A stretch of DNA of 64,000 nucleotides from Candidatus Saccharimonadota bacterium (lineage in GTDB: Bacteria; Patescibacteriota; Saccharimonadia; Saccharimonadales; Saccharimonadaceae): contig JAFXGL010000007.1 in NCBI GenBank assembly GCA_017513185.1, positions 19,739-83,738 on the forward strand, read 5' to 3'. This document shows positions 1 to 64,000 of this stretch, piece after piece. A program made the position numbers and the translations under genes. The notes beneath the pieces are model-generated. The model searched no databases and was not told the DNA's origin. It was given only the letters and a program-made list of their open reading frames with translations. Numbering within the stretch: position 1 is the first letter of the stretch; the number at the start of each line of letters is the position of its first letter.

Positions 1-55
1 GGACGTTGGAGACGGCGTTGCGGCTTTTCCTGATAAATATATAATCTGATGCCAT
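1..55 (-). CDS. N-terminal fragment of an unidentified protein, cut by window edge
   Basis: Only about 18 codons are visible, starting at an ATG at 55 and reading leftward off the window (MASDYIFIRKSRNAV...). An extended -10 (TGC-TATAAT, 73 down to 65) lies 10 bp upstream on the same strand, so the transcript would begin almost at the ATG, as for several other genes here. The reading frame is open to the edge, but it is too short for a family assignment. It is divergent from lepB. Confidence 0.45.
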   Translation of the reverse strand, partial: MASDYIFIRKSRNAVSNV

Positions 56-130
56 ATATAATATATTATAGCAAAAAAGTTAAAACAAAACTTAAAAAGG
101 TATATAAAAATGCATAAGGACTATGGTTTG

Positions 131-139
131 TGTTATAAT
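131..139 (+). promoter_or_regulatory. Extended -10 promoter of lepB, leaderless type
   Basis: TGT-TATAAT ends at 139, and the ATG chosen for lepB is at 147, 8 bp downstream. Transcription would start at or next to the A of the start codon. No Shine-Dalgarno is needed or seen. Confidence 0.65.
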
Positions 140-146
140 GGAAAAT

Positions 147-797
147 ATGGAAAGAGAATTTACCAAAGCAACGTTTTTGCAGAAACATCCGCTACTGAAA
201 GATTTTTTGAGTTTGATACTGTTCGTGGGGGCGGTGGCGCTGGGGACGTTCCTACTTAATACGTTCGTGTTTAAGTCTTACAACGTGGTGGGAGGTAGTA
301 TGGAGAATACGCTACTGGGTGATGACCGGGTGATTGTAAACCGCCTGACGGTGAGCTGGTCGCATTTCTTGGGCAAGGAGTATGTGCCGCAGCGGGGCGA
401 GGTGATTGTGTTTGCGAATGGTAGCTCTAGTGGCGAGCTGACTTGTGCAGCGCCGGAGGGGATAAAAGACCAATATCTGATTAAACGCGTGATTGCTTTC
501 CCGGGGGAGCGAGTGAAGGTGAAAGACGGCGTAATGACGATTTATAATGACGAACATCCGGATGGTTTTGTGTATGATACGCAGTGGCGCAAGGCAGCGG
601 ACGATGGGCCGAAGGAGCATACGAGTGGCGAGGTGGATTTGATTGTACCGGAAGGTGAGTTGTTTGTGAGCGGCGATAACCGTGAGGGGTCGAATAGTTA
701 CGATAGCCGTAACGGATTAGGCACAATCCCTTATTGTCGCATAGCTGGGCCAGTAGTGATGAGACTCTTCCCACTAAATAGGTTTAGATTCTTTTAG
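147..797 (+). CDS. lepB: Signal peptidase I
   Basis: Membrane serine protease that removes signal peptides from secreted proteins; 216 residues from the ATG at 147. One N-terminal membrane segment (about residues 19-41) is followed by the catalytic Ser51 in GGSMEN and the general-base Lys113 in YLIKRVIAFPG, with the late GDNREGSNSYDSR box near residue 180. These are the S26 family hallmarks. In-frame ATGs at 123 and 138 lie upstream of or inside the promoter, so 147 is preferred. A single membrane anchor is typical of Gram-positive-like enzymes. Likely substrates in this window are the secreted proteins at 37-64 kb (inference). A hairpin terminator follows directly. Confidence 0.93.
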   Translation: MEREFTKATFLQKHPLLKDFLSLILFVGAVALGTFLLNTFVFKSYNVVGGSMENTLLGDDRVIVNRLTVSWSHFLGKEYVPQRGEVIVFANGSSSGELTCAAPEGIKDQYLIKRVIAFPGERVKVKDGVMTIYNDEHPDGFVYDTQWRKAADDGPKEHTSGEVDLIVPEGELFVSGDNREGSNSYDSRNGLGTIPYCRIAGPVVMRLFPLNRFRFF

Positions 798-820
798 GAT
801 AAAATTTTGACAAAAGAAAG

Positions 821-852
821 ACCCCCTTTGTGAGGGATAGGGGGTTTGTTCT
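821..852. terminator. Bidirectional intrinsic terminator between lepB and the convergent small gene
   Basis: ACCCCC at 821-826 pairs with GGGGGT at 840-845. T-rich sequence follows on the plus strand and TCTTTCTTTT on the minus strand, so it can serve both converging genes. Confidence 0.75.
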
Positions 853-866
853 TTCCCGTCTGAACT

Positions 867-1118
867 TTACGCTGTAGTGAGGTGCCAGCTGAGATCCGTT
901 GAGTTAAACTCCAACACATATCTCGCCTGGCCAGCGACGATGTCAAAGAGATGATGAGCGGCGGTGCCGACGAATTTGATGTGGGTACGGAGAAGCTCTG
1001 TAACTTCCACTTCAGTTTCGCCTCGCTTCTTGAAAGAAAGCGGTTGGCAGGGCGTCATCTCATACCCGAAAAGGGCCATTACTTCGACGCGTTCAGATGT
1101 AGCTTTATTGTTTTTCAT
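867..1118 (-). CDS. Small conserved-looking hypothetical protein
   Basis: This encodes 83 residues, no signal peptide or membrane segment, and mixed charge. The start at 1118 is supported by AAGGAG about 7 bp upstream. An opposite-strand frame of 60 codons over the same bases lacks a ribosome site and is taken as a shadow. The gene has an unusually long upstream leader (see 1119-1272) and ends at a shared terminator. No family is recognised. Confidence 0.6.
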   Translation of the reverse strand: MKNNKATSERVEVMALFGYEMTPCQPLSFKKRGETEVEVTELLRTHIKFVGTAAHHLFDIVAGQARYVLEFNSTDLSWHLTTA

Positions 1119-1272
1119 AAGATAACTCCTTGATTATTGATCGTAGAGTCATTTATGCGAGCCGAAACTTGGCGGCTCTTGGTAGCAGGAAGAAAATGAC
1201 GGAACTCCCTACTACTACGAGGATTTTGTCTAGGCAGTGACCGAGGTATGCCTGGACAATATTAATTATATG
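1119..1272 (-). promoter_or_regulatory. Promoter and long structured 5' leader of the 83-residue gene
   Basis: On the minus strand a TATAAT (1270 down to 1265) should start transcription near 1257, giving a leader of roughly 140 nt. Inside it, GAGCCG pairs with CGGCTC (about 1179-1198), nested within arms TCATTT/AAATGA, so a two-tier stem-loop is likely. The ribosome site AAGGAG follows near the end. Riboswitch, RNA thermometer or protein-bound leader are all possible; no known class is recognised. Confidence 0.4.
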
Positions 1273-1509
1273 CTACGCTGCGAGGGTTTTCAAGGCCTTT
1301 TTTAGCGCGGGACGGTCAAAGCCGACGATTTTAGTCTCCTGGCCGTCGGCGCCTGTGATGATGGTGACGGGGACGGAGGAGATGCCGCGCTCCAAAGCTT
1401 CTTCGCTGGTGACGGCGTCGATTTCTTCGTATTTGATATTTTGGTCGTCGAGCCAGTCGAGCAGAGCGTGGCAATAGACGCAAGAGTTGGTGGTGAATAC
1501 TTTTATCAT
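1273..1509 (-). CDS. Glutaredoxin-like thiol-disulfide protein
   Basis: This 78-residue thioredoxin-fold protein has the active-site CVYC motif at residues 10-13 and the cis-proline segment SVPVT near residue 45. It ends with the usual alpha helix, so the domain is complete. Family members reduce disulfides or deliver electrons to ribonucleotide reductase; NrdH-like proteins also have this size. It starts 1 bp after the histidine kinase stop and is probably translated with the two-component operon. An electron donor for an NrdR-controlled reductase is possible but unproven. Confidence 0.8.
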   Translation of the reverse strand: MIKVFTTNSCVYCHALLDWLDDQNIKYEEIDAVTSEEALERGISSVPVTIITGADGQETKIVGFDRPALKKALKTLAA

Positions 1510-1510
1510 A

Positions 1511-2458
1511 CTAATAGTTTAACACAAATGTGGTGAGTTTGTCAGAAGTGGCGGTGAGTTTCCAGTTGTTGCGTTTGGCGAGTGAATCGGCAATGGCAAG
1601 GCCGAGGCCAGAGCCGCTGGCGCTTTTGTCGACTTGGTAAAAGCGGTCGAAAATGTGCGGAAGTTTGTCGGATGGGATTTTGGTGCCGTCGTTCGTGATT
1701 TTGAGGGCTTTGCTGTCTATTTCTATGGTGACTTTTTTCTGGCCGTATTTGATGGCGTTGTCGAGAAGGATTTCGAAGATTTCTTTAAAGTCGGATTTGT
1801 TGAGTTTAACCTTTTTGGCGGGGCAAGTGAATTTGAGCTTGAGGCCTTTTTGTTCTAGGCGAGATTTGAAGGAGTTGATGACGGCCTGGCTGACTTTTTT
1901 GAGGTCAAATTCTTCGATTTTGAGGGTTTCTTTGTAGGCGTCAGTCTTGGCAAGGCGGAGTAAAGCGAGGTTTAAGGTTTCGATTTTGTCGGCCTCGAGC
2001 TCAATGTTTTTAATCCAGTGGTTCTCTTCTGAGAGGTCGGCGGCTTCGAGGTTAGCCTTGATGGCGGCAACGGGAGTTTTGATTTCGTGGGAGGCGTTAG
2101 CAATGAAGATTTTTTGAGCTTCGTAGGCGGTTTTGACGGGCTTGATGGCTTGTTCAGCGAAGAGGTAGGAAAAGATGGCGACGATGATTTCTACGGCGAC
2201 GCCGGTGATGATGAGGGTGAGGAGAAGGGAGCTGAGGCTAGCCTCGCGGTCGGCGCGGATGCGCTCTTCCATGATTTGGCGGAAGGAAGTTACACTGCCG
2301 TCGTCATGCATGAATTCGAGCGTAGTTTCGATAGGCGCCGGTTTACGATCGGAAGAGTTTTTAACGACGAGGTAAACGGCAGAAAAGGCTGATACGAGGA
2401 TGAGGCTCGTAGTGATGAGGTTGATTAGAATGAAGTGGTTGCGAAGCTTTTTGAACAT
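1511..2458 (-). CDS. Membrane sensor histidine kinase
   Basis: This encodes 315 residues. Two membrane segments (about 11-33 and 78-100) flank a short extracytoplasmic loop of about 45 residues. The H-box ANASHEIKTP carries the phospho-accepting His124, followed by the N-box LLDNAIKYG and the G-boxes IFDRFYQVD and SGSGLGLAIA. No clear HAMP domain is seen. It is a HisKA/HATPase_c kinase of the OmpR-partner type. The gene follows the response regulator by 4 bp, so the two form a cognate pair. The signal is unknown; the small sensor loop leaves room only for a simple ligand or membrane cue. Confidence 0.9.
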   Translation of the reverse strand: MFKKLRNHFILINLITTSLILVSAFSAVYLVVKNSSDRKPAPIETTLEFMHDDGSVTSFRQIMEERIRADREASLSSLLLTLIITGVAVEIIVAIFSYLFAEQAIKPVKTAYEAQKIFIANASHEIKTPVAAIKANLEAADLSEENHWIKNIELEADKIETLNLALLRLAKTDAYKETLKIEEFDLKKVSQAVINSFKSRLEQKGLKLKFTCPAKKVKLNKSDFKEIFEILLDNAIKYGQKKVTIEIDSKALKITNDGTKIPSDKLPHIFDRFYQVDKSASGSGLGLAIADSLAKRNNWKLTATSDKLTTFVLNY

Positions 2459-2462
2459 ATTA

Positions 2463-3122
2463 TTATTTTATCATGAGTTTGTAGCCAAGGCCCCTGACGG
2501 TCTTGATTTCTACCTTGCTACCGGTTTCTTTGAGCTTTTTGCGGAGGTAAGACATGTAGACCTCGACGTAGTTGTCCTCAGCGACCATGTCGGCGCCCCA
2601 AACGTGGGCGAGAATGTAATCTTTTTGGACGGTCTTGTCGCCGGCTTTCATGAGCATTTCTAGGATGCTGGCTTCTTTTTCGGTGAGAGGAAGGCCGTTG
2701 ACTGTGCGGTTTTCTAGGTCTAGTGTAAGGTCAGCGAACTGGAGAGTTTTGGTGTCGCAGAGAGCGGGGCGGCGAGTGAGGGCCTGGAGGCGGGCGATGA
2801 GTTCTTTGGTCTTGAAAGGCTTGGCGAGGTAGTCATCGGCGCCGATTTCTAGACCTTTAACTTTGTCTTCGACTTCGGAGAGGGCGGAGAGCATGATGAC
2901 GGGAGTTTTAATTCCCTGTTTGCGGATGATTTCGAGGATTTCTAGGCCGGACATTTTGGGAAGCATAATGTCGAGGACTATGGCGTCATAAATAGGTTTT
3001 TTGGCGAGGCGGAGACCCTCTTCGCCATCTGCTACCCAGTCGACGTTGATGTCGGCTTTTTTGAGTAGGTGAGTGACGGCGTCGGCGAGAAGTTGTTCAT
3101 CTTCTACATAAAGTATTCTCAT
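2463..3122 (-). CDS. OmpR/PhoB-family response regulator
   Basis: This encodes 219 residues. The receiver domain (1-115) has acidic residues E7/D8, phospho-acceptor Asp51 in IVLDIMLP and Lys101 in YLAKPF. The C-terminal winged-helix DNA-binding domain (about 125-219) ends in the typical RGLGYKL motif. It is the first gene of an operon with the histidine kinase and the glutaredoxin-like gene. The ribosome site upstream of 3122 is AAGGAA. The AT-rich palindromic promoter region upstream is shared with the divergent PPOX-like gene, so autoregulation is possible but not shown. Confidence 0.92.
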   Translation of the reverse strand: MRILYVEDEQLLADAVTHLLKKADINVDWVADGEEGLRLAKKPIYDAIVLDIMLPKMSGLEILEIIRKQGIKTPVIMLSALSEVEDKVKGLEIGADDYLAKPFKTKELIARLQALTRRPALCDTKTLQFADLTLDLENRTVNGLPLTEKEASILEMLMKAGDKTVQKDYILAHVWGADMVAEDNYVEVYMSYLRKKLKETGSKVEIKTVRGLGYKLMIK

Positions 3123-3185
3123 ATTCAGTTTCCTTGTTTATAATATATATTATATATAGAAAGCTTAAAATCAACCTTAAAAAAT
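3123..3185. promoter_or_regulatory. Divergent AT-rich promoter region
   Basis: Overlapping TATAAT-like hexamers occur on both strands in an almost self-complementary TATA run around 3138-3160, between the response regulator (left) and the PPOX-like gene (right). Exact start sites cannot be fixed by eye. Confidence 0.4.
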
Positions 3186-3197
3186 TTGGAGGTGTTT

Positions 3198-3536
3198 ATG
3201 GAAAATAGTGAAATCGTGGACGCGCTGTCGGGTGTGTGGTATTTGGCCACGAGCGAAGACGAGCAGCCACATGTGCGGCCGCTGGATAAGGCGGCAGAGG
3301 TGGGTGGCAAGGTGTATTTTGGCACGGCGAGGAACAAAAAGATGTTTGAGCAAATCTTGGCAAACCCAAAAGTGGAGGTGTATGCGCTGAACGAGTTTGG
3401 CGCGTGCCGGTTTATGGCGGAAGCATATGAGGAGGAAGATGAAGCGGTGGCAAAGGAAGCGTTTGAGAAAATGGAAAAGCCATACGATGAAGAAAATTCG
3501 GTGGCGGTGAGGCTGGAAAAAATCCAGAAGGCATAA
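3198..3536 (+). CDS. Pyridoxamine 5'-phosphate oxidase-fold (NimC/PPOX-like) flavoprotein
   Basis: This encodes 112 residues from ATG 3198, chosen because GGAGG lies 5 bp upstream. The segment VWYLATSEDEQPHVRPL, followed by a strand ending in VYFGTARNKKMFEQIL and NPKVEVYAL, matches the split-barrel PPOX/NimC pattern for binding FMN or a related flavin. Family members are usually about 125-135 residues, so the last strand here is shortened. The physiological substrate is unknown. It is divergent from the two-component operon and may be controlled by it (inference). Confidence 0.75.
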   Translation: MENSEIVDALSGVWYLATSEDEQPHVRPLDKAAEVGGKVYFGTARNKKMFEQILANPKVEVYALNEFGACRFMAEAYEEEDEAVAKEAFEKMEKPYDEENSVAVRLEKIQKA

Positions 3537-3560
3537 AAATCCCCGCGCGAGGGCGGGGAT
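3533..3560 (-). terminator. Intrinsic terminator of the gene at 3569-4222
   Basis: ATCCCCGC (3539-3546) pairs with GCGGGGAT (3553-3560). A T-run follows on the minus strand, so it mainly serves the minus gene. The plus-strand side lacks a T tract. Confidence 0.75.
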
Positions 3561-3568
3561 AGGAGGGA

Positions 3569-4222
3569 TTAATGGGGGCCTTTGAAAACGTTTTTCATGG
3601 CGGCCTCGAAAGATTTTTCTGAGCTTTGGTTTAAGCTGGGGTTACCTTCAAAGTGGGCTGCTTCCGCGTCGCGAATGCGATAAAGCCGGTCGACCTGAGC
3701 GCACTTGGAAAGGCGGACGGAGCTGGTGCAGGCTTTGCGGGCAGTGTTGTAGATTTTGGCCATGGAATTGGCATAGGAGCGCAGGGCGTCGGTGGCCGCG
3801 ACGAGCCGTTTGCGTTCGTCGTCGGTGAAGGATTCTTTGCTTTCTAGGAAGCGGAAGCGATTACCGAAGATGGCCTGGTAGAGGTCGCGACGAATAATCT
3901 CGGTCTCGTAAACCTTGATGCTGATGAGATGTTCTTTGCCGAAGGTGTTTTCGGGAACATCTTTAGCATAGACGTCTTTAAGATAGTAATAAAGACGGGC
4001 GTAGCTGCTGATTTTTTCTAGCAGTAGGTTGAATTCGATGGCGGTGGGGTTTTCGATGACGGGCAAAAGTTCAAAGACGGGGGTAAATAATTGGCTGCCT
4101 GAGGTGTCGAAGTTGAAAAGGTCGGCAGATTCCGGCGGGGCGTTTTGCTTGGCCCAGGTGATGAGCCGGGTAATTAGGAAGTAAACGATAGCAAAGACGC
4201 CAATAGTGGCAAAAAATTCCAT
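3569..4222 (-). CDS. Hypothetical membrane-anchored protein
   Basis: This encodes 217 residues. An N-terminal membrane helix (about residues 3-20) is followed by a mostly helical, charged domain that probably lies in the cytoplasm. The start at 4222 has a strong AAGGAGGG ribosome site. The gene has a 53-nt leader with a perfect hairpin near its 5' end. That leader ends in the same ACATTTACAAGG-type sequence as the leader of the unknown gene at 35212-36261, which suggests shared control. No family was recognised, and the two proteins themselves are not obviously alike. Confidence 0.7.
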   Translation of the reverse strand: MEFFATIGVFAIVYFLITRLITWAKQNAPPESADLFNFDTSGSQLFTPVFELLPVIENPTAIEFNLLLEKISSYARLYYYLKDVYAKDVPENTFGKEHLISIKVYETEIIRRDLYQAIFGNRFRFLESKESFTDDERKRLVAATDALRSYANSMAKIYNTARKACTSSVRLSKCAQVDRLYRIRDAEAAHFEGNPSLNQSSEKSFEAAMKNVFKGPH

Positions 4223-4290
4223 GTAATTCCCTCCTTGTAAATGTACTGCTCTGTCAAAAAGACAGAGCGATCGTGCGGATTATTATAGCA
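4223..4290 (-). promoter_or_regulatory. Promoter and hairpin leader of the gene at 3569-4222
   Basis: TGC-TATAAT occupies 4290 down to 4282, so transcription starts near 4275. A perfect 8-bp stem, GCTCTGTC/GACAGAGC with a 5-base loop (4248-4268), sits near the RNA 5' end. It is followed by ACATTTACAAGGAGGG, which carries the ribosome site. Similar architecture occurs at 36262-36322 and 14888-14983. Confidence 0.6.
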
Positions 4291-4307
4291 TATTTTGTGG
4301 CGTAAGT

Positions 4308-5390
4308 CTAGCTGCGGAGCTTGCGGATGGTGGGATATTCCTCGATGAGGACTTTGATGCAGCCGGCGATGGGGATGGCGACGATGGCGCCGAGAAGGCC
4401 GAAGGTGTAAGTGCCGATGACCATGGCCATGAGGATGACGACGGGGCGGAGCTTAAGGGCGTTGCCCTGGAACTTCGGAGCGAAGACGTTGACCTCGACA
4501 AAGCCATAGATGATATAGAAGGCGAGCCATATGATGGCGACGATGGGGTTATTGAAGGCGAGGATGAGCGTGACGAGAGCGGCACCAATAACCTGGCCAA
4601 ACATGGGGATGAGGTAACAAACCATAGTGATGAGACCCATGGGGAGGGCAAGGCGAGCTTCGACACCGAAGATAAGCAAGAGAGCGAAGACGGAGAGGGC
4701 GGTGACGGTGCCGTCGAGCAGGGCGATGAGGACTTGTTTGCTAAAGAAGGTAGAGATGACATTGGTCATTTTTTTGACGATGATGCGAGCTTCGGTGATG
4801 GCGCGAGAGCTTCTAGCGCCGAGAGCATCCCAGAGGGAGTTGACGAGCTGTGGACCGTCGAGGAGGAAGAAGAGAGTGAGGACGAGAGTGATGAGAGCCT
4901 TGCCGACGATGCCGCCGACGGTGGTGAGGCCGGAGATGACGCCAGTGCCGAGAGAGTTGAGTAGGTTATGCGAGAGCTCGTCGATGGATTTGACGATTTC
5001 CGAGGAGAGGTTTTCTATGCCGAAGGAGCGACCAATGTCGTTGAGGCCGGAGAGGTCGGCGTGCTTGACGGTCTCTGGGAGGGTGGAGAGGAATTTGGCG
5101 AACTCAGTGACGATGACTGGGGCGATGGCGGCGACGATGCCGGCGATGACAAGGAGGACGATGACATAGGCGAGGACGGAGGCGAGGCGAGACTGAGTCT
5201 TTTTGCCGATGAGGCGGTCAACTTTAAGAGCGAGTGGGCGAATGGCGATAGCTAGAAGGGCGGCGATGCCGATAATAGCGAGTGCCTCGCTAGCGCGAAT
5301 GACAAAGAATGCCAAAACGGCGAAGCCGATGATGACAAGCCAAAAGCGAATGAATGTTTTAGTTTCGATCTCAACAATCTGTCGGGACAT
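4308..5390 (-). CDS. AI-2E (PerM/YdiK) family membrane permease
   Basis: This encodes 360 residues. Two or three N-terminal membrane helices precede a soluble helical segment (about 100-150), then a C-terminal block of four or five helices containing LITMVCYLIPMFGQVIGAAL and a conserved P-x-x-x-G pattern. This is the layout of the AI-2E transporter family, whose members export small molecules or act in sodium/proton exchange. The actual substrate cannot be read from sequence. The start at 5390 has AGGAGGT 4 bp upstream. It is divergent from queA. Confidence 0.85.
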   Translation of the reverse strand: MSRQIVEIETKTFIRFWLVIIGFAVLAFFVIRASEALAIIGIAALLAIAIRPLALKVDRLIGKKTQSRLASVLAYVIVLLVIAGIVAAIAPVIVTEFAKFLSTLPETVKHADLSGLNDIGRSFGIENLSSEIVKSIDELSHNLLNSLGTGVISGLTTVGGIVGKALITLVLTLFFLLDGPQLVNSLWDALGARSSRAITEARIIVKKMTNVISTFFSKQVLIALLDGTVTALSVFALLLIFGVEARLALPMGLITMVCYLIPMFGQVIGAALVTLILAFNNPIVAIIWLAFYIIYGFVEVNVFAPKFQGNALKLRPVVILMAMVIGTYTFGLLGAIVAIPIAGCIKVLIEEYPTIRKLRS

Positions 5391-5449
5391 ATGACCTCCT
5401 AACCTTATACTATATATAATAGCATATGTTTTCTATTTTTGGGGAAAAA

Positions 5450-5458
5450 TGTTAAAAT
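5450..5458 (+). promoter_or_regulatory. Extended -10 promoter of queA, leaderless type
   Basis: TGT-TAAAAT ends at 5458 and the ATG is at 5466, a distance of 8 bp. No Shine-Dalgarno precedes the start. Confidence 0.6.
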
Positions 5459-5465
5459 ATAGAGA

Positions 5466-6464
5466 ATGTTAGTGAGCGATTTTGATTATAATTTGCCCGA
5501 AGAGCGGATTGCAAAATATCCGCCAAAAGTGCGTGGAACCACGCGACTGTGTGTGTTGCGTCGCGAGACGGGTGAGATTACGGATTCGTATTATGCGAAG
5601 TTGGACGAGTGGCTGAGGCCTGGCGACGTGCTGATTTTGAACGATACGAAAGTAATGCAGAGCCGGCTCTTTTGCGAACTGCCGGACGGTAGGGCGCGTG
5701 AGCTGGTGGTGCTAGAGAAGCACGGCGAAGAGAAGCAGCGCGTGATGTACCGTGGGAAGTTGCACGAGGGAGATGTACTGACGGTGAAGGGTAGTGATGA
5801 AAAGGTCACGGTACTGGCGATACTAGGTAATGGGATTGCGGAAGTGTCGGGTGATTTGCAAAGTTTGGCAGAGAAATATGGGACAGTGCCGTTGCCACCA
5901 TATCTGCATAGAGATGCGAGTGAGGCGGACAAGGAGCGGTATCAGACGGTGTGGGCGAAGCACATGGGGAGTGCGGCAGCGCCGACTGCATCGCTAAATA
6001 TGACGGATGATTTGCTAGAACGTTTGAGAGCGAAGGGAGTGAAGGTGTGTTATTTGACTTTGCACGTGGGGCTGGGGACGTTTTTGCCGATAAGAACGGA
6101 CGAGGTGGAAGCACACAAGATGCATTCGGAGTGGTTTGAGATTCCAGCCGAGACCGTGACGGCGATTGATGACGCGAAGAAGAGTGGTGGACGGGTGGTG
6201 GCACTAGGTACGACGGTGGCGCGGACGTTGGAATATTATGCAAAGACCGGATTGACGAGCGGCGAGGACGATATATTTATCTATCCTGGGTTTAAGTTTC
6301 GGATGGTAGATGCTTTGGTGACGAATTTCCATGCGCCAAAGTCGACGGTGCTGATGCTGGCCAGTGCGTTTGCGGGCTGGGAGAATTTGCACCGGGCCTA
6401 TGACCACTGCGTGGAAGCGGAGTATAATTTCTTGAGCTATGGAGACTCGATGCTGATATGCTAA
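5466..6464 (+). CDS. queA: S-adenosylmethionine:tRNA ribosyltransferase-isomerase
   Basis: QueA transfers and rearranges the ribosyl moiety of SAM onto preQ1 in tRNA, giving epoxyqueuosine. It has 332 residues and opens with the family signature DFDYNLPEERIAKYP. Later come LILNDTKVMQSRL, YGTVPLPPYLHR, a TASLNMTDDLLERL segment (usually AGLHFT in relatives) and HVGLGTFLPI. The stop overlaps the tgt start by 7 bp, so the two are translated together. Genes for making preQ1 are absent from the window, so preQ1 salvage from the environment or a host is possible. Confidence 0.95.
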   Translation: MLVSDFDYNLPEERIAKYPPKVRGTTRLCVLRRETGEITDSYYAKLDEWLRPGDVLILNDTKVMQSRLFCELPDGRARELVVLEKHGEEKQRVMYRGKLHEGDVLTVKGSDEKVTVLAILGNGIAEVSGDLQSLAEKYGTVPLPPYLHRDASEADKERYQTVWAKHMGSAAAPTASLNMTDDLLERLRAKGVKVCYLTLHVGLGTFLPIRTDEVEAHKMHSEWFEIPAETVTAIDDAKKSGGRVVALGTTVARTLEYYAKTGLTSGEDDIFIYPGFKFRMVDALVTNFHAPKSTVLMLASAFAGWENLHRAYDHCVEAEYNFLSYGDSMLIC

Positions 6465-7576
6465 AGTTTGAGATTTTGAAGCGCGAAGGATTGGCGCGGG
6501 TGGGGGTAATACATACGCCGCATGGCGACATAAAGACGCCGGCGTTTGTGGGGGCGGCGACGCGGGCGACGGTGAAAGCACTGACGTATCATGAGATGAA
6601 CGAGCTGGGAAGCCAAGCGGTGCTTTCTAATACTTATCATTTGTTTTTGCGCCCGGGGTCTAAACTTATTCGTGAGGGCGGAGGGTTGGCGGAGTTTATG
6701 AGTTGGCGGAAGCCGACTTTTACGGACTCGGGAGGGTTCCAGATTTTTTCGCTGCCGGGGGTGAAGCTTTCTGAGGAAGGGGCGACGTTTAAGAGCCATA
6801 TTGATGGGTCGAAGTTTATGATGAGTCCGGAGCTCTCGATGCAGACGCAGTGGGAGATTGGCGCGGATATTCATATGGCGTTTGATCAGTTGGCAAAGAG
6901 TGAATCGCATGGAGACATGAAGCGAGCGATGGAGCAGACGCATCGGTGGCTAGAACGCTGCGTGGCGGAGCATGAACGACTGGAGAAAGAATATTTTGCG
7001 AAGGGTTTGCCAGAGCAATATCTTTACGCTGTAGTGCAAGGCGGAACATTTTTAGATTTGCGTCGAGAGAGTGCGGAGTTTGAGAGTAAGCTAGACGTGG
7101 ATGGGTTTGGGATTGGTGGCGTGTTTGTGGCGGAAGGGATGGACGAGATGTTAAAGACGGTGTGTCCGATTTTGCCAGAGGAGAAGCCGAGGCATCTCTT
7201 GGGTATGGGACAGGAGCCGCGAGATTTGTTTATTGGGGCGGAGTTTGGGTGTGATACGTTTGACTGTGTGGGGCCGACGCGAATGGCGCGAAATGGGTCG
7301 CTATATATGCTGGATGGACGAATGAATATTAAAAATGCGCGGTTTGAACATGATTTTGCGCCAGTACAGGAGGGCTGCGAGTGTGAATGTTGCAAAAATT
7401 ACACAAGGGCGTACCTGCATCATTTGTTCCGGGTGGATGAGATTACAGGCAAAGTCTTGGCGTCTATTCATAATGAACATTTTGTGGTGTCGGTGACAGA
7501 TAAAATCCGCGATTCCCTTACTAACGGAGACTTCGCGGATTATAAGAAAGAGTTTTTAGCGCGATATTATAAGTGA
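6458..7576 (+). CDS. tgt: Queuine/preQ1 tRNA-guanine transglycosylase
   Basis: Tgt exchanges the wobble guanine of GUN-anticodon tRNAs for preQ1. It has 372 residues. TDSGGFQIFSLPG holds one active-site Asp, and the segment FDCVGPTRMARNG holds the nucleophile Asp; most bacterial enzymes have Met or Leu where this one has Gly before PTR. The zinc site CECECC...H near the C-terminus is intact. Tgt acts just before QueA. The 3' end of the gene contains a 9-bp inverted repeat (7504-7512/7533-7541) that may act as a terminator, since the next gene converges with no gap. Confidence 0.95.
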   Translation: MLKFEILKREGLARVGVIHTPHGDIKTPAFVGAATRATVKALTYHEMNELGSQAVLSNTYHLFLRPGSKLIREGGGLAEFMSWRKPTFTDSGGFQIFSLPGVKLSEEGATFKSHIDGSKFMMSPELSMQTQWEIGADIHMAFDQLAKSESHGDMKRAMEQTHRWLERCVAEHERLEKEYFAKGLPEQYLYAVVQGGTFLDLRRESAEFESKLDVDGFGIGGVFVAEGMDEMLKTVCPILPEEKPRHLLGMGQEPRDLFIGAEFGCDTFDCVGPTRMARNGSLYMLDGRMNIKNARFEHDFAPVQEGCECECCKNYTRAYLHHLFRVDEITGKVLASIHNEHFVVSVTDKIRDSLTNGDFADYKKEFLARYYK

Positions 7577-8182
7577 TTATTCGAGGCCGAGCCAGTTAAA
7601 ATCTTTATAGCTTTCGTAGAATTTTTTGTATTCTTCGTGGATGGCGGTTTCTTGTTCTTCGGTTTCGGCGGTGCTGGCGGCTTCTATGTAGTTGTCGGTG
7701 GTTTCGTTGAAGATGCGAGCTTTTTCGCGGTACTCGGCGGAAGTTTCGTGTTCGTCGCCATACCAGTAAGCGTATGAGCAGCCGGTGTCTTTAAGCTTTA
7801 AGCTGTCTTTTTCGTGACACTGGAAGTGGAGGCGAGCTTTTTGGTAGGACATAGGAATACGGTTTTCGTAGTTGGTAATGATGAAATCGTAGTAAAGGTC
7901 GTTGTCGTCTGTCATGCCGCTGCCGGTGACGGTGGCGCCACGTTCGCCTTCAATGCCAAAGGTGTCGTAAAGGTAGCTTTTGGCAAGTTCGTCGAAGGCG
8001 GCGAGTTTTTGTTTTTCGGCGTAAGTTGGTTTTTGACTGAGGAGATAAAAGAAGCCAAACAGCGGCACGGTGATGATGAGACCAAAGGCGACAAAACATT
8101 TGCCGATGTGATTATGGTCAACGGCGGATTTGGTATTTTTGGTGGTTTTAGTTTTCGATTGAGAAGATTTTTTAGTAGCCAT
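7577..8182 (-). CDS. Hypothetical membrane-anchored protein with Lys/Thr-rich N-terminus
   Basis: This encodes 201 residues. A basic, Lys/Ser/Thr-rich cytoplasmic tail (1-25) is followed by one membrane helix (about 28-48) and an acidic extracytoplasmic domain containing two cysteines (in QCHE and GCSY) that could form a disulfide. The start at 8182 lies 7 bp after TGC-TATATA, so the mRNA is predicted leaderless. No family was recognised. It abuts tgt tail to tail without spacer. Confidence 0.65.
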   Translation of the reverse strand: MATKKSSQSKTKTTKNTKSAVDHNHIGKCFVAFGLIITVPLFGFFYLLSQKPTYAEKQKLAAFDELAKSYLYDTFGIEGERGATVTGSGMTDDNDLYYDFIITNYENRIPMSYQKARLHFQCHEKDSLKLKDTGCSYAYWYGDEHETSAEYREKARIFNETTDNYIEAASTAETEEQETAIHEEYKKFYESYKDFNWLGLE

Positions 8183-8309
8183 GCTTAATATATAGCATAA
8201 AGTGCTTACGGTTACAAGAGTGGTAGGTTGGCGACGTCGCCTTGTAATAATCGGCTATATATTATATAATATACTGAACTATTGCACATTAAAAAGGAGA
8301 GTGAAAACT
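8183..8309. promoter_or_regulatory. Divergent promoters with an inverted-repeat operator candidate
   Basis: Minus strand: TGC-TATATA (8197-8189) for the gene at 7577-8182. Plus strand: TTGTAA (8242-8247), 17 bp, TATAAT (8265-8270) for the metallopeptidase gene, with a leader of about 33 nt ending in AAAGGAGAG. Just upstream, TTACAAG (8212-8218) and CTTGTAA (8241-8247) flank a perfect 12-bp palindrome at 8230-8241. The repeat overlaps the -35, so it is a plausible repressor site. Confidence 0.5.
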
Positions 8310-9737
8310 GTGAAGTTTTTTGAACGGAGAGAATATCTTGTCAATCTCGCCAATATTAGACCGATTGCGGATTTATTGAAGCCAATTAACCTGGACGAGC
8401 AACGAGTTCTTTTCTTGGATTATTTCCCGAAACAGTACTATCCTCAATTTGTTTACGACGACCGGAAAATTAAGAAGCAGATTATTTTGCGACACGAGCA
8501 AATCGATTTACTAACTAAGTGTTTTGACGAGTTGGAAGAAAAACTCGAGCACCCTTACGGAGATATTGCTTTGAAAATCATTACAGACGCAGTGTTGGCT
8601 TTGAAAGCAGAAGCGGTTCTTTTGTCAATTTCTCTTTATAGTGGGTCTTTGGACGAAAAGGCTCAATTTTATCTTGATCAGATTTATGAGCCTTCGAGCG
8701 AGACGGATGTCGCGCTCGCCAATGAACTGTGGACTTCTAGTCATGTTGCAAAGACGTTGCGTCAAGGACTTATCCCTGAGGCGGATGCCCATAAATACTC
8801 CGAGAAAAAATTGGAATGTTTGATAGATAATTTTATCTTAAAAAGCGATTCGCTTTTCACGCCGGACGAACGGAAGAAATTGATGGAAACGGGGATACAC
8901 GATAGAGAAAAGAATAGGATTTTTCGGAAACTTTTTGAAGCGACGGTTAGCGTTGCCGATATTGGTGTGCCTAAGTTGATTATAGGTCGTGTAAAAGGCA
9001 CTGGATATGATCCAAATTATTCTTTCTGCAAAGGCACTGATTTTAGGAGCTATACGTTTAATATGCGACAAGATGCACATGATAATGCAATGGACTTTAT
9101 TTTTTCCATAGAGCATGAGTTGACACATTTCAAAGATCATGTAGCTGAGGATGATTTTATTCTGAGTATAATTGGCAAAGACCGTGGAATTAGAACGTCG
9201 TTAGCGCTACCGTATTTATCGCTTAGGACAGAAATGACGCGACAGTATAATAATCATACTGAGGGTCATGCGAAGCTTATGGATGCTAGGGTTCGCCCAG
9301 ATTATATTGCTGAGATGGCGCTTTCGGTTCTAATCACAGCTATGGCGAAATCGGGTAAAGACTTTTGGGAAACTTTTGAGTATGCTATGGAGATTGAAAA
9401 ATCTAGGTACCACGATGAGTGGTCGAAGGTGAAAACTTTCGATGCCGTCGCGAGGGCGTTTTCTGGTCAAAGACATACGCAAAGGAAGAGTGAGTATGCG
9501 TTTCCGAGTGACCCTAGGGATTATTTCATGGGGTTTGTACGATTTGCGAGGCGATATTGCACTAGAAATAGTCTTCCGCCCAAAATGATGGACAGGCTGT
9601 TTTGTTTGTCGGGTCTTACTTCGTCGCAGTTTGACTTGTTGGAAAGTATTGCACGCGAGCAAGAAAGCGTACCGATAATTGATCGTTTTAGCGAAGCGCC
9701 GGACTCAATTGAGTTTCTTAAAAATGCTCTCCTGTAA
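8310..9737 (+). CDS. Putative zinc metallopeptidase, DUF1704 (tyrosine/phenylalanine carboxypeptidase)-like
   Basis: This encodes 475 residues from GTG 8310, chosen because GGAG lies 10 bp upstream; a longer in-frame extension would run into the promoter. HELTH at residues 269-273 is an HExxH zinc motif, and TEGHA at 317-321 parallels the QEGLA box that supplies the third ligand in DUF1704 proteins. The N-terminal half also resembles that family (PIN near residue 27, YYPQFVYDD, then SISLYSG). Relatives include the tubulin tyrosine carboxypeptidase MATCAP; the bacterial substrate is unknown. No signal peptide, so likely cytoplasmic. The family call is by motif memory only. Confidence 0.6.
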   Translation: MKFFERREYLVNLANIRPIADLLKPINLDEQRVLFLDYFPKQYYPQFVYDDRKIKKQIILRHEQIDLLTKCFDELEEKLEHPYGDIALKIITDAVLALKAEAVLLSISLYSGSLDEKAQFYLDQIYEPSSETDVALANELWTSSHVAKTLRQGLIPEADAHKYSEKKLECLIDNFILKSDSLFTPDERKKLMETGIHDREKNRIFRKLFEATVSVADIGVPKLIIGRVKGTGYDPNYSFCKGTDFRSYTFNMRQDAHDNAMDFIFSIEHELTHFKDHVAEDDFILSIIGKDRGIRTSLALPYLSLRTEMTRQYNNHTEGHAKLMDARVRPDYIAEMALSVLITAMAKSGKDFWETFEYAMEIEKSRYHDEWSKVKTFDAVARAFSGQRHTQRKSEYAFPSDPRDYFMGFVRFARRYCTRNSLPPKMMDRLFCLSGLTSSQFDLLESIAREQESVPIIDRFSEAPDSIEFLKNALL

Positions 9738-9741
9738 CTTT

Positions 9742-9770
9742 AAGCCCACACTTGATGTGGGCTTATTTTA
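9742..9770. terminator. Intrinsic terminator of the metallopeptidase gene, overlapping the cysS stop
   Basis: GCCCACA (9744-9750) pairs with TGTGGGC (9756-9762) and is followed by a T-rich run on the plus strand. The converging cysS stop codon is the TTA at 9763-9765, so terminator and gene end are merged. Confidence 0.8.
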
Positions 9771-11145
9771 TGTATTGCCAAATGGTGCCTGTAGGGGTAT
9801 CTAGCAGTGTAATATTTTTTTCTGCCAGTTCGTCGCGAATTTTATCGGCTGTCGCCCAATCTTTCTTTTCGCGCGCGCGATTGCGCTCACGAATAAGCGG
9901 AGCGAGATATTTTTCGTAATCAGAAAAGGCCCAGTTGAGGTCGGAAGGCGGAACGGTAAGGTCAAGAGCGAAGAGCTTGTCAATAAGTTCCCAGTCTTCG
10001 CTTGTGAAAGTGGATTTTTGAGAGTCAATATAAGCAAAAGCGGAAGCAGAGCCTAGGTCGTTATTAAGAAACTCAAGAAGCTTGGACTTTAAAGGCGTTT
10101 CGGGCTGATCTTCAAACTTGTCTTGCAAACACGCGGCATATGCATTGCGCCAAGAGAGGCGTCGTGCTTTCGCCGCAGCTAAATCTTCCCAGGTGAAATT
10201 GCGCTCGGCGCGGTAGTGACCTTGGTAGAGCCAAAGCTTAAAATCAGCAGGAGTAAAGCCTTTAGCCTTCAAATCTTCTAGCGTAATAATATTGCCGAGT
10301 GACTTGCTGATTTTTTCGCCATTGATAGTCAGGAAATTACAGTGAAGCCAGTAATTAGCAAGAGGCTCATTGAAGGCGCCGAAAGTTTGGGCGATTTCGT
10401 TGGTATGGTGAACGGGAATGTGGTCCACGCCGCCAGTGTGAATGTCAATCGGCTCTTTCAGCTCCTCATGAATAATTGTGGAGCATTCGAGGTGCCAACC
10501 AGGATAACCAGGCTTGCCCAAAAAGTCCCAACGCATAGCATGAAGTTCGCCAGGTTTGATAAACTTCCAAACGGCAAAGTCGGAGACGTTGCGCTTTTCT
10601 GAGCTGAAAGCCACGCGGGCGCCAGCCTTTTGATGGTCGAGGTCGAGACGAGCAAATTTGGCGTAATCGGGGAATTTGGCCGTGTCAAAATAAACACCGT
10701 CGGAGGTTTCATAAGTGTAGCCATTATCGATGAGTTTTTGCACTAAGGCTTTGGATTGTTCAATGTAGTCGGTAGCGCGAGCCCAAACCGCCGGGTCGAG
10801 CAAGCCAAGCTCGGAAAAACCAGCCTCAAAAATGTCGATGTAGTGGTCGGCGATTTCCCAAACGCTTTTACCTTCGCGCTTGGCGCCTTTTTCTAGCTTA
10901 TCTTCGCCATCGTCTGCGTCGGAAACAAGGTGGCCAACGTCGGTAAGGTTAAGCACGCGGTAAGGCTTGTAATCGTTCGCGTACAAAGTACGGAGTAGCA
11001 AATCCCAGTAGATATAAGCGGCGTAGTTGCCGAGGTGCGGCGTGGAGTAGACAGTGGGACCACAAGTGTAAATCTTGACCTTATTCGGATTTTGCGGTTT
11101 GAACTCTTCGAGTTTTTTGGTGGCAGTGTTATAGAGCTTCAGCAT
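9763..11145 (-). CDS. cysS: Cysteinyl-tRNA synthetase
   Basis: Class I aminoacyl-tRNA synthetase charging tRNA-Cys; 460 residues, the usual length. The HIGH-box region is TPHLGNYAAY and the KMSKS loop reads EKISKSLGN. The catalytic zinc ligands are present: Cys in YTCGPTVY, Cys in WHLECST, and His/Glu in PVHHTNE. The start overlaps the end of the DHH phosphoesterase gene by 17 bp, indicating one transcript from the leaderless promoter at 12143-12151. Confidence 0.95.
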   Translation of the reverse strand: MLKLYNTATKKLEEFKPQNPNKVKIYTCGPTVYSTPHLGNYAAYIYWDLLLRTLYANDYKPYRVLNLTDVGHLVSDADDGEDKLEKGAKREGKSVWEIADHYIDIFEAGFSELGLLDPAVWARATDYIEQSKALVQKLIDNGYTYETSDGVYFDTAKFPDYAKFARLDLDHQKAGARVAFSSEKRNVSDFAVWKFIKPGELHAMRWDFLGKPGYPGWHLECSTIIHEELKEPIDIHTGGVDHIPVHHTNEIAQTFGAFNEPLANYWLHCNFLTINGEKISKSLGNIITLEDLKAKGFTPADFKLWLYQGHYRAERNFTWEDLAAAKARRLSWRNAYAACLQDKFEDQPETPLKSKLLEFLNNDLGSASAFAYIDSQKSTFTSEDWELIDKLFALDLTVPPSDLNWAFSDYEKYLAPLIRERNRAREKKDWATADKIRDELAEKNITLLDTPTGTIWQYIK

Positions 11146-12136
11146 TTTCGGCCTCCTTTAATAAATTTGGCACGATAGAGACGAGGTCGCGCAGGCAATC
11201 GTCGTAGCTAATGTCGTAGGTGCGGAAGCCGGCAGCATAAGGATGTCCGCCACCGCCGTAAAAGCCGGCGATTTTATCAGCAATGGGTTGCATGGCGCGG
11301 ATTTTGCCGGTAAGTTTGCCGTCTGGATAAGTCTTGATGGCGACAGCGACTTTGACACCCTCTACCATGCGAAGCTCTTCTAGGATAAGGACATTCGGGT
11401 TATACTCGTCGGAAAATTCTTCAATATCATCCCAGGGGATGTGAACGGTGGCGAGTTGGCCGTCGAGGCTGTACTCGACACGCTTGATAAGATCGGCTTT
11501 ATAGTCGAGGATGCGAGGGGACTTTTTCATGAATTCGCGGCGAGCTTCGTCAAGGTCGGCGATGTTTAGACCGCTCTTTTCTAGCAGGTCGGCAAGGTGG
11601 CGGAAAGTTTCAGGCGTGGTGGAAGCGGAAGTGAGGCCGAGCGTGTCGGATAATATACCATATATGAGATTTTTCGCGACGTCGGCGCTAATCTCTAGCT
11701 TTTCTTCGATGGCGATTTTATAGATGAGATCGCAGCAAGCCGGCAGCGGCTCAATGATGCTATCGTGCGGGAAATTAAGGTCATCTTCGGTTTCGTGGTG
11801 GTCAAGGACAAAGACCGGGCTTCCGTAGAGCTTGTTCTTGATGGCGGCATCGTCTAAGAGTTTAGAAAGCAAAATTTCCGCGGCAGTATCAACGATAATA
11901 TATCCGTCCGCCTTCCAGGCGAATTCGTTTTCTACTCTCGACCAGTCGGGGAAGTAACGCAGGTATTTAGGGATGTCGACCGGGCAGTACAAAGAAATCT
12001 CCGCATCTTTATTTATGCTGGATATGAGATAATCCAAGGCTAGTGCAGAGCCGAGCGAATCGCCGTCCGGGTTTTCCGCCTGGATAATGCAGAGATGGTG
12101 TTTGTCTTTCAAAAAGTCGAGAAACGAATGATACAT
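11129..12136 (-). CDS. DHH-family phosphoesterase (NrnA/oligoribonuclease-like)
   Basis: This encodes 335 residues. Motifs NPDGDSLGSALAL, VLDHHETEDD and the late GGGGHPYAAGF define the DHH/DHHA1 superfamily. Stand-alone members of this size degrade nanoRNA or cyclic dinucleotide products and pAp. The start at 12136 lies 7 bp after TGC-TATTAT (12151-12143), so this is another leaderless candidate. It is transcribed ahead of cysS. A lone DHH protein may cover RNA turnover in a genome with few nucleases (inference). Confidence 0.88.
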   Translation of the reverse strand: MYHSFLDFLKDKHHLCIIQAENPDGDSLGSALALDYLISSINKDAEISLYCPVDIPKYLRYFPDWSRVENEFAWKADGYIIVDTAAEILLSKLLDDAAIKNKLYGSPVFVLDHHETEDDLNFPHDSIIEPLPACCDLIYKIAIEEKLEISADVAKNLIYGILSDTLGLTSASTTPETFRHLADLLEKSGLNIADLDEARREFMKKSPRILDYKADLIKRVEYSLDGQLATVHIPWDDIEEFSDEYNPNVLILEELRMVEGVKVAVAIKTYPDGKLTGKIRAMQPIADKIAGFYGGGGHPYAAGFRTYDISYDDCLRDLVSIVPNLLKEAENAEAL

Positions 12137-12179
12137 ATATAAATAATAGCATAGATGCGGGAAGCAGACAAACCTTTTA

Positions 12180-12207
12180 TTGTATTTTATAAAAGATATG
12201 TTATAAT
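12180..12207 (+). promoter_or_regulatory. Promoter of the 12.2-13.2 kb gene pair
   Basis: TTGTAT (12180-12185), a 16-bp spacer and TATAAT (12202-12207) preceded by TGT. The predicted start is near 12214, inside the first possible codons of the next gene. Confidence 0.6.
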
Positions 12208-12210
12208 ATT

Positions 12211-12855
12211 ATGGAAAAATTGTTCTTTGAAAGGATGGTGAGTTTTTTGTGTAAGGAGCGACAAAGTCAAGAAATTGAGTTTTTCGTGAAGGACGTCTGG
12301 GATAATTGGTTATCTGCTAAATTTGGGTGGCCCAACATGCCAATGGACACTTTTGTCAAGATTCTACTTGCGGAAATAGCGGGGGGAGATTTCGTCAAAA
12401 TTAATCTGCGTCATCCTGAGGAAAAATATGCGATGCTGCCACTAGAGTGGCGCGACATTATCATGGCGATTCTCTGTGCAAATAATGGTTGGCGAGAAGA
12501 ATTTTCCCAATTTATAGACATGCGTAGCTATTTTGAGGATCATGTTACTTGGGAGATGGGGTTTGCACAATCGCTTTTGGACGTTGCTGACAAACTCGGA
12601 AAGAAATGGCAGAATGTTTGCGTGCAAAACCGATATTTTGAACTGGTTTTTACGCAAGCGGAAGTTGCTAAAATTCGCTCCAGTTACTCCGAGGAAACGG
12701 AGCGCCCCATTCGCCATTTTGCTAATCTTTTGTGCGACCATATGTATTCGCGAGATAGTCGTGAAAATCGAGTCGATTACATCGCTAGAGCATATGCGAA
12801 AATGCACGCGCTGAATGAGAGAAAATTGTATAATAAGAAGGTTGTGGTTCTTTAG
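12211..12855 (+). CDS. Hypothetical cytoplasmic protein, accessory-looking
   Basis: Up to 214 residues. The ATG at 12211 lies before the predicted transcription start (about 12214), so translation may really begin at ATG 12235, GTG 12238 or TTG 12247. AAAGG at 12230-12234 would suit the last two best. The protein is helical, rich in Trp, Phe and charged residues, without signal peptide or membrane helix. Base composition is more AT-rich than flanking housekeeping genes, as in the next three genes, which suggests an acquired island. No family was recognised. The gene 15 bp downstream probably shares its transcript. Confidence 0.6.
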   Translation: MEKLFFERMVSFLCKERQSQEIEFFVKDVWDNWLSAKFGWPNMPMDTFVKILLAEIAGGDFVKINLRHPEEKYAMLPLEWRDIIMAILCANNGWREEFSQFIDMRSYFEDHVTWEMGFAQSLLDVADKLGKKWQNVCVQNRYFELVFTQAEVAKIRSSYSEETERPIRHFANLLCDHMYSRDSRENRVDYIARAYAKMHALNERKLYNKKVVVL

Positions 12856-12870
12856 AGAATGTAGAAAGAG

Positions 12871-13182
12871 GTGGGAAAATTGGCGATACTGATTATGGGC
12901 GACCTTGAGGGAGGCCAGGAACTGATTAAAGCGATAAGATTATTGTCGGCGAGAGCTGACAGAACTTTTCCGGAGACTGTGCTGCTTACCGAGAAAAAGC
13001 GTCGAGAAATTTTGGATGTTACATTGCTTAGCCAGTCGGCGACTATTTCGCCTGAGCCGCTTGATGGCGGGTGCGTGCTCGTGATTGAGCCGGTTGATGA
13101 GAAGCCGTGCAAGCGCAAACACAACAAGGACAATTCCGTCAAATATCGATTTGACGGCACGCGCAAAAATCGCCATTTTTAA
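12871..13182 (+). CDS. Small hypothetical protein
   Basis: Up to 103 residues. The start could be GTG 12871 or TTG 12880; GAGGTGGG sits at the right distance for 12880. The N-terminal half alternates hydrophobic and charged residues (LAILIMGDLEGG), and the C-terminal third is basic (KPCKRKHNK...), which could bind nucleic acid. It follows the 214-residue gene by 15 bp and ends at a strong terminator. No family was recognised. Confidence 0.5.
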   Translation: MGKLAILIMGDLEGGQELIKAIRLLSARADRTFPETVLLTEKKRREILDVTLLSQSATISPEPLDGGCVLVIEPVDEKPCKRKHNKDNSVKYRFDGTRKNRHF

Positions 13183-13194
13183 TCATCATACTTC

Positions 13195-13219
13195 ATCCCC
13201 CGATTTGGGGGATTTTTTT
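13195..13219 (+). terminator. Intrinsic terminator
   Basis: ATCCCCC (13195-13201) pairs with GGGGGAT (13207-13213) across a 5-base loop and is followed by six Ts. Confidence 0.85.
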
Positions 13220-13231
13220 ATATTAAAGGCG

Positions 13232-13240
13232 TGATATCAT
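13232..13240 (+). promoter_or_regulatory. Extended -10 promoter of the zeta-like gene, leaderless type
   Basis: TGA-TATCAT ends at 13240, and the ATG at 13247 is 7 bp downstream. No ribosome site precedes the start. Confidence 0.55.
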
Positions 13241-13246
13241 ATATTT

Positions 13247-13912
13247 ATGACCCACGAAGAGAAAAAGAAGATTATTGAGCGAATTATTACGGACTTTGGT
13301 GCCTTGCCACAAGATGAGTCGTCGGGGATTTTTATGGCTGGGCTACCGGGCGCCGGAAAAACTGAGCTTTCTCGTGCGCTTATTGAAGTTTCTGGCGTTT
13401 CACCAGTCCGTATTGATATGGATGAGCTCGCTAGCTTTGCCAAGGGCTATAAGCCCGAGCGTGCCGATGAGTTTCGCCTTATCGGCACGGCTTTGCTTTC
13501 GCAACTTTATTCTACCGTGCTCAAAAATCGTCTCGATTTTATCATGGATGGTACTTTCTCGTCCAAAAATGCCGAGCTGAATATTGAGCGCGCTTTGAAG
13601 CGTGGTTATAATTTAAAGATCGTTTACGTCTATCAAGATCCTAAATTGGCGTGGGAGTTTACTAAGGCGCGCGAGAAAGTTGAACATCGCGCAATTAAAT
13701 TTGATGGTTTTATTGAAACTTATTACAAAATTTTTAAGAATATAAAAGAAATTACCCAGAAATATAACGAACAAATAAATTTAAACATAGTATATAAGAC
13801 GCCAACAAATGAAATTGGTAAGTGGGAAAAATATGTTTGTCACTCGAAAATTGACGAGCTTATAAAAATAGAATATAATAAAGATAAGTTAATTAAATAT
13901 ATTAAAGGTTGA
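13247..13912 (+). CDS. Zeta-toxin-like P-loop kinase
   Basis: This encodes 221 residues. Walker A is GLPGAGKT (residues 32-39). It is followed by VRIDMDELA (the acidic residue that activates the substrate in zeta/PezT toxins), MDGTFSS, and a basic segment after the central sheet. Zeta toxins phosphorylate UDP-N-acetylglucosamine or other nucleotide sugars; related kinases act on metabolites, so toxicity is an inference. The last 60 residues are rich in Lys, Ile and Asn and AT-rich in DNA. A 48-codon gene starts 2 bp after the stop and is the obvious candidate antitoxin, although epsilon antitoxins usually lie upstream. Confidence 0.75.
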   Translation: MTHEEKKKIIERIITDFGALPQDESSGIFMAGLPGAGKTELSRALIEVSGVSPVRIDMDELASFAKGYKPERADEFRLIGTALLSQLYSTVLKNRLDFIMDGTFSSKNAELNIERALKRGYNLKIVYVYQDPKLAWEFTKAREKVEHRAIKFDGFIETYYKIFKNIKEITQKYNEQINLNIVYKTPTNEIGKWEKYVCHSKIDELIKIEYNKDKLIKYIKG

Positions 13913-13914
13913 TT

Positions 13915-14061
13915 ATGGCGCCAAAACAGACTGTTACTATGCGAGATTTAGTGAAAAACGACAATGACTCACGCGTTACTAGTGTTTTTGACCGTGCGCT
14001 CAAAAAGGCCTACGAGTATCAGCAAGAGACTCTTAAAAAAGCAAAGAAATTTAGGTGTTGA
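13915..14061 (+). CDS. 48-residue small protein, candidate antitoxin of the zeta-like kinase
   Basis: An ATG 2 bp after the kinase stop opens a 48-codon frame ending in TGA, directly before a terminator. The product (MAPKQTVTMRDLVKND...) is highly charged, with a basic helical C-terminus (about residues 27-46). No ribosome site of its own is seen, so it would be made by translational coupling. It is too short for a family match. Pairing with the kinase is inferred from position only. Confidence 0.5.
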   Translation: MAPKQTVTMRDLVKNDNDSRVTSVFDRALKKAYEYQQETLKKAKKFRC

Positions 14062-14064
14062 AAA

Positions 14065-14092
14065 ATCCCCGGTGAGGCCGGGGATGTTTTTT
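14065..14092. terminator. Bidirectional intrinsic terminator
   Basis: ATCCCCGG (14065-14072) pairs with CCGGGGAT (14078-14085). T-runs follow on both strands, serving the toxin-like pair and the converging gene at 14111. Confidence 0.85.
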
Positions 14093-14110
14093 GTTTAGGG
14101 ATTTGAATGT

Positions 14111-14887
14111 TCAGAAGCCGTCGGCGGATGTGGTGGTGGAGACTTCTGGGTCGAGGACGATTTTTGGTACGTTTTCTAGCCGTTCCTGCCAATCGCTGTC
14201 GTTTACGGGCGTCGGTGTTTTGGCGAGCCGTGCGATTAGCTCTTGCATGGTCGCTTCGTTGGCGCTAGAGATTCCTTCGAGCAATTTCGAGAATTGATCT
14301 AGTCGTCTCACGGCACTCATATCCATGAAGTGTTCTGGGGTGAACCGTTCGTCACCACTTGACAAATACTTTCCAAACGCAGTGAGAAAACCTTTGAGAC
14401 TTTCGATAATCTTGTTATTGTCAGCTACCAAATCTTCCGTTTGTTTCCGAAACTCCTCGCGAATTTCTTCTTTATTTGTAGCGTTTCTAACTTCGTAATA
14501 ATCTTCGATGATTTTTATGGAGTCATCGCGATTTTGCGAATAAGTAGAGAAACAATTTTGAATCAATTGGCAAATATATTTTTGATTCTTAACTTTAAAC
14601 TTCCCAACGTGCACGCAAATAGTTTCAAATAGCTGATTCACTAGATAGTGCTGTTTAAGCAATTCGTCCATACATTCGAACAAGTTCCCATAACTCTGTG
14701 TATACTCTTGTAAATCGTTAAGTATCTCGCTATAGACTTTACAGTCAGAATAGCCAGGTTTATAAAGCGGCATCTTTGCAATTGAAAATTCTGGATCTTG
14801 TATGTAATCAATTTCAAATTTCGAATCGTTATCGTCAATAATCCTCACTTCTTCCTCGGCTTTTCTTCGTCTGAAAATTTTTAACAT
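14111..14887 (-). CDS. Hypothetical helical cytoplasmic protein
   Basis: This encodes 258 residues, starting with a basic stretch (MLKIFRRRK). The rest is predicted helical, with charged segments compatible with coiled coil between about 60 and 180 and a Thr/Ser-rich acidic tail. There is no signal peptide or membrane helix. The start at 14887 has a purine-rich GGGAAGGGGG ribosome site. The gene is preceded by a hairpin leader of the type also seen before 3569-4222 and 35212-36261. No family was recognised. Confidence 0.6.
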   Translation of the reverse strand: MLKIFRRRKAEEEVRIIDDNDSKFEIDYIQDPEFSIAKMPLYKPGYSDCKVYSEILNDLQEYTQSYGNLFECMDELLKQHYLVNQLFETICVHVGKFKVKNQKYICQLIQNCFSTYSQNRDDSIKIIEDYYEVRNATNKEEIREEFRKQTEDLVADNNKIIESLKGFLTAFGKYLSSGDERFTPEHFMDMSAVRRLDQFSKLLEGISSANEATMQELIARLAKTPTPVNDSDWQERLENVPKIVLDPEVSTTTSADGF

Positions 14888-14983
14888 TTTTCTTCCCCCT
14901 TCCCTAATTTTGAAAGAACTTATATTAAGCCCATAAGGCGAATATATTTAAAGTCGCTGGAGCGACATATTTATACTATAGCA
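14888..14983 (-). promoter_or_regulatory. Promoter and hairpin leader of the gene at 14111-14887
   Basis: TGC-TATAGT (14983 down to 14975) predicts a start near 14968. A perfect GTCGCT/AGCGAC stem (14953-14966) would then form the very 5' end of the RNA. The ribosome site is about 70 nt further on. Confidence 0.5.
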
Positions 14984-15029
14984 TAAAATGCTTATTTTGC
15001 AAGGTTTTGATGGGTTTGGCACTTTCTTG

Positions 15030-15038
15030 TGGTATAAT
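15030..15038 (+). promoter_or_regulatory. Extended -10 promoter of rmuC, leaderless type
   Basis: TGG-TATAAT ends at 15038, 8 bp before the ATG at 15046. Confidence 0.65.
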
Positions 15039-15045
15039 GAAAAGT

Positions 15046-16218
15046 ATGGAAATTGTTGTGGTAATACTTATAGTGATAAATGTAATTTTGACAGGGGTGG
15101 TGTTGGCGAGTGGAGCGCGTATGAAAAATGCGACGAAAGACGAGAAGAAGCTGGCAGAGATTAGCGAGAGGTTGGTGAAAAATGATACGAAGATTGAAGT
15201 GCTTTCCAAGAAGATTGACGATTTGACGCCGAAGATTAGTAGCGAGTTCCGCGAGAATAGGAAGGAGATTAGCGAGAATCTGAGCGGGATTTCTAAGACC
15301 GTGGATTCGAGGGTGAAGGAGATGCAGGTCTCGAACGAGAAGAAGTTGGAGCAGATGCGCGAGACGGTGGACGAGAAGCTGCAGGCGAGCGTGGAGAAGC
15401 GGTTTAACGAGAGCTTTAAGCAAATTTCGGGGCAGCTGAGCCAAGTGTATCAGGGCCTGGGTGAGATGAAGAATCTAGCTACGGGTGTGGGTGACCTCAA
15501 GAAGGTGATGGAAGGCGTGAAGACGCGAGGGATTTATGGTGAGGTGCAGCTGGGAGCTATTATTGAAGATATTTTGACGCCGACGCAGTATCTTACGAAT
15601 ACGCTAATTAAGAAAGGTAGTTCTGACCGAGTGGAGTTTGCCGTACGGATGCCGGGGAAAGAGGCGGAAGTGTTGCTGCCGATTGATAGTAAGTTCCCGG
15701 TGGAGAATTATCAGCGGCTGCTCAAAGCGTATGATGAGGGAAGTAAGACCGAGATTGAAATGTATCGGAAGGCTTTGCGAAAGGATGTGGTGGAGCAGGC
15801 GAAGAAGATTCATGATAAATATATCGAGGTGCCAAAGACGACGGAGTTTGCGATGATGTTTGTGCCGACGGAAAGCCTGTATGCGGAGATTTTGCGGATA
15901 CCTGGTGTGGACGAAGAGATACGGCAGAAGTATAGTATTTCCCTCTCCAGCCCGGCGACGTTGCCAGTGATGCTGAATGGCCTCCTCATGGGGTATCGGT
16001 CGGTGGCGATTGAAAAGCGTTCCGCTGAAGTCTGGAAGATTCTTGGAGGCGTGAAGGCGCAGTTTGGGAAGTTTGGAGATTTGCTAGAGGGGGTAGAAAA
16101 GAAGCTGACAGAAAGCGCTCACAAGATAGAAGACGCAAAGAGGCAAAGCCGCAGAATAGAAAAAGAAATGAAGGATATTGAAGAGTTACCAGAAAGTAAA
16201 ATAGAATTATTGAATTAG
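15046..16218 (+). CDS. rmuC: DNA recombination protein RmuC
   Basis: This encodes 390 residues from ATG 15046. An N-terminal membrane helix (about 3-22) is followed by a long coiled coil (about 30-130) and the RmuC domain, with YGEVQLGAIIEDIL and DSKFPVENY typical of the family. That domain has a restriction-endonuclease-like fold thought to limit sequence inversions. Longer starts at 15007 and 15037 lie upstream of or in the promoter. The last codons (IELLN and the TAG) lie inside a long palindrome shared with the 3' end of recR, so the C-terminus may be locally remodelled. Confidence 0.9.
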   Translation: MEIVVVILIVINVILTGVVLASGARMKNATKDEKKLAEISERLVKNDTKIEVLSKKIDDLTPKISSEFRENRKEISENLSGISKTVDSRVKEMQVSNEKKLEQMRETVDEKLQASVEKRFNESFKQISGQLSQVYQGLGEMKNLATGVGDLKKVMEGVKTRGIYGEVQLGAIIEDILTPTQYLTNTLIKKGSSDRVEFAVRMPGKEAEVLLPIDSKFPVENYQRLLKAYDEGSKTEIEMYRKALRKDVVEQAKKIHDKYIEVPKTTEFAMMFVPTESLYAEILRIPGVDEEIRQKYSISLSSPATLPVMLNGLLMGYRSVAIEKRSAEVWKILGGVKAQFGKFGDLLEGVEKKLTESAHKIEDAKRQSRRIEKEMKDIEELPESKIELLN

Positions 16219-16372
16219 GGCTCGCTTGCGGTCGGAAGTTTATTTTGGTGGCCCGCTCCTCGGCTTCACAATCCGACTATCGTCGGATTGCTTGCCTGGC
16301 CGCTCAGGCCGTGTCTTCAGTCCCCCAAAACAAACCTTCCTCCCCGCTCGCGCCCTATAATCTTGTTCTATT
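16200..16372. repeat. Long imperfect palindrome joining the 3' ends of rmuC and recR
   Basis: The outer arms are AATAGAA...GAATTAGGG on the left and its imperfect complement CCCTATAATC...TTCTATT on the right. The match continues inward through GGGCTCGC/GCTCGCGCCC and TTTATTTTGG/CCAAAACAAA. The tip holds AATCCGAC/GTCGGATT (4-base loop) and GCCTG/CAGGC. Both gene stop codons lie within the arms. It could act as a bidirectional terminator; compare 28806-28925, 31000-31160, 36342-36461 and the copies inside iscS and rpiB. Confidence 0.75.
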
Positions 16373-16960
16373 CTGCAATGCTGCGGATAGTGTTATTTGA
16401 TCTGCGTAAGACAAGTCAATTCCTAGTGGCAAACCTCTAGCTAGTCTTGTTATCTTCAAATTATCGAATTTTTCGGAGAGGAGTTTTTGGAGGAGGAGGG
16501 CGGTGGATTCGCCTTCAACACTGGGGTTCGTCGCGATGATGACTTCGGTGACTGCGTCGTCGGCGACGCGGGTGAGGAGTTCTTTAATGTGGAGCTGGTC
16601 GGGAGTGACACCATCGATGGGGGAGATGGCGCCACCGAGAACGTGGTAGGTGCCTTTGTAGGATTTGGTAGCTTCGATGCTGTAGATGTCGAGTGGTTCT
16701 TCTACGACGAGGACGGAAGTCTTGTCGCGTGAGGGGTCGGAGTAAAGCGGGGAGACGGCTTCGTCGCTGTCGATGAGAGCGAAGGTTTTGGGGCAGGACT
16801 TGACGCCGGAGTGGAGATACTGCAAAGATTCGGAGATATTATCGGTAATACTGGGGTTAGCGCGAAACAGAAAGTAGGCGTAGCGTTCCGCCGTGCGAGG
16901 GCCGACGCCAGGCAGGTGTCCGAGCGCCTCGATGACGCTTGAAAGAGCCTTCGGGAGCAT
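16355..16960 (-). CDS. recR: Recombination protein RecR lacking its zinc finger
   Basis: This encodes 201 residues. The N-terminal helix-hairpin-helix (LGHLPGVGPRTAERYAYFL) and the Toprim domain (VLVVEEPLDIYSIE ... YHVLGG) identify RecR, which loads RecA at gaps with RecF/RecO. Between them, the usual four-Cys zinc finger is gone: only Cys56 remains, and it is the sole Cys in the protein. It overlaps ybaB by one base (TAATG), a classic dnaX-ybaB-recR neighbourhood with dnaB and a membrane gene interposed. The last codons lie in the palindrome shared with rmuC. Confidence 0.93.
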   Translation of the reverse strand: MLPKALSSVIEALGHLPGVGPRTAERYAYFLFRANPSITDNISESLQYLHSGVKSCPKTFALIDSDEAVSPLYSDPSRDKTSVLVVEEPLDIYSIEATKSYKGTYHVLGGAISPIDGVTPDQLHIKELLTRVADDAVTEVIIATNPSVEGESTALLLQKLLSEKFDNLKITRLARGLPLGIDLSYADQITLSAALQNRTRL

Positions 16961-17256
16961 TAGAGGCCGAGGTTTCCGAGCTTGCCCATGAGGGGCTTCA
17001 TTTTTTCGCTGGCGATTTCTTGAGCTTTGGCATAGCCGTCACGGAGACAGTTTTCTATCCAGCGCTCGAGTTCGTGAATGTGGTCAAGGTCAACCTTTTC
17101 TGGGTCGATGGAGACTTTTTTAATCTTGAGTTCACCGTTAATCTGCACGACGACGGCGCCGTCACCAGCTTCTACCTCGACGATTTCGTTCTTGAGGTCT
17201 TTCTGCGCTTTGCGCAGTTGATTAATCATTTTCATTTGGTCCATAGTTTGGCCCAT
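16960..17256 (-). CDS. ybaB: YbaB/EbfC family nucleoid-associated protein
   Basis: This encodes 98 residues, full length for the family: a helical N-terminus (MGQTMDQMKMINQLRKAQKDL), a central sheet with GDGAVVVQINGELKI, and a C-terminal helix. It forms a dimer that binds DNA. The start at 17256 has AAAGGAG upstream. It is translationally coupled to recR by TAATG. Confidence 0.92.
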   Translation of the reverse strand: MGQTMDQMKMINQLRKAQKDLKNEIVEVEAGDGAVVVQINGELKIKKVSIDPEKVDLDHIHELERWIENCLRDGYAKAQEIASEKMKPLMGKLGNLGL

Positions 17257-17273
17257 AATACACTCCTTTAAAA

Positions 17274-18740
17274 CTATTTGTAGCTATATATGTATATTCT
17301 ATCAGAATTGTCGGAATTTGGCGAGGTGATAATGCGCTGGAGGCCATAGCCATTGGGAAGCTCAATGTCGGAGACGTGGCCAAGGGTGACGATGTCGTCG
17401 CGGACGGCGAGCTTGAGGAGTTTTTCGGTGGAGGACTGGAGCTGGATGGCGTGGTGGCGGTCTTCGTAGACTTCGTAGAAGGCACGGTTGAGCGTGTTTT
17501 CTGGGACGATGAGGATGGAATTTTCCCGAAGGTTGTCGCGGACGAGCGAGAGGTCGGTCGTGAATTCGTTGGCGACGGCGGGGGTGTATTTATAGCCGTA
17601 GACGAAGTGGTTGAGGCTGGGGATAATCATGACGGCGAGGAGGATAGAGAGCGGGAAGATGGCGAAGACGCGAGCGTAAGGGTTGGACGGGAAGAGGCTA
17701 TACCATTTTTCTAGGATGTAGCGGAGGCCGTGGGCGGTGAGAATGGAAAGTGGCAGGACGAGAAGCAGGGCGGAGTCGGGTGTGAGGCCGGCGAGGATAA
17801 CGGAAAAGACGATGAAGGCGCTAGCGATAGCGTTACGGCTGGCGAAGAAGCCACGGCGGGTAGAGAAGAGGCCAGTGGCGGCAAGTGCGAGCGAAGCTAG
17901 GCCGACGAGCGGGCTTAAATAGACGCCTTCGAGTGGTTGGCCCCAGGAGAAGAAGGGGGCGAAGCCGGTTTTGATGTTTTCAAAGAAATGGCTGATAGAG
18001 AAGTTTTCTCCGAAGAAGAGGGTGAGAGCGACGGTGCTTGACGAGATAATGTTAGTAATCCAAATGGCGAGACCACCGAGCAAGATGATACCCATGCCAA
18101 TGAGCGGGATTTTGGGCAGAGATTTGACGGTGAAGCGCAGGTGCGGATTCCAAAGGGTGAAGAAAATGATGAAGGCGACGAGGTAGATGAGGTGTGGAGT
18201 GTAGATGGCGAGCAGGAGCGCGAGGGCGAAGACAAAGCACCAAAGGGGCTTGGGTTGTTTTTCTCCCTGGATTTTTGAACCAAGCCAAAGCAGGAGCGTG
18301 GGCCAAAAGACGAGCATGATTAGCGGAGTGCCGGAGCCGGCGAGGTAGAGGAAGGGAGTGGAGAGGACGGTAAGAATGGAGGCCAGCAGTGCGACGTTGC
18401 TCTTAAACCAGCGGTTGAGAAGAAGGATGAGCAAGAGGCCGAGGACGAGGCCGACCAAGATGGAGGGAAGCTTGATGGCGTAGGGAGTGAGGCCGAAGAG
18501 GAGGATGGAGAGTTTTTGCAAAATGTGGTAAGGGAGGTCGACAAGGTCGCCGGAGGTGATGGAGGAGAAGTGCAAATCGTAAGAGCCAACGACGGATTGA
18601 CGCTCGAGGTCGGAGAGGCCGGCGGGACTAATCAAAGGCAACAAGAAAATTAAAGCTATAAACGCTAGCCCTAAAACAATATAGCCGATTATGAATCTAT
18701 AACGATATAGAAAAAGTTTAGAAATAACGAGTTTACTCAT
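17274..18740 (-). CDS. Multi-pass membrane protein, GT-C (ArnT/PMT-like) glycosyltransferase candidate
   Basis: This encodes 488 residues, with about 10-12 membrane helices and a short soluble C-terminal domain of about 100 residues. The first extracytoplasmic loop carries an acidic SDLERQ motif and later DLPYH, as in GT39/ArnT-type enzymes that take sugars from lipid carriers. The acceptor could be lipids or surface proteins; the assignment is by topology and weak motifs only. The start at 18740 lies 8 bp after TGC-TATAAT (18756-18748), so the mRNA is predicted leaderless. It separates dnaB from ybaB-recR. Confidence 0.6.
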   Translation of the reverse strand: MSKLVISKLFLYRYRFIIGYIVLGLAFIALIFLLPLISPAGLSDLERQSVVGSYDLHFSSITSGDLVDLPYHILQKLSILLFGLTPYAIKLPSILVGLVLGLLLILLLNRWFKSNVALLASILTVLSTPFLYLAGSGTPLIMLVFWPTLLLWLGSKIQGEKQPKPLWCFVFALALLLAIYTPHLIYLVAFIIFFTLWNPHLRFTVKSLPKIPLIGMGIILLGGLAIWITNIISSSTVALTLFFGENFSISHFFENIKTGFAPFFSWGQPLEGVYLSPLVGLASLALAATGLFSTRRGFFASRNAIASAFIVFSVILAGLTPDSALLLVLPLSILTAHGLRYILEKWYSLFPSNPYARVFAIFPLSILLAVMIIPSLNHFVYGYKYTPAVANEFTTDLSLVRDNLRENSILIVPENTLNRAFYEVYEDRHHAIQLQSSTEKLLKLAVRDDIVTLGHVSDIELPNGYGLQRIITSPNSDNSDRIYIYSYK

Positions 18741-18747
18741 TTATACC

Positions 18748-18756
18748 ATTATAGCA
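18748..18756 (-). promoter_or_regulatory. Extended -10 promoter of the GT-C gene, leaderless type
   Basis: TGC-TATAAT on the minus strand, ending 8 bp before the ATG. It lies in the gap after the dnaB stop. Confidence 0.65.
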
Positions 18757-18763
18757 TATGTTT

Positions 18764-20137
18764 TTATTCTTCGGAATGCTCTTTGTCGAGCGACATGAAG
18801 CGTAAGAGTTCGGGGTGGAAGTAGAGCTCGATGGTGCCGACCGGGCCGTGGCGGTGCTTGGCGATGATGAGCTGAGTGATGTGGGTCTCTTCGTAGCCTT
18901 CCTTGCCTTGATTGTAGTAGTCGGGGCGGTGGAGGAACATGACAAGGTCGGCGTCTTGCTCAATGGAGCCGGATTCACGGAGATCGGAGAGGACCGGGCG
19001 AGGGTCGTCACGGCCAGTGACGGAACGGGAGAGCTGAGCTAGGGCGACGACGGGGATTTCTAGTTCCCTGGCGAGCTGTTTGAGGCTGCGAGAAATCTCG
19101 GTAACTTCCTGGACGCGGTTGCCGGTGCGGCGGTAGACCTCGGAGCCACTTAAGAGCTGGAGGTAGTCGATGATGATGAGGCCAATGTCGTGGTCGTGGA
19201 CGGCGCGGCGGGCTTTGTTACGGAGTTCTAGGACGGTCATGTTGGAGGTGTCATCGAGGTAGAGGGGGATGGAATCCATTTCTTCCAAAGCGTCGCCGAT
19301 TTTGCCGTAATCTTCTTCGGTGACATTGCCGGTGCGAATTTTCCAGTTGTCGACGCCGGAGATGTCGGAAATCATACGGTCGACGATTTCTTGGTTGGCC
19401 ATTTCCATGGAGAAAAAGAGGACGCCACGGCCGTTGATGCTGGCGGTGTTATACGCGAGGTTTTGGGCGAAGGTGGTTTTTCCCATGGCCGGGCGGGCGC
19501 CGATAATCACGAGGTCGCCTTTTTGGAGGCCGGCGGTCTTTTTGTCGAGGTCACGAAAGCCGGTCTTGAGGCCGCGGAGGGCGCCTTTGTTGTTGTGGAG
19601 TTCTTCCATGCGGTCGAAAGCGTCGGCGAGGAGAGACTCTAGGGCGACGTAGTCGGTCTTGGTGATTTGGTCAGTGACGGTGTAGAGTTCTTTTTCGGCG
19701 GAGCCGAGGAGTTCGTTAATGTCGGTGGATTCTTCGTAGCCGGATTCGGAGATGGCGGTGCCGGCGCTAATCAAGCGGCGGCGAATGGCAGCATTGGCGA
19801 CAATCTTCGCGTAGGCCTCGGAGTGGGTGGCGGTGGGGACGAAGTTGGTGAGCTCGGTGAGGTAGGCGGCGCCACCGACGCTCTTTAAATCCTTCGTTTT
19901 GCGGAGTTCGGCGGTGAGGGTGAGGAGGTCGATGGGCGAGTGGTGCTGGTAAAGGGAGGTCATGGCGTGGAAGATTTTGCCGTGGCGTTCGTCGTAAAAG
20001 TCGCGGTATCTGACGATTTCTAGAAGGTCGGGGAAGTTGGTGTCGGACAGCAAAATGGCGCCGAGTAGAGACTTTTCGGCGTTGAGATCCTGGGGCGGAA
20101 TGCGACCACCGGATGAGTTAGAACGGGATTCCTCCAT
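18764..20137 (-). CDS. dnaB: Replicative DNA helicase DnaB
   Basis: Hexameric helicase that unwinds DNA ahead of the replisome; 457 residues, normal length, no intein. The N-terminal helical domain starts with PPQDLNAEKSLLGAIL. The RecA-like domain has Walker A GARPAMGKTT, the Walker B region IGLIIIDYLQLL, and an arginine-finger region near KHRHGPVGT. The start at 20137 has AGGAGGT 9 bp upstream and overlaps the end of dnaX by 20 bp, so helicase and clamp loader are co-expressed. Confidence 0.96.
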   Translation of the reverse strand: MEESRSNSSGGRIPPQDLNAEKSLLGAILLSDTNFPDLLEIVRYRDFYDERHGKIFHAMTSLYQHHSPIDLLTLTAELRKTKDLKSVGGAAYLTELTNFVPTATHSEAYAKIVANAAIRRRLISAGTAISESGYEESTDINELLGSAEKELYTVTDQITKTDYVALESLLADAFDRMEELHNNKGALRGLKTGFRDLDKKTAGLQKGDLVIIGARPAMGKTTFAQNLAYNTASINGRGVLFFSMEMANQEIVDRMISDISGVDNWKIRTGNVTEEDYGKIGDALEEMDSIPLYLDDTSNMTVLELRNKARRAVHDHDIGLIIIDYLQLLSGSEVYRRTGNRVQEVTEISRSLKQLARELEIPVVALAQLSRSVTGRDDPRPVLSDLRESGSIEQDADLVMFLHRPDYYNQGKEGYEETHITQLIIAKHRHGPVGTIELYFHPELLRFMSLDKEHSEE

Positions 20138-21419
20138 TATCGTTTACCTCCTGTATGTTACCCATTATATCAGAAATTTTGGAGATTTCCGGTGATTTTT
20201 CAAAGTCGTCGGGGTCGTGAATGATGAATTCTTTGTTAAAATTACTTTTTAAAAGGTCGCGGTTGGCAGGGCGGTCTAAAATCGTTTTGATAATCTTTTT
20301 GGGAGGGTAAATGTGGATAGTGGCGCCGTCGTCGGAGATTTTACATTTATTTAGTTGCGCTTCCAAAGCCGGCGTGAGTTTTAAAGAAATGTTATTTATA
20401 GGTTTTTCTATTATTTTTTCTTTTTTAGTTTCAATCTTAATTTCTTTTTTTATTATTTTATTTTCAATTTTTATATCATTATTAAAATCTTTATTATTTA
20501 AAAAAGCCAATAGTAATTTAGCTTCCGGATATGGCGCGGTGACCTTTGGGAGTTCGGCGAGGAGGGAGAGGAGGTTGGGAGCAGGGGCGGAGATGATTTT
20601 GGCGAGGCAGGAGTTGGCGACGGATTCGGGCTTGAGGCCCTCAGCGAGCAAGCCTTTGAGTGCTTTGGTGATGGTAGCGGCGTCGCCGGAGGTGTAGGCG
20701 GCGAGAAGGGCGGAGATTTTAGAGTCCATCGGGAGGCCCAGGCAGTTTGAAACGGTAGCTTCGTCGAGCTCGGTGTCTTTTTCGGCGAGGGAGGAGATTT
20801 GGTCGAGGAGGGAGAGGGAGTCGCGGAAGGAGCCGCCGCCTTTTTGGACGATGAGCTTTAAGGCCGGGGTGGAGATTTTAATTCCCTCTTTATCGCAGAT
20901 GGCTTGGAGGTGGGAGAGCATAGTAGCTTTGTCGGCTAGGCGGAAGGTGAAAACTTGGCTTCTTGAGGTGATGGTGACGGGGACCTTTTCGAGGTCGGTG
21001 GTGGCGAGAATAAAGACGACGTGAGCGGGTGGTTCTTCCAAAGTTTTAAGTAGGGCGTTAAAGGCGGACTTACTCAGCATGTGGACTTCGTCGATGATGT
21101 AGACTTTAAACTTGCCCTCACTGGGAGCAATCATGGCCTTTTCACGGAGGTCGCGGATGTTATCGACGCCAGTGTTACTAGCCGCGTCGATTTCGATAAT
21201 GTCGAGGTAACTGTCTTCTAGTTCGTAGGTGAAGCCATTGATTTCGTGAGCAAGGATGCGGGCGACGGAAGTTTTGCCACAGCCGCGAGGGCCGGTGAAG
21301 AGGTAGCTATGAGAAACTTTGCCAGACCCCAGAGCAGCAGCAAGGGGGCCCGTCACTTGGTCCTGACCAATGACGTCCTGGAGGGTCTTGGGACGGTATT
21401 TGCGATATAAGGCTAACAT
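20118..21419 (-). CDS. dnaX: DNA polymerase III gamma/tau subunit, without zinc module
   Basis: Clamp-loader ATPase, 433 residues. Walker A GPRGCGKTS, DEVHMLS (Walker B) and the sensor region LATTDLEKVPVTI...R are intact. The Cys4 zinc module normally between Walker A and the EIDAAS motif is replaced by a short stretch without cysteines (NGFTYELEDSYLD). Residues about 310-350 form an AT-rich Lys/Ile/Asn linker unlike the rest of the gene, and the C-terminal tau-like part is short. An A7 run in the linker could allow frameshifting (see 20444-20453). The start overlaps the upstream stop by one base (TAATG). Confidence 0.93.
   Translation of the reverse strand: MLALYRKYRPKTLQDVIGQDQVTGPLAAALGSGKVSHSYLFTGPRGCGKTSVARILAHEINGFTYELEDSYLDIIEIDAASNTGVDNIRDLREKAMIAPSEGKFKVYIIDEVHMLSKSAFNALLKTLEEPPAHVVFILATTDLEKVPVTITSRSQVFTFRLADKATMLSHLQAICDKEGIKISTPALKLIVQKGGGSFRDSLSLLDQISSLAEKDTELDEATVSNCLGLPMDSKISALLAAYTSGDAATITKALKGLLAEGLKPESVANSCLAKIISAPAPNLLSLLAELPKVTAPYPEAKLLLAFLNNKDFNNDIKIENKIIKKEIKIETKKEKIIEKPINNISLKLTPALEAQLNKCKISDDGATIHIYPPKKIIKTILDRPANRDLLKSNFNKEFIIHDPDDFEKSPEISKISDIMGNIQEVNDNGGIPF
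20444..20453 (-). other. Candidate slippery sequence in dnaX
   Basis: On the coding strand, ATA is followed by AAA AAA GAA (codons 323-326), giving the heptamer A-AAA-AAA. A -1 slip would read AGA AAT TAA and stop, producing a gamma-like protein of about 327 residues that keeps the ATPase core. Polymerase slippage on the same A-run would act similarly. No downstream hairpin was identified. Confidence 0.35.
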
Positions 21420-21937
21420 TACAGAGCGGCTTCAACGGCGGCCCACTGAGCTTCGTCGTTCTTTGCGGGGATGACGACGGAGACCTGGGAGCCTTCACGG
21501 AGGTGGAAGTAAGTGACAGAAGCGTAGAGGATTTCGTATTCGCGGCCGGCGACTTCGACGTAATATTTGTCGTCGTGGTGAGTGAGGGTGCCGATGACAG
21601 ACTTGCGCTCGACCGGGCCGATTTGCTTGTAAAGGAAGCGGCCATCGGGAGTGATGGTGAGCTTCATGAGATCGCCCTCAACGAGCTTGGACTTAGATGC
21701 ATAGTTTGCCGGGACGGGGTAATTCTTGCCGTCGGGGCCAATCATGATTTGGCCATCAAAGACGCCTTCGATAATCTTGCCATCAGGGTCGGAAACGACG
21801 GTCTCACGGGGGGCAGTGATAACATCGCCGTCGCCCAAAACGGAGTTCAAAAGCTCCTTGGCGGCAGCCAAATTGGTCTCAGCCTCTTGAAGGAGGCTCC
21901 TTAATCTCTTTATTTGTTTTTCTGGTAGTTCAGACAT
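21419..21937 (-). CDS. Hypothetical protein preceding dnaX
   Basis: This encodes 172 residues from ATG 21937; a GTG immediately upstream at 21940 is an alternative. A helical N-terminus (about 1-35, coiled-coil-like) is followed by a beta-rich region with two barrel-like repeats around VFDGQIMIGPDGKNYPVP and RKSVIGTLTHHDDKYYVEV. No family was recognised. It is the first gene of the dnaX-dnaB run and has a near-consensus promoter, so a role in replication or nucleic-acid binding is plausible from context only. There is no signal peptide. Confidence 0.7.
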   Translation of the reverse strand: MSELPEKQIKRLRSLLQEAETNLAAAKELLNSVLGDGDVITAPRETVVSDPDGKIIEGVFDGQIMIGPDGKNYPVPANYASKSKLVEGDLMKLTITPDGRFLYKQIGPVERKSVIGTLTHHDDKYYVEVAGREYEILYASVTYFHLREGSQVSVVIPAKNDEAQWAAVEAAL

Positions 21938-21980
21938 CACCTCGCGTCCTGTCTATTTTTTGATATAGTACTATTATTAT

Positions 21981-22007
21981 ATTATATGACATCCCGTGCT
22001 ATGTCAA
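21981..22007 (-). promoter_or_regulatory. Promoter of the dnaX-dnaB operon
   Basis: TTGACA (22007 down to 22002), a 15-bp spacer and TATAAT (21986 down to 21981), with further TATAAT-like hexamers just downstream. The -35 lies inside the last codons of dus. Confidence 0.6.
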
Positions 22008-22975
22008 GGCTCAAGTTTTCCACCAAAATTCTCGGGGTGCTGCTCGAAACGTTGTAAAAATGACAAGGCTTCATCGGTGCTGTGGCAGGTCATAAGCTGG
22101 GCGCGGAGGTCTGAGGCTCCTGGGAAGTCGCGGATGTAAATCTTGAAGTAATGTTTGAGCGGCTCAAAGTTACTATTATTATATAGCGATAAGTGCAAGT
22201 GCAGCAGGTTTAGGAGTTCGGCTTTGGTAGGTGCGTGGTCGGTGAAGCAGTAGGGGTTTTCAAAAACTCCTCTACCTATCATAAATCCATCTAAATTTGG
22301 AAACCGTTCAAACAAAGCCAGAGCTTGTTTTCTGTCTTTTATATCTCCATTTATCAACAGTTTTGTTTCTGGTGAATATTGATTTCTTAACTCTATAATA
22401 TCCGGGATGAGCTCAAAGTGGGCGGGGACCTTGCTCATTTCTTTACGAGTGCGGAGGTGGACGGTGAGGGCGGCGGGGTGTTCTTTTAGCAGCGTGGGGA
22501 GCCAGGTCTGATATTCATTTATGAAGGAGAAGCCGAGGCGGGTCTTGATGGAGACGGGGAGACCATTACTGTTTGCGACGGCGTTACGAAAGCATTCCAC
22601 GGCGAGGTCGGGTGTGCGAATCATCTGGGCGCCACCGCCAGCTTTATTGACATGTTTGTCGGGACAGCCAAAGTTGAGGTCGATGCCGGCGAAGCCGAGG
22701 TCTTTGAGAGCGGCGCAAGTGGCGCCGAAGTGTTCTGGGTTTTTGCCCCAAATTTGGGCGATGATGGGTGCGTCGGTGGGGGCGATAGCAAGGCGTTCGA
22801 GAGCGTTGGCTCTTCCCTTTTCTGAGGCATAGCTGGAGACGTTCGTAAATTCCGTGAAAAATAAGTCCGGCCGGCCGGCTTTGGCGATGACCTGGCGAAA
22901 GGCAATGTCGGTCACGCCCTCCATGGGGGCGAGACATAAAATGGGTTTTTCTAGTTCTTGCCAAATGTTATTCAT
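22004..22975 (-). CDS. dus: tRNA-dihydrouridine synthase
   Basis: FMN enzyme that reduces uridines in tRNA D-loops; 323 residues from ATG 22975. The frame runs further upstream, but that part is antisense-like and overlaps rlmH. The N-terminus has LAPMEGVTDIAFR, the catalytic Cys is in NFGCPDKHVNKAGGGA, and NGDIKD and FMIGRGVFENP follow near the FMN phosphate site. It overlaps the rlmH stop by 8 bp. Both enzymes modify stable RNA. A stretch at about 22240-22410 is more AT-rich than the rest but remains in frame. Confidence 0.93.
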   Translation of the reverse strand: MNNIWQELEKPILCLAPMEGVTDIAFRQVIAKAGRPDLFFTEFTNVSSYASEKGRANALERLAIAPTDAPIIAQIWGKNPEHFGATCAALKDLGFAGIDLNFGCPDKHVNKAGGGAQMIRTPDLAVECFRNAVANSNGLPVSIKTRLGFSFINEYQTWLPTLLKEHPAALTVHLRTRKEMSKVPAHFELIPDIIELRNQYSPETKLLINGDIKDRKQALALFERFPNLDGFMIGRGVFENPYCFTDHAPTKAELLNLLHLHLSLYNNSNFEPLKHYFKIYIRDFPGASDLRAQLMTCHSTDEALSFLQRFEQHPENFGGKLEP

Positions 22976-23399
22976 GATGATAATGGGAGCCACGGGCGAT
23001 TTCGCTGGCGCGGTAGATTTGTTCGGAAACGATGAGGCGGGCGAGCATGTGCGGGAAGACGAGTTTGCCGAAGGACCAGATGAAGTTGGCGTGGTCACGC
23101 GCGTCTTGGGTGACACCGAAGGGGCCACCGATGACAATGTAAACTTCGCGCGAGTAGTTGAATTCTTCTTGGAAGAGCTGAGAGAGCTGGGGCGAGGTGA
23201 TTTCGCGGCCGCGTTCGTCGGCGATAATCACGAAGGCGTCCTTTGGGAACTTCCATTCGGCGAGCCAGACGTCGAGCTTTTCTGCCTCGAGAAAGGTGAA
23301 GTCAAAATCAAAAGGTTTGCGGCATTTTTTGCGGTAATCTTCGATTAGCCAGTAGTATTCCCCCATGTGTTTTTTGCCCCCGGCGATGATATGTATCAC
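22968..23399 (-). CDS. rlmH: 23S rRNA (pseudouridine1915-N3) methyltransferase
   Basis: SPOUT-class enzyme, 143 residues. The SAM-binding knot is visible as YIVIGGPFGV and the C-terminal SEQIYRASEIARGSHYHHE is the family end (usually YH followed by a basic residue). The start is GTG 23399 with AAAGGA upstream. It is divergent from the L10 operon and precedes dus with an 8-bp overlap. Confidence 0.93.
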   Translation of the reverse strand: MIHIIAGGKKHMGEYYWLIEDYRKKCRKPFDFDFTFLEAEKLDVWLAEWKFPKDAFVIIADERGREITSPQLSQLFQEEFNYSREVYIVIGGPFGVTQDARDHANFIWSFGKLVFPHMLARLIVSEQIYRASEIARGSHYHHE

Positions 23400-23414
23400 G
23401 AACGTTCCTTTCTA

Positions 23415-23443
23415 TTTACAATTATAACACTTTTTGATATAAT
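23415..23443 (+). promoter_or_regulatory. Promoter of the rplJ-rplL operon
   Basis: TTTACA (23415-23420), a 17-bp spacer and TGA-extended TATAAT (23438-23443). Transcription should start near 23450. Confidence 0.8.
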
Positions 23444-23449
23444 GTGGGG

Positions 23450-23566
23450 AGTTACCAAAGACAGCGACGGGAGTAATCCTTAATTATGTCGCCGAGGCTA
23501 TCTCTTATTTATAACGTAGTCGGTAACGGAATTTAACAATCCGTGAACCTAAACAAGGAAAACTAA
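23450..23566 (+). ncRNA. Ribosomal protein L10 leader
   Basis: A leader of about 117 nt before rplJ contains ACCAAAGACAGCGACGGG and a later GCCGAGG box. These match the conserved parts of the L10 leader (kink-turn bound by L10-L7/L12 for autoregulation). It is followed by a ribosome site AAGGAAAA before ATG 23567. Confidence 0.8.
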
Positions 23567-24088
23567 ATGGCTATCTCTAAAGATAAGAAATCCACTTTAG
23601 TTGCTGATTTGACTGAACTTCTCAACAATGCGCAAGCGACCGTGTTTGCACGCTACCAAGGCTTGACTGTGGCGGAGCTCCAAGAGCTACGCGCGCAGGC
23701 TCGCGAGAATGGCGTGAAAATCAAGGTTGTGAAAAACCGTTTGGTGCGCGTTGCGATGAATGAAATCGCCGTCTATAAAGACACGGATACTACCGGGTTG
23801 ACCGGCCAACTCCTCTATGCGATTTCTGACAACGACGAAATCATGCCGGCGAAGGTGCTGGCCAACTTTGCGAAGACCCATGAGGCGCTCGAGCTTCAAG
23901 GTGGCTTCTCCAATCTTGGCGTGGCGCTCTCCTCTGACGAGGTGAAGACCCTCGCTCAGATGCCGACCAAGAACGAGATGATCGCACAGGTCGTCGCGAC
24001 CTTGCTGTCTCCGGTCAACGATACTATTTCTGCCACTGCTGGCGGACTTTCCGGTATCATTTCTGGCTTGGAAAATCACGCAAAATAG
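23567..24088 (+). CDS. rplJ: 50S ribosomal protein L10
   Basis: This encodes 173 residues, normal length. The N-terminal domain has VFARYQGLTVAELQELR and KVVKNRLVRVAM, which contact 23S rRNA. The C-terminal helix (from about residue 135) carries the L7/L12-binding region. It is the first gene of a two-gene operon behind an L10 leader, and probably represses its own translation together with L7/L12. Confidence 0.97.
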   Translation: MAISKDKKSTLVADLTELLNNAQATVFARYQGLTVAELQELRAQARENGVKIKVVKNRLVRVAMNEIAVYKDTDTTGLTGQLLYAISDNDEIMPAKVLANFAKTHEALELQGGFSNLGVALSSDEVKTLAQMPTKNEMIAQVVATLLSPVNDTISATAGGLSGIISGLENHAK

Positions 24089-24139
24089 TCAAATCACGAC
24101 TGTTATTAACTACTAATCCCAATTTGAAAGGAGTCTTAA

Positions 24140-24520
24140 ATGGCTGCTGATATTAAAAAATTGGCTGAAGAACTCGTGAACCTCACTGTTCTTGAAGTCA
24201 ACGAACTCAAAAACACTCTTAAAGATGAATATGGCATCGAGCCGGCCGCTGCCGCTGTTGCCGTTGCTGCTGCTCCTGCTGAAGGTGCCGCTGCTGCCGA
24301 TGAAGGCAAGACTGAGTTTGATGTCGTCCTCAAAGACGCTGGTGCTCAGAAGATTGCCGTCATCAAGGCCGTGAAAGAGGCTACTGGCCTCGGTCTTGGC
24401 GAAGCCAAGGCTATCGTTGATGGTGCTCCTGCTACCGTCAAAGAGAAAGTCAAGAAAGACGAAGCTGAAGCTCTCAAGAAAACTCTTGAAGAAGCTGGCG
24501 CTACCGTCGAACTCGCTTAG
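24140..24520 (+). CDS. rplL: 50S ribosomal protein L7/L12
   Basis: This encodes 126 residues. The N-terminal dimerisation helix ([20 protein letters not shown]) is followed by an Ala/Glu-rich hinge (about 38-58), then the globular C-terminal domain ([17 protein letters not shown] ... [12 protein letters not shown]) that recruits translation factors. AAAGGAG precedes the start. The operon ends at a strong terminator. Confidence 0.97.
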
Positions 24521-24556
24521 TCAAATCATTTTATTAAAACTCACGGATTGTTATGT

Positions 24557-24584
24557 AAAAACTCCCCCATATGGGGGAGTTTTT
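24557..24584 (+). terminator. Intrinsic terminator of the rplJ-rplL operon
   Basis: A perfect 20-bp palindrome ACTCCCCCAT/ATGGGGGAGT (24561-24580) is flanked by As on the left and followed by Ts. The T tract runs directly into the gpsA promoter. Confidence 0.9.
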
Positions 24585-24585
24585 G

Positions 24586-24594
24586 TGGTACAAT
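24586..24594 (+). promoter_or_regulatory. Extended -10 promoter of gpsA
   Basis: TGG-TACAAT begins 2 bp after the terminator T tract. The transcript would have a leader of about 20 nt with AGGAGA before ATG 24621. Confidence 0.55.
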
Positions 24595-24620
24595 ATATAT
24601 AATATATAGGAGAGATAAAC

Positions 24621-25472
24621 ATGAAAATTGGTATGTTGGGGGCGGGGGTGTATGGTATAGCTATAGCGAAGGTGCTGCGGGCAAACGGGCACCATGTGAA
24701 GTTTTATGACCCATATCGTTACCCGGAGGTGTTACTGGAGGAGATTGTGCGGTATGCGCAGGTGTTGTTTGTGGCGACGCCGGCGGAGGTGGTGTCGGGG
24801 CTACTAAAGCAGATGCCAGCTGCGGCCTATGAGAAGCCAGTGATTATCCTGACCAAGGGCGTGATGAAGCCGGAGGTGTGGGGAGATTTCCGGTACTTTG
24901 AGCTGGTGAGTGGGCCAGGGTTTGCGGAGGAGATTGAGCGGGGCAAGCGCGTGAAGCTGACCGTGGCAGCGAGAGGGGCGTGTGAAGGTGAGACGTTGGC
25001 GGAAGATTTACTGTCGAACGCGCAGGTGAAGTTTGACAAGACGGACGACGTGGCGGGTGTGGCGATGCTGTCGGGTCTAAAAAATATCTATGCCATAGAG
25101 GCGGGCAGGCGGGGACTGGCCTTTGGCTCTAGTGATTTTAAGGAATATGTGGCGGATGCGGCGAGAGAATGTGAGCAGTTTCTACTGAAGAATGGTGGGT
25201 TTATTGAGACCGTGCGGCTGAGCGCTGGGCTGGGTGATTTGGTGTTAACTTGCGGTAGCGAGCAGAGCCGGAATTACCGCTTTGGACAACTCTTGGGTGG
25301 GCGGCGAAATGCCTTGGAGCGTCGACGTTTGGTGCGCAAGTTTTTGCGTGAGACGACGGTGGAGGGGCTGTTTGCGGCACGCGGGATTTTGAAGAAGGAT
25401 TTGACCGTACCAAAAGAGGCAGAAATTTTAACCAACATACTCAGGAGGATTAAGAATGTCACTAAACGCTAA
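24621..25472 (+). CDS. gpsA: Glycerol-3-phosphate dehydrogenase [NAD(P)+]
   Basis: Reduces dihydroxyacetone phosphate to sn-glycerol 3-phosphate for membrane lipids. It has 283 residues, shorter than the usual 320-340. The Rossmann motif is GMLGAGVYGIAIA; SGPGFAEEI, GLKNIYAIEAG and SAGLGDLVLTCGSEQSRNYRFG match the catalytic domain. The coenzyme-binding half is trimmed. The 3' end overlaps the helicase gene by 17 bp, so the two share a transcript. Confidence 0.88.
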   Translation: MKIGMLGAGVYGIAIAKVLRANGHHVKFYDPYRYPEVLLEEIVRYAQVLFVATPAEVVSGLLKQMPAAAYEKPVIILTKGVMKPEVWGDFRYFELVSGPGFAEEIERGKRVKLTVAARGACEGETLAEDLLSNAQVKFDKTDDVAGVAMLSGLKNIYAIEAGRRGLAFGSSDFKEYVADAARECEQFLLKNGGFIETVRLSAGLGDLVLTCGSEQSRNYRFGQLLGGRRNALERRRLVRKFLRETTVEGLFAARGILKKDLTVPKEAEILTNILRRIKNVTKR

Positions 25473-28400
25473 ACAAAAAGAGGCGGTGGAATATATTCAG
25501 GGGCCGTTATTGGTCTTGGCCGGGCCGGGGACGGGCAAGACTTTTTTGTTGTCTAACCGCGTGGAGTATATCCTCAAAAATACCGATACAAATCCGGAGA
25601 ATATTTTGTGTCTCACCTTTACCGAAAACGGGGCGACACATATGCGCGAGAAGCTGGCGGCGACGGTGGGCAAAGAGGCGCGGCGACTAGAAATCCATAC
25701 TTATCATGGGTTTGGGACGGATATTTTGAATGAGTATAAAAACTATGCGACGGAGTTTACGCGCAATCTTGACCAGCCGATAGACGAAGTGAAGCAATAT
25801 AAGATTGTGAAGGAGATTCAGGAGAGTCTGCCGGCGATGGATATTTTGCGAACGGGGACGACTGGCGACATTGTAAAAACGATTCAGGGCGCAAAGTCAG
25901 CACGACTGACGGGTGAGGATTTGCTGAAAATTGCCGAGCAGAATATGCAGGATGCGCGAGCGATGAGCGCGGAGGCGTCGCCGATTTTGAAAGAAGTGAA
26001 GCCGCGGATGCAGTTTGAGGTGGCAAGAGATACGGTGTATCGGCCGCTGCTAGAAGTTTTCACGAAGCATACTGCGCAGAAGAATATTGTGGGAGAGATT
26101 GAGCCGCTGGCGAATTTCTTAGCGCGAGAGTTGAAGCGTTTGCTGGATGCGGAGGAGGAGAAGGAGAAGCCGAGCGTGAGCCCGCTGACGCAATGGCGCA
26201 ATAAGACGTTTGAATTGGATGAAAATAACGAGTACCGACTGAAGACGCGCGTGGCAGATCTGAAGCTGAAGTCGTTTGCGAATATTGTGATGCTGTATAA
26301 TGCGCGGCTGGAGAAGGAAGGGCTGTTTGACTTTGCGGATATGATTGAGCAAGCGATTGGGTTTTTGAAGCACGATAAAGGTTTCCGTCTGACGATGCAG
26401 GAGAAGTTCCAATATGTGCTACTAGACGAGTTCCAGGATACGAACCCGAGCCAGTTTGAGCTGGTGAAGCTGCTGACGGACTATGAGCAGCCGAACGTGA
26501 TGGCGGTGGGCGATGATGATCAGGCTATCTTTGAGTTCCAGGGGGCGGACGCGTCGAATTTGATGGTGTTTCAGCAACATTACGGTGCGAAGGTGATAAA
26601 CCTAGAGGAAAATTACCGGAGCAATCAAGAGATTTTGGATTTGTCGCGCAAAGTGGCAGACCAGATTGAAGGGAGTTTTGCAAAAGACCAGGGGTTGACG
26701 AAGAATTTGACGGCGACGCACGGGGTCGGGGCGGAGATACGTCGCGATGAATTTTTGACTAGCGACCAAGAGTATGAATTTGTGGCGGAGGAAATTGCGA
26801 AGTTGATTGACCAGGGAGTGCCGCAGAAAGAGATTGCGATTATTGCGCCGAAGCACAAATATATTGCGCCACTATTGCCATTCCTGAAGGCCACGGGCAA
26901 GATTAACGTGGCGTATGAGCGCAAGGAAGATTTGTTGGAGGACCCGCGACTGTCGGAGATTTTGACGTTGGCGAGGTTTGTATATGGGCTAAGCCAGGGT
27001 AAGAATGTTTCCAGCCGGTTGCTTGAGATTTTGAGCTATGATTTTTGGAAACTAAACCCGGCGGAGGCGATAAGCTGCGTGTATGCAGCGAAGCGGGAGC
27101 GACGGGCGCCGATTGACTTTTTGGTGAAGTCGGAGTCGCCGAAGCTGCGGGAGATTGGCGAGTGGCTGGCGATTCTTGCGATGAAGTCGTTTGATACGCC
27201 GCTGGAGCTGATGCTGGACTATTTGGTGGGGACGGTGGCGGTGGAGCTGCCGGCAGAAGTGAGCGATGATGAATCGCCGGAGATTTCTCGCGAGGGGGCG
27301 TTGCTCCGAGATGGGCGGGAGTTTAGGAGTCCGTTTATCCAGTATTACGATGAGGAGCTGAGCGAGTACGAGACGTTTGAGCTGTATGAAAATCTGGCCG
27401 TGCTGAAGCAGGCGATTGTGGCGCATACGGGGCGGAACAATCCGAAGCTCGCGGATTTGATAGAGATGCTGGATGACTACGAGATGGCGAAGGCGCCGCT
27501 GATTAATACTTCGCCGTATCGTGATGGTGATGACGCGGTGCAAATCGTGACGGCGCACAAGGCGAAGGGGCTGGAGTATGAATATGTGTTTCTGATAGCG
27601 ACGGATAATCTCAACTGGGGCAGAGCGAAGGGTAATAATACCATGTTTACCTTGCCAAAGAATGTGGCGCAGATTCGTCATACTGGGATTACGGATGACG
27701 AGCGGTTGCGGTTGCTATTTGTGGCGATTACGCGGGCGCGAAGTGTGCTGTATATGACTAATAGTTTGAAGGATTTTGCAGGGAAAAGCCCGGCGCGGCT
27801 AGATTATCTGGAAGAGTACGAGAAGGAAGATGAAAAGACGCACGAGAAGCGGCTGATTTCTCCGTTTGTGGAGAAGGTGGTGACGCATTATGATGATTTG
27901 AAGGGGCTACGTGGGAAGGTGGACCTGCGTAAGACTTGGCGGGCGGCCTATACGAAGCCCAATCCGGAGCTGCGCCCGATACTGTTGCAGCGGATGGAAG
28001 GATATAAGCTATCTGCCAGCGACCTGACGAGTTTCATCGACATAGCCTATGGTGGGCCGATGGCGTTTTATGCTAGCCGAGTGCTGAAAAATCCGCAAGA
28101 GCCGGCGACGGGGAGTATGATTTTTGGGACGCTGGTACATGCGGTGTTTGAGAAGATGACTAAGGCAGCGGCGAGCGGTGAGGAGTTTACGGATGAGGAG
28201 GCGCTGAAGTTTTACCGAGAGGAGGCGGAGCAGGCAAATTTGGAGCCAAAGGAGGTGAAATATTTGCTGGAGAAGGGCGAGGCGAGCCTGAAAATTGCTC
28301 TTGATAGTTTCCGGGAGATTTTGCGAGACCCGGCTGCGCGGGCGGAGGTAAATCTCGCGAGTGAGCATCCGGAGGTGGGCGGAGTGCCAGCGCTGGGCGT

Positions 28401-28815
28401 GGTGGACCATATGCATATCGACGAGGAGAAGAAAGAGATTGAGATTTATGATTTTAAGACGGGACACTACTATGAGAAAAAGTGGGGGAGCCATGAGACG
28501 CTGTATAAATATATGTTGCAGCTGGGCTTTTATAAGCTGGCGCTGGAGAGCTGCCCGGCGTATAAGAAGTATCAGGTGCGGTGGGGACATATCTTGTTTG
28601 TGACGCCGGACGAGGAGGGCAAGGTGCATGACAAGGTGCTGGACTTTGAAAAGGATTTGGACGAGGAGGAACTGAAGGCGCTGGCGGCGGCGGTATACAA
28701 GCAGGCGACAACGCTGGCGTTCCTGGATGATGAGGAGTTGAAGGTAGAGGCGGATAAGAGCCGCGGGTTGAAGGAGATACGCGAGTTTATACAGCTTTTG
28801 CTGCAGAAATCTTAA
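25456..28815 (+). CDS. UvrD/Rep-family DNA helicase fused to a PD-(D/E)XK nuclease
   Basis: This encodes 1119 residues. Superfamily 1A motifs occur in order: Walker A AGPGTGKT, CLTFTENGATHMREKL, DEFQDTNPSQFELV, GDDDQAIFEFQGAD, NYRSNQEIL, VTAHKAKGLEYEYVFL and LLFVAITRARSVLY. The C-terminal 250 residues carry a RecB/Cas4-like nuclease: GTLVHAVFEK, then GVVDHMH, IYDFKTG and LQLGFYKLALE. Such fusions (AddA/AdnB/RecB-like) resect DNA ends during repair or process incoming DNA. No Cys4 iron-sulfur motif was seen around the nuclease. The last codons lie inside a long palindrome. Confidence 0.93.
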   Translation: MSLNAKQKEAVEYIQGPLLVLAGPGTGKTFLLSNRVEYILKNTDTNPENILCLTFTENGATHMREKLAATVGKEARRLEIHTYHGFGTDILNEYKNYATEFTRNLDQPIDEVKQYKIVKEIQESLPAMDILRTGTTGDIVKTIQGAKSARLTGEDLLKIAEQNMQDARAMSAEASPILKEVKPRMQFEVARDTVYRPLLEVFTKHTAQKNIVGEIEPLANFLARELKRLLDAEEEKEKPSVSPLTQWRNKTFELDENNEYRLKTRVADLKLKSFANIVMLYNARLEKEGLFDFADMIEQAIGFLKHDKGFRLTMQEKFQYVLLDEFQDTNPSQFELVKLLTDYEQPNVMAVGDDDQAIFEFQGADASNLMVFQQHYGAKVINLEENYRSNQEILDLSRKVADQIEGSFAKDQGLTKNLTATHGVGAEIRRDEFLTSDQEYEFVAEEIAKLIDQGVPQKEIAIIAPKHKYIAPLLPFLKATGKINVAYERKEDLLEDPRLSEILTLARFVYGLSQGKNVSSRLLEILSYDFWKLNPAEAISCVYAAKRERRAPIDFLVKSESPKLREIGEWLAILAMKSFDTPLELMLDYLVGTVAVELPAEVSDDESPEISREGALLRDGREFRSPFIQYYDEELSEYETFELYENLAVLKQAIVAHTGRNNPKLADLIEMLDDYEMAKAPLINTSPYRDGDDAVQIVTAHKAKGLEYEYVFLIATDNLNWGRAKGNNTMFTLPKNVAQIRHTGITDDERLRLLFVAITRARSVLYMTNSLKDFAGKSPARLDYLEEYEKEDEKTHEKRLISPFVEKVVTHYDDLKGLRGKVDLRKTWRAAYTKPNPELRPILLQRMEGYKLSASDLTSFIDIAYGGPMAFYASRVLKNPQEPATGSMIFGTLVHAVFEKMTKAAASGEEFTDEEALKFYREEAEQANLEPKEVKYLLEKGEASLKIALDSFREILRDPAARAEVNLASEHPEVGGVPALGVVDHMHIDEEKKEIEIYDFKTGHYYEKKWGSHETLYKYMLQLGFYKLALESCPAYKKYQVRWGHILFVTPDEEGKVHDKVLDFEKDLDEEELKALAAAVYKQATTLAFLDDEELKVEADKSRGLKEIREFIQLLLQKS

Positions 28816-28925
28816 TTTTGGCGCACTCCTGCGTCAAAGCCTCCGCTACTCACTCTCCGTATTACCGTATACGGCTCGTTCCGTTGCTCAGCTTTTCCTT
28901 GGATTGCATCCAAAATTAAAATTTC
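28806..28925. repeat. Long imperfect palindrome at the helicase-nuclease gene end
   Basis: A left arm of 16 bases (28806-28821) and a right arm (28910-28925) match with one mismatch, including TTAATTTTGG/CCAAAATTAA. The interior contains CCGTAT/ATACGG (28857-28874). The TAA stop of the helicase lies in the left arm. Total 120 bp, the same size as the palindrome at 36342-36461. Confidence 0.7.
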
Positions 28926-28931
28926 TTATGG

Positions 28932-28960
28932 TTGTGTTATTTTATTATATATATTATAAT
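28932..28960 (+). promoter_or_regulatory. Promoter of the 60-residue gene
   Basis: TTGTGT (28932-28937), a 17-bp spacer and TATAAT (28955-28960). Confidence 0.6.
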
Positions 28961-28993
28961 AGCGTGGACATTTCTGACGGGGAGGTGAGATAT

Positions 28994-29176
28994 GTGGGTC
29001 TTTTGGAAAATCTTCTAGGCATTCAGCAGCCGGACGACTATACCGTGAAGGATAACCGGACCGGTCGCGAGACTGGCGTGCGCGATGCCGAGGAGTTGGA
29101 GAAGTTTGCGCGTCAGCAACAAGACGATCGCTACGGCGAACACAAGGATTTTATCCAGCGCATTTTCTCCAGGTAA
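28994..29176 (+). CDS. Small hypothetical protein
   Basis: This encodes 60 residues from GTG 28994, preceded by a strong GGGGAGGTG ribosome site; the frame extends upstream only through the promoter and palindrome. The product is hydrophilic, rich in Asp, Arg and Gln, and probably helical. It is flanked by its own promoter and terminator, so it is an independent transcription unit. No family was recognised. Confidence 0.6.
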   Translation: MGLLENLLGIQQPDDYTVKDNRTGRETGVRDAEELEKFARQQQDDRYGEHKDFIQRIFSR

Positions 29177-29185
29177 TTTATCGAC

Positions 29186-29217
29186 CCGCCCCGTAATGTT
29201 CGGGGCGGTATTTTTAT
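29186..29217 (+). terminator. Intrinsic terminator of the 60-residue gene
   Basis: CCGCCCCG (29186-29193) pairs with CGGGGCGG (29201-29208), followed by TATTTTTATT. The tail overlaps the stop of the converging iscU. Confidence 0.85.
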
Positions 29218-29639
29218 TCTTTGTGTTTAGACTGGTAGTCTTTGATGGCTTGGTGGAGGGCCTGGTGGCCGAGGACAGAGCAGTGAAATTTATGTTCGGG
29301 GAGGCCGCCGAGGTAGTCACAGATTTCTTTGGCGGAGATTTTATCGGCGTTTTCTAGCGTGCGGCCTTTAGCGAGTTCGGAGAGAGCCGAGGTGCTGGCG
29401 ATGGCCGATGCGCAGCCGTAAGTTTTCCAGCCGATGTCGGCGATTTTATTGTTTTTAACGCGGATTTTGACGAGCATTTGGTCGCCGCAGACGGGGTTGC
29501 CGACGAGGCCTTCGCCGTCAGCCTTCCATTTGGCTTCGTCACCCATGATGAAATTGCGGGGGTTTAGGAAGTGGTCTTTGACGATGTCGGTGTAAGCCCA
29601 GTTGTTGGCGGTCTTGGGGGCAGTGTGATTTTCAGACAT
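29214..29639 (-). CDS. iscU: Fe-S cluster scaffold, IscU/SufU family
   Basis: This encodes 141 residues. The three cluster-ligand cysteines are present in NPVCGDQM, YGCASAIAS and FHCSVLG, with an Asp after the first as in active scaffolds. The protein accepts sulfur from the cysteine desulfurase next door and builds [2Fe-2S]/[4Fe-4S] clusters. It starts by TAATG coupling to iscS. No other cluster-assembly genes are in the window, so a minimal desulfurase-plus-scaffold system is likely. Confidence 0.93.
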   Translation of the reverse strand: MSENHTAPKTANNWAYTDIVKDHFLNPRNFIMGDEAKWKADGEGLVGNPVCGDQMLVKIRVKNNKIADIGWKTYGCASAIASTSALSELAKGRTLENADKISAKEICDYLGGLPEHKFHCSVLGHQALHQAIKDYQSKHKE

Positions 29640-30979
29640 TAAGATTTTCCTTGTTTAATGGTTGAAAGGTCTTGGATTTTGGCGATAATTGGAGGGAGTT
29701 TGGCGAGGAGCTCGTCGATTTCTGCTCTCGTGGTGGTGAGGCCGAAGGAGAAGCGGACGGAGCCGTGGGCGATTTCGGCGTCGTGGTACATGGCCATGAG
29801 AACGTGGCTGGGCTCGAGGTCGCCGGAGGCGCAGGCACTGCCGGTGGAGACTTCGATGTTTTCTAGGTCGAGGTAGAGCTGGGTGGATTCGCCTTCGGCG
29901 GCCGGGAAGCTAATATTCAGAATGTTTGGAAGACAAACAATAGGCTCCTTTCTCGCTTGGAAAAATTCAGTCTGATTTCCGTCGTCGACTAGGCGTGCAG
30001 AGCGCGATGCGCTTCGGGTAGCACCGGCCATCGATCGCGCTCTTTCGTAGTCTCCTCCGGAAATCCGTGAATTTTCTTTAATAAGCTCAAAAGGACCTAT
30101 TGCTTTGTCTTCTATCGGCGTTATTATCTTTGCACTTGGTATTTTTTTCTTTATTTCTTTCGCCAGGTAATCTCTTAGTTTTGCCACTTCTTGATATTTA
30201 TTTAGATTTTTCTTGGCTTCTTGGGCTGCGACTTTGAAGCCGCTGGCGAGGAGGACGTTGGAGGTGCCGGCGCGGCGTTTGTTTTCTTGGGCGCCGCCCA
30301 TAATTAAGGGTTTGAAGGGGCTGCCAGGGCGGATGTAGAGGGCGGCGATGCCGACAGGGCCGCCGAGTTTGTGGGAGGTGAAGGTGAGGTAGTCGCAGTT
30401 TAGAGCCTTGACGCTGACGGGGATTTTACCGACGGCTTGGGTGGCGTCGGTGTGGAGGTAAATCTTGGTGTGCGTGGATTTTTTGAGGTCTTGGATGAGC
30501 TGGGCGACCTCTGCGACGGGCTCGATGGTGCCGGTTTCGTTATTAGCGAGCATAACGGAGACGAGAATTTTCTGCTTTGGGTCTTTTATGATGGTCTTTT
30601 CTAGTTCGGTTTGGAGAAAGTTTATGTCGATAATTCCCTGCTGGTTTACCGGGATTTTGGTGCAGGGGGCGCCGTAAGCTTCGGCCGGATGGAGGACGGA
30701 GGGGTGTTCGATGGCGGAGACGAAGATGGGACAGCCCTCGAAAGTGCGAATGACGGTGTTGTTGGATTCGCTGCCGCCGGAGGTGAAAATCACCGATTGG
30801 GGTCGCGCCTCTATAAGTTGCGCGACTTCGGAGCGCGCTCTATTCAGTAAGGATTTGCCGGTCTGGCCGGCGGAGTGGAGGCTTGACGGATTGCCGAGGT
30901 CGAGCTCCATGATGCGGAGCAGTTCCTTTTTGACCGCTGGTAAAAGCGGGGTGGTGGCGGAGAAGTCTAAATAAATCAT
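29639..30979 (-). CDS. iscS: Cysteine desulfurase (IscS/NifS) with a palindrome-encoded insertion
   Basis: PLP enzyme that mobilises sulfur from cysteine; 446 residues from ATG 30979 (leaderless, 8 bp after TGT-TATAAT). MIYLDFSATTPL opens the protein, the PLP lysine is in FTSHKLGGPVG, and the catalytic loop is STGSACASGDLEPSH with Cys383. Between about residue 290 and the motif LPNILNISF lies an extra segment of roughly 50-60 residues, Arg/Ser-rich (RARSMAGATRSASRSAR). It coincides with a 180-bp inverted repeat (29931-30110); ordinary family members have only a short loop there. The frame stays open. Confidence 0.92.
   Translation of the reverse strand: MIYLDFSATTPLLPAVKKELLRIMELDLGNPSSLHSAGQTGKSLLNRARSEVAQLIEARPQSVIFTSGGSESNNTVIRTFEGCPIFVSAIEHPSVLHPAEAYGAPCTKIPVNQQGIIDINFLQTELEKTIIKDPKQKILVSVMLANNETGTIEPVAEVAQLIQDLKKSTHTKIYLHTDATQAVGKIPVSVKALNCDYLTFTSHKLGGPVGIAALYIRPGSPFKPLIMGGAQENKRRAGTSNVLLASGFKVAAQEAKKNLNKYQEVAKLRDYLAKEIKKKIPSAKIITPIEDKAIGPFELIKENSRISGGDYERARSMAGATRSASRSARLVDDGNQTEFFQARKEPIVCLPNILNISFPAAEGESTQLYLDLENIEVSTGSACASGDLEPSHVLMAMYHDAEIAHGSVRFSFGLTTTRAEIDELLAKLPPIIAKIQDLSTIKQGKS
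29931..30110. repeat. Long imperfect palindrome inserted in-frame in iscS
   Basis: The outer arms are AGACAAACAATAGG (29931-29944) and CCTATTGCTTTGTCT (30096-30110). Pairing continues inward through AAATTCA/TGAATTT, GATTTCCG/CGGAAATC, GACTA/TAGTC and GAGCGCGAT/ATCGCGCTC. The length is 180 bp, exactly 60 codons, and it is open in the coding frame. Confidence 0.8.
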
Positions 30980-30986
30980 CTCTTTA

Positions 30987-30995
30987 ATTATAACA
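30987..30995 (-). promoter_or_regulatory. Extended -10 promoter of iscS, leaderless type
   Basis: TGT-TATAAT on the minus strand ends at 30987, 8 bp before the ATG at 30979. Confidence 0.65.
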
Positions 30996-30999
30996 CTAG

Positions 31000-31160
31000 A
31001 AAACATCTTATTATCCTTTTCGATAGAAATTTTTAGTCAAGAATTATTTTTGGTTTAATCTGTTTCTCCGTCGCGGATGGGACGCGTGCTCGAAACGACT
31101 AAACCAAAAATAACTCATTGTAAAAATTTTTTATTATCTCAAAGAATAATAAGATGTTTT
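31000..31160. repeat. Long imperfect palindrome between the LOG-family gene and iscS
   Basis: AAAACATCTTATTAT (31000-31014) is the exact complement of ATAATAAGATGTTTT (31146-31160). Inside, AATTTTTA/TAAAAATT-like blocks and TTATTTTTGGTTTA/TAAACCAAAAATAA pair again, leaving a GC-rich tip around 31067-31096. The right arm ends in the stop codon of the LOG gene. It may terminate that gene upstream of the iscS promoter. Confidence 0.8.
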
Positions 31161-31897
31161 TATATTGTTGACGTTTTATGTTGTGCGCTGGCGAAGCCGT
31201 CGTAGTAGTTGGTCTTGACCTTGGGGTGGCCGATTTTGTTGGCGGCTGCGACGATTTCTTCGATGCTGTCGGTGAGCTTGTAGATTTTGCGGTCAGCGGG
31301 GTTGATGGTCTTAAGCGCGGTCATCTTGGTGGCGTAAAAGCGGTCGAGAGGTTTCCAGAAGGATTTGCCAAAGAGGAACATGGGCATGACGGGCATCTTT
31401 TTTTCTTGCATCAGAATGAGGACTTCGGAGAATTCGTCCATAGTGCCGAAGCCGCCTGGGAAGAAGACGTAGACTTTGGCGCTCATGGCGAGCATGACTT
31501 TGCGGGCGAAGAAGTATTCGAACTGGAGCATGTCGGTGAGGTAGGGGTTGGGATGTTGCTCGTGGGAGAGGGTGATGTTGAGGCCGATGGAGCGACCGCC
31601 GTACTCGAAGGCGCCGCGGTTGGCAGCTTCCATGATACCGGGGCCGCCACCGGTGATGACGGCGTGGCCATTTTGGGCGAGGAGGGCGCCGAGTTCGCGG
31701 GCGGCTTTGTAGTATTTGTTGGTCTCTTTGATGCGAGCGGAGCCATAGATGGTGACGCCCTGGGGGAAGGTGCGGACGATTTTGAGGCCGTTTAAGAGGT
31801 CTTTAGCGTAGGCCTGGGCGCGGTCGTAGTCGGCGCTTTCGAGCTCGGCAAGGAGCTTGTGTTGGTATTTAGCGATGTCTTCAGCGGATGGTGTCAT
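31160..31897 (-). CDS. LOG-family (TIGR00730) Rossmann-fold protein
   Basis: This encodes 245 residues. The signature GGGPGIMEAANRGA and the later PGGFGTMDEFSEVL are the PGGxGTxxE motif of cytokinin-riboside-monophosphate phosphoribohydrolases (LOG/YgdH/PpnN group), which release free bases from nucleoside monophosphates. The real bacterial substrate is probably a purine nucleotide. The start at 31897 has AAGGA upstream. It follows the PfkB kinase by 10 bp and closes the sugar-phosphate run. Confidence 0.88.
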   Translation of the reverse strand: MTPSAEDIAKYQHKLLAELESADYDRAQAYAKDLLNGLKIVRTFPQGVTIYGSARIKETNKYYKAARELGALLAQNGHAVITGGGPGIMEAANRGAFEYGGRSIGLNITLSHEQHPNPYLTDMLQFEYFFARKVMLAMSAKVYVFFPGGFGTMDEFSEVLILMQEKKMPVMPMFLFGKSFWKPLDRFYATKMTALKTINPADRKIYKLTDSIEEIVAAANKIGHPKVKTNYYDGFASAQHKTSTI

Positions 31898-31907
31898 GGT
31901 GATGTCC

Positions 31908-32873
31908 TTATTTTATGAGTTGAATTGGCATGGGGTGAAGGCTGACGTCGCGACCGAGGAGGCCGTTTTTGGCGCCACGGCGTTGGACTACGGAGGTGGA
32001 GTTGGCGCTGGCAAAGATGAGGGAGGTGCGGAAGCTGTCGCCGCTGGCGAAGGCGGCGAGGAAGCCAGAGCCAAAGGCGTCGCCGGCGCCGGTGGTGTCT
32101 TTGATTTTGACGTCTTCGTAGATGCCGAAGCGGTAGGTCTTGTCGCCGTCGGTGGCGATACCGCCCATGGGGCCGTCGGTGATGATGACGGTCTGGACGT
32201 AGTTTTTGAGGCGGTTTAAGAGTTCTTCGAGTAGGGAGCCGCCGACTAGGAGCGAGGCTTCCTTCTTATTAAGCAATAAAACGTCGACGTCGGAGAGGAG
32301 GCCAAGGACTTGCTTTGGGTTCATGAGCTCGAGCGTGCCGGGGTTAAACATGATTTTAGTGCCGAGGGATTTGGCCTTTTCAAAGAAGTTAAGCAGGGTA
32401 CCCATGTCGCCGCGAAGGGTGGTGACGTAGAGCCAGTCGGGCTGGATGAGGTCGAGGTCGCCGGGGTTAAGATTGTCAAAGCGGGCGGAGGCGCCACGAA
32501 AAGTGAGGACGGTGCGCTCGCCGGTCTTGCTGTCGAGAAGGATGATGGAGCAGCCGGTCTTGCCACCGCGCGGGAAGGAGATGTAGCTGGTGTCGATGCC
32601 TTCTTCGTCGAGCTTTTTGAGGACGGCTTCACCGGCGGGGTCGTGGCCGAGATTGCCAAAGTAAATGGCTTCGTGGCCAGAACGGGCGAAGGTGACGGCG
32701 CTGTTGGTACCGCCGCCGCCGATAAAGAAGTCGAGCTTGTCGATGTCGTATTTGCTGCCGATTTCGAGGTTTTTAAACATGCTGACGTTGCCAAATTCAA
32801 TCGACCCAAAATCGTCGCGGTCGATGAGATAGATGTCTTGCAGAGCAGAGCCTAGGGAGACGATGCGCGCCAT
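31908..32873 (-). CDS. PfkB/ribokinase-family carbohydrate kinase
   Basis: This encodes 321 residues from ATG 32873 (TAATG overlap with rpe); the frame extends upstream only as antisense-like sequence. The substrate motif GGGGTNSAVTFARSG is near residue 45 and the ATP/anion-hole signature DTTGAGDAFGSGFLAA near residue 270 holds the catalytic Asp. The family phosphorylates ribose, fructose, adenosine and others. With rpe and rpiB as neighbours, a pentose or nucleoside substrate is likely (inference). Confidence 0.9.
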   Translation of the reverse strand: MARIVSLGSALQDIYLIDRDDFGSIEFGNVSMFKNLEIGSKYDIDKLDFFIGGGGTNSAVTFARSGHEAIYFGNLGHDPAGEAVLKKLDEEGIDTSYISFPRGGKTGCSIILLDSKTGERTVLTFRGASARFDNLNPGDLDLIQPDWLYVTTLRGDMGTLLNFFEKAKSLGTKIMFNPGTLELMNPKQVLGLLSDVDVLLLNKKEASLLVGGSLLEELLNRLKNYVQTVIITDGPMGGIATDGDKTYRFGIYEDVKIKDTTGAGDAFGSGFLAAFASGDSFRTSLIFASANSTSVVQRRGAKNGLLGRDVSLHPMPIQLIK

Positions 32874-33523
32874 TAAATCACTACTCCTGTCTTGTCCATT
32901 TCGGCGGTGAGGTCGGCGAACATCTTGGCTGGGTCGGGTGCAGTAGCGATGGCAGAGCCGACATTTATGACGTCGATGCCAGAGTGGGCGAGGGCGCGGG
33001 TGTTTTGCATATTGGCGCCACCGTCCCAACCGATTTCTACTTCACTCTTGATGCTTTTGATGATGGGGACTTTCTCAGCCTGGAGCATATCGGCCTGGCC
33101 GCCTTGCTGGCCGAGGGCGCCGGCAAAAATTAGCACGTGGTCGACGGCCTGGATGTAGGGGGCGATTTTACCGGGGTAAGTCTGCTTTAAGATGGCGACG
33201 CCGCTCTGGATGCCGGCTTGTTTGAGCGTGGCGAAGATAGGTAAGAGGTTTTCACTGGCCTCGGCGTGAAAGATGACGAGTGAAGGCTTGAGCTTTAAAA
33301 TGACTGGGAGGTGCTGAGAAGGGTTCATCACCATCATGTGGAGATCGAGGGCAGCCCAGTCGGGCTGGCGCCAAGCGTTGGATTCGTCCATGGTGAGGGT
33401 GGGCGAGAAAATACCATCGCTAATATCTACCTGGATACGCTTGGCAAACTTGGAATAAGCCTCGTACTGGCGCATATATAAGTTTTTATCGTTGGTGAGA
33501 ATGGTCGGGACGATCATGCTCAT
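32873..33523 (-). CDS. rpe: Ribulose-phosphate 3-epimerase-like protein
   Basis: This encodes 216 residues with the TIM-barrel pattern of Rpe: VDISDGIFSPTLT, DLHMMVMNP, FHAEASEN and the late EIGWDGGAN. In classical enzymes the first strand reads H-x-D-x-M-D-G. Here the metal-binding His is replaced by Gln (IQVDISDG), while the second His and both Asps remain. It may still interconvert ribulose- and xylulose-5-phosphate with altered metal use. It overlaps rpiB by 4 bp (ATGA) and the kinase by 1 bp. Confidence 0.85.
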   Translation of the reverse strand: MSMIVPTILTNDKNLYMRQYEAYSKFAKRIQVDISDGIFSPTLTMDESNAWRQPDWAALDLHMMVMNPSQHLPVILKLKPSLVIFHAEASENLLPIFATLKQAGIQSGVAILKQTYPGKIAPYIQAVDHVLIFAGALGQQGGQADMLQAEKVPIIKSIKSEVEIGWDGGANMQNTRALAHSGIDVINVGSAIATAPDPAKMFADLTAEMDKTGVVI

Positions 33524-34110
33524 GGTTTGTTGACCTCCTCGTCTAGGCGTTTAATTCTTCTTTTGTGGCGCTCCTCGCCGGAGAAGGGCGTCGTGAGAAA
33601 CTTTTCGATGATGGCGTACAAATCTTCGTAGGCGACCTCGGACTCTAGGGGGTCGGCGGCGCTGTTTAGCTGGTCGGCAGAGAGGCAGAGGACGTTGGCG
33701 TCGTTGTGGCTTCTGGACGATTCGGCAGTTTCGAGGTTATGAACGACGGCGGCGCGGATGCCCTTGAAACGGTTCGCCTGGATGGAGATGCCGATGGCGG
33801 AGCCGCAAATGAGGATGCCAAAGGGGTCGTCTTTGCCGACTTTTTTAGCGGTGAGGACGGCTCTAGCTACGGCGCGGGCGGCGTCGTTGTAATCGTCGTT
33901 TTTGTCGTAAAAATTGGGGCCGAGGTCCACCACTTTTACAGGGGTAGAAGCGGTGAAGCTCTCCGAGGTATCTCGTCGTCGCCTCGGAATATCCCCAACA
34001 AGTTCGGGATATTCTCTCGGCTCCTCGAGATATGGCGCGCGTGCTAAAAACGCGCAAATTCGGCCCTTTAACTCGAAGCCACGGTGGTCAGAGGCGACGA
34101 AGATTTGCAT
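33520..34110 (-). CDS. rpiB: Ribose-5-phosphate isomerase B with an extra loop
   Basis: Interconverts ribose-5-P and ribulose-5-P; 196 residues, longer than the usual 140-150. The start MQIFVASDHRGFELK, the active-site CGSAIGISIQANRFKGIRA, and SHNDANVLCLSA are canonical. Between FLARAPY and VVDLGP an extra segment of about 30 residues (EEPREYPELVGDIPRRRRD...) is encoded by a palindromic stretch at 33970-34031. A C-terminal extension is also present. AAAGGA precedes the start, inside the readable tail behind gap. Confidence 0.9.
   Translation of the reverse strand: MQIFVASDHRGFELKGRICAFLARAPYLEEPREYPELVGDIPRRRRDTSESFTASTPVKVVDLGPNFYDKNDDYNDAARAVARAVLTAKKVGKDDPFGILICGSAIGISIQANRFKGIRAAVVHNLETAESSRSHNDANVLCLSADQLNSAADPLESEVAYEDLYAIIEKFLTTPFSGEERHKRRIKRLDEEVNKP
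33970..34031. repeat. Palindrome inside the extra loop of rpiB
   Basis: GAATATCCC (33987-33995) pairs with GGGATATTC (34006-34014), enclosed by ATCTCG (33970-33975) and CGAGAT (34026-34031). A second stem GCGCG/CGCGC follows at 34036-34055. The stretch is open in the rpiB frame and encodes residues about 27-47, which normal RpiB lacks. Confidence 0.65.
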
Positions 34111-34115
34111 CTAGT

Positions 34116-34169
34116 TTAGTCCTTTCCAAAGTCGGCGGCGAGCTCGACTAGGCGGTTAGAATAGCCTCA
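34116..34169 (-). other. In-frame TGA plus readable C-terminal tail of gap
   Basis: The TGA at 34169-34167 is followed in the same frame by codons for GYSNRLVELAADFGKD and then TAA at 34118-34116. With Trp at the TGA, the protein would be 333 residues and carry the standard DNEWGYSNR motif. A single base (TGG to TGA) explains the interruption. Confidence 0.85.
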
Positions 34170-35117
34170 TTCGTTGTCGTACCAGGCGACGACCTTGATG
34201 AGGTTGCCACCGACGACGTCGGTCAAAGGCAGGTCGATGACGGCAGAGTGGGCATTGCCACGGAAGTCGGTAGAGACGAGCTCTTCTTCGGTGACGCTGA
34301 CGATGCCTTCGTAATATGGCTCTGCGGCGGCTTTCTTGAGGGTCTTGACGAGCTCTTCCTTGGTGATGTTGCGCTTTAAGACGGCGGTAATGTCAGCAAG
34401 GGAGACGACTGGAGTCGGCACGCGGACGGAGAGGCCGTTGAAACGGCCGGTGAGGGACGGGATGGTGAGGGCAGCGGCCTTGGACGCGCCAGTGGTGGTG
34501 GGGACGATGTTCTCGGCGGCGGCACGAGCTTCGCGCAAATCTTTAGCTGGGGCGTCTTGCAATCTTTGGGAGGCGGTGTAGCTGTGGACAGTGGTCATCA
34601 TGGCCTTATCGATGCCAAAGTTATCCTCTAAAATCTTCATGACGGGGGCGATACAGTTGGTGGTGCAAGAAGCGTTACTAATGATGACATCGGACTTATC
34701 CAAAGTGTCTTCATTGACGCCGATGACGATGGTCTTGGCACCTTCACCCTTGGCCGGGGCGGAAATGACGACTTTGCGGGCGCCAGCCTTGATGTGAGCT
34801 TGAGCCTTTTCCGGGTCAGTAAAGAGGCCGGTAGACTCAATGACGACATCTACGCCCATGTCACCCCAGGGGAGCGCAGCTGGGTCTTTTTCTGATAAGA
34901 CGCGGATTTTATGGCCTTTGATGATAAGGTTGTTTTCGTCAAACTGGACTTCTTCGTCGTAAATGCCATAAGAAGAGTCGTATTGCAAGAGCTTGGCGAG
35001 GGTCTTGGTGTCGGTGAGGTCGTTAATCGCGACGATTTCAATGTCGCGGCGTTCGAGCGCGATCTTGAGGGCGTTACGACCGATGCGGCCAAATCCGTTA
35101 ATTGCTAGTTTTACCAT
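34167..35117 (-). CDS. gap: Glyceraldehyde-3-phosphate dehydrogenase, interrupted by TGA before the C-terminal helix
   Basis: Glycolytic NAD enzyme. The 316 residues before the first stop include the Rossmann start VKLAINGFGRIGRNALK, the active-site SNASCTTNCIAP, SYTASQRLQD and VRVPTPVVS. The frame stops at WYDNE, just where the conserved WGYSNR should follow; 16 further codons of the expected tail lie behind the TGA. Without them the C-terminal helix that packs on the catalytic domain would be lost. The start has AGGAGGT upstream. Nonsense mutation, sequencing error and stop readthrough are all possible. It heads the gap-rpiB-rpe-PfkB run. Confidence 0.9.
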   Translation of the reverse strand: MVKLAINGFGRIGRNALKIALERRDIEIVAINDLTDTKTLAKLLQYDSSYGIYDEEVQFDENNLIIKGHKIRVLSEKDPAALPWGDMGVDVVIESTGLFTDPEKAQAHIKAGARKVVISAPAKGEGAKTIVIGVNEDTLDKSDVIISNASCTTNCIAPVMKILEDNFGIDKAMMTTVHSYTASQRLQDAPAKDLREARAAAENIVPTTTGASKAAALTIPSLTGRFNGLSVRVPTPVVSLADITAVLKRNITKEELVKTLKKAAAEPYYEGIVSVTEEELVSTDFRGNAHSAVIDLPLTDVVGGNLIKVVAWYDNE

Positions 35118-35175
35118 AATAAATATTACCTCCTAAAATACTTATATTAAGTTTATCACGGTTATCATTTTTTTA

Positions 35176-35202
35176 CAAGAAAAACCCCGCCTGAAAGCGG
35201 GG
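35176..35202 (-). terminator. Intrinsic terminator of the gene at 35212-36261
   Basis: CCCCGC (35185-35190) pairs with GCGGGG (35197-35202), and the minus strand continues into a T-run. Confidence 0.8.
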
Positions 35203-35211
35203 CGAGTGGCC

Positions 35212-36261
35212 TCATTTTTTAGAGGCGAGGGATTGGAGGGTGGCGGTAGCGCGGCGGGCTTGACGCTTACGCTGGAAGACGACGGTGAGCTCGGTGGTGA
35301 CGGCGTTTAAAATGTCGTCGAATTTTTGGCTCTTAACGGTCAGGCGGAAAGCGTGGCCGGTGCGGTTGTCTTCAAGGTCGCTCTCGACATCGCAGCCGCC
35401 ATCCTTGCGGCGTAGGATTTTGAAACCATGGACGCTGCAGAGGCGGAATTCCGGGCCGAGATCTTCGTCGCTCATGAGGCGATTTTCCAGGTCGTGGGAT
35501 TTTTCTCGCCAGAGGGCGTCGGCGATTTCGTCGTTGCGGTAAGGTACGCAGATTTCTTGGTAAAATCTGTCAAAGGCGGCGCGGCCCTCGGGGGTGTAGA
35601 GAAATTCGGTAGTAAACTGGCGGAAACGGAAGGTCTCTGGGTTGAAGGTAAAGAGTTCGAATTCGTCGGCGTAGTCGGAGTCCAGAGAGGTGATAGTCTC
35701 TTGGCGGCACTGGCGCGACTTTTCGCGGGCGCGCTGGTCTTCGATGGCCCTGATGGCGTGGTTGATACGGATTTCGTCCAGGATGTCTTGATACTCCAGG
35801 GCCTCTTCTTTGCTCATGGTAGTAATAAAGACGCTGTCTTTGTTTGCCTTCTTGGTGTAGCGCCAGCGGCAGTTCTTCGGCTCGGTTTTGACGGTGAAGA
35901 ATTCTTCGTTACCCTCTATCTTGTAGTCACCAAAGAAGATGTAGGTGATAGAGGTGCCGAGCTTGGCTTCGACGCATTCGCGGAACTCTTGCCAGACGGG
36001 CTTGAGGCTGTTGTAGCGACTGTCTTGGAACAGGGGCGAAATGTAGTTGCCGTTTTCGTCGATAGGGGCGCGACTGTCAAAGATGAAATACAGATTATTT
36101 GGGTAAATGAGGTATTCTACGCTTAAAAACTGGTGTTTTTCGGCGTTGACAGTCAGGGCGCTGACCCCTAGGGCGGAGACGGCGCGTTGCACGGGAATGT
36201 CCTGCTTTTTCGCAGGGGCAGTGAGCAGTTTCAGAGTGTCCAGGATGAATTTCTTGTCCAT
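35212..36261 (-). CDS. Hypothetical cytoplasmic protein
   Basis: This encodes 349 residues from ATG 36261, chosen because AAGGGAGGG lies about 7 bp upstream (an ATG 27 bp earlier lies before this ribosome site). The protein is mixed alpha/beta with many charged residues; residues about 165-200 and the Lys/Arg-rich C-terminus (QRKRQARRATATL) look helical. There is no signal peptide or membrane helix. Its leader shares a hairpin-plus-ACATTTACAAGG design with the gene at 3569-4222. No family was recognised. Confidence 0.65.
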   Translation of the reverse strand: MDKKFILDTLKLLTAPAKKQDIPVQRAVSALGVSALTVNAEKHQFLSVEYLIYPNNLYFIFDSRAPIDENGNYISPLFQDSRYNSLKPVWQEFRECVEAKLGTSITYIFFGDYKIEGNEEFFTVKTEPKNCRWRYTKKANKDSVFITTMSKEEALEYQDILDEIRINHAIRAIEDQRAREKSRQCRQETITSLDSDYADEFELFTFNPETFRFRQFTTEFLYTPEGRAAFDRFYQEICVPYRNDEIADALWREKSHDLENRLMSDEDLGPEFRLCSVHGFKILRRKDGGCDVESDLEDNRTGHAFRLTVKSQKFDDILNAVTTELTVVFQRKRQARRATATLQSLASKK

Positions 36262-36322
36262 AAGTTTCCCTCCCTTGTAAATGTGCATGTTTTTGCAAAC
36301 AGGTTATGCCTTTATTATACCA
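36262..36322 (-). promoter_or_regulatory. Promoter and hairpin leader of the gene at 35212-36261
   Basis: TGG-TATAAT (36322 down to 36314) puts the start near 36307. TGTTT/AAACA with a GCAA loop (36288-36301) forms a stem near the 5' end, followed by ACATTTACAAGGGAGGG. About 18 of 20 bases around the ribosome site match the leader at 4223-4290. Confidence 0.55.
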
Positions 36323-36341
36323 CATTTTACTTATTTTTTCA

Positions 36342-36461
36342 AGAACAACAACACTCCCCTCTCAACCCCGTTCGTTCGCACCCGTCGTTACGGGGCTCAC
36401 TCACTTCGGATTTCTCGTGAGAAATCCGGGACACGGTTTCGAGGGGAGCTTTTGTTGTTCT
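36342..36461. repeat. Long imperfect palindrome downstream of rpsG
   Basis: AGAACAACAA...CTCCCCTC (from 36342) pairs with GAGGGGAG...TTGTTGTTCT (to 36461). A perfect inner hairpin CGGATTTCTC/GAGAAATCCG lies in the right half. It begins 10 bp after the rpsG stop and could terminate the S12-S7 transcript. Total 120 bp. Confidence 0.75.
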
Positions 36462-36471
36462 AACAGACCAA

Positions 36472-36951
36472 TTAAGCTCTGGCGAAGTGCGCGAAGGCGC
36501 GGTTGGCTTCGGCCATGCGGTGACAATCTTCTTTTTTCTTGAAGGCGGCGCCGGTTTCGTTGTAGGCATCGACAATTTCGGCCTCTAGGCGCTTGGCATA
36601 GGGCATGCCGCCGCGGGCGCGGGCAGCTTGGACTAGCCAGGTAAAGGCGAAATGCTGCTGGCGGTGGCCAGAAATCGGGAACGGAATCTGATAGTTAGCA
36701 CCACCGACGCGGCGGGACTTCACTTCAAAGTCCGGGGAGACATTAGCGAGAGCCTTTTCAAAGACTTCCACGGGATCTTCGGATTTCAATTTCTTGGCGG
36801 CACCTTCGAGGGCGGCGTAAACGGCGCGCTCGGCGGCTTGCTTTTTACCGTCTAGCATGGATTTGTTGATGAGACGTTGCACGAGGACGCTCTGGTAGCG
36901 GCGGTCAGGAGAGACTTTGCGCTCGAGAGATTTGGTAGTTTTGCGAGGCAT
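36472..36951 (-). CDS. rpsG: 30S ribosomal protein S7
   Basis: This encodes 159 residues, standard length. S7 nucleates assembly of the 3' domain of 16S rRNA. The N-terminus [20 protein letters not shown], the motif QRLINKSMLDGKKQAAERAVY and the C-terminal KKEDCHRMAEANRAFAHFA are typical. It starts by TAATG coupling to rpsL. The usual fusA/tufA partners of the str operon do not follow; a palindrome ends the unit. Confidence 0.96.
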   Translation of the reverse strand: MPRKTTKSLERKVSPDRRYQSVLVQRLINKSMLDGKKQAAERAVYAALEGAAKKLKSEDPVEVFEKALANVSPDFEVKSRRVGGANYQIPFPISGHRQQHFAFTWLVQAARARGGMPYAKRLEAEIVDAYNETGAAFKKKEDCHRMAEANRAFAHFARA

Positions 36952-37364
36952 TACTTGTCTCCTTTCTTGGCGCCGTATTTAGAACGGCCCTGTTTGCGGC
37001 CTTCGACACCTTGAAGGTCGAGGGTACCGCGGACGATGTGATAACGCACACCAGGGAGGTCAGGCACACGGCCACCACGGACTAGCACAACGGCGTGCTC
37101 CTGGAGGTTGTGGCCTTCGCCACCGATGTAGGCCCAAACTTCTTGGCCGTTAGTGAGGCGCACGCGGGCAACCTTACGAAGGGCGGAGTTCGGTTTTTTC
37201 GGGGTCTTGGTGGTGACTTTGATGCAGACGCCGCGCTTTAGCGGGGCAGCCTGGTCGTAGTAACGAGTCTTGAGCGTGTTGACAATAGAGCCAAGCGCCG
37301 GAGACTTCGACTTTTTGGAGGCCTTTTTGCGAGGCTTCCTAATCAACTGGTTGATAGTTGGCAC
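36951..37364 (-). CDS. rpsL: 30S ribosomal protein S12
   Basis: This encodes 137 residues. S12 sits at the decoding centre; [20 protein letters not shown] and [17 protein letters not shown] (streptomycin-contact region) are conserved, with Lys at the usual resistance-linked positions unchanged. The start is GTG 37364, with AAAGGA 11 bp upstream. It is transcribed from a promoter inside the end of the large surface-protein gene. Confidence 0.96.
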
Positions 37365-37450
37365 AGTTAAAATATCCTTTTAGGTTATTAGTATTTTGCT
37401 CGTCCGGTTTCAGCACAAACCTCGGAGCGGAAACTCTTTACCTTATTATA
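37365..37450 (-). promoter_or_regulatory. Promoter and leader of rpsL-rpsG
   Basis: TATAAT (37450 down to 37445) with TAGACA 17 bp upstream predicts a start near 37438 and a leader of about 74 nt. Within it GCTC-CG-GGTTT pairs with AAACC-CG-GAGC around 37400-37432. This may be an autoregulatory site for S7 or S12 (inference). Confidence 0.5.
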
Positions 37451-37477
37451 CTCTTTTTGTTTAAAATTGTCTAGGGC

Positions 37478-40400
37478 TTAGTAGCGAGGCGGGAGCTCGT
37501 GGATGTAGGTGGTGATGGGTTGGGCGTGGTCAGTGGCTTCGTTAGCGCCAAAGAGGTAGGCACCAGGGTTGAGGTCGACGATTTCCGCAGGCTCTTTGAC
37601 GGTGTCTTTTGCATTGTCGCCGCCGTAGGTGCGATCAAAGCTGACTTTGCTGGCGACAATTGGACCGGTGATGCGGAGGCCATTATCGCAACGGTCGCTG
37701 TCGGCGGTGGTACGGATGTTGGTGCCGCTGCCGTTGGCGCAGGTTTTGATTTCGCCGCCGGCAAGGAGCCAGGCATCGACGCGTTTGACGCTCGGGTCGA
37801 TATAGATATTACCGGTGGTATAAATGATGACTTGCGGGATGGCAAAGGTCTTGTAGGCGCGGGTAGTGAAGCCCGTGTCGACGTCTTGGGTAATGTAGAC
37901 GTTTTTGCTGGAGTCAGAATTGTAGAGGAGGATGGGATAGTAGCTCAAGGCTTCGCTGACGACCGAGCGGTCGACGACGTAGGCGCCACCATCGCCGACT
38001 TTGGAGAGAGTGGCGTATTTGCCGGTACCGTCAATATAGCGGGTCTTGATGCCGGACATGACGCGGTCGACGATTTCGATGTTGCTGTGGCCCAGTTCGC
38101 CATCGGTGTCACGGCAGGAGCTATTAGAGACGGTGAGCGGGGAGATTTTGCAGTCGCTAAAGTCGGTGAGGCCAGAGATAAGGGCGGCGCCAGAGGCAGT
38201 CTTGCTAACTTTACCCTTGGCGATGATGAGATAATCATCCCAGGAGCCAAAGATGTGGTTGAGATTGCCTTCCTTGATGGAGGTGGTAGAGGTGTCGGTG
38301 CCACCGCTAGTGTAGATGGAGCCACCCCAAACTTGCACGGTGGGGAATTTGCCGACGTTATAACAGGTGGCGTCACTGATGGTGTAGTTGGTATCGATGG
38401 TGTTGGTGGGGGCGGTGAAGCCGTAGCTGCCGTTGGGGTTGCTGCTGCTAGGCTTGACGGCGATGGCGAGACAGAATTTCTTGCTGATGTCGAGTTTGGG
38501 GATGACGGTGCTGTAGCGGTGGGTGATTTTGTAGCTGCCGTCGGTGTAGTAGGCGGTGCCGTTATGGTCGGAGAGAGGGCCACTGCTAGTGCTGTCGTCG
38601 CAAGGGGTGGCGGTATCCATGGTTTGGCCGAGTTTATTGGCGAAGAAAGTGCAGGGGGTGGTGCCGCTTTCGGCTTTGCCGCCGGAGAGAGCGCCGTTAG
38701 TCGGCGTGCCATTTAGCACGAAGCTAATGTGTTTGACGTCGGACTGCGGGATGTCGGTAATCATGTAATTTTGGTCGTTTTTGCCGACGTTGATGGTATA
38801 TTCGGCTTCGATTTCCTGGCCGGCGTTGGCCGGGATGGTGGAGCTGGTCTTGGTCTTGGCACTAGGCTCGATAGAGTCAATCTTGAAGTTGTATGGGCGG
38901 ACGACGTTGACACAGCCTTTGACGGATTTGCCGACGATGTCTTTGGAGACGGGAGCCTCAGTGCCTTGGAGACTGGGGTCGCCAGTGTAGATTTGTCCAT
39001 CCACTTGCCAGTAGATACCACGCAGGGTGTACTTTTCTGAAACGTAGCTGACAGATTGGCAGTACTCGTTTTTGACGCCTACGACTTCGGCTCGAGCAAG
39101 GGTATTGGCGTTGAGAAGGTTGTCGGTGCGGTTGCTATTAAAGGAGTATTTGGAATTTTCTGTATTGGTAGCGATGACGCTGGTGTGGGCATTAGTAATG
39201 CTGGTCGATGCGAAGTTTGTGGCCGGGTCAGCAAAGCGGTAGCGAACGGTGACGTCTTCAGCGGGGCTGGTGACGGCGGCTTGATGGGTGCCATCGCCGG
39301 TGTGCTTCTCGGCTTTGCGCCAAAGTTTGTGGGTGTAGGTGATGTCGGCCGAGGTGGTCTTCATGAGCCAGGCATCTTGCGTGGATTCGTAGCCGCCGGT
39401 TTCGTTTTCTTTGTCTAGCTTGCCGGACGATTCGGAGTAGACGATGATTTCTCCGTCGTCGCGCGGCTCTCGTTTGGGGCGAGCGACGGTGGCGCAGCAG
39501 GTGGCGGCATCTTTGCCGCCAGTTTGGGCTTCCGGAGAGCCATCGTCGGTGCCGTTATCGTTGAGATGGACGGTGTATTTGAAAGGATTAATATTGATAG
39601 TCTCGCAGATGCGTTTAGACTTACCCTCCTCCACGCTCACGAGTGGGCTGTCCGAGATGCCGTTTTTGGGCGCCGTGACGTAAATGGGGTTGGCATTGAC
39701 ATTAGTGTAGGCGCCACCGTCGACAGAGCGTTTGATAGTGTAGTTGGTGCCTAGCGTATAGCCCAGGCTGGTGGAGAGGTTGAAGCCAAACTGGAACTGG
39801 AAGTTTGCGTGAGTATTATAGATAACGTCTGTGGGGTTTTCTTGACCGTCAACGATGACTTTACAGGTGGCGGAAATTTCCGGCTCTTTGGGCCTGCGTC
39901 GTTCGACTTTAGTACAGACGGTGGAGCTTTGCCAGGAGGCGTCTTTTACTGTGGTGCTGCCAGTGCTCATTTTGATTTCTACTTTTTTGGGCTTGAAAGT
40001 GATGCGTTCGCAAACGGTAGGTGTACTGCCGCCACGGGAAATGTCGTCGGAAACCCAGTTATTGGTCATGACGGTATAGTAGGCGTCATTGCCGCTCGGG
40101 ATGCCTCCAATGCTCGGATAGACCGAACTGGCTCTATTGGGCGAGCTGGCGCTACCGCCACCCGTAACGGCACTGTAGCTGGCGCCACCGTTGGTGCTGC
40201 GTTCAACGTAGTAATCAATGTCGTAAGCGTAGCCAGCGAGACCTTGGAGCTTGAGCTGGTGAGTGAAGGAGAAAGTGAACTTTTTGGTAGCCGCGCGGGA
40301 ACCGCCCATGCTAGAGAGAGTGCCGGAGCCTTCGGTGTGGGTGACGGTTTTGGACTCGATACTGTTGTGGACGTAGGAACGGGAGCCAGGTTCGACCATA

Positions 40401-41488
40401 ATGCGGTCGTCCTTGACCCAGATACAGATGGTGCTGGTATCGACGTTGGTCGTACTGTCATTCTTGGCCTGGTGGCCGTAGAAGCCTTTGACTTTACGGT
40501 GAGTGACGGTAGAACAAACTTGAGTGGCGACGTTGGGCGATAGATTGAGGCTAGAGATGGCGATAGAATCTGTGACGTTGGCATAGGTGCCTCCCGAAGC
40601 AAGAGTGATATTTTTCCAGCTACTGTCTTCCGAGGCCGTAGTAGAGCCGCTGGTGATTTTTCTTTTGTAGACGTCGCTAAGCGAAGCAGAACTCGGAGCG
40701 GTCCATCCATCGTTTCTTTTTAGCTGATGCGTGAAGGTGATGCTTCCATCCGATACGGTAATAGGGCTGGATTGGCTGGTGCTGGTGCTGTTATAATCTG
40801 TTCCGCTATAAGTCGCCTTAGCCGAGCCGTGTTCTATATTGGTGATTTTGTAGAACTTATAATACATTGTGTTGTTATTAGCGCGGTCGTCATGGCAAAC
40901 TAGATAAGTTGTATAGCTAAAACCCGTGGAGACGAGACCGGAGCTGTCGCCCACGCTCGCAGAAAGCGCTGATGAGTTAATAGTTACCGTTGCGGTGCCA
41001 CCAGCACTCCAGTTGGACCAACTGTTTTTAATACTGGCTCCGTCTAGGAAGATTACGTCTTTGTCAGAACTGATATATGTGCGTTTGGTGCCGGATTTTA
41101 GGGTTAGTAGCTTGGTCGTAGTGCCGGTAATACTAACATTAGAATCATTAGACTCTATACAGCCGCCGTCGCTACTAACCGAGTCTACTTTTGCCGAGTA
41201 AATGATGCGTCGGATAGTAAAGCTGAGGGTATCGCCCGGAAGCCTTGTCCATTCAGGATATTCTTCGTATTCAGGAACAGCCGTTCCATATCTGCCATCG
41301 TAGCCTATACCGGAACAGCGCGTGTTAAAAACCTCATAGTGCATATCCACAAAGCCGCTGCCGTATTTTGATTTTGCGTCTGCCATACAGTCAAGTGCGG
41401 AGGCCTGGTGGCCGAATGCAAAAATACTCAATAACAGCACAACAAAACTGCCTAGTAGAAAGAATTTTTTGTTTGTCAGACTAACCAT
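37478..41488 (-). CDS. Large secreted surface protein with repeated modules
   Basis: This encodes 1336 residues. A signal peptide (basic MVSLTNKK, hydrophobic 9-25, likely cleavage after ASA near 31) directs export. The body is Ser/Thr/Gly-rich with at least four loosely repeated modules of about 120-150 residues, each containing an F-x-H-Q/K-L strand (TFTHQLKRN, SFTHQLKLQ, TYTHKLWRK) and ending near a Cys. The last 350 residues (VWGGSIYTSGG ... AWLLAGGEIKTC ... VSFDRTYGGDN ... IHELPPRY) are paralogous to the protein at 61805-64000. It could be an adhesin or fibre protein; no known family. It overlaps the upstream gene by 8 bp. Confidence 0.85.
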   Translation of the reverse strand: MVSLTNKKFFLLGSFVVLLLSIFAFGHQASALDCMADAKSKYGSGFVDMHYEVFNTRCSGIGYDGRYGTAVPEYEEYPEWTRLPGDTLSFTIRRIIYSAKVDSVSSDGGCIESNDSNVSITGTTTKLLTLKSGTKRTYISSDKDVIFLDGASIKNSWSNWSAGGTATVTINSSALSASVGDSSGLVSTGFSYTTYLVCHDDRANNNTMYYKFYKITNIEHGSAKATYSGTDYNSTSTSQSSPITVSDGSITFTHQLKRNDGWTAPSSASLSDVYKRKITSGSTTASEDSSWKNITLASGGTYANVTDSIAISSLNLSPNVATQVCSTVTHRKVKGFYGHQAKNDSTTNVDTSTICIWVKDDRIMVEPGSRSYVHNSIESKTVTHTEGSGTLSSMGGSRAATKKFTFSFTHQLKLQGLAGYAYDIDYYVERSTNGGASYSAVTGGGSASSPNRASSVYPSIGGIPSGNDAYYTVMTNNWVSDDISRGGSTPTVCERITFKPKKVEIKMSTGSTTVKDASWQSSTVCTKVERRRPKEPEISATCKVIVDGQENPTDVIYNTHANFQFQFGFNLSTSLGYTLGTNYTIKRSVDGGAYTNVNANPIYVTAPKNGISDSPLVSVEEGKSKRICETININPFKYTVHLNDNGTDDGSPEAQTGGKDAATCCATVARPKREPRDDGEIIVYSESSGKLDKENETGGYESTQDAWLMKTTSADITYTHKLWRKAEKHTGDGTHQAAVTSPAEDVTVRYRFADPATNFASTSITNAHTSVIATNTENSKYSFNSNRTDNLLNANTLARAEVVGVKNEYCQSVSYVSEKYTLRGIYWQVDGQIYTGDPSLQGTEAPVSKDIVGKSVKGCVNVVRPYNFKIDSIEPSAKTKTSSTIPANAGQEIEAEYTINVGKNDQNYMITDIPQSDVKHISFVLNGTPTNGALSGGKAESGTTPCTFFANKLGQTMDTATPCDDSTSSGPLSDHNGTAYYTDGSYKITHRYSTVIPKLDISKKFCLAIAVKPSSSNPNGSYGFTAPTNTIDTNYTISDATCYNVGKFPTVQVWGGSIYTSGGTDTSTTSIKEGNLNHIFGSWDDYLIIAKGKVSKTASGAALISGLTDFSDCKISPLTVSNSSCRDTDGELGHSNIEIVDRVMSGIKTRYIDGTGKYATLSKVGDGGAYVVDRSVVSEALSYYPILLYNSDSSKNVYITQDVDTGFTTRAYKTFAIPQVIIYTTGNIYIDPSVKRVDAWLLAGGEIKTCANGSGTNIRTTADSDRCDNGLRITGPIVASKVSFDRTYGGDNAKDTVKEPAEIVDLNPGAYLFGANEATDHAQPITTYIHELPPRY

Positions 41489-42152
41489 CTCCGAGTACCA
41501 GCCCTTCCTTTTCTAACGTCTCGAGTTTAGTGCGCCATTCTTCAGCTTTGGCTTCTGTTCCGTATGCTTCTTCCAACCAGACGATTTGTTCGGCAGTTTC
41601 GTAGCATGGCAATAATTCGTTGGCGGTGTAGGCGTCGTTTAACATCTGACTAGCATATTTACTACCATAGTATTGGTCGAGCATACCGATTCTGTTGTAG
41701 AGGAGGAGGATTTTCTCGTCTTCGTCCTTAGCCTCGGCGATGAGCTTGTCATACATTTCGATAAAACGTTTGGGGTCTTTTTCAATAAGTTCCCTAGCCC
41801 GTGTCTCTGAGACTTCAAAGAACTCGTGATGGATGGCGGGCCAGAAGTGGTAGACGGCAAAGCCGGCGCCAGCTAGAAGTAACACTGGGATAAAGATTTT
41901 GAGGAAAGTTTTGGTCGGGAAAGGTTTACGGGTGCGCGAAGCGACCACGCCATGCTCGTCGGCACCGGGATTTTCGATTTTAGCGCGGGACTCAGCAGCA
42001 TGAGCTTTGGCAGCGGCGAACTTTTTTTGGAATTCTTCGGCGCTTTGCTTGATGGTCTTTTTCTGCTCGACATGCACAAAAACTTCACGCTTTTCGTGGG
42101 CTTTAGTATCGCGAATGTTCTCGCTAGAGAAAGTGACTGGCTTATCTGCCAT
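41481..42152 (-). CDS. Single-pass membrane protein of the first surface cluster
   Basis: This encodes 223 residues from ATG 42152, 4 bp after the upstream stop; the frame extends further but only antiparallel to the neighbour. A charged N-terminal region of about 90 residues with coiled-coil character (AEEFQKKFAAAKAHAAESRA) is followed by one membrane helix (about 84-102) and an acidic, helical TPR-like extracytoplasmic domain. With the gene before it and the giant protein after it, it may be part of a surface assembly. No family was recognised. Confidence 0.7.
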   Translation of the reverse strand: MADKPVTFSSENIRDTKAHEKREVFVHVEQKKTIKQSAEEFQKKFAAAKAHAAESRAKIENPGADEHGVVASRTRKPFPTKTFLKIFIPVLLLAGAGFAVYHFWPAIHHEFFEVSETRARELIEKDPKRFIEMYDKLIAEAKDEDEKILLLYNRIGMLDQYYGSKYASQMLNDAYTANELLPCYETAEQIVWLEEAYGTEAKAEEWRTKLETLEKEGLVLGDG

Positions 42153-42156
42153 GCTA

Positions 42157-42813
42157 CTAGATAGCGCCGCTTTCTGCGCTGTTAAAGTCACGAGAGTTGG
42201 CGTTTTCGGCGAGCTGGCGATATTCGGCAGCCTTGGCGGAGTTGCCGAGGCCTTCGTAGACGCTGGCATAGTGATTGTAGACGCGGTATTGGTCAAAGTC
42301 GTCTAGTCCGGAGACATTGATGGAGTTGAGTGTTTCTAGGGCGGAGTCGTACTCATCTACGAGCATATAGTAGCCGACTTTGTTCAAAGTGAGACCTAGC
42401 TCTACATCATCGTCGGTGGTAGCGGAGATTTGCTTGTCAAATTCGGCGATGGTTTCTTCGGTGGTTTTAGAGCCGTCGTTATCGGGAGATGCATAGATGA
42501 TGTCTCGCGTCTCGCCGTCGCTTTCGGTGCGAGGAGCTAGAAAAACAAAATACACCACCACGCCGACGAGAGCGGTGGCAAGCACGCTGATGATGGCGAC
42601 GAGGGCGGGGCTGAATTTCTTGGGCTCTTTGGCTTGGGCCGGGGCAGGTTGAGTACCAGCATCGGGTGCAGGAGCTTGGTAGTTCGGGATGTAAGGGACA
42701 GGCGGAGGAGTGGCGGGGCCACTGGAAATAATAGCGTCGCCGAGCGGGTTTGCGCCTGCGCTAAAATTAGCATTAGAATTATTTGCTTTAGAAAACACTT
42801 TTCGCCCAATCAT
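42157..42813 (-). CDS. Membrane-anchored TPR-like protein, first surface cluster
   Basis: This encodes 218 residues from ATG 42813, 9 bp after TATAAT; an ATG at 42819 is too close to the promoter. A Pro/Ala-rich cytoplasmic part (to about 65) is followed by a membrane helix (about 69-92) and an acidic helical domain. The segment DFDQYRVYNHYASVYEGLGN matches DFDLYRVYSHFAYVYDNMGD in the gene at 58126-58629, so both surface clusters carry a copy of this protein. It may recruit or count subunits through TPR contacts (inference). Confidence 0.75.
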   Translation of the reverse strand: MIGRKVFSKANNSNANFSAGANPLGDAIISSGPATPPPVPYIPNYQAPAPDAGTQPAPAQAKEPKKFSPALVAIISVLATALVGVVVYFVFLAPRTESDGETRDIIYASPDNDGSKTTEETIAEFDKQISATTDDDVELGLTLNKVGYYMLVDEYDSALETLNSINVSGLDDFDQYRVYNHYASVYEGLGNSAKAAEYRQLAENANSRDFNSAESGAI

Positions 42814-42821
42814 ATACATAT

Positions 42822-42827
42822 ATTATA
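42822..42827 (-). promoter_or_regulatory. -10 element of the first surface cluster
   Basis: TATAAT (42827 down to 42822) lies 9 bp before ATG 42813, so the leader would be only 1-2 nt. Confidence 0.5.
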
Positions 42828-42863
42828 TATGACCGAGCGAAAAAGGTAAAGCTTATTTTCTAC

Positions 42864-44144
42864 CTATTTGGAGTTGACTTTTACTAGGTAGTCAAGAGTT
42901 TTTTCGATAACCATGCGGTTGCGCACGTCCATCTTTACGCGAGGATCTTTGAGATTTTTGAGGGCCTCGGGGGATTTTTTGTAGACGTCGCGAAGTTCGG
43001 CGATTTTGGCAAAGACATCTTCGTCTTTGACGGTGATTTTGGCGTCGCGGGCGAGGATCTGCAGTACAAGCGAAGCCTTGACGCGTTTCTCGGCGACTTC
43101 GCGAGCTTGCTTATTCCACTCGTCTTCGGTCAAGCCGTTAGCCTTCAGGTAATCTTCGAGCTTTTCGCCGGTGGCGGCAGCGTTTCTAGAAACGTCGTCT
43201 CTAATGAGGCGGAGCTGGTCTTCGATGAGGATTTCCGGAGCAGAGACCTTGGAGTTTTTGACGAGAGCTTCCACAAGGTCATCTTTGTATTGCTCCATTA
43301 GACGATGTTCGTTTTGAGCCTTGAGGTTTTTCTCGATGTCGGCACGGAGAGCCTTCATGTCTTTGAACGGGTCGCATTTTTTGGCAAAGTCGGCATCGAG
43401 CTTCGGCAGTTCAATGACGTTAACTTGCTTGAGTAAGACCTCAAAGACGGTCTTGGCACCGGCGAGGGTTTTTTCGTGGTAATCTTTCGGGAAGGTGAGT
43501 TTGAGGTCAAATTTGTCACCGGATTCGTGACCGACGATCCCCTCTTCAAAGCCGGGGATAAAGGAGTGCGAGCCCAGCTCTAGGTGATAATCCTTAGCGG
43601 TGCCGCCTTGGAAGGCTTCGCCGTCTTTTTTACCTACGAAGTCGATGATGACTTCGTCGCCGTTTTCGGCCTTTTTCTTCATGACTTTTTTCTCGGCGTA
43701 GGCTTTGCGGATATTATCGATGATTTCGTCGATGTCTTTGTCGGAAACCTTTACTTCGGGTTTTTTGACTTTGAGGTTTTTGTAGTCGCCCAGCTTGACT
43801 TCGGGAAGAATGTCGGCTTCGGCGGTGTATTCGGCGGATTCGCCAGCTACGTATTTAGTGACGTTGACTTGCGGAATGACAAGCGGAGCCTTTTCTACTT
43901 GGTCGAAGGCGGCTGGAACCGATGTGCGGACGGCAAAGTCGAGTGCTTCTTTGGCGACGTCGTTTTCGTTTAGGACCTTTTCGGCGAGGTCGCGGGGGGC
44001 TTTGCCTTTGCGGAAGCCCTCAAGTTTGACGTCTTTGACCAGGCGGTCGACGACTTTTTGGCGGGCGGTTTCGAGGTCGTTTTTGTCTAATGTCACCGTA
44101 ATAGAGATACGGGTGTCGGATAATTTCTTGGATTTAACTTTCAT
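42864..44144 (-). CDS. tig: Trigger factor chaperone
   Basis: Ribosome-bound chaperone and prolyl isomerase; 426 residues, full length. The ribosome-binding N-domain has LEGFRKGKAPRDL (the FRKG signature). The FKBP domain follows (NGDEVIIDFVGKKDG, IPGFEEGIVGHESG), then the helical C-domain. The ATG at 44144 lies 8 bp after TGC-TATAAT, so it is another leaderless candidate. Trigger factor probably assists the many exported proteins encoded here. Confidence 0.95.
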   Translation of the reverse strand: MKVKSKKLSDTRISITVTLDKNDLETARQKVVDRLVKDVKLEGFRKGKAPRDLAEKVLNENDVAKEALDFAVRTSVPAAFDQVEKAPLVIPQVNVTKYVAGESAEYTAEADILPEVKLGDYKNLKVKKPEVKVSDKDIDEIIDNIRKAYAEKKVMKKKAENGDEVIIDFVGKKDGEAFQGGTAKDYHLELGSHSFIPGFEEGIVGHESGDKFDLKLTFPKDYHEKTLAGAKTVFEVLLKQVNVIELPKLDADFAKKCDPFKDMKALRADIEKNLKAQNEHRLMEQYKDDLVEALVKNSKVSAPEILIEDQLRLIRDDVSRNAAATGEKLEDYLKANGLTEDEWNKQAREVAEKRVKASLVLQILARDAKITVKDEDVFAKIAELRDVYKKSPEALKNLKDPRVKMDVRNRMVIEKTLDYLVKVNSK

Positions 44145-44151
44145 ACCCCCG

Positions 44152-44160
44152 ATTATAGCA
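44152..44160 (-). promoter_or_regulatory. Extended -10 promoter of tig, leaderless type
   Basis: TGC-TATAAT on the minus strand ends 8 bp before ATG 44144, in the gap after the FAD oxidase stop. Confidence 0.65.
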
Positions 44161-44164
44161 TAGA

Positions 44165-45745
44165 TTAAGAGTTAAGGCCAGGGAGCGGCTCAATTCGTAG
44201 ATGCCGGACGGCATCTTGAGTATCGTACTCGGTCTTAACGCCGGGAGCGAAGACGTGGTTTTTATCGAAAATCTTTTTGACGTCGGCGTAGAGTTTCTTT
44301 TCGTCCTTATCCATGTCTGGGTAAATAACGAGGGATTTGAGACGTCCCTCTGGGAGGCCACCGGCGAGCGAGCCGCCGTGCTTGGTGAGGAGTTCGTGGA
44401 AGTCGCGCAGGAGCTTTAGGGCGGTGCGGCGTTCATCGACTTTTTTCAGGTCAAACTCCGGGCGGAGCGAGTAGATACCAGTAGAGTAGCAGCCGTAGAG
44501 TTCGAGATGTTTCTTGTGGGATTTGGCGAGAGGCCCAAGGTCTTTCAAAAATTCTTCTAGATGGTCAGCTGGGACGGAGAAGTCGTGCAGGAGGTTGGGG
44601 CGCTCGAGGTTGCCGTTGTTGAGGTAGCTCATGAGGCTGGCGGCAAAATCATCAAAGTCGGTGGAGTTTTTGACGGTCTCGGAGACGACGTAGGCGGATT
44701 TGGGCAGGAGGCGCAGACATTTCTTAACCTTGCGACGAGACTTGCTGGGCTTGTCGTTAAACGAAACTAGTACCACAAAGCCGTCTTCAAGCTTGCGAGT
44801 GAGGAGGTCGGGTTTTTTGCCGTAATCTTCCACAATCTTGAAAATCTTCGTGTCAAAGATTTCCATGGAGAGCGGCTCGAGCTTGGCGGTATTGTCCATA
44901 AATTCGCGCGCGGCTTTGATATTTGGGAAGACGGCGAAGAGCCGGTGCGGGTGTGGTGGCAAGACGTGGAGGCGCAAAATCACCTCTGTAATGACGCCGA
45001 GCGAGCCTTCCGCCCCGAAAAAGACCGGTAGCAGGTCAAAGACGTGGCCGTGGTTACGGCGAACGTGTTTGAGAGCCGGGTAGCCGACACGAGTATTACC
45101 AGAGAGGTTGTTAATGGTGGAATTTTTAATGAGCAAATCCTCTAGTTTCTCGTAGACTTCCCCTTCAAAGGTCTTTTGCGACTGTTTGAAGGTGAGCTTG
45201 GCTGGGTTTAGGCGCGAAGTTTGAATGAGCTCACCGTTCGACAGGACGACCTCCACGCGGTCGACATAGTTCATGATGCCGCCGCAGTGTTGACTGTAGG
45301 CGTCGCGCGGAGCGTTGGCGATGAGACCGCCGATGGTTTCGCGCGGGTCGGCATGGACAGGAAGCGTGAGGCCGTGGGGGGCAAGCACGGCGTTAAGCTT
45401 CCCAATGGTGATGCCGGCCTGGACGTGGACCAGGCGGTCGTGAGCGTCTAGCTCGCGGACATGGGTGAGTTTTTCGGTAGAGATAACAATACCAGAAGTG
45501 AGGTCGGCACCGGTTTTAGAGAGGCCGGAGCCGCGGACGGCGATGGGCAGAGCGTACTTTTTCTCAGAGAGTTGGGAGGCAAAACGGACAATCTTGCGAA
45601 TATCGGCGGTGGTTTCGGGGACGGCGACGAGGCGCGGCTTAATCTTTAACAGCGAGCGGTCGGTAGAATACGCCTCAAGAATAGAGTCTTTGTCAAAGAC
45701 GTTTCCGGAAAGATGGCTGTTCAAATAAACGGCAATCTTATTCAC
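44165..45745 (-). CDS. FAD-linked oxidase/dehydrogenase (GlcD/Dld-like)
   Basis: This encodes 526 residues. The FAD_binding_4 domain has PIAVRGSGLSKTGADL, VHVQAGITIGKLN and ETIGGLIANAPRD; the C-terminal part matches FAD-oxidase_C. Members oxidise 2-hydroxy acids such as D-lactate or glycolate. No iron-sulfur C-terminal domain is fused. The start is GTG 45745 behind GGTGGG. In a fermentative reduced genome a lactate-oxidising or lactate-forming role is plausible, but substrate-specific residues were not assessed. Confidence 0.85.
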   Translation of the reverse strand: MNKIAVYLNSHLSGNVFDKDSILEAYSTDRSLLKIKPRLVAVPETTADIRKIVRFASQLSEKKYALPIAVRGSGLSKTGADLTSGIVISTEKLTHVRELDAHDRLVHVQAGITIGKLNAVLAPHGLTLPVHADPRETIGGLIANAPRDAYSQHCGGIMNYVDRVEVVLSNGELIQTSRLNPAKLTFKQSQKTFEGEVYEKLEDLLIKNSTINNLSGNTRVGYPALKHVRRNHGHVFDLLPVFFGAEGSLGVITEVILRLHVLPPHPHRLFAVFPNIKAAREFMDNTAKLEPLSMEIFDTKIFKIVEDYGKKPDLLTRKLEDGFVVLVSFNDKPSKSRRKVKKCLRLLPKSAYVVSETVKNSTDFDDFAASLMSYLNNGNLERPNLLHDFSVPADHLEEFLKDLGPLAKSHKKHLELYGCYSTGIYSLRPEFDLKKVDERRTALKLLRDFHELLTKHGGSLAGGLPEGRLKSLVIYPDMDKDEKKLYADVKKIFDKNHVFAPGVKTEYDTQDAVRHLRIEPLPGLNS

Positions 45746-45774
45746 GTGTTGCCCACCAAATTAACATATATATT

Positions 45775-45780
45775 ATTATA
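45775..45780 (-). promoter_or_regulatory. -10 element of the FAD oxidase gene
   Basis: TATAAT (45780 down to 45775) lies within the 46-bp gap after the tmk stop. The leader would be about 22 nt. Confidence 0.5.
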
Positions 45781-45791
45781 TGACGCTTACG

Positions 45792-46403
45792 TTAAATTTG
45801 GAAGAGTTTTTTGAGATTTTCGTGAACTTCTTCAATGCTACCGGTAGCCTCGAGTATGGGGATGTGTAGGTCTCTAGCAATGGTTTCGTAGGCGTGGTTG
45901 ACTTTTTGCTGGAAGTCGGAGCCTTTGACCTCAAAGGTCTCTAGAGCTTTGCCGCGGGCTTGCTCGCGTTCTTCGCGGATTTTGTCGGGTAGGGTGAGAA
46001 TGACGGATTTATCCGGCTCGACGTAGTTTTTGGGGAGCATCTCCTTCGTTAGGCGGATGATTTTGCTACGAGAGACGCCTTCGCCATAGCCTTGATAGGC
46101 GAGAGTAGACCACCAGTTGCGAGCAGAAATCACCACGCCGCCTTGCTTTAATACTGGCTCGGCGAGCTTATGCCAAAGTTCCAGGCGGGCGGCAGTAAAT
46201 AGCACCACGTTAGTGAGGGGGGCTAGATGGTAATCTTTGCCTTTGACGAGGATGAGGTCGTGAAGGTCGTGAGCTTGGGGTAGGTCGCCGTCCGGCTCGT
46301 GCAGGGTTAAGACTGGCCGGCCGGCGGCGCGAAAGTGTTCGGCAAAGAGTTCAGCCTGGGTAGATTTGCCAGTGCCGTCCTGGCCTTCGATGACGATGTA
46401 CAT
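45792..46403 (-). CDS. tmk: Thymidylate kinase
   Basis: Phosphorylates dTMP to dTDP; 203 residues. The P-loop IEGQDGTGKSTQ, the DR-like region with RNWWSTLAYQGYG (usually DRY), and the LID region with REEREQARG are visible. It is coupled by TAATG to the thymidine kinase upstream, so salvaged thymidine is carried to dTDP by one operon. Confidence 0.92.
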   Translation of the reverse strand: MYIVIEGQDGTGKSTQAELFAEHFRAAGRPVLTLHEPDGDLPQAHDLHDLILVKGKDYHLAPLTNVVLFTAARLELWHKLAEPVLKQGGVVISARNWWSTLAYQGYGEGVSRSKIIRLTKEMLPKNYVEPDKSVILTLPDKIREEREQARGKALETFEVKGSDFQQKVNHAYETIARDLHIPILEATGSIEEVHENLKKLFQI

Positions 46404-46990
46404 TATTTGGTTCCTTTCAGGTATTTATAGAAGCAAGCCGGGCAGAGGGCGCGGTATTCAATCTTGCTGGTACCATCAATCAAGACGTCGGGGCCGGTGA
46501 CGACGAGCTCATCATTGAGGAAGCGGCAGTTCATCGTGGCTTTGTGGCCGCATTCACAAATGGTCTTGAGTTCTTCAATGTCGTGGGCGATTTGGAGCAA
46601 TCTCGTGGCGCCTTCAAAGCCGCCGTCTTCCTGGCGGAAGTTGAGGCGGAGGCCATAGGCCATGACGGGGATATCTAGCTGGATGGTGATTTGCATTAGC
46701 TGGTCGGCCTGAGCCTTGGTCAAGAATTGCGATTCGTCCACGAGGACGCAGGCGACGCCGGCGTAGTTTTCTGCAACCTCCTTGAATAGGTCGGTATTCT
46801 TGTCGAAGCAGAGATCGGTCTCGCGTTCGGGGCCGATGCGGGTAAGGAGTTTTTGGCCGTTTTTGGTGTCGGTTTTGGGTTTCATGACGCAGACCTGATG
46901 GCCGCGTTCTTCGTAGTTAAAGGCGACTTGGAGAAGCTGCATGGTTTTGCCGCAGCCCATGGCGCCGTAGCGGAAATAGAGTTTTGCCAT
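46403..46990 (-). CDS. tdk: Thymidine kinase
   Basis: Type II thymidine kinase, 195 residues. The P-loop is GAMGCGKTMQLL, Walker B is VLVDESQFL, and the lasso zinc site is intact (CECGHKATM ... CPACF). It implies reliance on thymidine salvage, as expected for a host-dependent cell. A TGA-TAAAAT element ends about 10 bp before the ATG at 46990, giving a leader of about 3 nt. Confidence 0.95.
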   Translation of the reverse strand: MAKLYFRYGAMGCGKTMQLLQVAFNYEERGHQVCVMKPKTDTKNGQKLLTRIGPERETDLCFDKNTDLFKEVAENYAGVACVLVDESQFLTKAQADQLMQITIQLDIPVMAYGLRLNFRQEDGGFEGATRLLQIAHDIEELKTICECGHKATMNCRFLNDELVVTGPDVLIDGTSKIEYRALCPACFYKYLKGTK

Positions 46991-47010
46991 AATAACTCTA
47001 TTTTATCATA

Positions 47011-48324
47011 TTATTGACGACCAGTATTAGGAGCTTTGGGGATAATTATTTTAATCTCTTCTATCTCGTCTTCGTCATCTTCCTCGGGTTCCTCAGGCTC
47101 CTCCGGAGTGGGGGTGAAGGCAATGCGAGGCGTGGTGACAGTGAGCGGGGCGAGGATGTAGATTTCTGTAGGGGAGACGTAGGCGCGCTCAGTGTGACGT
47201 TCATCCACATAGTCGTAGACATCTTGGCCGTTCAAGAGGGCGCGAGAGAAGGGGCCGACGCCGTCGAGTTTAGAAAAGACGAAATCTGGGCGGGTGGTCT
47301 TGAAGGTGATTTTGAGAGCGTAAGGCTCATCGGCGGTGATGGTCGTAGCGGTGTTAGTGTGATAGGCGCCCGTGACGTAGTCATCAGCGAGGACGATTTC
47401 TGATTTGCTAGTGTCGATGTCGAACAGTTCCGGGTTGAACGGGCAGAGAGTAGGTGCGAAGATGCAAGCGAGGATGGTGTATTCCTCGGGCGAGAGTTCT
47501 TTGGCAAGCGAGCCGACGATGCGGGCGTTGGCTGCGGTGAAATCTTCGCCAGCGGTGAGCTCGGTTTCAAAATTAGCCGAGACGCCGTTGACGGCCGGGA
47601 CGAAGCGGAAGGTGCCAAGCGTAGCAGTGCGGTCGTGAGTAAAGGTGTATTCCGGCTGAGTGACAATGATATAGCGGGTGCTAGAGATGTCGTTGCCTTC
47701 AAAGTCGTTATAGAAGAAAGCGTCGCCGTAACCATCGGCGATTTTGTGAGTGATGGTGAGGAAAGGCTGGTAGCCATAATTGACGTCATCGCCAAATTGC
47801 GCGGCGCCAAAGTGGCCGGTGTAGATGCCGAAGCTGCCGGTGGGGTTGTTGATAATGATATTAGTGTTGGCGGTGGCGCCGACTTCTTCGTCTAGTGGCG
47901 TGGTGATACCGGTGACACTATCGGTGCTGGTTTCGGCAGGGGCGAGAGCGGACTGAACGTTGATAGTGAGGGTAATGTCGGCTCCGAGGTAGAGGCTACC
48001 AGTAGTAACGATGCCGTTGGCGGTAGTGGTAGTGGAGTCGACATTGATGGTGAGGCTGGCGTGGTCACCGGCGGAGTAATCATTAGCGATGTCGAAGTAA
48101 GAATTGGCGAGTTTGAGGCCATATTCGCCGGTAGTAGTAATGACATTGTCGCCAGCTAGGAGAATTTGGCGTTTACGCGGGGTAGTAGCGGAGAGGTCAA
48201 TGGCATCGCCGTGATAGTTATTAAGATAGAGGGTGGTAGCGTCTCCTATGGCATGGGTCAGCGATGAAAGTGGCGCCAAAATCAAGCTCATAGCAAAGAC
48301 AGCTGCAAAGAAAAAGCGTTTCAT
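47011..48324 (-). CDS. Secreted protein ending in a PNTG sortase-like motif
   Basis: This encodes 437 residues. A signal peptide (MKRFFFAAVFAMSLILAPL..., cleavage near THA, residue 25) is followed by a beta-rich, Thr/Asn/Asp-rich body resembling parallel beta-helix surface proteins. Then comes a Pro/Glu/Asp-rich stretch (about 405-425) and the end KAPNTGRQ. The PNTG resembles an LPxTG signal, but the membrane helix and basic tail that normally follow are absent. The start lies 7 bp after TGT-TAAGAT. Surface attachment mode is uncertain. Confidence 0.75.
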   Translation of the reverse strand: MKRFFFAAVFAMSLILAPLSSLTHAIGDATTLYLNNYHGDAIDLSATTPRKRQILLAGDNVITTTGEYGLKLANSYFDIANDYSAGDHASLTINVDSTTTTANGIVTTGSLYLGADITLTINVQSALAPAETSTDSVTGITTPLDEEVGATANTNIIINNPTGSFGIYTGHFGAAQFGDDVNYGYQPFLTITHKIADGYGDAFFYNDFEGNDISSTRYIIVTQPEYTFTHDRTATLGTFRFVPAVNGVSANFETELTAGEDFTAANARIVGSLAKELSPEEYTILACIFAPTLCPFNPELFDIDTSKSEIVLADDYVTGAYHTNTATTITADEPYALKITFKTTRPDFVFSKLDGVGPFSRALLNGQDVYDYVDERHTERAYVSPTEIYILAPLTVTTPRIAFTPTPEEPEEPEEDDEDEIEEIKIIIPKAPNTGRQ

Positions 48325-48330
48325 GCCAAT

Positions 48331-48339
48331 ATCTTAACA
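48331..48339 (-). promoter_or_regulatory. Extended -10 promoter of the PNTG protein gene
   Basis: TGT-TAAGAT on the minus strand ends 7 bp before ATG 48324. Confidence 0.45.
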
Positions 48340-48368
48340 GATATTTGACAAGATGGCAAGCATATGTA

Positions 48369-50147
48369 TTATGTATTGGCGAACTGCGAGTTGTAGAGCT
48401 CGGCGTAAAAGCCGCCCTTGGCAAGTAATGACTCGTGATTGCCCTGTTCCACGACTTGGCCGTCTTTCATGACTAGGATGAGGTCGGCATTACGGATGGT
48501 GGAGAGGCGGTGAGCAATGACAAAGGAGGTGCGGCCCGAGGTGAGCTTCTCAAAGGCGTCCTGGATTTTTTGTTCGGCGCGAGTGTCGACGTTGGACGTG
48601 GCTTCGTCGAGAATCATCATGGGCGGGTTTTCTACCATGGCGCGAGCGATGGTGAGGAGCTGTTTTTCGCCGGCGGAGATGTTGTCGGAATCTTCACTAA
48701 TCTCGGCGCTGTAGCCGCCCTTCATGGACTCGATGAGGTGGTCAATGCCCGCGGCGCGAGTGGCGACTTTGATACTAGAGAGTTTGGCGGAAGGGTTGCC
48801 ATAGCGGAGGTTTTCTTTGACGGTGCCGGAGAAAAGCCAGGTATCCTGTAAGACCATGCCAAAGAGGGCGCGGACGCTGGAGCGTTTCATCTCGGTGGTA
48901 GGCACGCCGTCGATAGTAATGTAACCGGAGTCGGGGTCGTAGAAGCGCATGAGGAGGTTAATGAGCGTAGTCTTGCCAGCGCCGGTCGGGCCAACGATGG
49001 CGACTTGAGCGCCCGGCTCAATTTTGGCGGAGAAGTGTTTGATGATGGGGGATTTCTTGTCGTAGGAGAAGCTGACGTCGTGGAATTCGACAGCACCTTT
49101 GATGCTGGCGATGGTCTTGGCCGGTGCGGGGTCGGGCGCTTCTTCTGGTTCGTTTAGAAAGTTGAAGACGCGTTCGGATGCGGCGAGAGTTTGCTGGATA
49201 GTGGCGACAATTTCTGATAGGTTGGAGAGGGGTTGGTTGAAGCGGGAGAGGTATTGAATAAAGGCCTGGACGTTACCGATGAGAAGCGTACCTTTTAAGA
49301 CCATGTCGCCGCCGAGCATACAGATGCCGACGTAACCAATGTTAGTGAACAAGTGGACGAGCGGGAAGGCGAGGCTACTTAAGAATTGCGCCTTCCAAGA
49401 GTCGTCGTAGAGTTTTTGATTGGCTTTTTCAAAGGTGGCGATAGACTCGGCTTCGTGCGAGTTGGACTTGATGATGAGACTGCCGGAGTAGTCCTCCTCA
49501 ATGTGGGAGTTGAGCTGCCCTAAAATCTTGCGCTGAGAGACAAAGTGCTTTTGGGCGCGCTTGGCGACTTTGGCGATAGCGAAGGTGGAGAGCGGGACGA
49601 CGATGACGGCCACGAGCGCTAGTAGTGGCGAGATGACAGTCATCATGATTAGACAGCCAACCACCGTGGTGAGATTGGTGACGATTTGCGAAAGGCCTTC
49701 GGTTAGAGTATTCCAAAGCGTGTCGACATCGTTGCTTAAGATACTCAGGGTATCACCAAACTGGTGTTGATCAAAGTAAGAGATGGGGAGCTTGGCGATT
49801 TTGGCAATAATCCGCGAACGTAGATGCTCGGTGTAGTGGGCTGTGGTCTTGGCGAGGATGTAGTTTTCTAGGTATTTGAGTACGGCGACGACTAGGTAAA
49901 TTACAATAAGTTGGATGACGGAGGTAAGAATCGGTGCAAAGTCGACGCTGCCAGTAGCTTGCAGGTTGGCGACGGCGGAGTTGGTCATGTTGCCGAGAAT
50001 TTTTGGGCTGAGCAATCCTAAGATGCTGGCAATAGCCGTAGCGATGAGCGAGAAGATGATGGCACCTCTAAACCTGCCAAGCGAGGCGACGAAGAGTTGG
50101 AAAGCCTTTTTGCTATCTTTGGCTTTTTCGGTGGTCATTTTAGGCAT
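48369..50147 (-). CDS. ABC exporter half-transporter (subunit with degenerate signature)
   Basis: This encodes 592 residues from ATG 50147 (AGGAGGT 6 bp upstream, 8-bp overlap with the partner gene). Six membrane helices (about 25-310) precede an ATPase domain with Walker A GPTGAGKT, Walker B MMILDEATSNVD (catalytic Glu present) and H-loop VIAHRLST. The signature is ISAGEKQ instead of LSGGQ. Together with the partner at 50140-51885 it forms a heterodimer with one weak ATP site, like TM287/288, LmrCD or BmrCD. The substrate may be drugs, lipids or peptides. Confidence 0.9.
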   Translation of the reverse strand: MPKMTTEKAKDSKKAFQLFVASLGRFRGAIIFSLIATAIASILGLLSPKILGNMTNSAVANLQATGSVDFAPILTSVIQLIVIYLVVAVLKYLENYILAKTTAHYTEHLRSRIIAKIAKLPISYFDQHQFGDTLSILSNDVDTLWNTLTEGLSQIVTNLTTVVGCLIMMTVISPLLALVAVIVVPLSTFAIAKVAKRAQKHFVSQRKILGQLNSHIEEDYSGSLIIKSNSHEAESIATFEKANQKLYDDSWKAQFLSSLAFPLVHLFTNIGYVGICMLGGDMVLKGTLLIGNVQAFIQYLSRFNQPLSNLSEIVATIQQTLAASERVFNFLNEPEEAPDPAPAKTIASIKGAVEFHDVSFSYDKKSPIIKHFSAKIEPGAQVAIVGPTGAGKTTLINLLMRFYDPDSGYITIDGVPTTEMKRSSVRALFGMVLQDTWLFSGTVKENLRYGNPSAKLSSIKVATRAAGIDHLIESMKGGYSAEISEDSDNISAGEKQLLTIARAMVENPPMMILDEATSNVDTRAEQKIQDAFEKLTSGRTSFVIAHRLSTIRNADLILVMKDGQVVEQGNHESLLAKGGFYAELYNSQFANT

Positions 50148-51885
50148 GGGCGACCTCCTTACGATATTCCTCTTCGCTGACTTGGCTTTTCGCAATGTCA
50201 CGGTAGACGTCGCAAGTTTTGAGAAGTTCACGGTGTTTGCCGTTGCCCACGATGCGCCCGTTTTCCAGAACGATAATACGGTCGGCATCTTTGATGGTAC
50301 TGATGCGCTGCGCGACAATGAGGACCACGTTGTCCTTAGTCTCAGGTTTCAAGGCTTCGCGGAGTCTTTTGTCAGTTTTCATGTCGAGAGCAGAGAAGCT
50401 GTCGTCGAAAATGTAGATTTCCGGGTGTTTATTAATAGCTCGGGCGATGGAGAGGCGTTGCTTTTGGCCGCCGGAGACGTTGGTGCCTTTTTCGGTGATG
50501 TGGGAGTGATATTTTTGTTCAAGTTTTTCGATGAAGTTTTCCGCCTGGGCGATACGGGCGGACTTATGAATGTCCATGTCCTTGGCATCGGGGCTGCCAA
50601 AGGCGATGTTGCTCTTAATATCGCCCTCAAAGAGGATGCCTTTTTGCGGGACATAGCCGATGCGATGCATGAGGTCTTCCGGGGCGTAGTTTTTGATGTC
50701 GAGACCGTCAATCAAAATCTCGCCGCTGGTGGCTTCATAAAAGCGTGGCACGAGCGAAATCAATGTGGACTTACCGGAGCCGGTAGAGCCGATAAATGCC
50801 GTGGTCTCGCCAGCGTTGGCTTTAAAGGAAATGTTGGTGAGGACGTTTTCTTCGGCGCCGGCGTAGGCAAAGGAGACATTCTTAAACTCTACGCTCGGAG
50901 TGTGGTCAGGCGTGCCTTCGGTCTGCTTTTTCCAGTGGATTTTGGGCTTGACCTGCATGACTTCGTTGATACGGCCAGCCGAGACGTTGGCGCGAGGCAA
51001 GACGAAGAGTAGCATGGTGAGGATGAGGAAGGAGATGAAGACGTGAGTGGCGTATTGGACGAAGGCCACCATATCGCCGAGGTAGGTGAGGTCGGTAGCG
51101 AAATGAGAAATGCTAATCCAAACAATCAACAGGGTGATGCCGTTAAAGACGATTTCTATCAGCGGGTCTTGGAGGGCGAAAATTTTGTCGATAAAGATGG
51201 CGAGCTGGGTGAGTTTGCCGTTAGCTTTCTCGAACTTGGCGCGTTCGAGCTCTTCGTTATTAAAGGCACGGATGACGCGGAGGCCGGTGAGATTTTCCCG
51301 AGCGAGTAGGGTCACTTGGTCAAACGTCTTTTGATAAATCTTAAACTTCGGGATGGTAAGACTGAGAATGATTGCGGCGAAGAAGATGATAAGCCCCACG
51401 CCGAGGCCGATGGTCCAGGTCATATCTGGAGCGGTTTGGAAAGCTTGGAAGATGGCGCCGAGACCCATCATGGGGGCGCGGAGCATCATGGTTAGCATCA
51501 TCATGGTAGCCTGTTGGACTTGGCCGATGTCGTTAGTGGTGCGGGTGATGAGTGAAGCAGTGGAGAATTCGTCAATTTCGGAGATGCTGAAGCTCAAGAC
51601 TTTTTTATAAAAGTCTGCTCTTAGGTCACGGGCGAAGGCGGAGCCAATGCGGGCGGAGAAAAAGTGGGCGACGAGAGCGCAGAGGCTGGCGCCCAGAGCT
51701 AGTCCTAGCATCTTGAGGCCGACTTGCATAATGTAGGCTTGGTCGCCGGCAGTGATGCCGTAGTTGACGATGTCGGCCATGAGGGCGGGGAGCTGGAGGG
51801 TCAAGTAAGTCTGAGCACCGATGCCAAGCACCAGCAAAAGGCATTGCCACCAATAGGGCTTGAGATATCTAAATAGTTTAAACAT
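50140..51885 (-). CDS. ABC exporter half-transporter (subunit with degenerate Walker B)
   Basis: This encodes 581 residues. Six membrane helices are followed by an ATPase domain with Walker A GSTGSGKST and an intact signature NVSGGQKQRLSIARA. The catalytic Glu after Walker B is replaced by Asp (IFDDSFSALD) and the H-loop His by Gln (IVAQRIST). These changes complement the degenerate signature of the partner, so one of the two ATP sites is consensus. It overlaps ileS by 8 bp and the partner by 8 bp. Confidence 0.9.
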   Translation of the reverse strand: MFKLFRYLKPYWWQCLLLVLGIGAQTYLTLQLPALMADIVNYGITAGDQAYIMQVGLKMLGLALGASLCALVAHFFSARIGSAFARDLRADFYKKVLSFSISEIDEFSTASLITRTTNDIGQVQQATMMMLTMMLRAPMMGLGAIFQAFQTAPDMTWTIGLGVGLIIFFAAIILSLTIPKFKIYQKTFDQVTLLARENLTGLRVIRAFNNEELERAKFEKANGKLTQLAIFIDKIFALQDPLIEIVFNGITLLIVWISISHFATDLTYLGDMVAFVQYATHVFISFLILTMLLFVLPRANVSAGRINEVMQVKPKIHWKKQTEGTPDHTPSVEFKNVSFAYAGAEENVLTNISFKANAGETTAFIGSTGSGKSTLISLVPRFYEATSGEILIDGLDIKNYAPEDLMHRIGYVPQKGILFEGDIKSNIAFGSPDAKDMDIHKSARIAQAENFIEKLEQKYHSHITEKGTNVSGGQKQRLSIARAINKHPEIYIFDDSFSALDMKTDKRLREALKPETKDNVVLIVAQRISTIKDADRIIVLENGRIVGNGKHRELLKTCDVYRDIAKSQVSEEEYRKEVAHA

Positions 51886-54733
51886 ATTTTTCTAGGCTGA
51901 TAGTCCCCTGCTGATTCTCAATTTTGGTGATTTCGTCATAAGCAAAGTTACCGTCTTTGACGTATTCTGTGGCTAAAGTTTCAGTCTTGATGAGGTCGAG
52001 ATATTGTTCCGGTACTTCAAACGTAGTTGAAAGCTTAATACGGTCGTCCACTTGGAGACCAGCTTTTTTGCGAGCGGATTGGATGACACGAATCAATTCC
52101 CTGGCAAAGCCTTCGTCTTTTAGCTCCTTGGTGAGGGTTTTGTCGAGGTGGGTGGTTTTACCGTGCTGGACTTTTTTGACGTTGAGCTCGTCCTTGATGA
52201 TTTGCTCGTAAAACTCGGGGAGTTTATCGCCGGCGTAGGTGAAGCTGGCGAGGGGCTGACGAATCTTGATTTGTGCTTCGGTGTCGGACTTCTGCATGCG
52301 GAGCATTAGGCCTTCATTAATGATGGCGCGAGTGCGAGCCATGAGGTCGAGCGTGGTCTGGTCGATGACGCCGGCCTCGGGATAATCGAGCAAGTGGACG
52401 GAGGAAGTGCTGCCAGTCATCTTTTGGTAGAGTTCTTCGGTCAGGAAGGGTGTGAAGGGGGCGATGATTTCTGCAAAGTAGACTAGGCAGAAATAGAGCG
52501 TGTTGTAGGCCTCGAGCTTGTCGGCGTCGTCTTCGGACTTCCAGAAGCGGCGGCGGCTGCGACGGACAAACCAGTTGGAAAGGTCGTCGATAAACGGCAA
52601 GACGCCAGCTAGAGCCTTGGGGAGGTTGTATTCTTCCATGCCGGCGACAATTTCGTTTCTAAGTTCGTAGATGCGGGAAATAATCCAGGCATCCAGGGGG
52701 TTTGCGAAAGTTTTGGGGAGTTTAGCAGCGTCAGAGTCAAAGCCATCAACCTCAGCGTAGGTAGTAAAGAAGTCGTAGACATTCCAAATCATCGACAATT
52801 TACGTGCCACGTCAGAGACGTCTTTGTCGAGGAGCGCAAAATCTTCGCCAGCGGTGACAGGGGAGCTAAGCAAGAGGAAGCGGAGCGAATCGGCGGAGAA
52901 CTTGTCCATGAGCTCGTTCGGGTCGGTAAAGTTGCCGAGGGATTTGCTCATCTTGCGGCCATCATTGCCAGCCAAAGTGCCGGTGACGATGACGTTTTTG
53001 TAAGCGTTCTTGCCAAACAAGGCCGTGTTGACGACGTGGACATAGTAAAACCAGGCGCGGACTTGGCCGACGTATTCCACGATGAAATCGGCCGGGTAGT
53101 TTTGCTCGAACTTGTCCTTGTTCTCAAATGGATAGTGGAGCTGAGCAAAGGGCATAGAACCAGATTCAAACCAGCAGTCGAGGACTTTGTCGACACGCTT
53201 AAAATGTTCGCCATCGAGGTCGAACTCAATAGCATCTACCCACGGGCGATGGTAATCTTCTAGTTCGACGCCGGAGAGGTCTTTGAGCTCCTGGTAGGAG
53301 CCTACGACTTTGACGGTGCCTTTGTCGCCCTTCCAGACGGGCATAGCGGTGGCCCAAAAGCGATCGCGCGAGAGATTCCAGTCCGGAGCGGCTTCGATGT
53401 TTTTCTTGAAACGGCCCTCTTTGATATATTCCGGGAACCAGTTGATTTGTTGATTGTGTTTGATGAGGTCGGGTTTGAGGGTTTGCACGTCAAAGAACCA
53501 GCTAGGGAAGGCACGGTAGATGATACGGGATTTACTGCGGGGGTTAAAGGGGTATTCGTGCTTGATGTATTCGATTTTGTAAATGATGCCGGCGGCTTCT
53601 AGGACTTTGGCGATGAACTTATTACCATCCCAAATTTGAATGCCATGGTCGTCAGTGTCGCGGACACCGAGCTGGTGCAGTTTCTCGGCCGTTTCCGGCA
53701 GGTAGTAGCCGTTTTCGTCAAGGACGTCCTCAAACTCCGCTTCGTCTTCGTGGGCGAGATAGAGATTATAGTCGTCTTCGCCGTAGGCGGGAGCGATGTG
53801 AACGATGCCAGTGCCTTCTTCTTTGCCGACGAAGTCTGCGGTGTAGACCTTGTGAGTTTTCTTATTGCCTAGCAAATCGTAATATTCAAGGCCGTTAAGT
53901 TCGGAACCCTGAAAAGTTTTACTTGGTTGTTCGTCCGCGAACAATTTAGGAGCGACTTCGACGGCGACAATGAATTGGCCTTGATAAAGACCATAGGTCA
54001 GGTTGGGCGAAACGGCCAGCATCTTATTGGCGGGCAAGGTCCAGGGGGTAGTGGTCCAAGCCATTAAATAATAATTTTGGTCTTTGAGTTTGAATTTGAC
54101 GTAGGCGGAAGGGTCGGTCACAACTTGATATGCATCGTTATCCATCGTCACTTCAGCTTTGCTGACGGGCGTGGCAAACTTAGTATCGTACATTAAGACC
54201 TTGCGGCCTTCATAAATGAAGCCTTTGTCGTAGAGGGTCTTAAAGGCCCACCAGACGCTTTCCATGAAATCTTTGTTCATAGTGCGGTAGCTATTGTCAA
54301 AATCTACCCAGCGGCCGATGCGGTCGATGGTACTGCGCCAGGTTTCTGAGTTGGCGACCATGGACTCGCGGGCTTTGATGATGTAGTTTTCCAGGGAGAT
54401 TTTAGTGCCAATTTCCCGGCGGTCGGTAATGCCGAGCTGTTTTTCTACGAAATTCTCTGCGGGGAGACCGTGGCAGTCCCAGCCCCAGCGGCGCTCAACG
54501 TGCTTGCCCTGCATGGTCCAGTAGCGTGGGACAGCGTCTTTGACGATGGAGCTTAGTAGCGTACCATGGTGAGGCATGCCGGTGATGAAAGGTGGCCCAT
54601 CATAAAACACATAGGAATTTTTAGCGTCACGATTATCTACGGACTTTGCGAAAGTCCCGTCTTTCTGCCAAAAATCAGAAATAGCTTTTTCGTATTCAAG
54701 CGCACGACGGCGCGTCCCAGCTTTGTACTTCAT
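51878..54733 (-). CDS. ileS: Isoleucyl-tRNA synthetase
   Basis: Class I synthetase, 951 residues. The HIGH-type motif is MPHHGTLL, the editing domain lies between about 180 and 390, the KMSKS loop is GRKMSKSLGNF, and a helical anticodon-binding domain follows. A type-specific C-terminal zinc motif is not seen. TGG-TATTAT ends 9 bp before the ATG, so the leader is almost absent. Two ABC exporter genes follow with 8-bp overlaps, an unusual coupling of a housekeeping enzyme to a transporter. Confidence 0.95.
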   Translation of the reverse strand: MKYKAGTRRRALEYEKAISDFWQKDGTFAKSVDNRDAKNSYVFYDGPPFITGMPHHGTLLSSIVKDAVPRYWTMQGKHVERRWGWDCHGLPAENFVEKQLGITDRREIGTKISLENYIIKARESMVANSETWRSTIDRIGRWVDFDNSYRTMNKDFMESVWWAFKTLYDKGFIYEGRKVLMYDTKFATPVSKAEVTMDNDAYQVVTDPSAYVKFKLKDQNYYLMAWTTTPWTLPANKMLAVSPNLTYGLYQGQFIVAVEVAPKLFADEQPSKTFQGSELNGLEYYDLLGNKKTHKVYTADFVGKEEGTGIVHIAPAYGEDDYNLYLAHEDEAEFEDVLDENGYYLPETAEKLHQLGVRDTDDHGIQIWDGNKFIAKVLEAAGIIYKIEYIKHEYPFNPRSKSRIIYRAFPSWFFDVQTLKPDLIKHNQQINWFPEYIKEGRFKKNIEAAPDWNLSRDRFWATAMPVWKGDKGTVKVVGSYQELKDLSGVELEDYHRPWVDAIEFDLDGEHFKRVDKVLDCWFESGSMPFAQLHYPFENKDKFEQNYPADFIVEYVGQVRAWFYYVHVVNTALFGKNAYKNVIVTGTLAGNDGRKMSKSLGNFTDPNELMDKFSADSLRFLLLSSPVTAGEDFALLDKDVSDVARKLSMIWNVYDFFTTYAEVDGFDSDAAKLPKTFANPLDAWIISRIYELRNEIVAGMEEYNLPKALAGVLPFIDDLSNWFVRRSRRRFWKSEDDADKLEAYNTLYFCLVYFAEIIAPFTPFLTEELYQKMTGSTSSVHLLDYPEAGVIDQTTLDLMARTRAIINEGLMLRMQKSDTEAQIKIRQPLASFTYAGDKLPEFYEQIIKDELNVKKVQHGKTTHLDKTLTKELKDEGFARELIRVIQSARKKAGLQVDDRIKLSTTFEVPEQYLDLIKTETLATEYVKDGNFAYDEITKIENQQGTISLEKYV

Positions 54734-54763
54734 ATTCTATTATAATACCATATTTTTATTAGT

Positions 54764-55027
54764 TTAGCGAGCGACATAGCCCATGACTTCGTCAATGACG
54801 GGCAGGGGCGAGCCGGACCAAATCTCATAAGGCTTGCCATCGTCGTCTGTGACGGTGATGGTGGGATATTGCAAAATCTCCCGGGCGGCACAGAACGTCT
54901 CGCCATCGGGGGTGTCGGGGTCGATTTGCTCGACCGTACGACCAGAACGGCGTTCAAACTGGTCAATCCACTCCACGACCTCACGGGCGTGGTCGGAATA
55001 TTCATGATAGACAGCTACAATACGCAT
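54764..55027 (-). CDS. Thioredoxin-fold-like protein without a CxxC site
   Basis: This encodes 87 residues. Secondary-structure order and the segment QYPTITV (cis-Pro position) resemble a small thioredoxin or glutaredoxin. The active-site loop reads YHEYSDHAR with no cysteine; the only Cys is in TFCAAR. It is therefore probably not a redox enzyme but a binding or adaptor domain. It is coupled to nrdR by TAATG, so it may act in nucleotide reduction or in controlling it (inference from position). Confidence 0.65.
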   Translation of the reverse strand: MRIVAVYHEYSDHAREVVEWIDQFERRSGRTVEQIDPDTPDGETFCAAREILQYPTITVTDDDGKPYEIWSGSPLPVIDEVMGYVAR

Positions 55028-55488
55028 TAGTTACCACCTTTCTTTTCGCGTTGTTTGCGGATAATTTCTTCAAATTCGTCGAGGGTTTGGAATTTGCGGA
55101 AGACAGAAGTGTAGCGGACATAGGCAACCTCATTCATTTCCGAGAGGACTTCTAGCACGGCCTCGCCGATTTGCTCGCTGGTGACGGTCTCTTGACCGTA
55201 GGAATAGAGGATGTCCATGGCTTTTTCCACGACCTCCTCGACTTCGAGTTCGCTGTTCAAGAATTTGCCGACACTACGGCGGATGGAAGTGGCGAGTTTG
55301 TCACGGTCAAAGGCTTCGCGGTCGCCGCAGCGTTTTTTGACCATGAGCTGAGGCGTTTCGATGCGCTCGTAGGTGGTAAAGCGGTGCTTGCCATCACTGG
55401 TGATACGGCGGCGGCGAATCATAGTGCCGTCCAAAGCCTCGCGGCTTTCCAGGACTTTGCTGTCGCCGATTTTGAATTTATAGTTCAT
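55027..55488 (-). CDS. nrdR: NrdR-type transcriptional regulator lacking the zinc ribbon
   Basis: This encodes 153 residues. The ATP-cone domain (about 48-138) and the linker IRRRRITSDGKHRFTTYERIE identify NrdR, the ATP/dATP-sensing repressor of ribonucleotide reductase genes. The family begins M-K-C-P-x-C and has C-x-x-C after the arginines; here these positions are YKFK and TSDGK, so all four zinc ligands are lost. DNA binding must be changed or lost. AAAGGA precedes the start. It lies 24 bp after ftsZ. Confidence 0.88.
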   Translation of the reverse strand: MNYKFKIGDSKVLESREALDGTMIRRRRITSDGKHRFTTYERIETPQLMVKKRCGDREAFDRDKLATSIRRSVGKFLNSELEVEEVVEKAMDILYSYGQETVTSEQIGEAVLEVLSEMNEVAYVRYTSVFRKFQTLDEFEEIIRKQREKKGGN

Positions 55489-55512
55489 GCCTTCCCTTTT
55501 CCTTTCTAAAAG

Positions 55513-56724
55513 TTAGCGTTTGAGGCGGCTGCGGAGGCTGGGTGGAATATCAAGATCTTCTTCAGGCTGGGGCTTCTCGATGGAATCCCAAATGTTGTTT
55601 TTGTTGTTGGCGGTAAAATCGGTGGTTTCTGGTGCGGGAGCAGAGACAGGAGCGGCTGCAGCAGCTTCTTCTTGCTCTTTCTTGAGGCGTTCAGCTTCGG
55701 CAAGCTGGCGAGCAGCAGCCTCGGCGGCTTCCTTTTCTTGCTGTTCGGCAAGGCGCTTAGCCTCAAGCTCGCGGTAATATTCGCTGTCAAAGCCAGTGGC
55801 GACGACAGTGATGACGATTTCGTCTTGGAGCTCGGGGCGGATGGATGCACCGAAGATGATATTCGCATCGGGAGAGACGGCGGCGGTAATGACCTCGGCG
55901 GCCTCTTGAATTTCGCTCATGGACATATCGTAGCCACCCGCGACGGAGAAGAGTACGCCCTTGGCGCCTTCAATCTTGACTTCAATGAGCGGGGATTCGA
56001 TGGCTTGGTTAGCGGCGACCGTTGCGCGGTTTTCGCCGGAGGCGCGGCCGATACCCATGAGGGCGGAGCCGGCGTTTTTCATGATGGCTTTGACATCGGC
56101 AAAGTCGAGGTTAATCAAGCTATGTTCAGTAATGAGCTCGGAAATGCCCTGGACGCCTTGACGGAGGACGTCATCGGCAATCTTAAAGGTCTCGAGCAGC
56201 GGAGTGCGAGGGTCGATAGTTTGAAGCAAGCGGTCGTTCGGGATAGTGATGAGCGCATCGACGTTTTTAGCGAGGTTTTCGATGGCGACTTCGGCGTTTT
56301 CGCGGCGCTTGGCACCTTCAAAGGTGAAGGGCTTGGTAGCGACGCCGACGGTCAGGATGTCGCGGGCTTTGGCTTCTTCGGCGACAATGGGGCCAGCACC
56401 GGAGCCAGTACCACCACCAGCACCGAGGGTAATAAAGGCCATGTCGGCACCGTCTAGGGCTTTGCCGATGAGCTCGCGCGATTCTTCGGCGGCCTCGCGA
56501 CCCTTTTCTGGGTCACCACCAGCGCCAAGACCACGGCCAATGTGGACCTTAGTATCGGCATTAGAATGATGGAGAGCCTGGGCATCAGTATTGATGGCGA
56601 CTAGCTCGACACCAGTCAGACCGACCTCTTTCATGCGGTCGATGGCAGAGCCACCAGCACCACCCACGCCAATGACTTTGATGCTTGCTGTACTTTCTAC
56701 TTCGGATGGTTTAATTTCGGGCAT
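55513..56724 (-). CDS. ftsZ: Cell division protein FtsZ
   Basis: Tubulin-like GTPase forming the division ring; 403 residues. GVGGAGGSAIDRM opens the GTPase domain, the tubulin signature reads GGGTGSGAGP (usually GGGTGTGAAP), and the T7-type loop has NLDFADVKAIM. A Glu/Ala-rich linker (about 315-370) leads to the C-terminal tail DIPPSLRSRLKR, which would bind membrane anchors. GCGAGGA precedes ATG 56724. An inverted repeat overlaps its promoter. Confidence 0.96.
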   Translation of the reverse strand: MPEIKPSEVESTASIKVIGVGGAGGSAIDRMKEVGLTGVELVAINTDAQALHHSNADTKVHIGRGLGAGGDPEKGREAAEESRELIGKALDGADMAFITLGAGGGTGSGAGPIVAEEAKARDILTVGVATKPFTFEGAKRRENAEVAIENLAKNVDALITIPNDRLLQTIDPRTPLLETFKIADDVLRQGVQGISELITEHSLINLDFADVKAIMKNAGSALMGIGRASGENRATVAANQAIESPLIEVKIEGAKGVLFSVAGGYDMSMSEIQEAAEVITAAVSPDANIIFGASIRPELQDEIVITVVATGFDSEYYRELEAKRLAEQQEKEAAEAAARQLAEAERLKKEQEEAAAAAPVSAPAPETTDFTANNKNNIWDSIEKPQPEEDLDIPPSLRSRLKR

Positions 56725-56737
56725 GATAATTCCTCGC

Positions 56738-56762
56738 TTAGAATCTTTAGACTATTCTAACA
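56738..56762 (-). promoter_or_regulatory. ftsZ promoter with overlapping inverted repeat
   Basis: On the minus strand TGT-TAGAAT (56762 down to 56754) predicts a start near 56747. TTAGAAT (56738-56744) and ATTCTAA (56754-56760) form a 7-bp inverted repeat with a 9-bp spacer covering -10 and the start site, a typical repressor position. Confidence 0.45.
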
Positions 56763-56809
56763 TACCCTATTGGGGTTTTCAAGACCTTTCTCGGGAGGGG
56801 TAGGTGAGG

Positions 56810-58123
56810 CTAGAGTTCGGTAGGCTCGTCGCCAGTATCGGGGCAGGAGCCGGCGATTTCTCCGGACCGGTCTTCTTTCCAGCGGATGCAGTCGGCAGTG
56901 ACGTAGAAGTTTTTCTTGATGGAGTCTTCGTCGGAGCCGGTAGCCTCTACGGCGTAGCGCGGGAATGGGAAGAAGAGGTCGGTAAACTCAATGCGGGCCT
57001 CTACGCGAGAATACAAATCATTAGCGCGGCCAGTGGCGTCGATGGCGATTTGCGTATCGACAAAGTCAGCAATGGCGTCGTCACCCTCGCAGGTGCCGCC
57101 GCTGTCCTTGCAAAGTTGGACAGAGAAGGTGGTTTGCGGCTGGTCATAGGGGAGGTTGAGGATGAGATAGAAGGTCTCGCTGTTGCGATGGGCGTCACCG
57201 ATGGGCTGGGGGAGGGAGACAGACATGGAGCAGGCAAATTCTTCGCTACTGTTTTTGTTGCAGTAGATTTTTTGAGGGTCGTTACGGCTAACGTGGTCGT
57301 TGGAATCGCGCAGGACGCTGGCCGATAGGTGGGTGTTAGGAGAGTATTCGTCGGTCGGGACAAGGAAGACGGTACCATTATTGGTGCTATCGCCGACGTT
57401 CCTCTCGAAATCTTCGAGCAAAAAATCTTGGCTACTTTGGATAAGCTGGGCAGAGAGAGTGGGGGGCGTAGCTAGAGGCTCACCGTAGGGGTAGAAGTAG
57501 GCTTTGTTGCCAAAGTTGAGGTTACGGAACTCGCCGTCTTCGCTGGTATACCAGGAAATGCGGAGACCGGTGATGCTGCTGGGGTCGGCAGTTTTGAGCG
57601 GGATGAGGCGCATAGGGGTGCTGGAGCTTAAAGTAGAGCGATAGTCGCCTAGGGTGTTATCGATCATGATACAAGTGTAGGCTTGTGAGACATGTTCGTA
57701 GCCTTCGCGGGAGGGGTCGTCGGACTCTTTAATGAGGACTTCTTTGATGGAGGCGTCTGGGTCGATACGACCAAGAGCTTCGCCGACGACGTCGCAGTAA
57801 CCGTAGCTTGGGTCGGTAGTGTCGGTGATATCGGCAGCGCCAAAGCCTTTGTTAAAGGCACTGATGATGGGAGCGCATTCGTCGCTCTCCATCTTTTCTT
57901 CGCTAATGGAACAGTCGTAGTATTTTTTGAGGGCGATTTTGGCGTCTTCGACGCCGGCGAGAGCAGAGTCGTAGGCACTTTGGGCGAGGTCGTCGTTGGT
58001 GGTTTTGTTAGCTTCGCCGACGATAATGCGGATGAAGCTAGCCGTAATGACAGCGAGCAAGAGCATCACCACGATGACAACGTAGATGGAAGTAGCGCCG
58101 CGCTTAAACTGACCCTGCCGCAT
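56810..58123 (-). CDS. PilX-like pilus-associated surface protein
   Basis: This encodes 437 residues. The N-terminus MRQGQFKRGATSIYVVIVVMLLLAVITASF has a Gly before a long hydrophobic helix (about 9-33), as in PilX/minor-pilin-type proteins that often lack Glu5. About 400 extracytoplasmic residues follow, with several cysteines (DCSISEE, ECAPI, GYCDV, TCIM) that may form disulfides. It is co-transcribed with the TPR-like gene (2 bp gap) and the large pseudopilin-like gene. A role in a type IV pilus or pilus-like fibre is inferred. Confidence 0.65.
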   Translation of the reverse strand: MRQGQFKRGATSIYVVIVVMLLLAVITASFIRIIVGEANKTTNDDLAQSAYDSALAGVEDAKIALKKYYDCSISEEKMESDECAPIISAFNKGFGAADITDTTDPSYGYCDVVGEALGRIDPDASIKEVLIKESDDPSREGYEHVSQAYTCIMIDNTLGDYRSTLSSSTPMRLIPLKTADPSSITGLRISWYTSEDGEFRNLNFGNKAYFYPYGEPLATPPTLSAQLIQSSQDFLLEDFERNVGDSTNNGTVFLVPTDEYSPNTHLSASVLRDSNDHVSRNDPQKIYCNKNSSEEFACSMSVSLPQPIGDAHRNSETFYLILNLPYDQPQTTFSVQLCKDSGGTCEGDDAIADFVDTQIAIDATGRANDLYSRVEARIEFTDLFFPFPRYAVEATGSDEDSIKKNFYVTADCIRWKEDRSGEIAGSCPDTGDEPTEL

Positions 58124-58125
58124 AA

Positions 58126-58629
58126 TTATTGGCCTCCGTTCGTGGCGGCCTCGTAGCGGTCGTAGGCGGAGTTGGCGAGGTCGTGATAGCTGTTAGAGGC
58201 GGCGGTGTCACCCATGTTGTCATAGACATAGGCAAAGTGGGAGTAGACCCGGTAAAGGTCAAAGTCGGAGAGGCCGGTGGTGTCGACGGACTGCAGACGG
58301 GCGAGAGCTTCGCCAGGGTGACCGAGGTCGGTCAGGACCATGACATTATCAAGAATGAGGTTGAGCCGGTCGGCGTCGTTATCGGCGAGGGCGATTTCGT
58401 TTTCGTAATCTTTGAGGCGTTCGTCCTCGGGCTTTTCTGAAGAAGCCTTAGGGACGGTGTCGTCGGTGGTTTCTGAGGTGTTATCGTCAGGTTTATTGTT
58501 ATTGGGCGTGGCTGGTTTGTTGAAAAACAGGAAGTAGGCACCGATACCTAGGCCAATCACGGCTACCGCAGCGGCGATAATGATGATGAGCTTTTTCTTA
58601 GCTGGTTTGGGTTGGGGTTGATTATCCAT
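58126..58629 (-). CDS. Membrane-anchored TPR-like protein, second surface cluster
   Basis: This encodes 167 residues. A short basic N-terminus (PKPAKKK) precedes a membrane helix (about 13-35), an acidic Asn/Asp/Thr-rich linker and a helical TPR-like domain. DFDLYRVYSHFAYVYDNMGD aligns with the paralogue at 42157-42813. AAAGGAG precedes the start. Both clusters keep this gene beside large exported proteins, which points to a shared assembly task. Confidence 0.75.
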   Translation of the reverse strand: MDNQPQPKPAKKKLIIIIAAAVAVIGLGIGAYFLFFNKPATPNNNKPDDNTSETTDDTVPKASSEKPEDERLKDYENEIALADNDADRLNLILDNVMVLTDLGHPGEALARLQSVDTTGLSDFDLYRVYSHFAYVYDNMGDTAASNSYHDLANSAYDRYEAATNGGQ

Positions 58630-58648
58630 ATGCTTATTTTACTCCTTT

Positions 58649-61600
58649 TTAATTTTTAACGCAACGGACATGGAAACCGGCAAAATGGTCATAGCCCGAG
58701 TTGTCACCTCTGTCGACCATGGAGGTTGTTCCAGGGAAGTCAAGAAAATTGTTGCTTCCAAGGTAGGTGGATCTAGTGTTTGATACATATACTCTAAAAC
58801 CTGACGAGTAGCTTCCTGGGACCCACGCATATCCATCACCTGTCTTGAAGTTGATATTGTCAACCATTTGTTCGGTTGTGGCGCTATAATGATACGCGTA
58901 CGAATTGTATGCTCTTAAGAGATCATTAAATGTATCGCTACTTGGCAAGTACCAACCAGCTGGACAAAGATTGCGCCCAGCGAAGCGATTGTAAAAGATA
59001 CGGCCATTATCTTTGAGGTAAGCAATGTCTGTGCTGTGATAACTCCATTGCCTGTAGGTATTATAATTATAATTATAATTATATCTCTCGTATTGATAAG
59101 CTGCAGGTTTTTCGTTGGCCTTAGTAACAAAGTTGTACGAGCTATAATTTGTATTACTCACGGTGATTTTATCGCCATTAGTGGAGAAATCAAACGCCAT
59201 ATTATCTCGCATCCAACATTTGTCGTCTTTCATTTTGATGATTTGGTATGAACTGCCATCACGGGCGTCACGGAGGGTTATTCTCTCATGCGTGCTTAGC
59301 GAGCTACATCCATTCCAAGATTGCATGGTTTTAGACCAGACGGCATAGAGAGTGGTGTCGGTAGAAATAGTAATGGTGCCGCCGGCTGTGTAGGTAGCAG
59401 TAAGAGCGCTAGGGCTAGTAGACCAGCCGAGGAAGTTGAATTTAGGATGATAAGGCGTATTGGTAGGAATGGTGAAGGTGTGACTAGTATCAATGGTGGG
59501 ACCATAAGCTTGGGTGCCTGGGCCGCCAGAGCCACCGTTGGCATCGAGATAGAGGTAGAAGCTACGAGTAGCCGTCCAGACGGCGTAGAGAGTAGTATTG
59601 GCGGAGACAGTGATGGTGCCGCCAGGCGCATAAGCGGCTGCGGTAGCAGAAGAGGTGGTAGCCCAACCGGCGAAAGCATAGCCAGAGCGAGCGGGCTGCG
59701 CAGAACTGATGGTGAATGTATGTGAAGAAGTGGCGACGTAGCCGGAGTCTTGGCTATTTGGAGCGCCTGAGCCGCCGTTGGCATCGTAGCTCAGAGTAAA
59801 CTTATATTTAGCGCGCCACACAGCATAGAGGGTGGTAGTGCCTTCGCTGGTGACGGAGAGAGAGTTGCCGCCCTGATATTCGGCTGAGGAGGCAGAGCTA
59901 GATGTAGCCCAGCCGAGGAAGTCATAGCCGGAGCGAGTGGGCTTGGTAGTGCTGACGGTGAAACTATAGCTCGAAGAGCTTTGAGCGCCGGAGTTTTGAG
60001 TATCCGGGGCGCCAGTGCCGCCATTGGCGTTATAAGCGAGCGAGAAGGTATAGTAGCGCTTCCAGACAGCATAGAGAGTGGTATTGGTGAGGAGATTGAT
60101 AGTACTGCCGCCGCTGTAGCTAGCGGTGGTGGCGGAGCTGGAAGTAGACCAGCCGAGGAAGGTGTGCTTGTCGCGGGTGGGGGAGGTGGTGCTGATGGTG
60201 AAAACGTGACTGCTGTCGTCGCTGGGGCCGAAGGTGTCGCTGGCCGGAGCGCCGAACCCACCGTTAGCATCGTAGCTTAGAGTAATAGTATAGACACGTT
60301 TCCAGACAGCATGGAGGGTGACAGAGCCAGCAACGTTAATTCTGTCGCCCCCTTGGATGTTGGCCGAGGAAGCAGAGCTAGATGTAGCCCAGCCGAGAAA
60401 GCGGTAGTTATTGCGGGTGGGGACGGCACTGCTGACCGTGAAGTTATAGCTGGTAGTGACGACGTCGCCCGAGGCTTGGCTGGCCGGGGCGCCAGAGCCA
60501 CCATTGGCGTCGTAATGGAGGCTGTGATTATAAAGTCTTTGCCAGACAGCGTAGAGGGTGGCGGATTCGGAAGTGACTTTAATGTCGCCGCCGGGGGCGT
60601 ATTGAGCGCTAGTGGAAGATTTGGAAGCAGACCAGCCGAGGAAGCGGTAGCCCGGGCGCGTGGGCTCGGTGGTACTGATAGCAAAGGTGTGATTAGTATC
60701 AGGCGTGGGGCCGTAAACTTGGCTGGTCGGAGCGCCAGAGGCATCACTGGCGTTAACATCATAATGAAGCGTGTAAGTATACAGTCGCTGCCACACGGCA
60801 TAGAGGGTAGTGGAGCGTCGGTCGACATGAATGGTGCCACCCGGCTGATAGTTGGCGTGGGTAGCGCTCTCGGACGTGGACCAACCCAAGAAGTTGAAGT
60901 TGGAGCGGACGGGCCGGATGGTGCTAATCGTAAAGTCGTGCGAGGAAGTGGTGATGTTTTGGTCAACCTGGGTGGGGGGAGCGCCAGCGCCGCCATTGGC
61001 GTTGTAAATTAGGGCGTAAGAATAGGCGTCGAGCTGGGCGTCGTGGACGATGCGCTTAGGGTTGTAAAGGCGGATGATGGAGGAGACGGTGGAGGCGTGC
61101 CCGCTGCCAGCTTGGTCCCAGCAAGTTTGGATGTAAAAGTCGTAAAAGTCCGGCTGGAAGATGCCATCTTCGTCGTTACCACCGGCGTCGGAAGCGATGT
61201 TGGTGACCCAAATACCTTCGGCGGCGTAGAGATGGTCGCGCGAGAGCGACTGAATGGAGCCGGTATTCTCGTCGATGGTGTTATCGGAAAGGTCTTCAGC
61301 AGAGGCCTCGTCGAGGCCGTAGAGCATACGCGGGTAAGTGGCAGCTTGTTGGAGCTTGTTATCAGTGACGAGGATGTCGCCGCTTAAAGCACCGGTGCTA
61401 TTAACGTGGAGATTGTGCGCGTTGAGTGCGAAGGCTTTGACTGGGCGCTTACTGAATAAGTCGGCACAGGACAGGTCGCCAGTGGTTTCTTTAGTAAAGA
61501 AATCTTCGATTTCTTCCTGAACAGTGGTCTCAGTGTAAGCGCGTTCGGCGATGGAGCGCCAAGCGCTAGAGAGTCCAGTGCTGAGACCGTTGGACTCGGC

Positions 61601-61804
61601 GACAAAAGCGCCGTGGATGAAACGCAAAGCTTCGGTCTGAGCGTCGACTTCTTGGCGGGCCATGGTGGTTTCGAGGGTGGTCTGGGAAGTGTTGACACCT
61701 TTGTTCATGAGGGAGATGGCACCAATGGCGACGGCACCAAAAATCCCGACGGCAAACATGACTTCTACCAAAGTATCGCCCTTTAACACCCTTCTGAGTT
61801 TCAT
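58649..61804 (-). CDS. Giant pseudopilin-like surface protein with seven LBR/Flg_new-type repeats and a FISUMP-like C-terminus
   Basis: This encodes 1051 residues. The N-terminus KGDTLVEVMFAVGIFGAVAIG looks like a class III signal: cleavage after Gly9 would leave D-T-L-V-E, with Glu at mature position 5 as in type IV pilins. From about 262 to 825 come seven repeats of about 80 residues, each with Y-D/N-A-N-G-G-x-G-A-P, FLGW and TLYAVW, the Listeria-Bacteroides (Flg_new/InlB B) pattern. The rest (CWMRDNMAFDF, NLCPAGWYLPSS, HVRCVKN) resembles FISUMP domains. It is likely a pilus-tip or fibre adhesin. It starts immediately after the upstream stop. Confidence 0.8.
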   Translation of the reverse strand: MKLRRVLKGDTLVEVMFAVGIFGAVAIGAISLMNKGVNTSQTTLETTMARQEVDAQTEALRFIHGAFVAESNGLSTGLSSAWRSIAERAYTETTVQEEIEDFFTKETTGDLSCADLFSKRPVKAFALNAHNLHVNSTGALSGDILVTDNKLQQAATYPRMLYGLDEASAEDLSDNTIDENTGSIQSLSRDHLYAAEGIWVTNIASDAGGNDEDGIFQPDFYDFYIQTCWDQAGSGHASTVSSIIRLYNPKRIVHDAQLDAYSYALIYNANGGAGAPPTQVDQNITTSSHDFTISTIRPVRSNFNFLGWSTSESATHANYQPGGTIHVDRRSTTLYAVWQRLYTYTLHYDVNASDASGAPTSQVYGPTPDTNHTFAISTTEPTRPGYRFLGWSASKSSTSAQYAPGGDIKVTSESATLYAVWQRLYNHSLHYDANGGSGAPASQASGDVVTTSYNFTVSSAVPTRNNYRFLGWATSSSASSANIQGGDRINVAGSVTLHAVWKRVYTITLSYDANGGFGAPASDTFGPSDDSSHVFTISTTSPTRDKHTFLGWSTSSSATTASYSGGSTINLLTNTTLYAVWKRYYTFSLAYNANGGTGAPDTQNSGAQSSSSYSFTVSTTKPTRSGYDFLGWATSSSASSAEYQGGNSLSVTSEGTTTLYAVWRAKYKFTLSYDANGGSGAPNSQDSGYVATSSHTFTISSAQPARSGYAFAGWATTSSATAAAYAPGGTITVSANTTLYAVWTATRSFYLYLDANGGSGGPGTQAYGPTIDTSHTFTIPTNTPYHPKFNFLGWSTSPSALTATYTAGGTITISTDTTLYAVWSKTMQSWNGCSSLSTHERITLRDARDGSSYQIIKMKDDKCWMRDNMAFDFSTNGDKITVSNTNYSSYNFVTKANEKPAAYQYERYNYNYNYNTYRQWSYHSTDIAYLKDNGRIFYNRFAGRNLCPAGWYLPSSDTFNDLLRAYNSYAYHYSATTEQMVDNINFKTGDGYAWVPGSYSSGFRVYVSNTRSTYLGSNNFLDFPGTTSMVDRGDNSGYDHFAGFHVRCVKN

Positions 61805-64000
61805 CTAGTACCTCACTGGGAGTTTATGAAGATAGGTCGTTTCCGGAAGGAGCGCGCGTTCCGCCTCCCTAGCCGAGAAGAGGAGGGTGGTGGGGCTGTA
61901 TTTGACGATTTCTGCGGGAGTGTTGGTGGTGCCTTGGTTGGCATCACCACCATGAGTGCGGTTGAAGGAGACTTTCTTGGCGAGAATGGCGCCACGGATG
62001 GTAAGTTGGTTACCGCAGACGTTACCATTAAGGCTAATGGCATCTTGGCCGTTGGTGCAGGTGTCGATAGCGTTACCGGCGACCAGCCAAGCATCGAGAT
62101 TAGTGACGTTTTGGTCAATCTTGATGTCGTGTTCGGCGATGAGGATGACTTGGGGAGTGAAGTTCCCGGAGAAGACACGGTTAGGCTCTAAGGTAAGGTT
62201 GGTGTTAACGATAAGGTCACTGGTGCTATAGACAACGATGGGGTTGGAGGAGAAGAAGCGGTTAGGATCGATGCCTCTTGATGCAATATCCCAAGAGTTC
62301 AGAGTATCTTGCTGGATAAGGACAGATTCGGCACGACCTTCAACGTAACGAGCGCGGAGCTTTTCTAGGGTGGTGGACTCGGAGATAATCTTGGAGCCAC
62401 CGAGAGCCTTGACTTCGCTAGTGCCATCGCACTTAGAGTTAGCGATGGTGAGATGGTCAGTATTGCAGAGGATGGTGGGGAGAGTGGCTTGAGTGATGCC
62501 TCTGGCGATAGAAGCGGCAGAAGCCATCTTGGCGATGTCGCCGTTGGCAATAACAGCGAAGTCAGCCCAGGAGCCATAGGTGAGATAGGTCTGATTGGCT
62601 TGGAGAGCGTAGGAAGTAGAGGTTTTGATGCCACCATTGGTTTTGACGCTACCACCCCAAACATTGACGGAGGGGAGCTTGGCGATGTTACTACAAGTGG
62701 ATTTAGAAATGTAGTAGTTGGAGTTAGCAAAGCCAGTAGAGTTAGCGGAGTAGTTGGCTACGGCGATAGCCACACAGTACTTTTCTCCGACGGCGAGGTT
62801 AGACGGCACATAGATGTCGCTAGTAGCGTAAGTGACTGTGTAGTTATTGTTCTCGTAGACGTGGTTGTAGTCGGTATTACCGTCGGAAGCGGGGAGCTTG
62901 GCGGGATGGGAGCTGAGGATGGAGCAACGGCTAGAGTCAGCCCCAAAACCAATGCGGCCAGCGGCACCGTAGAAGTTGGTGCAGAGATCGGTCTGAGGAT
63001 TGCCGGAATTGGCGATGTTGGACCCGCCGATGGTGGCAGCTTGGATGTTATTACGGTCTTGACCAGGTAGAATGCGATAGCCGATGACGTAAGTGTTGGG
63101 CTGGTAAGGATCAGTAATGTAGGACTTAGTGGTGTCGTAACGGTCAATGGAGACGGTGAAGGAACGCTTGACGTTCTGACCAGCATAGGTGATGTCGGAA
63201 GAAGGAGAGGAGACGGGACGGATGTCGCTAATGGTGTAGTTGTAGGGGCGGAAGAGAGAGTAGGTGGTGTAGGAAGAGTTGGCGTAGACAGGGGTAGATT
63301 CGACAGGAGCAAGGTCGACGACTTCAGTACGGTCGTATTTACAGTCACTGGTAAGGTTTTTAGTGGGATAGGAGCCGATGAAGTAGCCGGAAGTATAAGT
63401 CTCGCAACGTTCAATATGTTTGTAGCCGACAGTCCAGTTAGCTTTGGTATTGTAGGTGCCTTGGGAGAACTGTTTGGTTTGGCCGGCAAGGAGCTGGTAG
63501 GTTTGCCAGTTGCCACTGGTGGTAGTGCCACCGGATTGGCGGTCATTACGGCAGGGATAGTTGCTGCTGGGGAAGCCAGAGAGGCTGGCGTGGAAACAGG
63601 TAGAAGTACGACCATCAGCGACGGAGGAGAACCAACGGTTGGTAGTGGTGTCGGTCTTACTAGTGGCGTTAAGCTGGACAGCATAGCCATTAACTAGGCC
63701 GCCGTTAGCACCAGCGTTGAGCTTAGTGGAGCGGTTGCAGGCAGTGCCTTCGGCAGAGCGTTTGGCGTAGATGAAGGTGCTGGTAGTGCTTTGGTTAATG
63801 CGTTCATCGCCCCACATGGCGGTAGTGACGGCATAGTTACAGTTATTGTAGATAGAAGGATGGAAGAAGGCAGGGTTAACACTAGTCTCGAAGTCGCTAC
63901 GGCCAATGTCGGATTCGTCAAAGCCAGAATCGGTACGAGTGAGGCTATGGTCAAAGGCGAAGGAAGCATTGACGGCAGTAGTCTCGTAGGCGGTAGTGTT
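61805..64000 (-). CDS. Large surface protein, N-terminus beyond the window
   Basis: The frame is open from 61805 to the window edge, giving at least 731 residues without the start; an internal ATG at 63817 is not the likely start. The protein is Ser/Thr/Asn/Tyr-rich and beta-like. Its last 350 residues (VNVWGGSVKTNGG, AWLVAGNAIDTC, VSFNRTHGGD, YLHKLPVRY) are paralogous to the end of the 1336-residue protein at 37478-41488. It directly precedes the pseudopilin-like gene (TAG then ATG with no gap). It may be a co-assembled fibre or adhesin subunit. Confidence 0.8.
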   Translation of the reverse strand, partial: NTTAYETTAVNASFAFDHSLTRTDSGFDESDIGRSDFETSVNPAFFHPSIYNNCNYAVTTAMWGDERINQSTTSTFIYAKRSAEGTACNRSTKLNAGANGGLVNGYAVQLNATSKTDTTTNRWFSSVADGRTSTCFHASLSGFPSSNYPCRNDRQSGGTTTSGNWQTYQLLAGQTKQFSQGTYNTKANWTVGYKHIERCETYTSGYFIGSYPTKNLTSDCKYDRTEVVDLAPVESTPVYANSSYTTYSLFRPYNYTISDIRPVSSPSSDITYAGQNVKRSFTVSIDRYDTTKSYITDPYQPNTYVIGYRILPGQDRNNIQAATIGGSNIANSGNPQTDLCTNFYGAAGRIGFGADSSRCSILSSHPAKLPASDGNTDYNHVYENNNYTVTYATSDIYVPSNLAVGEKYCVAIAVANYSANSTGFANSNYYISKSTCSNIAKLPSVNVWGGSVKTNGGIKTSTSYALQANQTYLTYGSWADFAVIANGDIAKMASAASIARGITQATLPTILCNTDHLTIANSKCDGTSEVKALGGSKIISESTTLEKLRARYVEGRAESVLIQQDTLNSWDIASRGIDPNRFFSSNPIVVYSTSDLIVNTNLTLEPNRVFSGNFTPQVILIAEHDIKIDQNVTNLDAWLVAGNAIDTCTNGQDAISLNGNVCGNQLTIRGAILAKKVSFNRTHGGDANQGTTNTPAEIVKYSPTTLLFSAREAERALLPETTYLHKLPVRY

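Follow-up and report, generated by a model that had tools for sequence, protein, structure and literature searches.

A repeated palindromic element translated within iscS of a Saccharibacteria genome, with outer arms that pair and differ from locus to locus

The iscS gene of the Saccharibacteria genome studied here contains, in its reading frame, a translated copy of a palindromic element that is repeated in a ruminant-gut type of Saccharibacteria. The element recurs in unrelated genes and genomes, is present in some relatives and absent from others at the same site, keeps the frame of every gene in which it was found, and is bordered by self-pairing arms that are specific to each locus. In our opinion it is probable that we are dealing with a non-coding mobile hairpin element of about 148 nt, whose insertion is coupled to an inverted copying of the 5' flank, by fold-back priming or by template switching, with the product X-[element]-n-rc(X).

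The window, that is the whole stretch of 64,000 nucleotides that was analysed (positions 19,739 to 83,738 of contig JAFXGL010000007.1), comes from the genome that we number G000. The features of its iscS region are as follows.

29639..31006, minus strand: iscS (cysteine desulfurase) with the in-frame insert; ORF of 455 aa, Pfam PF00266 at E 1.6e-57
29929..30112, minus strand: the imperfect palindrome in full, made up of the shared element and its locus-specific arms, from the palindrome scan and the fold
29947..30094, minus strand: the shared element, called family 1, 148 nt, termini TCTTTYGAAGCG...GCGARAAAGA, found 20 times among the 175 genus genomes, in 7 of them; limits derived from L102:1506-1653
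30096..30112, minus strand: gene-5' outer arm X, judged native by similarity to the insert-free G103
29929..29944, minus strand: gene-3' outer arm, with an outer end that overlaps the native CLP codons; judged an inverted copy of X
29945..29945, minus strand: extra unpaired base between the end of the family-1 element and the inverted copy
30015..30034, plus strand: hairpin tip CGGGTAGCACCGGCCATCGA, common to a second palindrome family

An earlier note on this DNA had claimed nested inverted arms at this place, within the open iscS frame. Both observations hold: on the gene strand, 29931-30110 has a folding energy of -79.6 kcal/mol, whereas 200 shuffles give -46.97 +/- 4.02 and none of them reaches it (z -8.1), and the segment lies inside the iscS ORF. 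The note's figure of 180 nt, or 60 codons, is right as the size of the palindrome and wrong as the net insertion, which between the flanking matches is 174 nt, or 58 codons, against both G047 and G076, the nearest relatives by iscS DNA (about 74-80% identity). A seed-and-extend scan with a score of at least 24 found two palindromes in the window, this one and another at 30992-31169, versus none in 3 shuffles; with a score of at least 18 it found five, versus one in total across 5 shuffles. A cruder 180-nt fold scan, since replaced by the palindrome scan, gave 124 windows with at least 48 nested pairs versus 136 in the shuffle, thus long-range pairing as such is ordinary in the window and it is the tight palindromes that are unusual. 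With the NifS/IscS models of NCBIfam the protein matches on either side of the insert, in two separate stretches, at scores under the curated cut-offs. No family of Pfam or NCBIfam matches the inserted peptide; NCBIfam presumably contains a model for the Rickettsia palindromic elements (RPEs).

The alignment of IscS from relatives gives a clean presence or absence of the segment; the note had started from a short loop as the usual state of IscS/NifS proteins. Seven relatives (G047, G076, G103, G181, G002, G134 and G129) have the short loop with no insert, and in G124 a longer palindromic insert, related to ours, occupies the site; the case that would have refuted the note's reading, a segment carried by all close relatives with no palindrome in it, is thus not what is seen. 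The insert directly precedes CLPNILNISF, and the spacing from ITP to LPN is 61 residues with it versus 3 in G047 and G076. In the solved homologue 9wep the chain is contiguous at this point: the stretches matched on either side adjoin at residue 290. The invariant columns of the alignment include what we take to be the PLP-lysine and catalytic-cysteine motifs. An AlphaFold2 model from 17 sequences (mean pLDDT 81.4, pTM 0.80) places residues 301-352, the insert, below pLDDT 50 and without regular structure, and this supports the view that the protein would tolerate the insert as a disordered segment. Residues 1-6, 236-248 and 391-396 are also below 50, and since the last of these is the catalytic loop, the model is no proof of activity.

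The twenty copies of family 1 come from a translated search of the 175 genus genomes, which would detect antisense copies in genes and would miss copies with a decayed peptide frame. Fourteen lie inside genes, all sense, in frame and with the frame open; none is antisense or out of frame in a gene. The other six are intergenic, all in G134, and two of them have TGA in the frame. The genic copies, in genes that we name from sequence and from motifs as we presume them to be, are in iscS (G000, G124), der (G016, G129, G134), dnaX (G047, G129, G134), valS (G129 twice, G134), tatD (G022), obg (G134) and a membrane protein (G000); dnaX of G047 is 168 nt longer than that of G000. The same DNA stands in unrelated genes and genomes at 82-88% identity, and a DNA search of the own genome with the element, which the note had proposed, returned eight matches, two of them long. 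The note's suggestion of a mobile or duplicating palindromic element that survives inside coding sequence is supported by this distribution, and RPEs, which it had named as the precedent, indeed are an apt one: here too palindromes occur both in frame in conserved genes and between genes.

The element has an imperfect terminal inverted repeat, CTTTYGAAG / CTTTCTCG, and in 14 of 34 of its paired columns both sides have changed, a covariation that fits either repeated templated correction or selection. About 30 nt of its tip are common to the second, intergenic family in G000, G017 and G076. With 3 mismatches allowed, the tip pattern matches in 10 of 100 genomes, and only in G000, G016, G017, G047 and G076 are the matches palindromes by fold or context; those in G013, G046, G081, G084 and G104 look like chance, a reversed control having also matched in 3 genomes. 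Among GTDB contigs the exact tip was found in 13 stretches from three assemblies, RGIG2518, RGIG5719 and RGIG5734, all of them Candidatus Saccharibacteria and all from the gut of goats or sheep, a count that may leave out the own genome.

Family 1 has company. Palindromes of other families stand in frame in ValRS, IscS and Der. Loop 1 of ValRS carries unrelated in-frame palindromes, recognised by folding, in 7 of 13 aligned genus species (G134, G129, G012, G007, G003, G004, G001), and a second ValRS site, the beta-hairpin before VSTTRPET, carries them in 4 of 14 species (G129, G134, G012, G005); the second site reads LW(E/D)IAYDDIIVSTTRPET or similar where there is no insert. In G014 both ValRS loops are longer and show no strong fold, and iscS and der of G005 have two palindromes each. 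We also scanned 72 loci, which amount to 165,153 bases from 22 genus genomes and 98,607 bases from 12 same-order genomes. At a score of 18 (with a seed of 7 and a minimum distance of 60, other settings than those used at 24) the genus sequences gave 23 palindromes, 17 of them in a stop-free frame of at least 180 aa, versus 0.0 per shuffle, and the same-order sequences gave 4, none coding, versus 0.6 per shuffle. At 24 the numbers were 9 (5 coding) and 2 (none coding); all these counts refer to loci that were chosen because their genes have inserts in one genome or another, and the lack of stops in a frame does not prove a gene (the 199-aa frame at L048 2868-2955 is of unclear nature). Three further palindromes of the window lie between genes.

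30992..31169, no strand assigned: intergenic palindrome immediately upstream of iscS, belonging to an unrelated family, from the palindrome scan
36342..36461, no strand assigned: intergenic palindrome with the CCCGTCGTTACGGGG hairpin, from the scan of 36320-36482
28805..28926, no strand assigned: intergenic palindrome from the scan, its left arm overlapping the 3' end of ORF 25456-28815

The inner 131 nt of the first (31013-31143) are 91.6% identical to G000:C10:37394, and the outer arms differ between the two copies and are self-complementary in each. The hairpin of the second also occurs in inserts of other species, on either strand.

Some side observations belong here. In the own genome, identical palindromes of the family that we call type A coincide with contig breaks (the end of C13, both ends of C11 and the start of C10; L005-L008), and the best pairing of their locus-specific arms suggests that C11 end joins C10 start and C13 end joins C11 start. 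The dnaX (L191) and iscS (L101) genes of G124 have yet another palindromic family, whose outer arms are similar in the two. Unrelated families seem to have a common asymmetric terminal motif, CTTTCGAAG against CTTTCTCG, and by eye there are possible kink-turn-like tandem G.A mismatches at the border of arm and core in several families.

What sets these copies apart is found at their edges. The sequence common to the family-1 copies ends inside the palindrome, and beyond it each locus has a sequence of its own in the two arms, which still pair. Arm alignment scores are 4-16 in 19 copies (the 4 belongs to the weak arms of G129 dnaX) versus a cross-locus mean of 2.5, with 2 of 338 cross-locus pairs scoring at least 8. 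The arm duplex energy of all 20 copies averages -24.1 versus -10.8 +/- 3.8 kcal/mol in 376 swapped pairs; 16 copies are beyond the swapped 5th percentile (-17.6) and 4 are not. The eight intact type-A copies behave alike (own arms -21.0 to -45.1, swapped -10.5 +/- 5.0 in 40 pairs). The palindrome at 30992-31169 and its copy on C10 do so too, with -15.9 and -27.7 for the own arms and -7.2 and -4.0 after swapping. Sixteen inserts, mostly of other families, have own values of -9.0 to -43.7 versus -15.6 +/- 5.6 swapped (minimum -31.8), several of them inside the swapped range, and dnaX of G076 is without arm pairing (-9.0).

The edges also suggest a polarity. Going outward, 13 of the 20 family-1 copies have their first unpaired base on the gene-3' side and 3 on the other, and 4 have none. 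At the second ValRS site, BLOSUM scores against the native loop are 16 and 10 on the left and 0 and 5 on the right for G005; the left residues are the closer to it in G134 and G012 as well, and G129 gives a tie (3 v 3; 4 v 6). In iscS, the 27 nt at and before the element are identical to the insert-free G103 at 22 of 27 positions. Because of these matches, at the second ValRS site in G005, G134 and G012 and in the iscS flank, we take the left arm as native: the 5' arm would be X itself and the 3' arm its inverted copy. We hold this with moderate confidence from the sequence comparisons, in which the automated test of side was only partly clear and the filled sites are set against relatives at about 75-80% DNA identity at the nearest, rather than against empty sites of the same strain level.

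How could such a product arise? The fold-back priming, the enzyme and the order of events that follow are what we infer. The element would fold as a long hairpin, with an open reading frame on one of its strands. Extension through the element would start from a strand that has X, a stretch of 10-25 nt from the gene-5' flank, at its end; being self-complementary, the element would fold back and bring its own 3' end beside X, whereupon a polymerase would add about one unpaired base and copy X back in inverted form, and the extended strand would rejoin the native sequence. The structure X-[element]-n-rc(X) is expected from an extension of this kind, because the hairpin sets the 3' end by X and X becomes the template. 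The weak arms of some copies, the seven copies with the extra base on the other side or with none, the tie in G129 and the nested case in iscS of G124 count against this route. Sense, in-frame copies in tolerant surface loops would be translated as harmless disordered peptides and survive, while other insertions in genes would presumably be lost by selection.

It is also conceivable that the element inserted without arms, in the manner of an RPE, and that a later quasi-palindrome template switch at the base of the hairpin wrote the inverted flank and keeps the arms paired. Template switching is described, in the portions cited, as creating and maintaining perfect stems (PMC8794818) and is suggested for the coding palindromes of Nematomorpha (PMC6649704), and the covariation of the family-1 pairs fits it too. 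However, the arms start at the end of the element and are present in most copies, including the near-identical, young intergenic copies of G134, whereas a later process should leave bare copies and vary in side and place. In our opinion this course of events is unlikely. We consider it quite improbable that the element targets the tips of pre-existing palindromes, so that the outer arms are what is left of the older ones. Such a preference would explain why the tip is common to two families with different arms, and why the outer arms of iscS in G124 recur in dnaX of the same genome around another centre; but insert-free relatives have no palindrome at the iscS, dnaX and ValRS sites, and the idea requires that the conserved coding sequence of every locus already contained a perfect palindrome of 30-40 nt.

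The very stable folds and the covariation would also suit a functional RNA, regulatory or processed or spliced from the mRNA. But all 14 genic copies keep the reading frame, which excision would not need, the elements are scattered among unrelated genes, and no Rfam family is found in the window at the gathering threshold; we think a functional RNA very improbable. Finally, the sites are variable loops, and one might ask whether ordinary divergence of surface loops with chance pairing would be enough. The strength of the fold and the repetition of nearly the same DNA in unrelated genes and genomes refute this practically completely.

We return to insertion coupled with inverted flank copying, since it has a further possible consequence. 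If each insertion adds captured host flank, the palindrome would grow outward in layers and the captured arms could travel with it, possibly through fold-back extension of a nascent strand, for which a reverse transcriptase is one candidate polymerase; such palindromes would be mobile elements that build themselves. We offer this tentatively and with some doubt. Two cases are relevant. The recurrence of the G124 outer palindrome in dnaX places the family-1 element of iscS inside an older palindrome, and two intergenic copies in G134 have in common an extra outer arm pair of about 26 nt, with different flanks beyond. These layers are as expected if captured arms travel, or if insertions are nested.

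Searches for a mobilising enzyme covered the Y1 transposase and RVT_1. The Y1 transposase (PF01797) was found in 0 of 15 genomes (control 5 of 14), and the reverse transcriptase domain (PF00078) in 14 of 19 genus genomes (control 3 of 14). At E<=0.001 there is no RVT_1 match in G016, G003, G004 and G010, all carriers of palindromic inserts, hence not every carrier has a reverse transcriptase; a later loss is possible. The proteins (among them G000:C11:12990 and C10:6602; L206, L212) have IGNLSSQ and YVDD motifs, which we take to be DGR-like; one of ten extracted candidates, L208, is a methyltransferase caught by the pattern. In G017 a reverse transcriptase lies about 0.5 kb from a type-A palindrome, and in G000 neither of the two is beside one. 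SbcD, which together with SbcC is a palindrome nuclease, exceeded the cut-off in 0 of 25 genomes, with 5 weaker matches below it (control 8 of 14 over the cut-off, 13 of 14 with any match). Its absence may let palindromes persist; it is at most permissive, since the non-carrier families tested are without SbcD too.

Among known systems, the closest are the RPEs and their Wolbachia counterparts, described in the cited parts of the literature as palindromes of 100-150 bp in several families, in frame in conserved genes and between genes, with one conserved peptide frame and with different families at the same sites of orthologues (PMC2229807, PMC10969869, PMC3767692; RPEs are further treated in PMC2635572). 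The Saccharibacteria element resembles them in its size, in its genic and intergenic copies and in having other families at the same sites. It differs in belonging to another, unrelated phylum, in the lack of a peptide match in NCBIfam and Pfam, and in its locus-specific inverted outer arms; the target duplication of RPEs is listed as '?' (PMC2229807), and we compared them by description only. MITEs such as ERIC, NEMIS and RUP are likewise short, palindromic, repeated and non-autonomous-looking, and the terminal inverted repeats that mark a MITE are present in our element in imperfect form. They typically have a TA and direct target duplication, as far as the cited part of PMC2229807 describes them, whereas here the flank copy is inverted (only inverted flank pairing was measured), and the searches for Y1 transposase and RVT_1 gave no parent transposon. 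REP elements with Y1 (RAYT/TnpA) transposases are also hairpin DNA repeats, but they are given as 20-40 bp and extragenic (PMC3733652, the part cited), and ours is about 148 nt and mostly genic, with no Y1 transposase in the 15 genomes searched. The mitochondrial coding palindromes of Nematomorpha lie inside translated genes as well; these are portrayed, in the cited part of PMC6649704, as nearly perfect repeats with no shared element sequence, maintained by conversion, unlike our repeated element with its imperfect stem. Our literature search in open-licence PMC papers found, among the titles and abstracts listed, no report of palindromic elements in Saccharibacteria. We see here a known kind of phenomenon, RPE-type behaviour, in a new phylum, and for the insertion signature, inverted flank plus extra base, the same search found no earlier report.

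To our knowledge, the question of how palindromes inside protein genes, RPEs among them, move has been open since 2000. The Patescibacteria provide an independent case, with several families, with hot spots in ValRS, IscS, Der and DnaX and with many empty sites for comparison. The signature of an inverted flank copy and one extra base points to a mechanism and is testable on pairs of filled and empty alleles. Further, core enzymes accommodate disordered insertions even in the very small genomes of these bacteria, a point relevant to annotation and to structure prediction. If outward growth by flank capture is true, coding palindromes would be self-building mobile elements.
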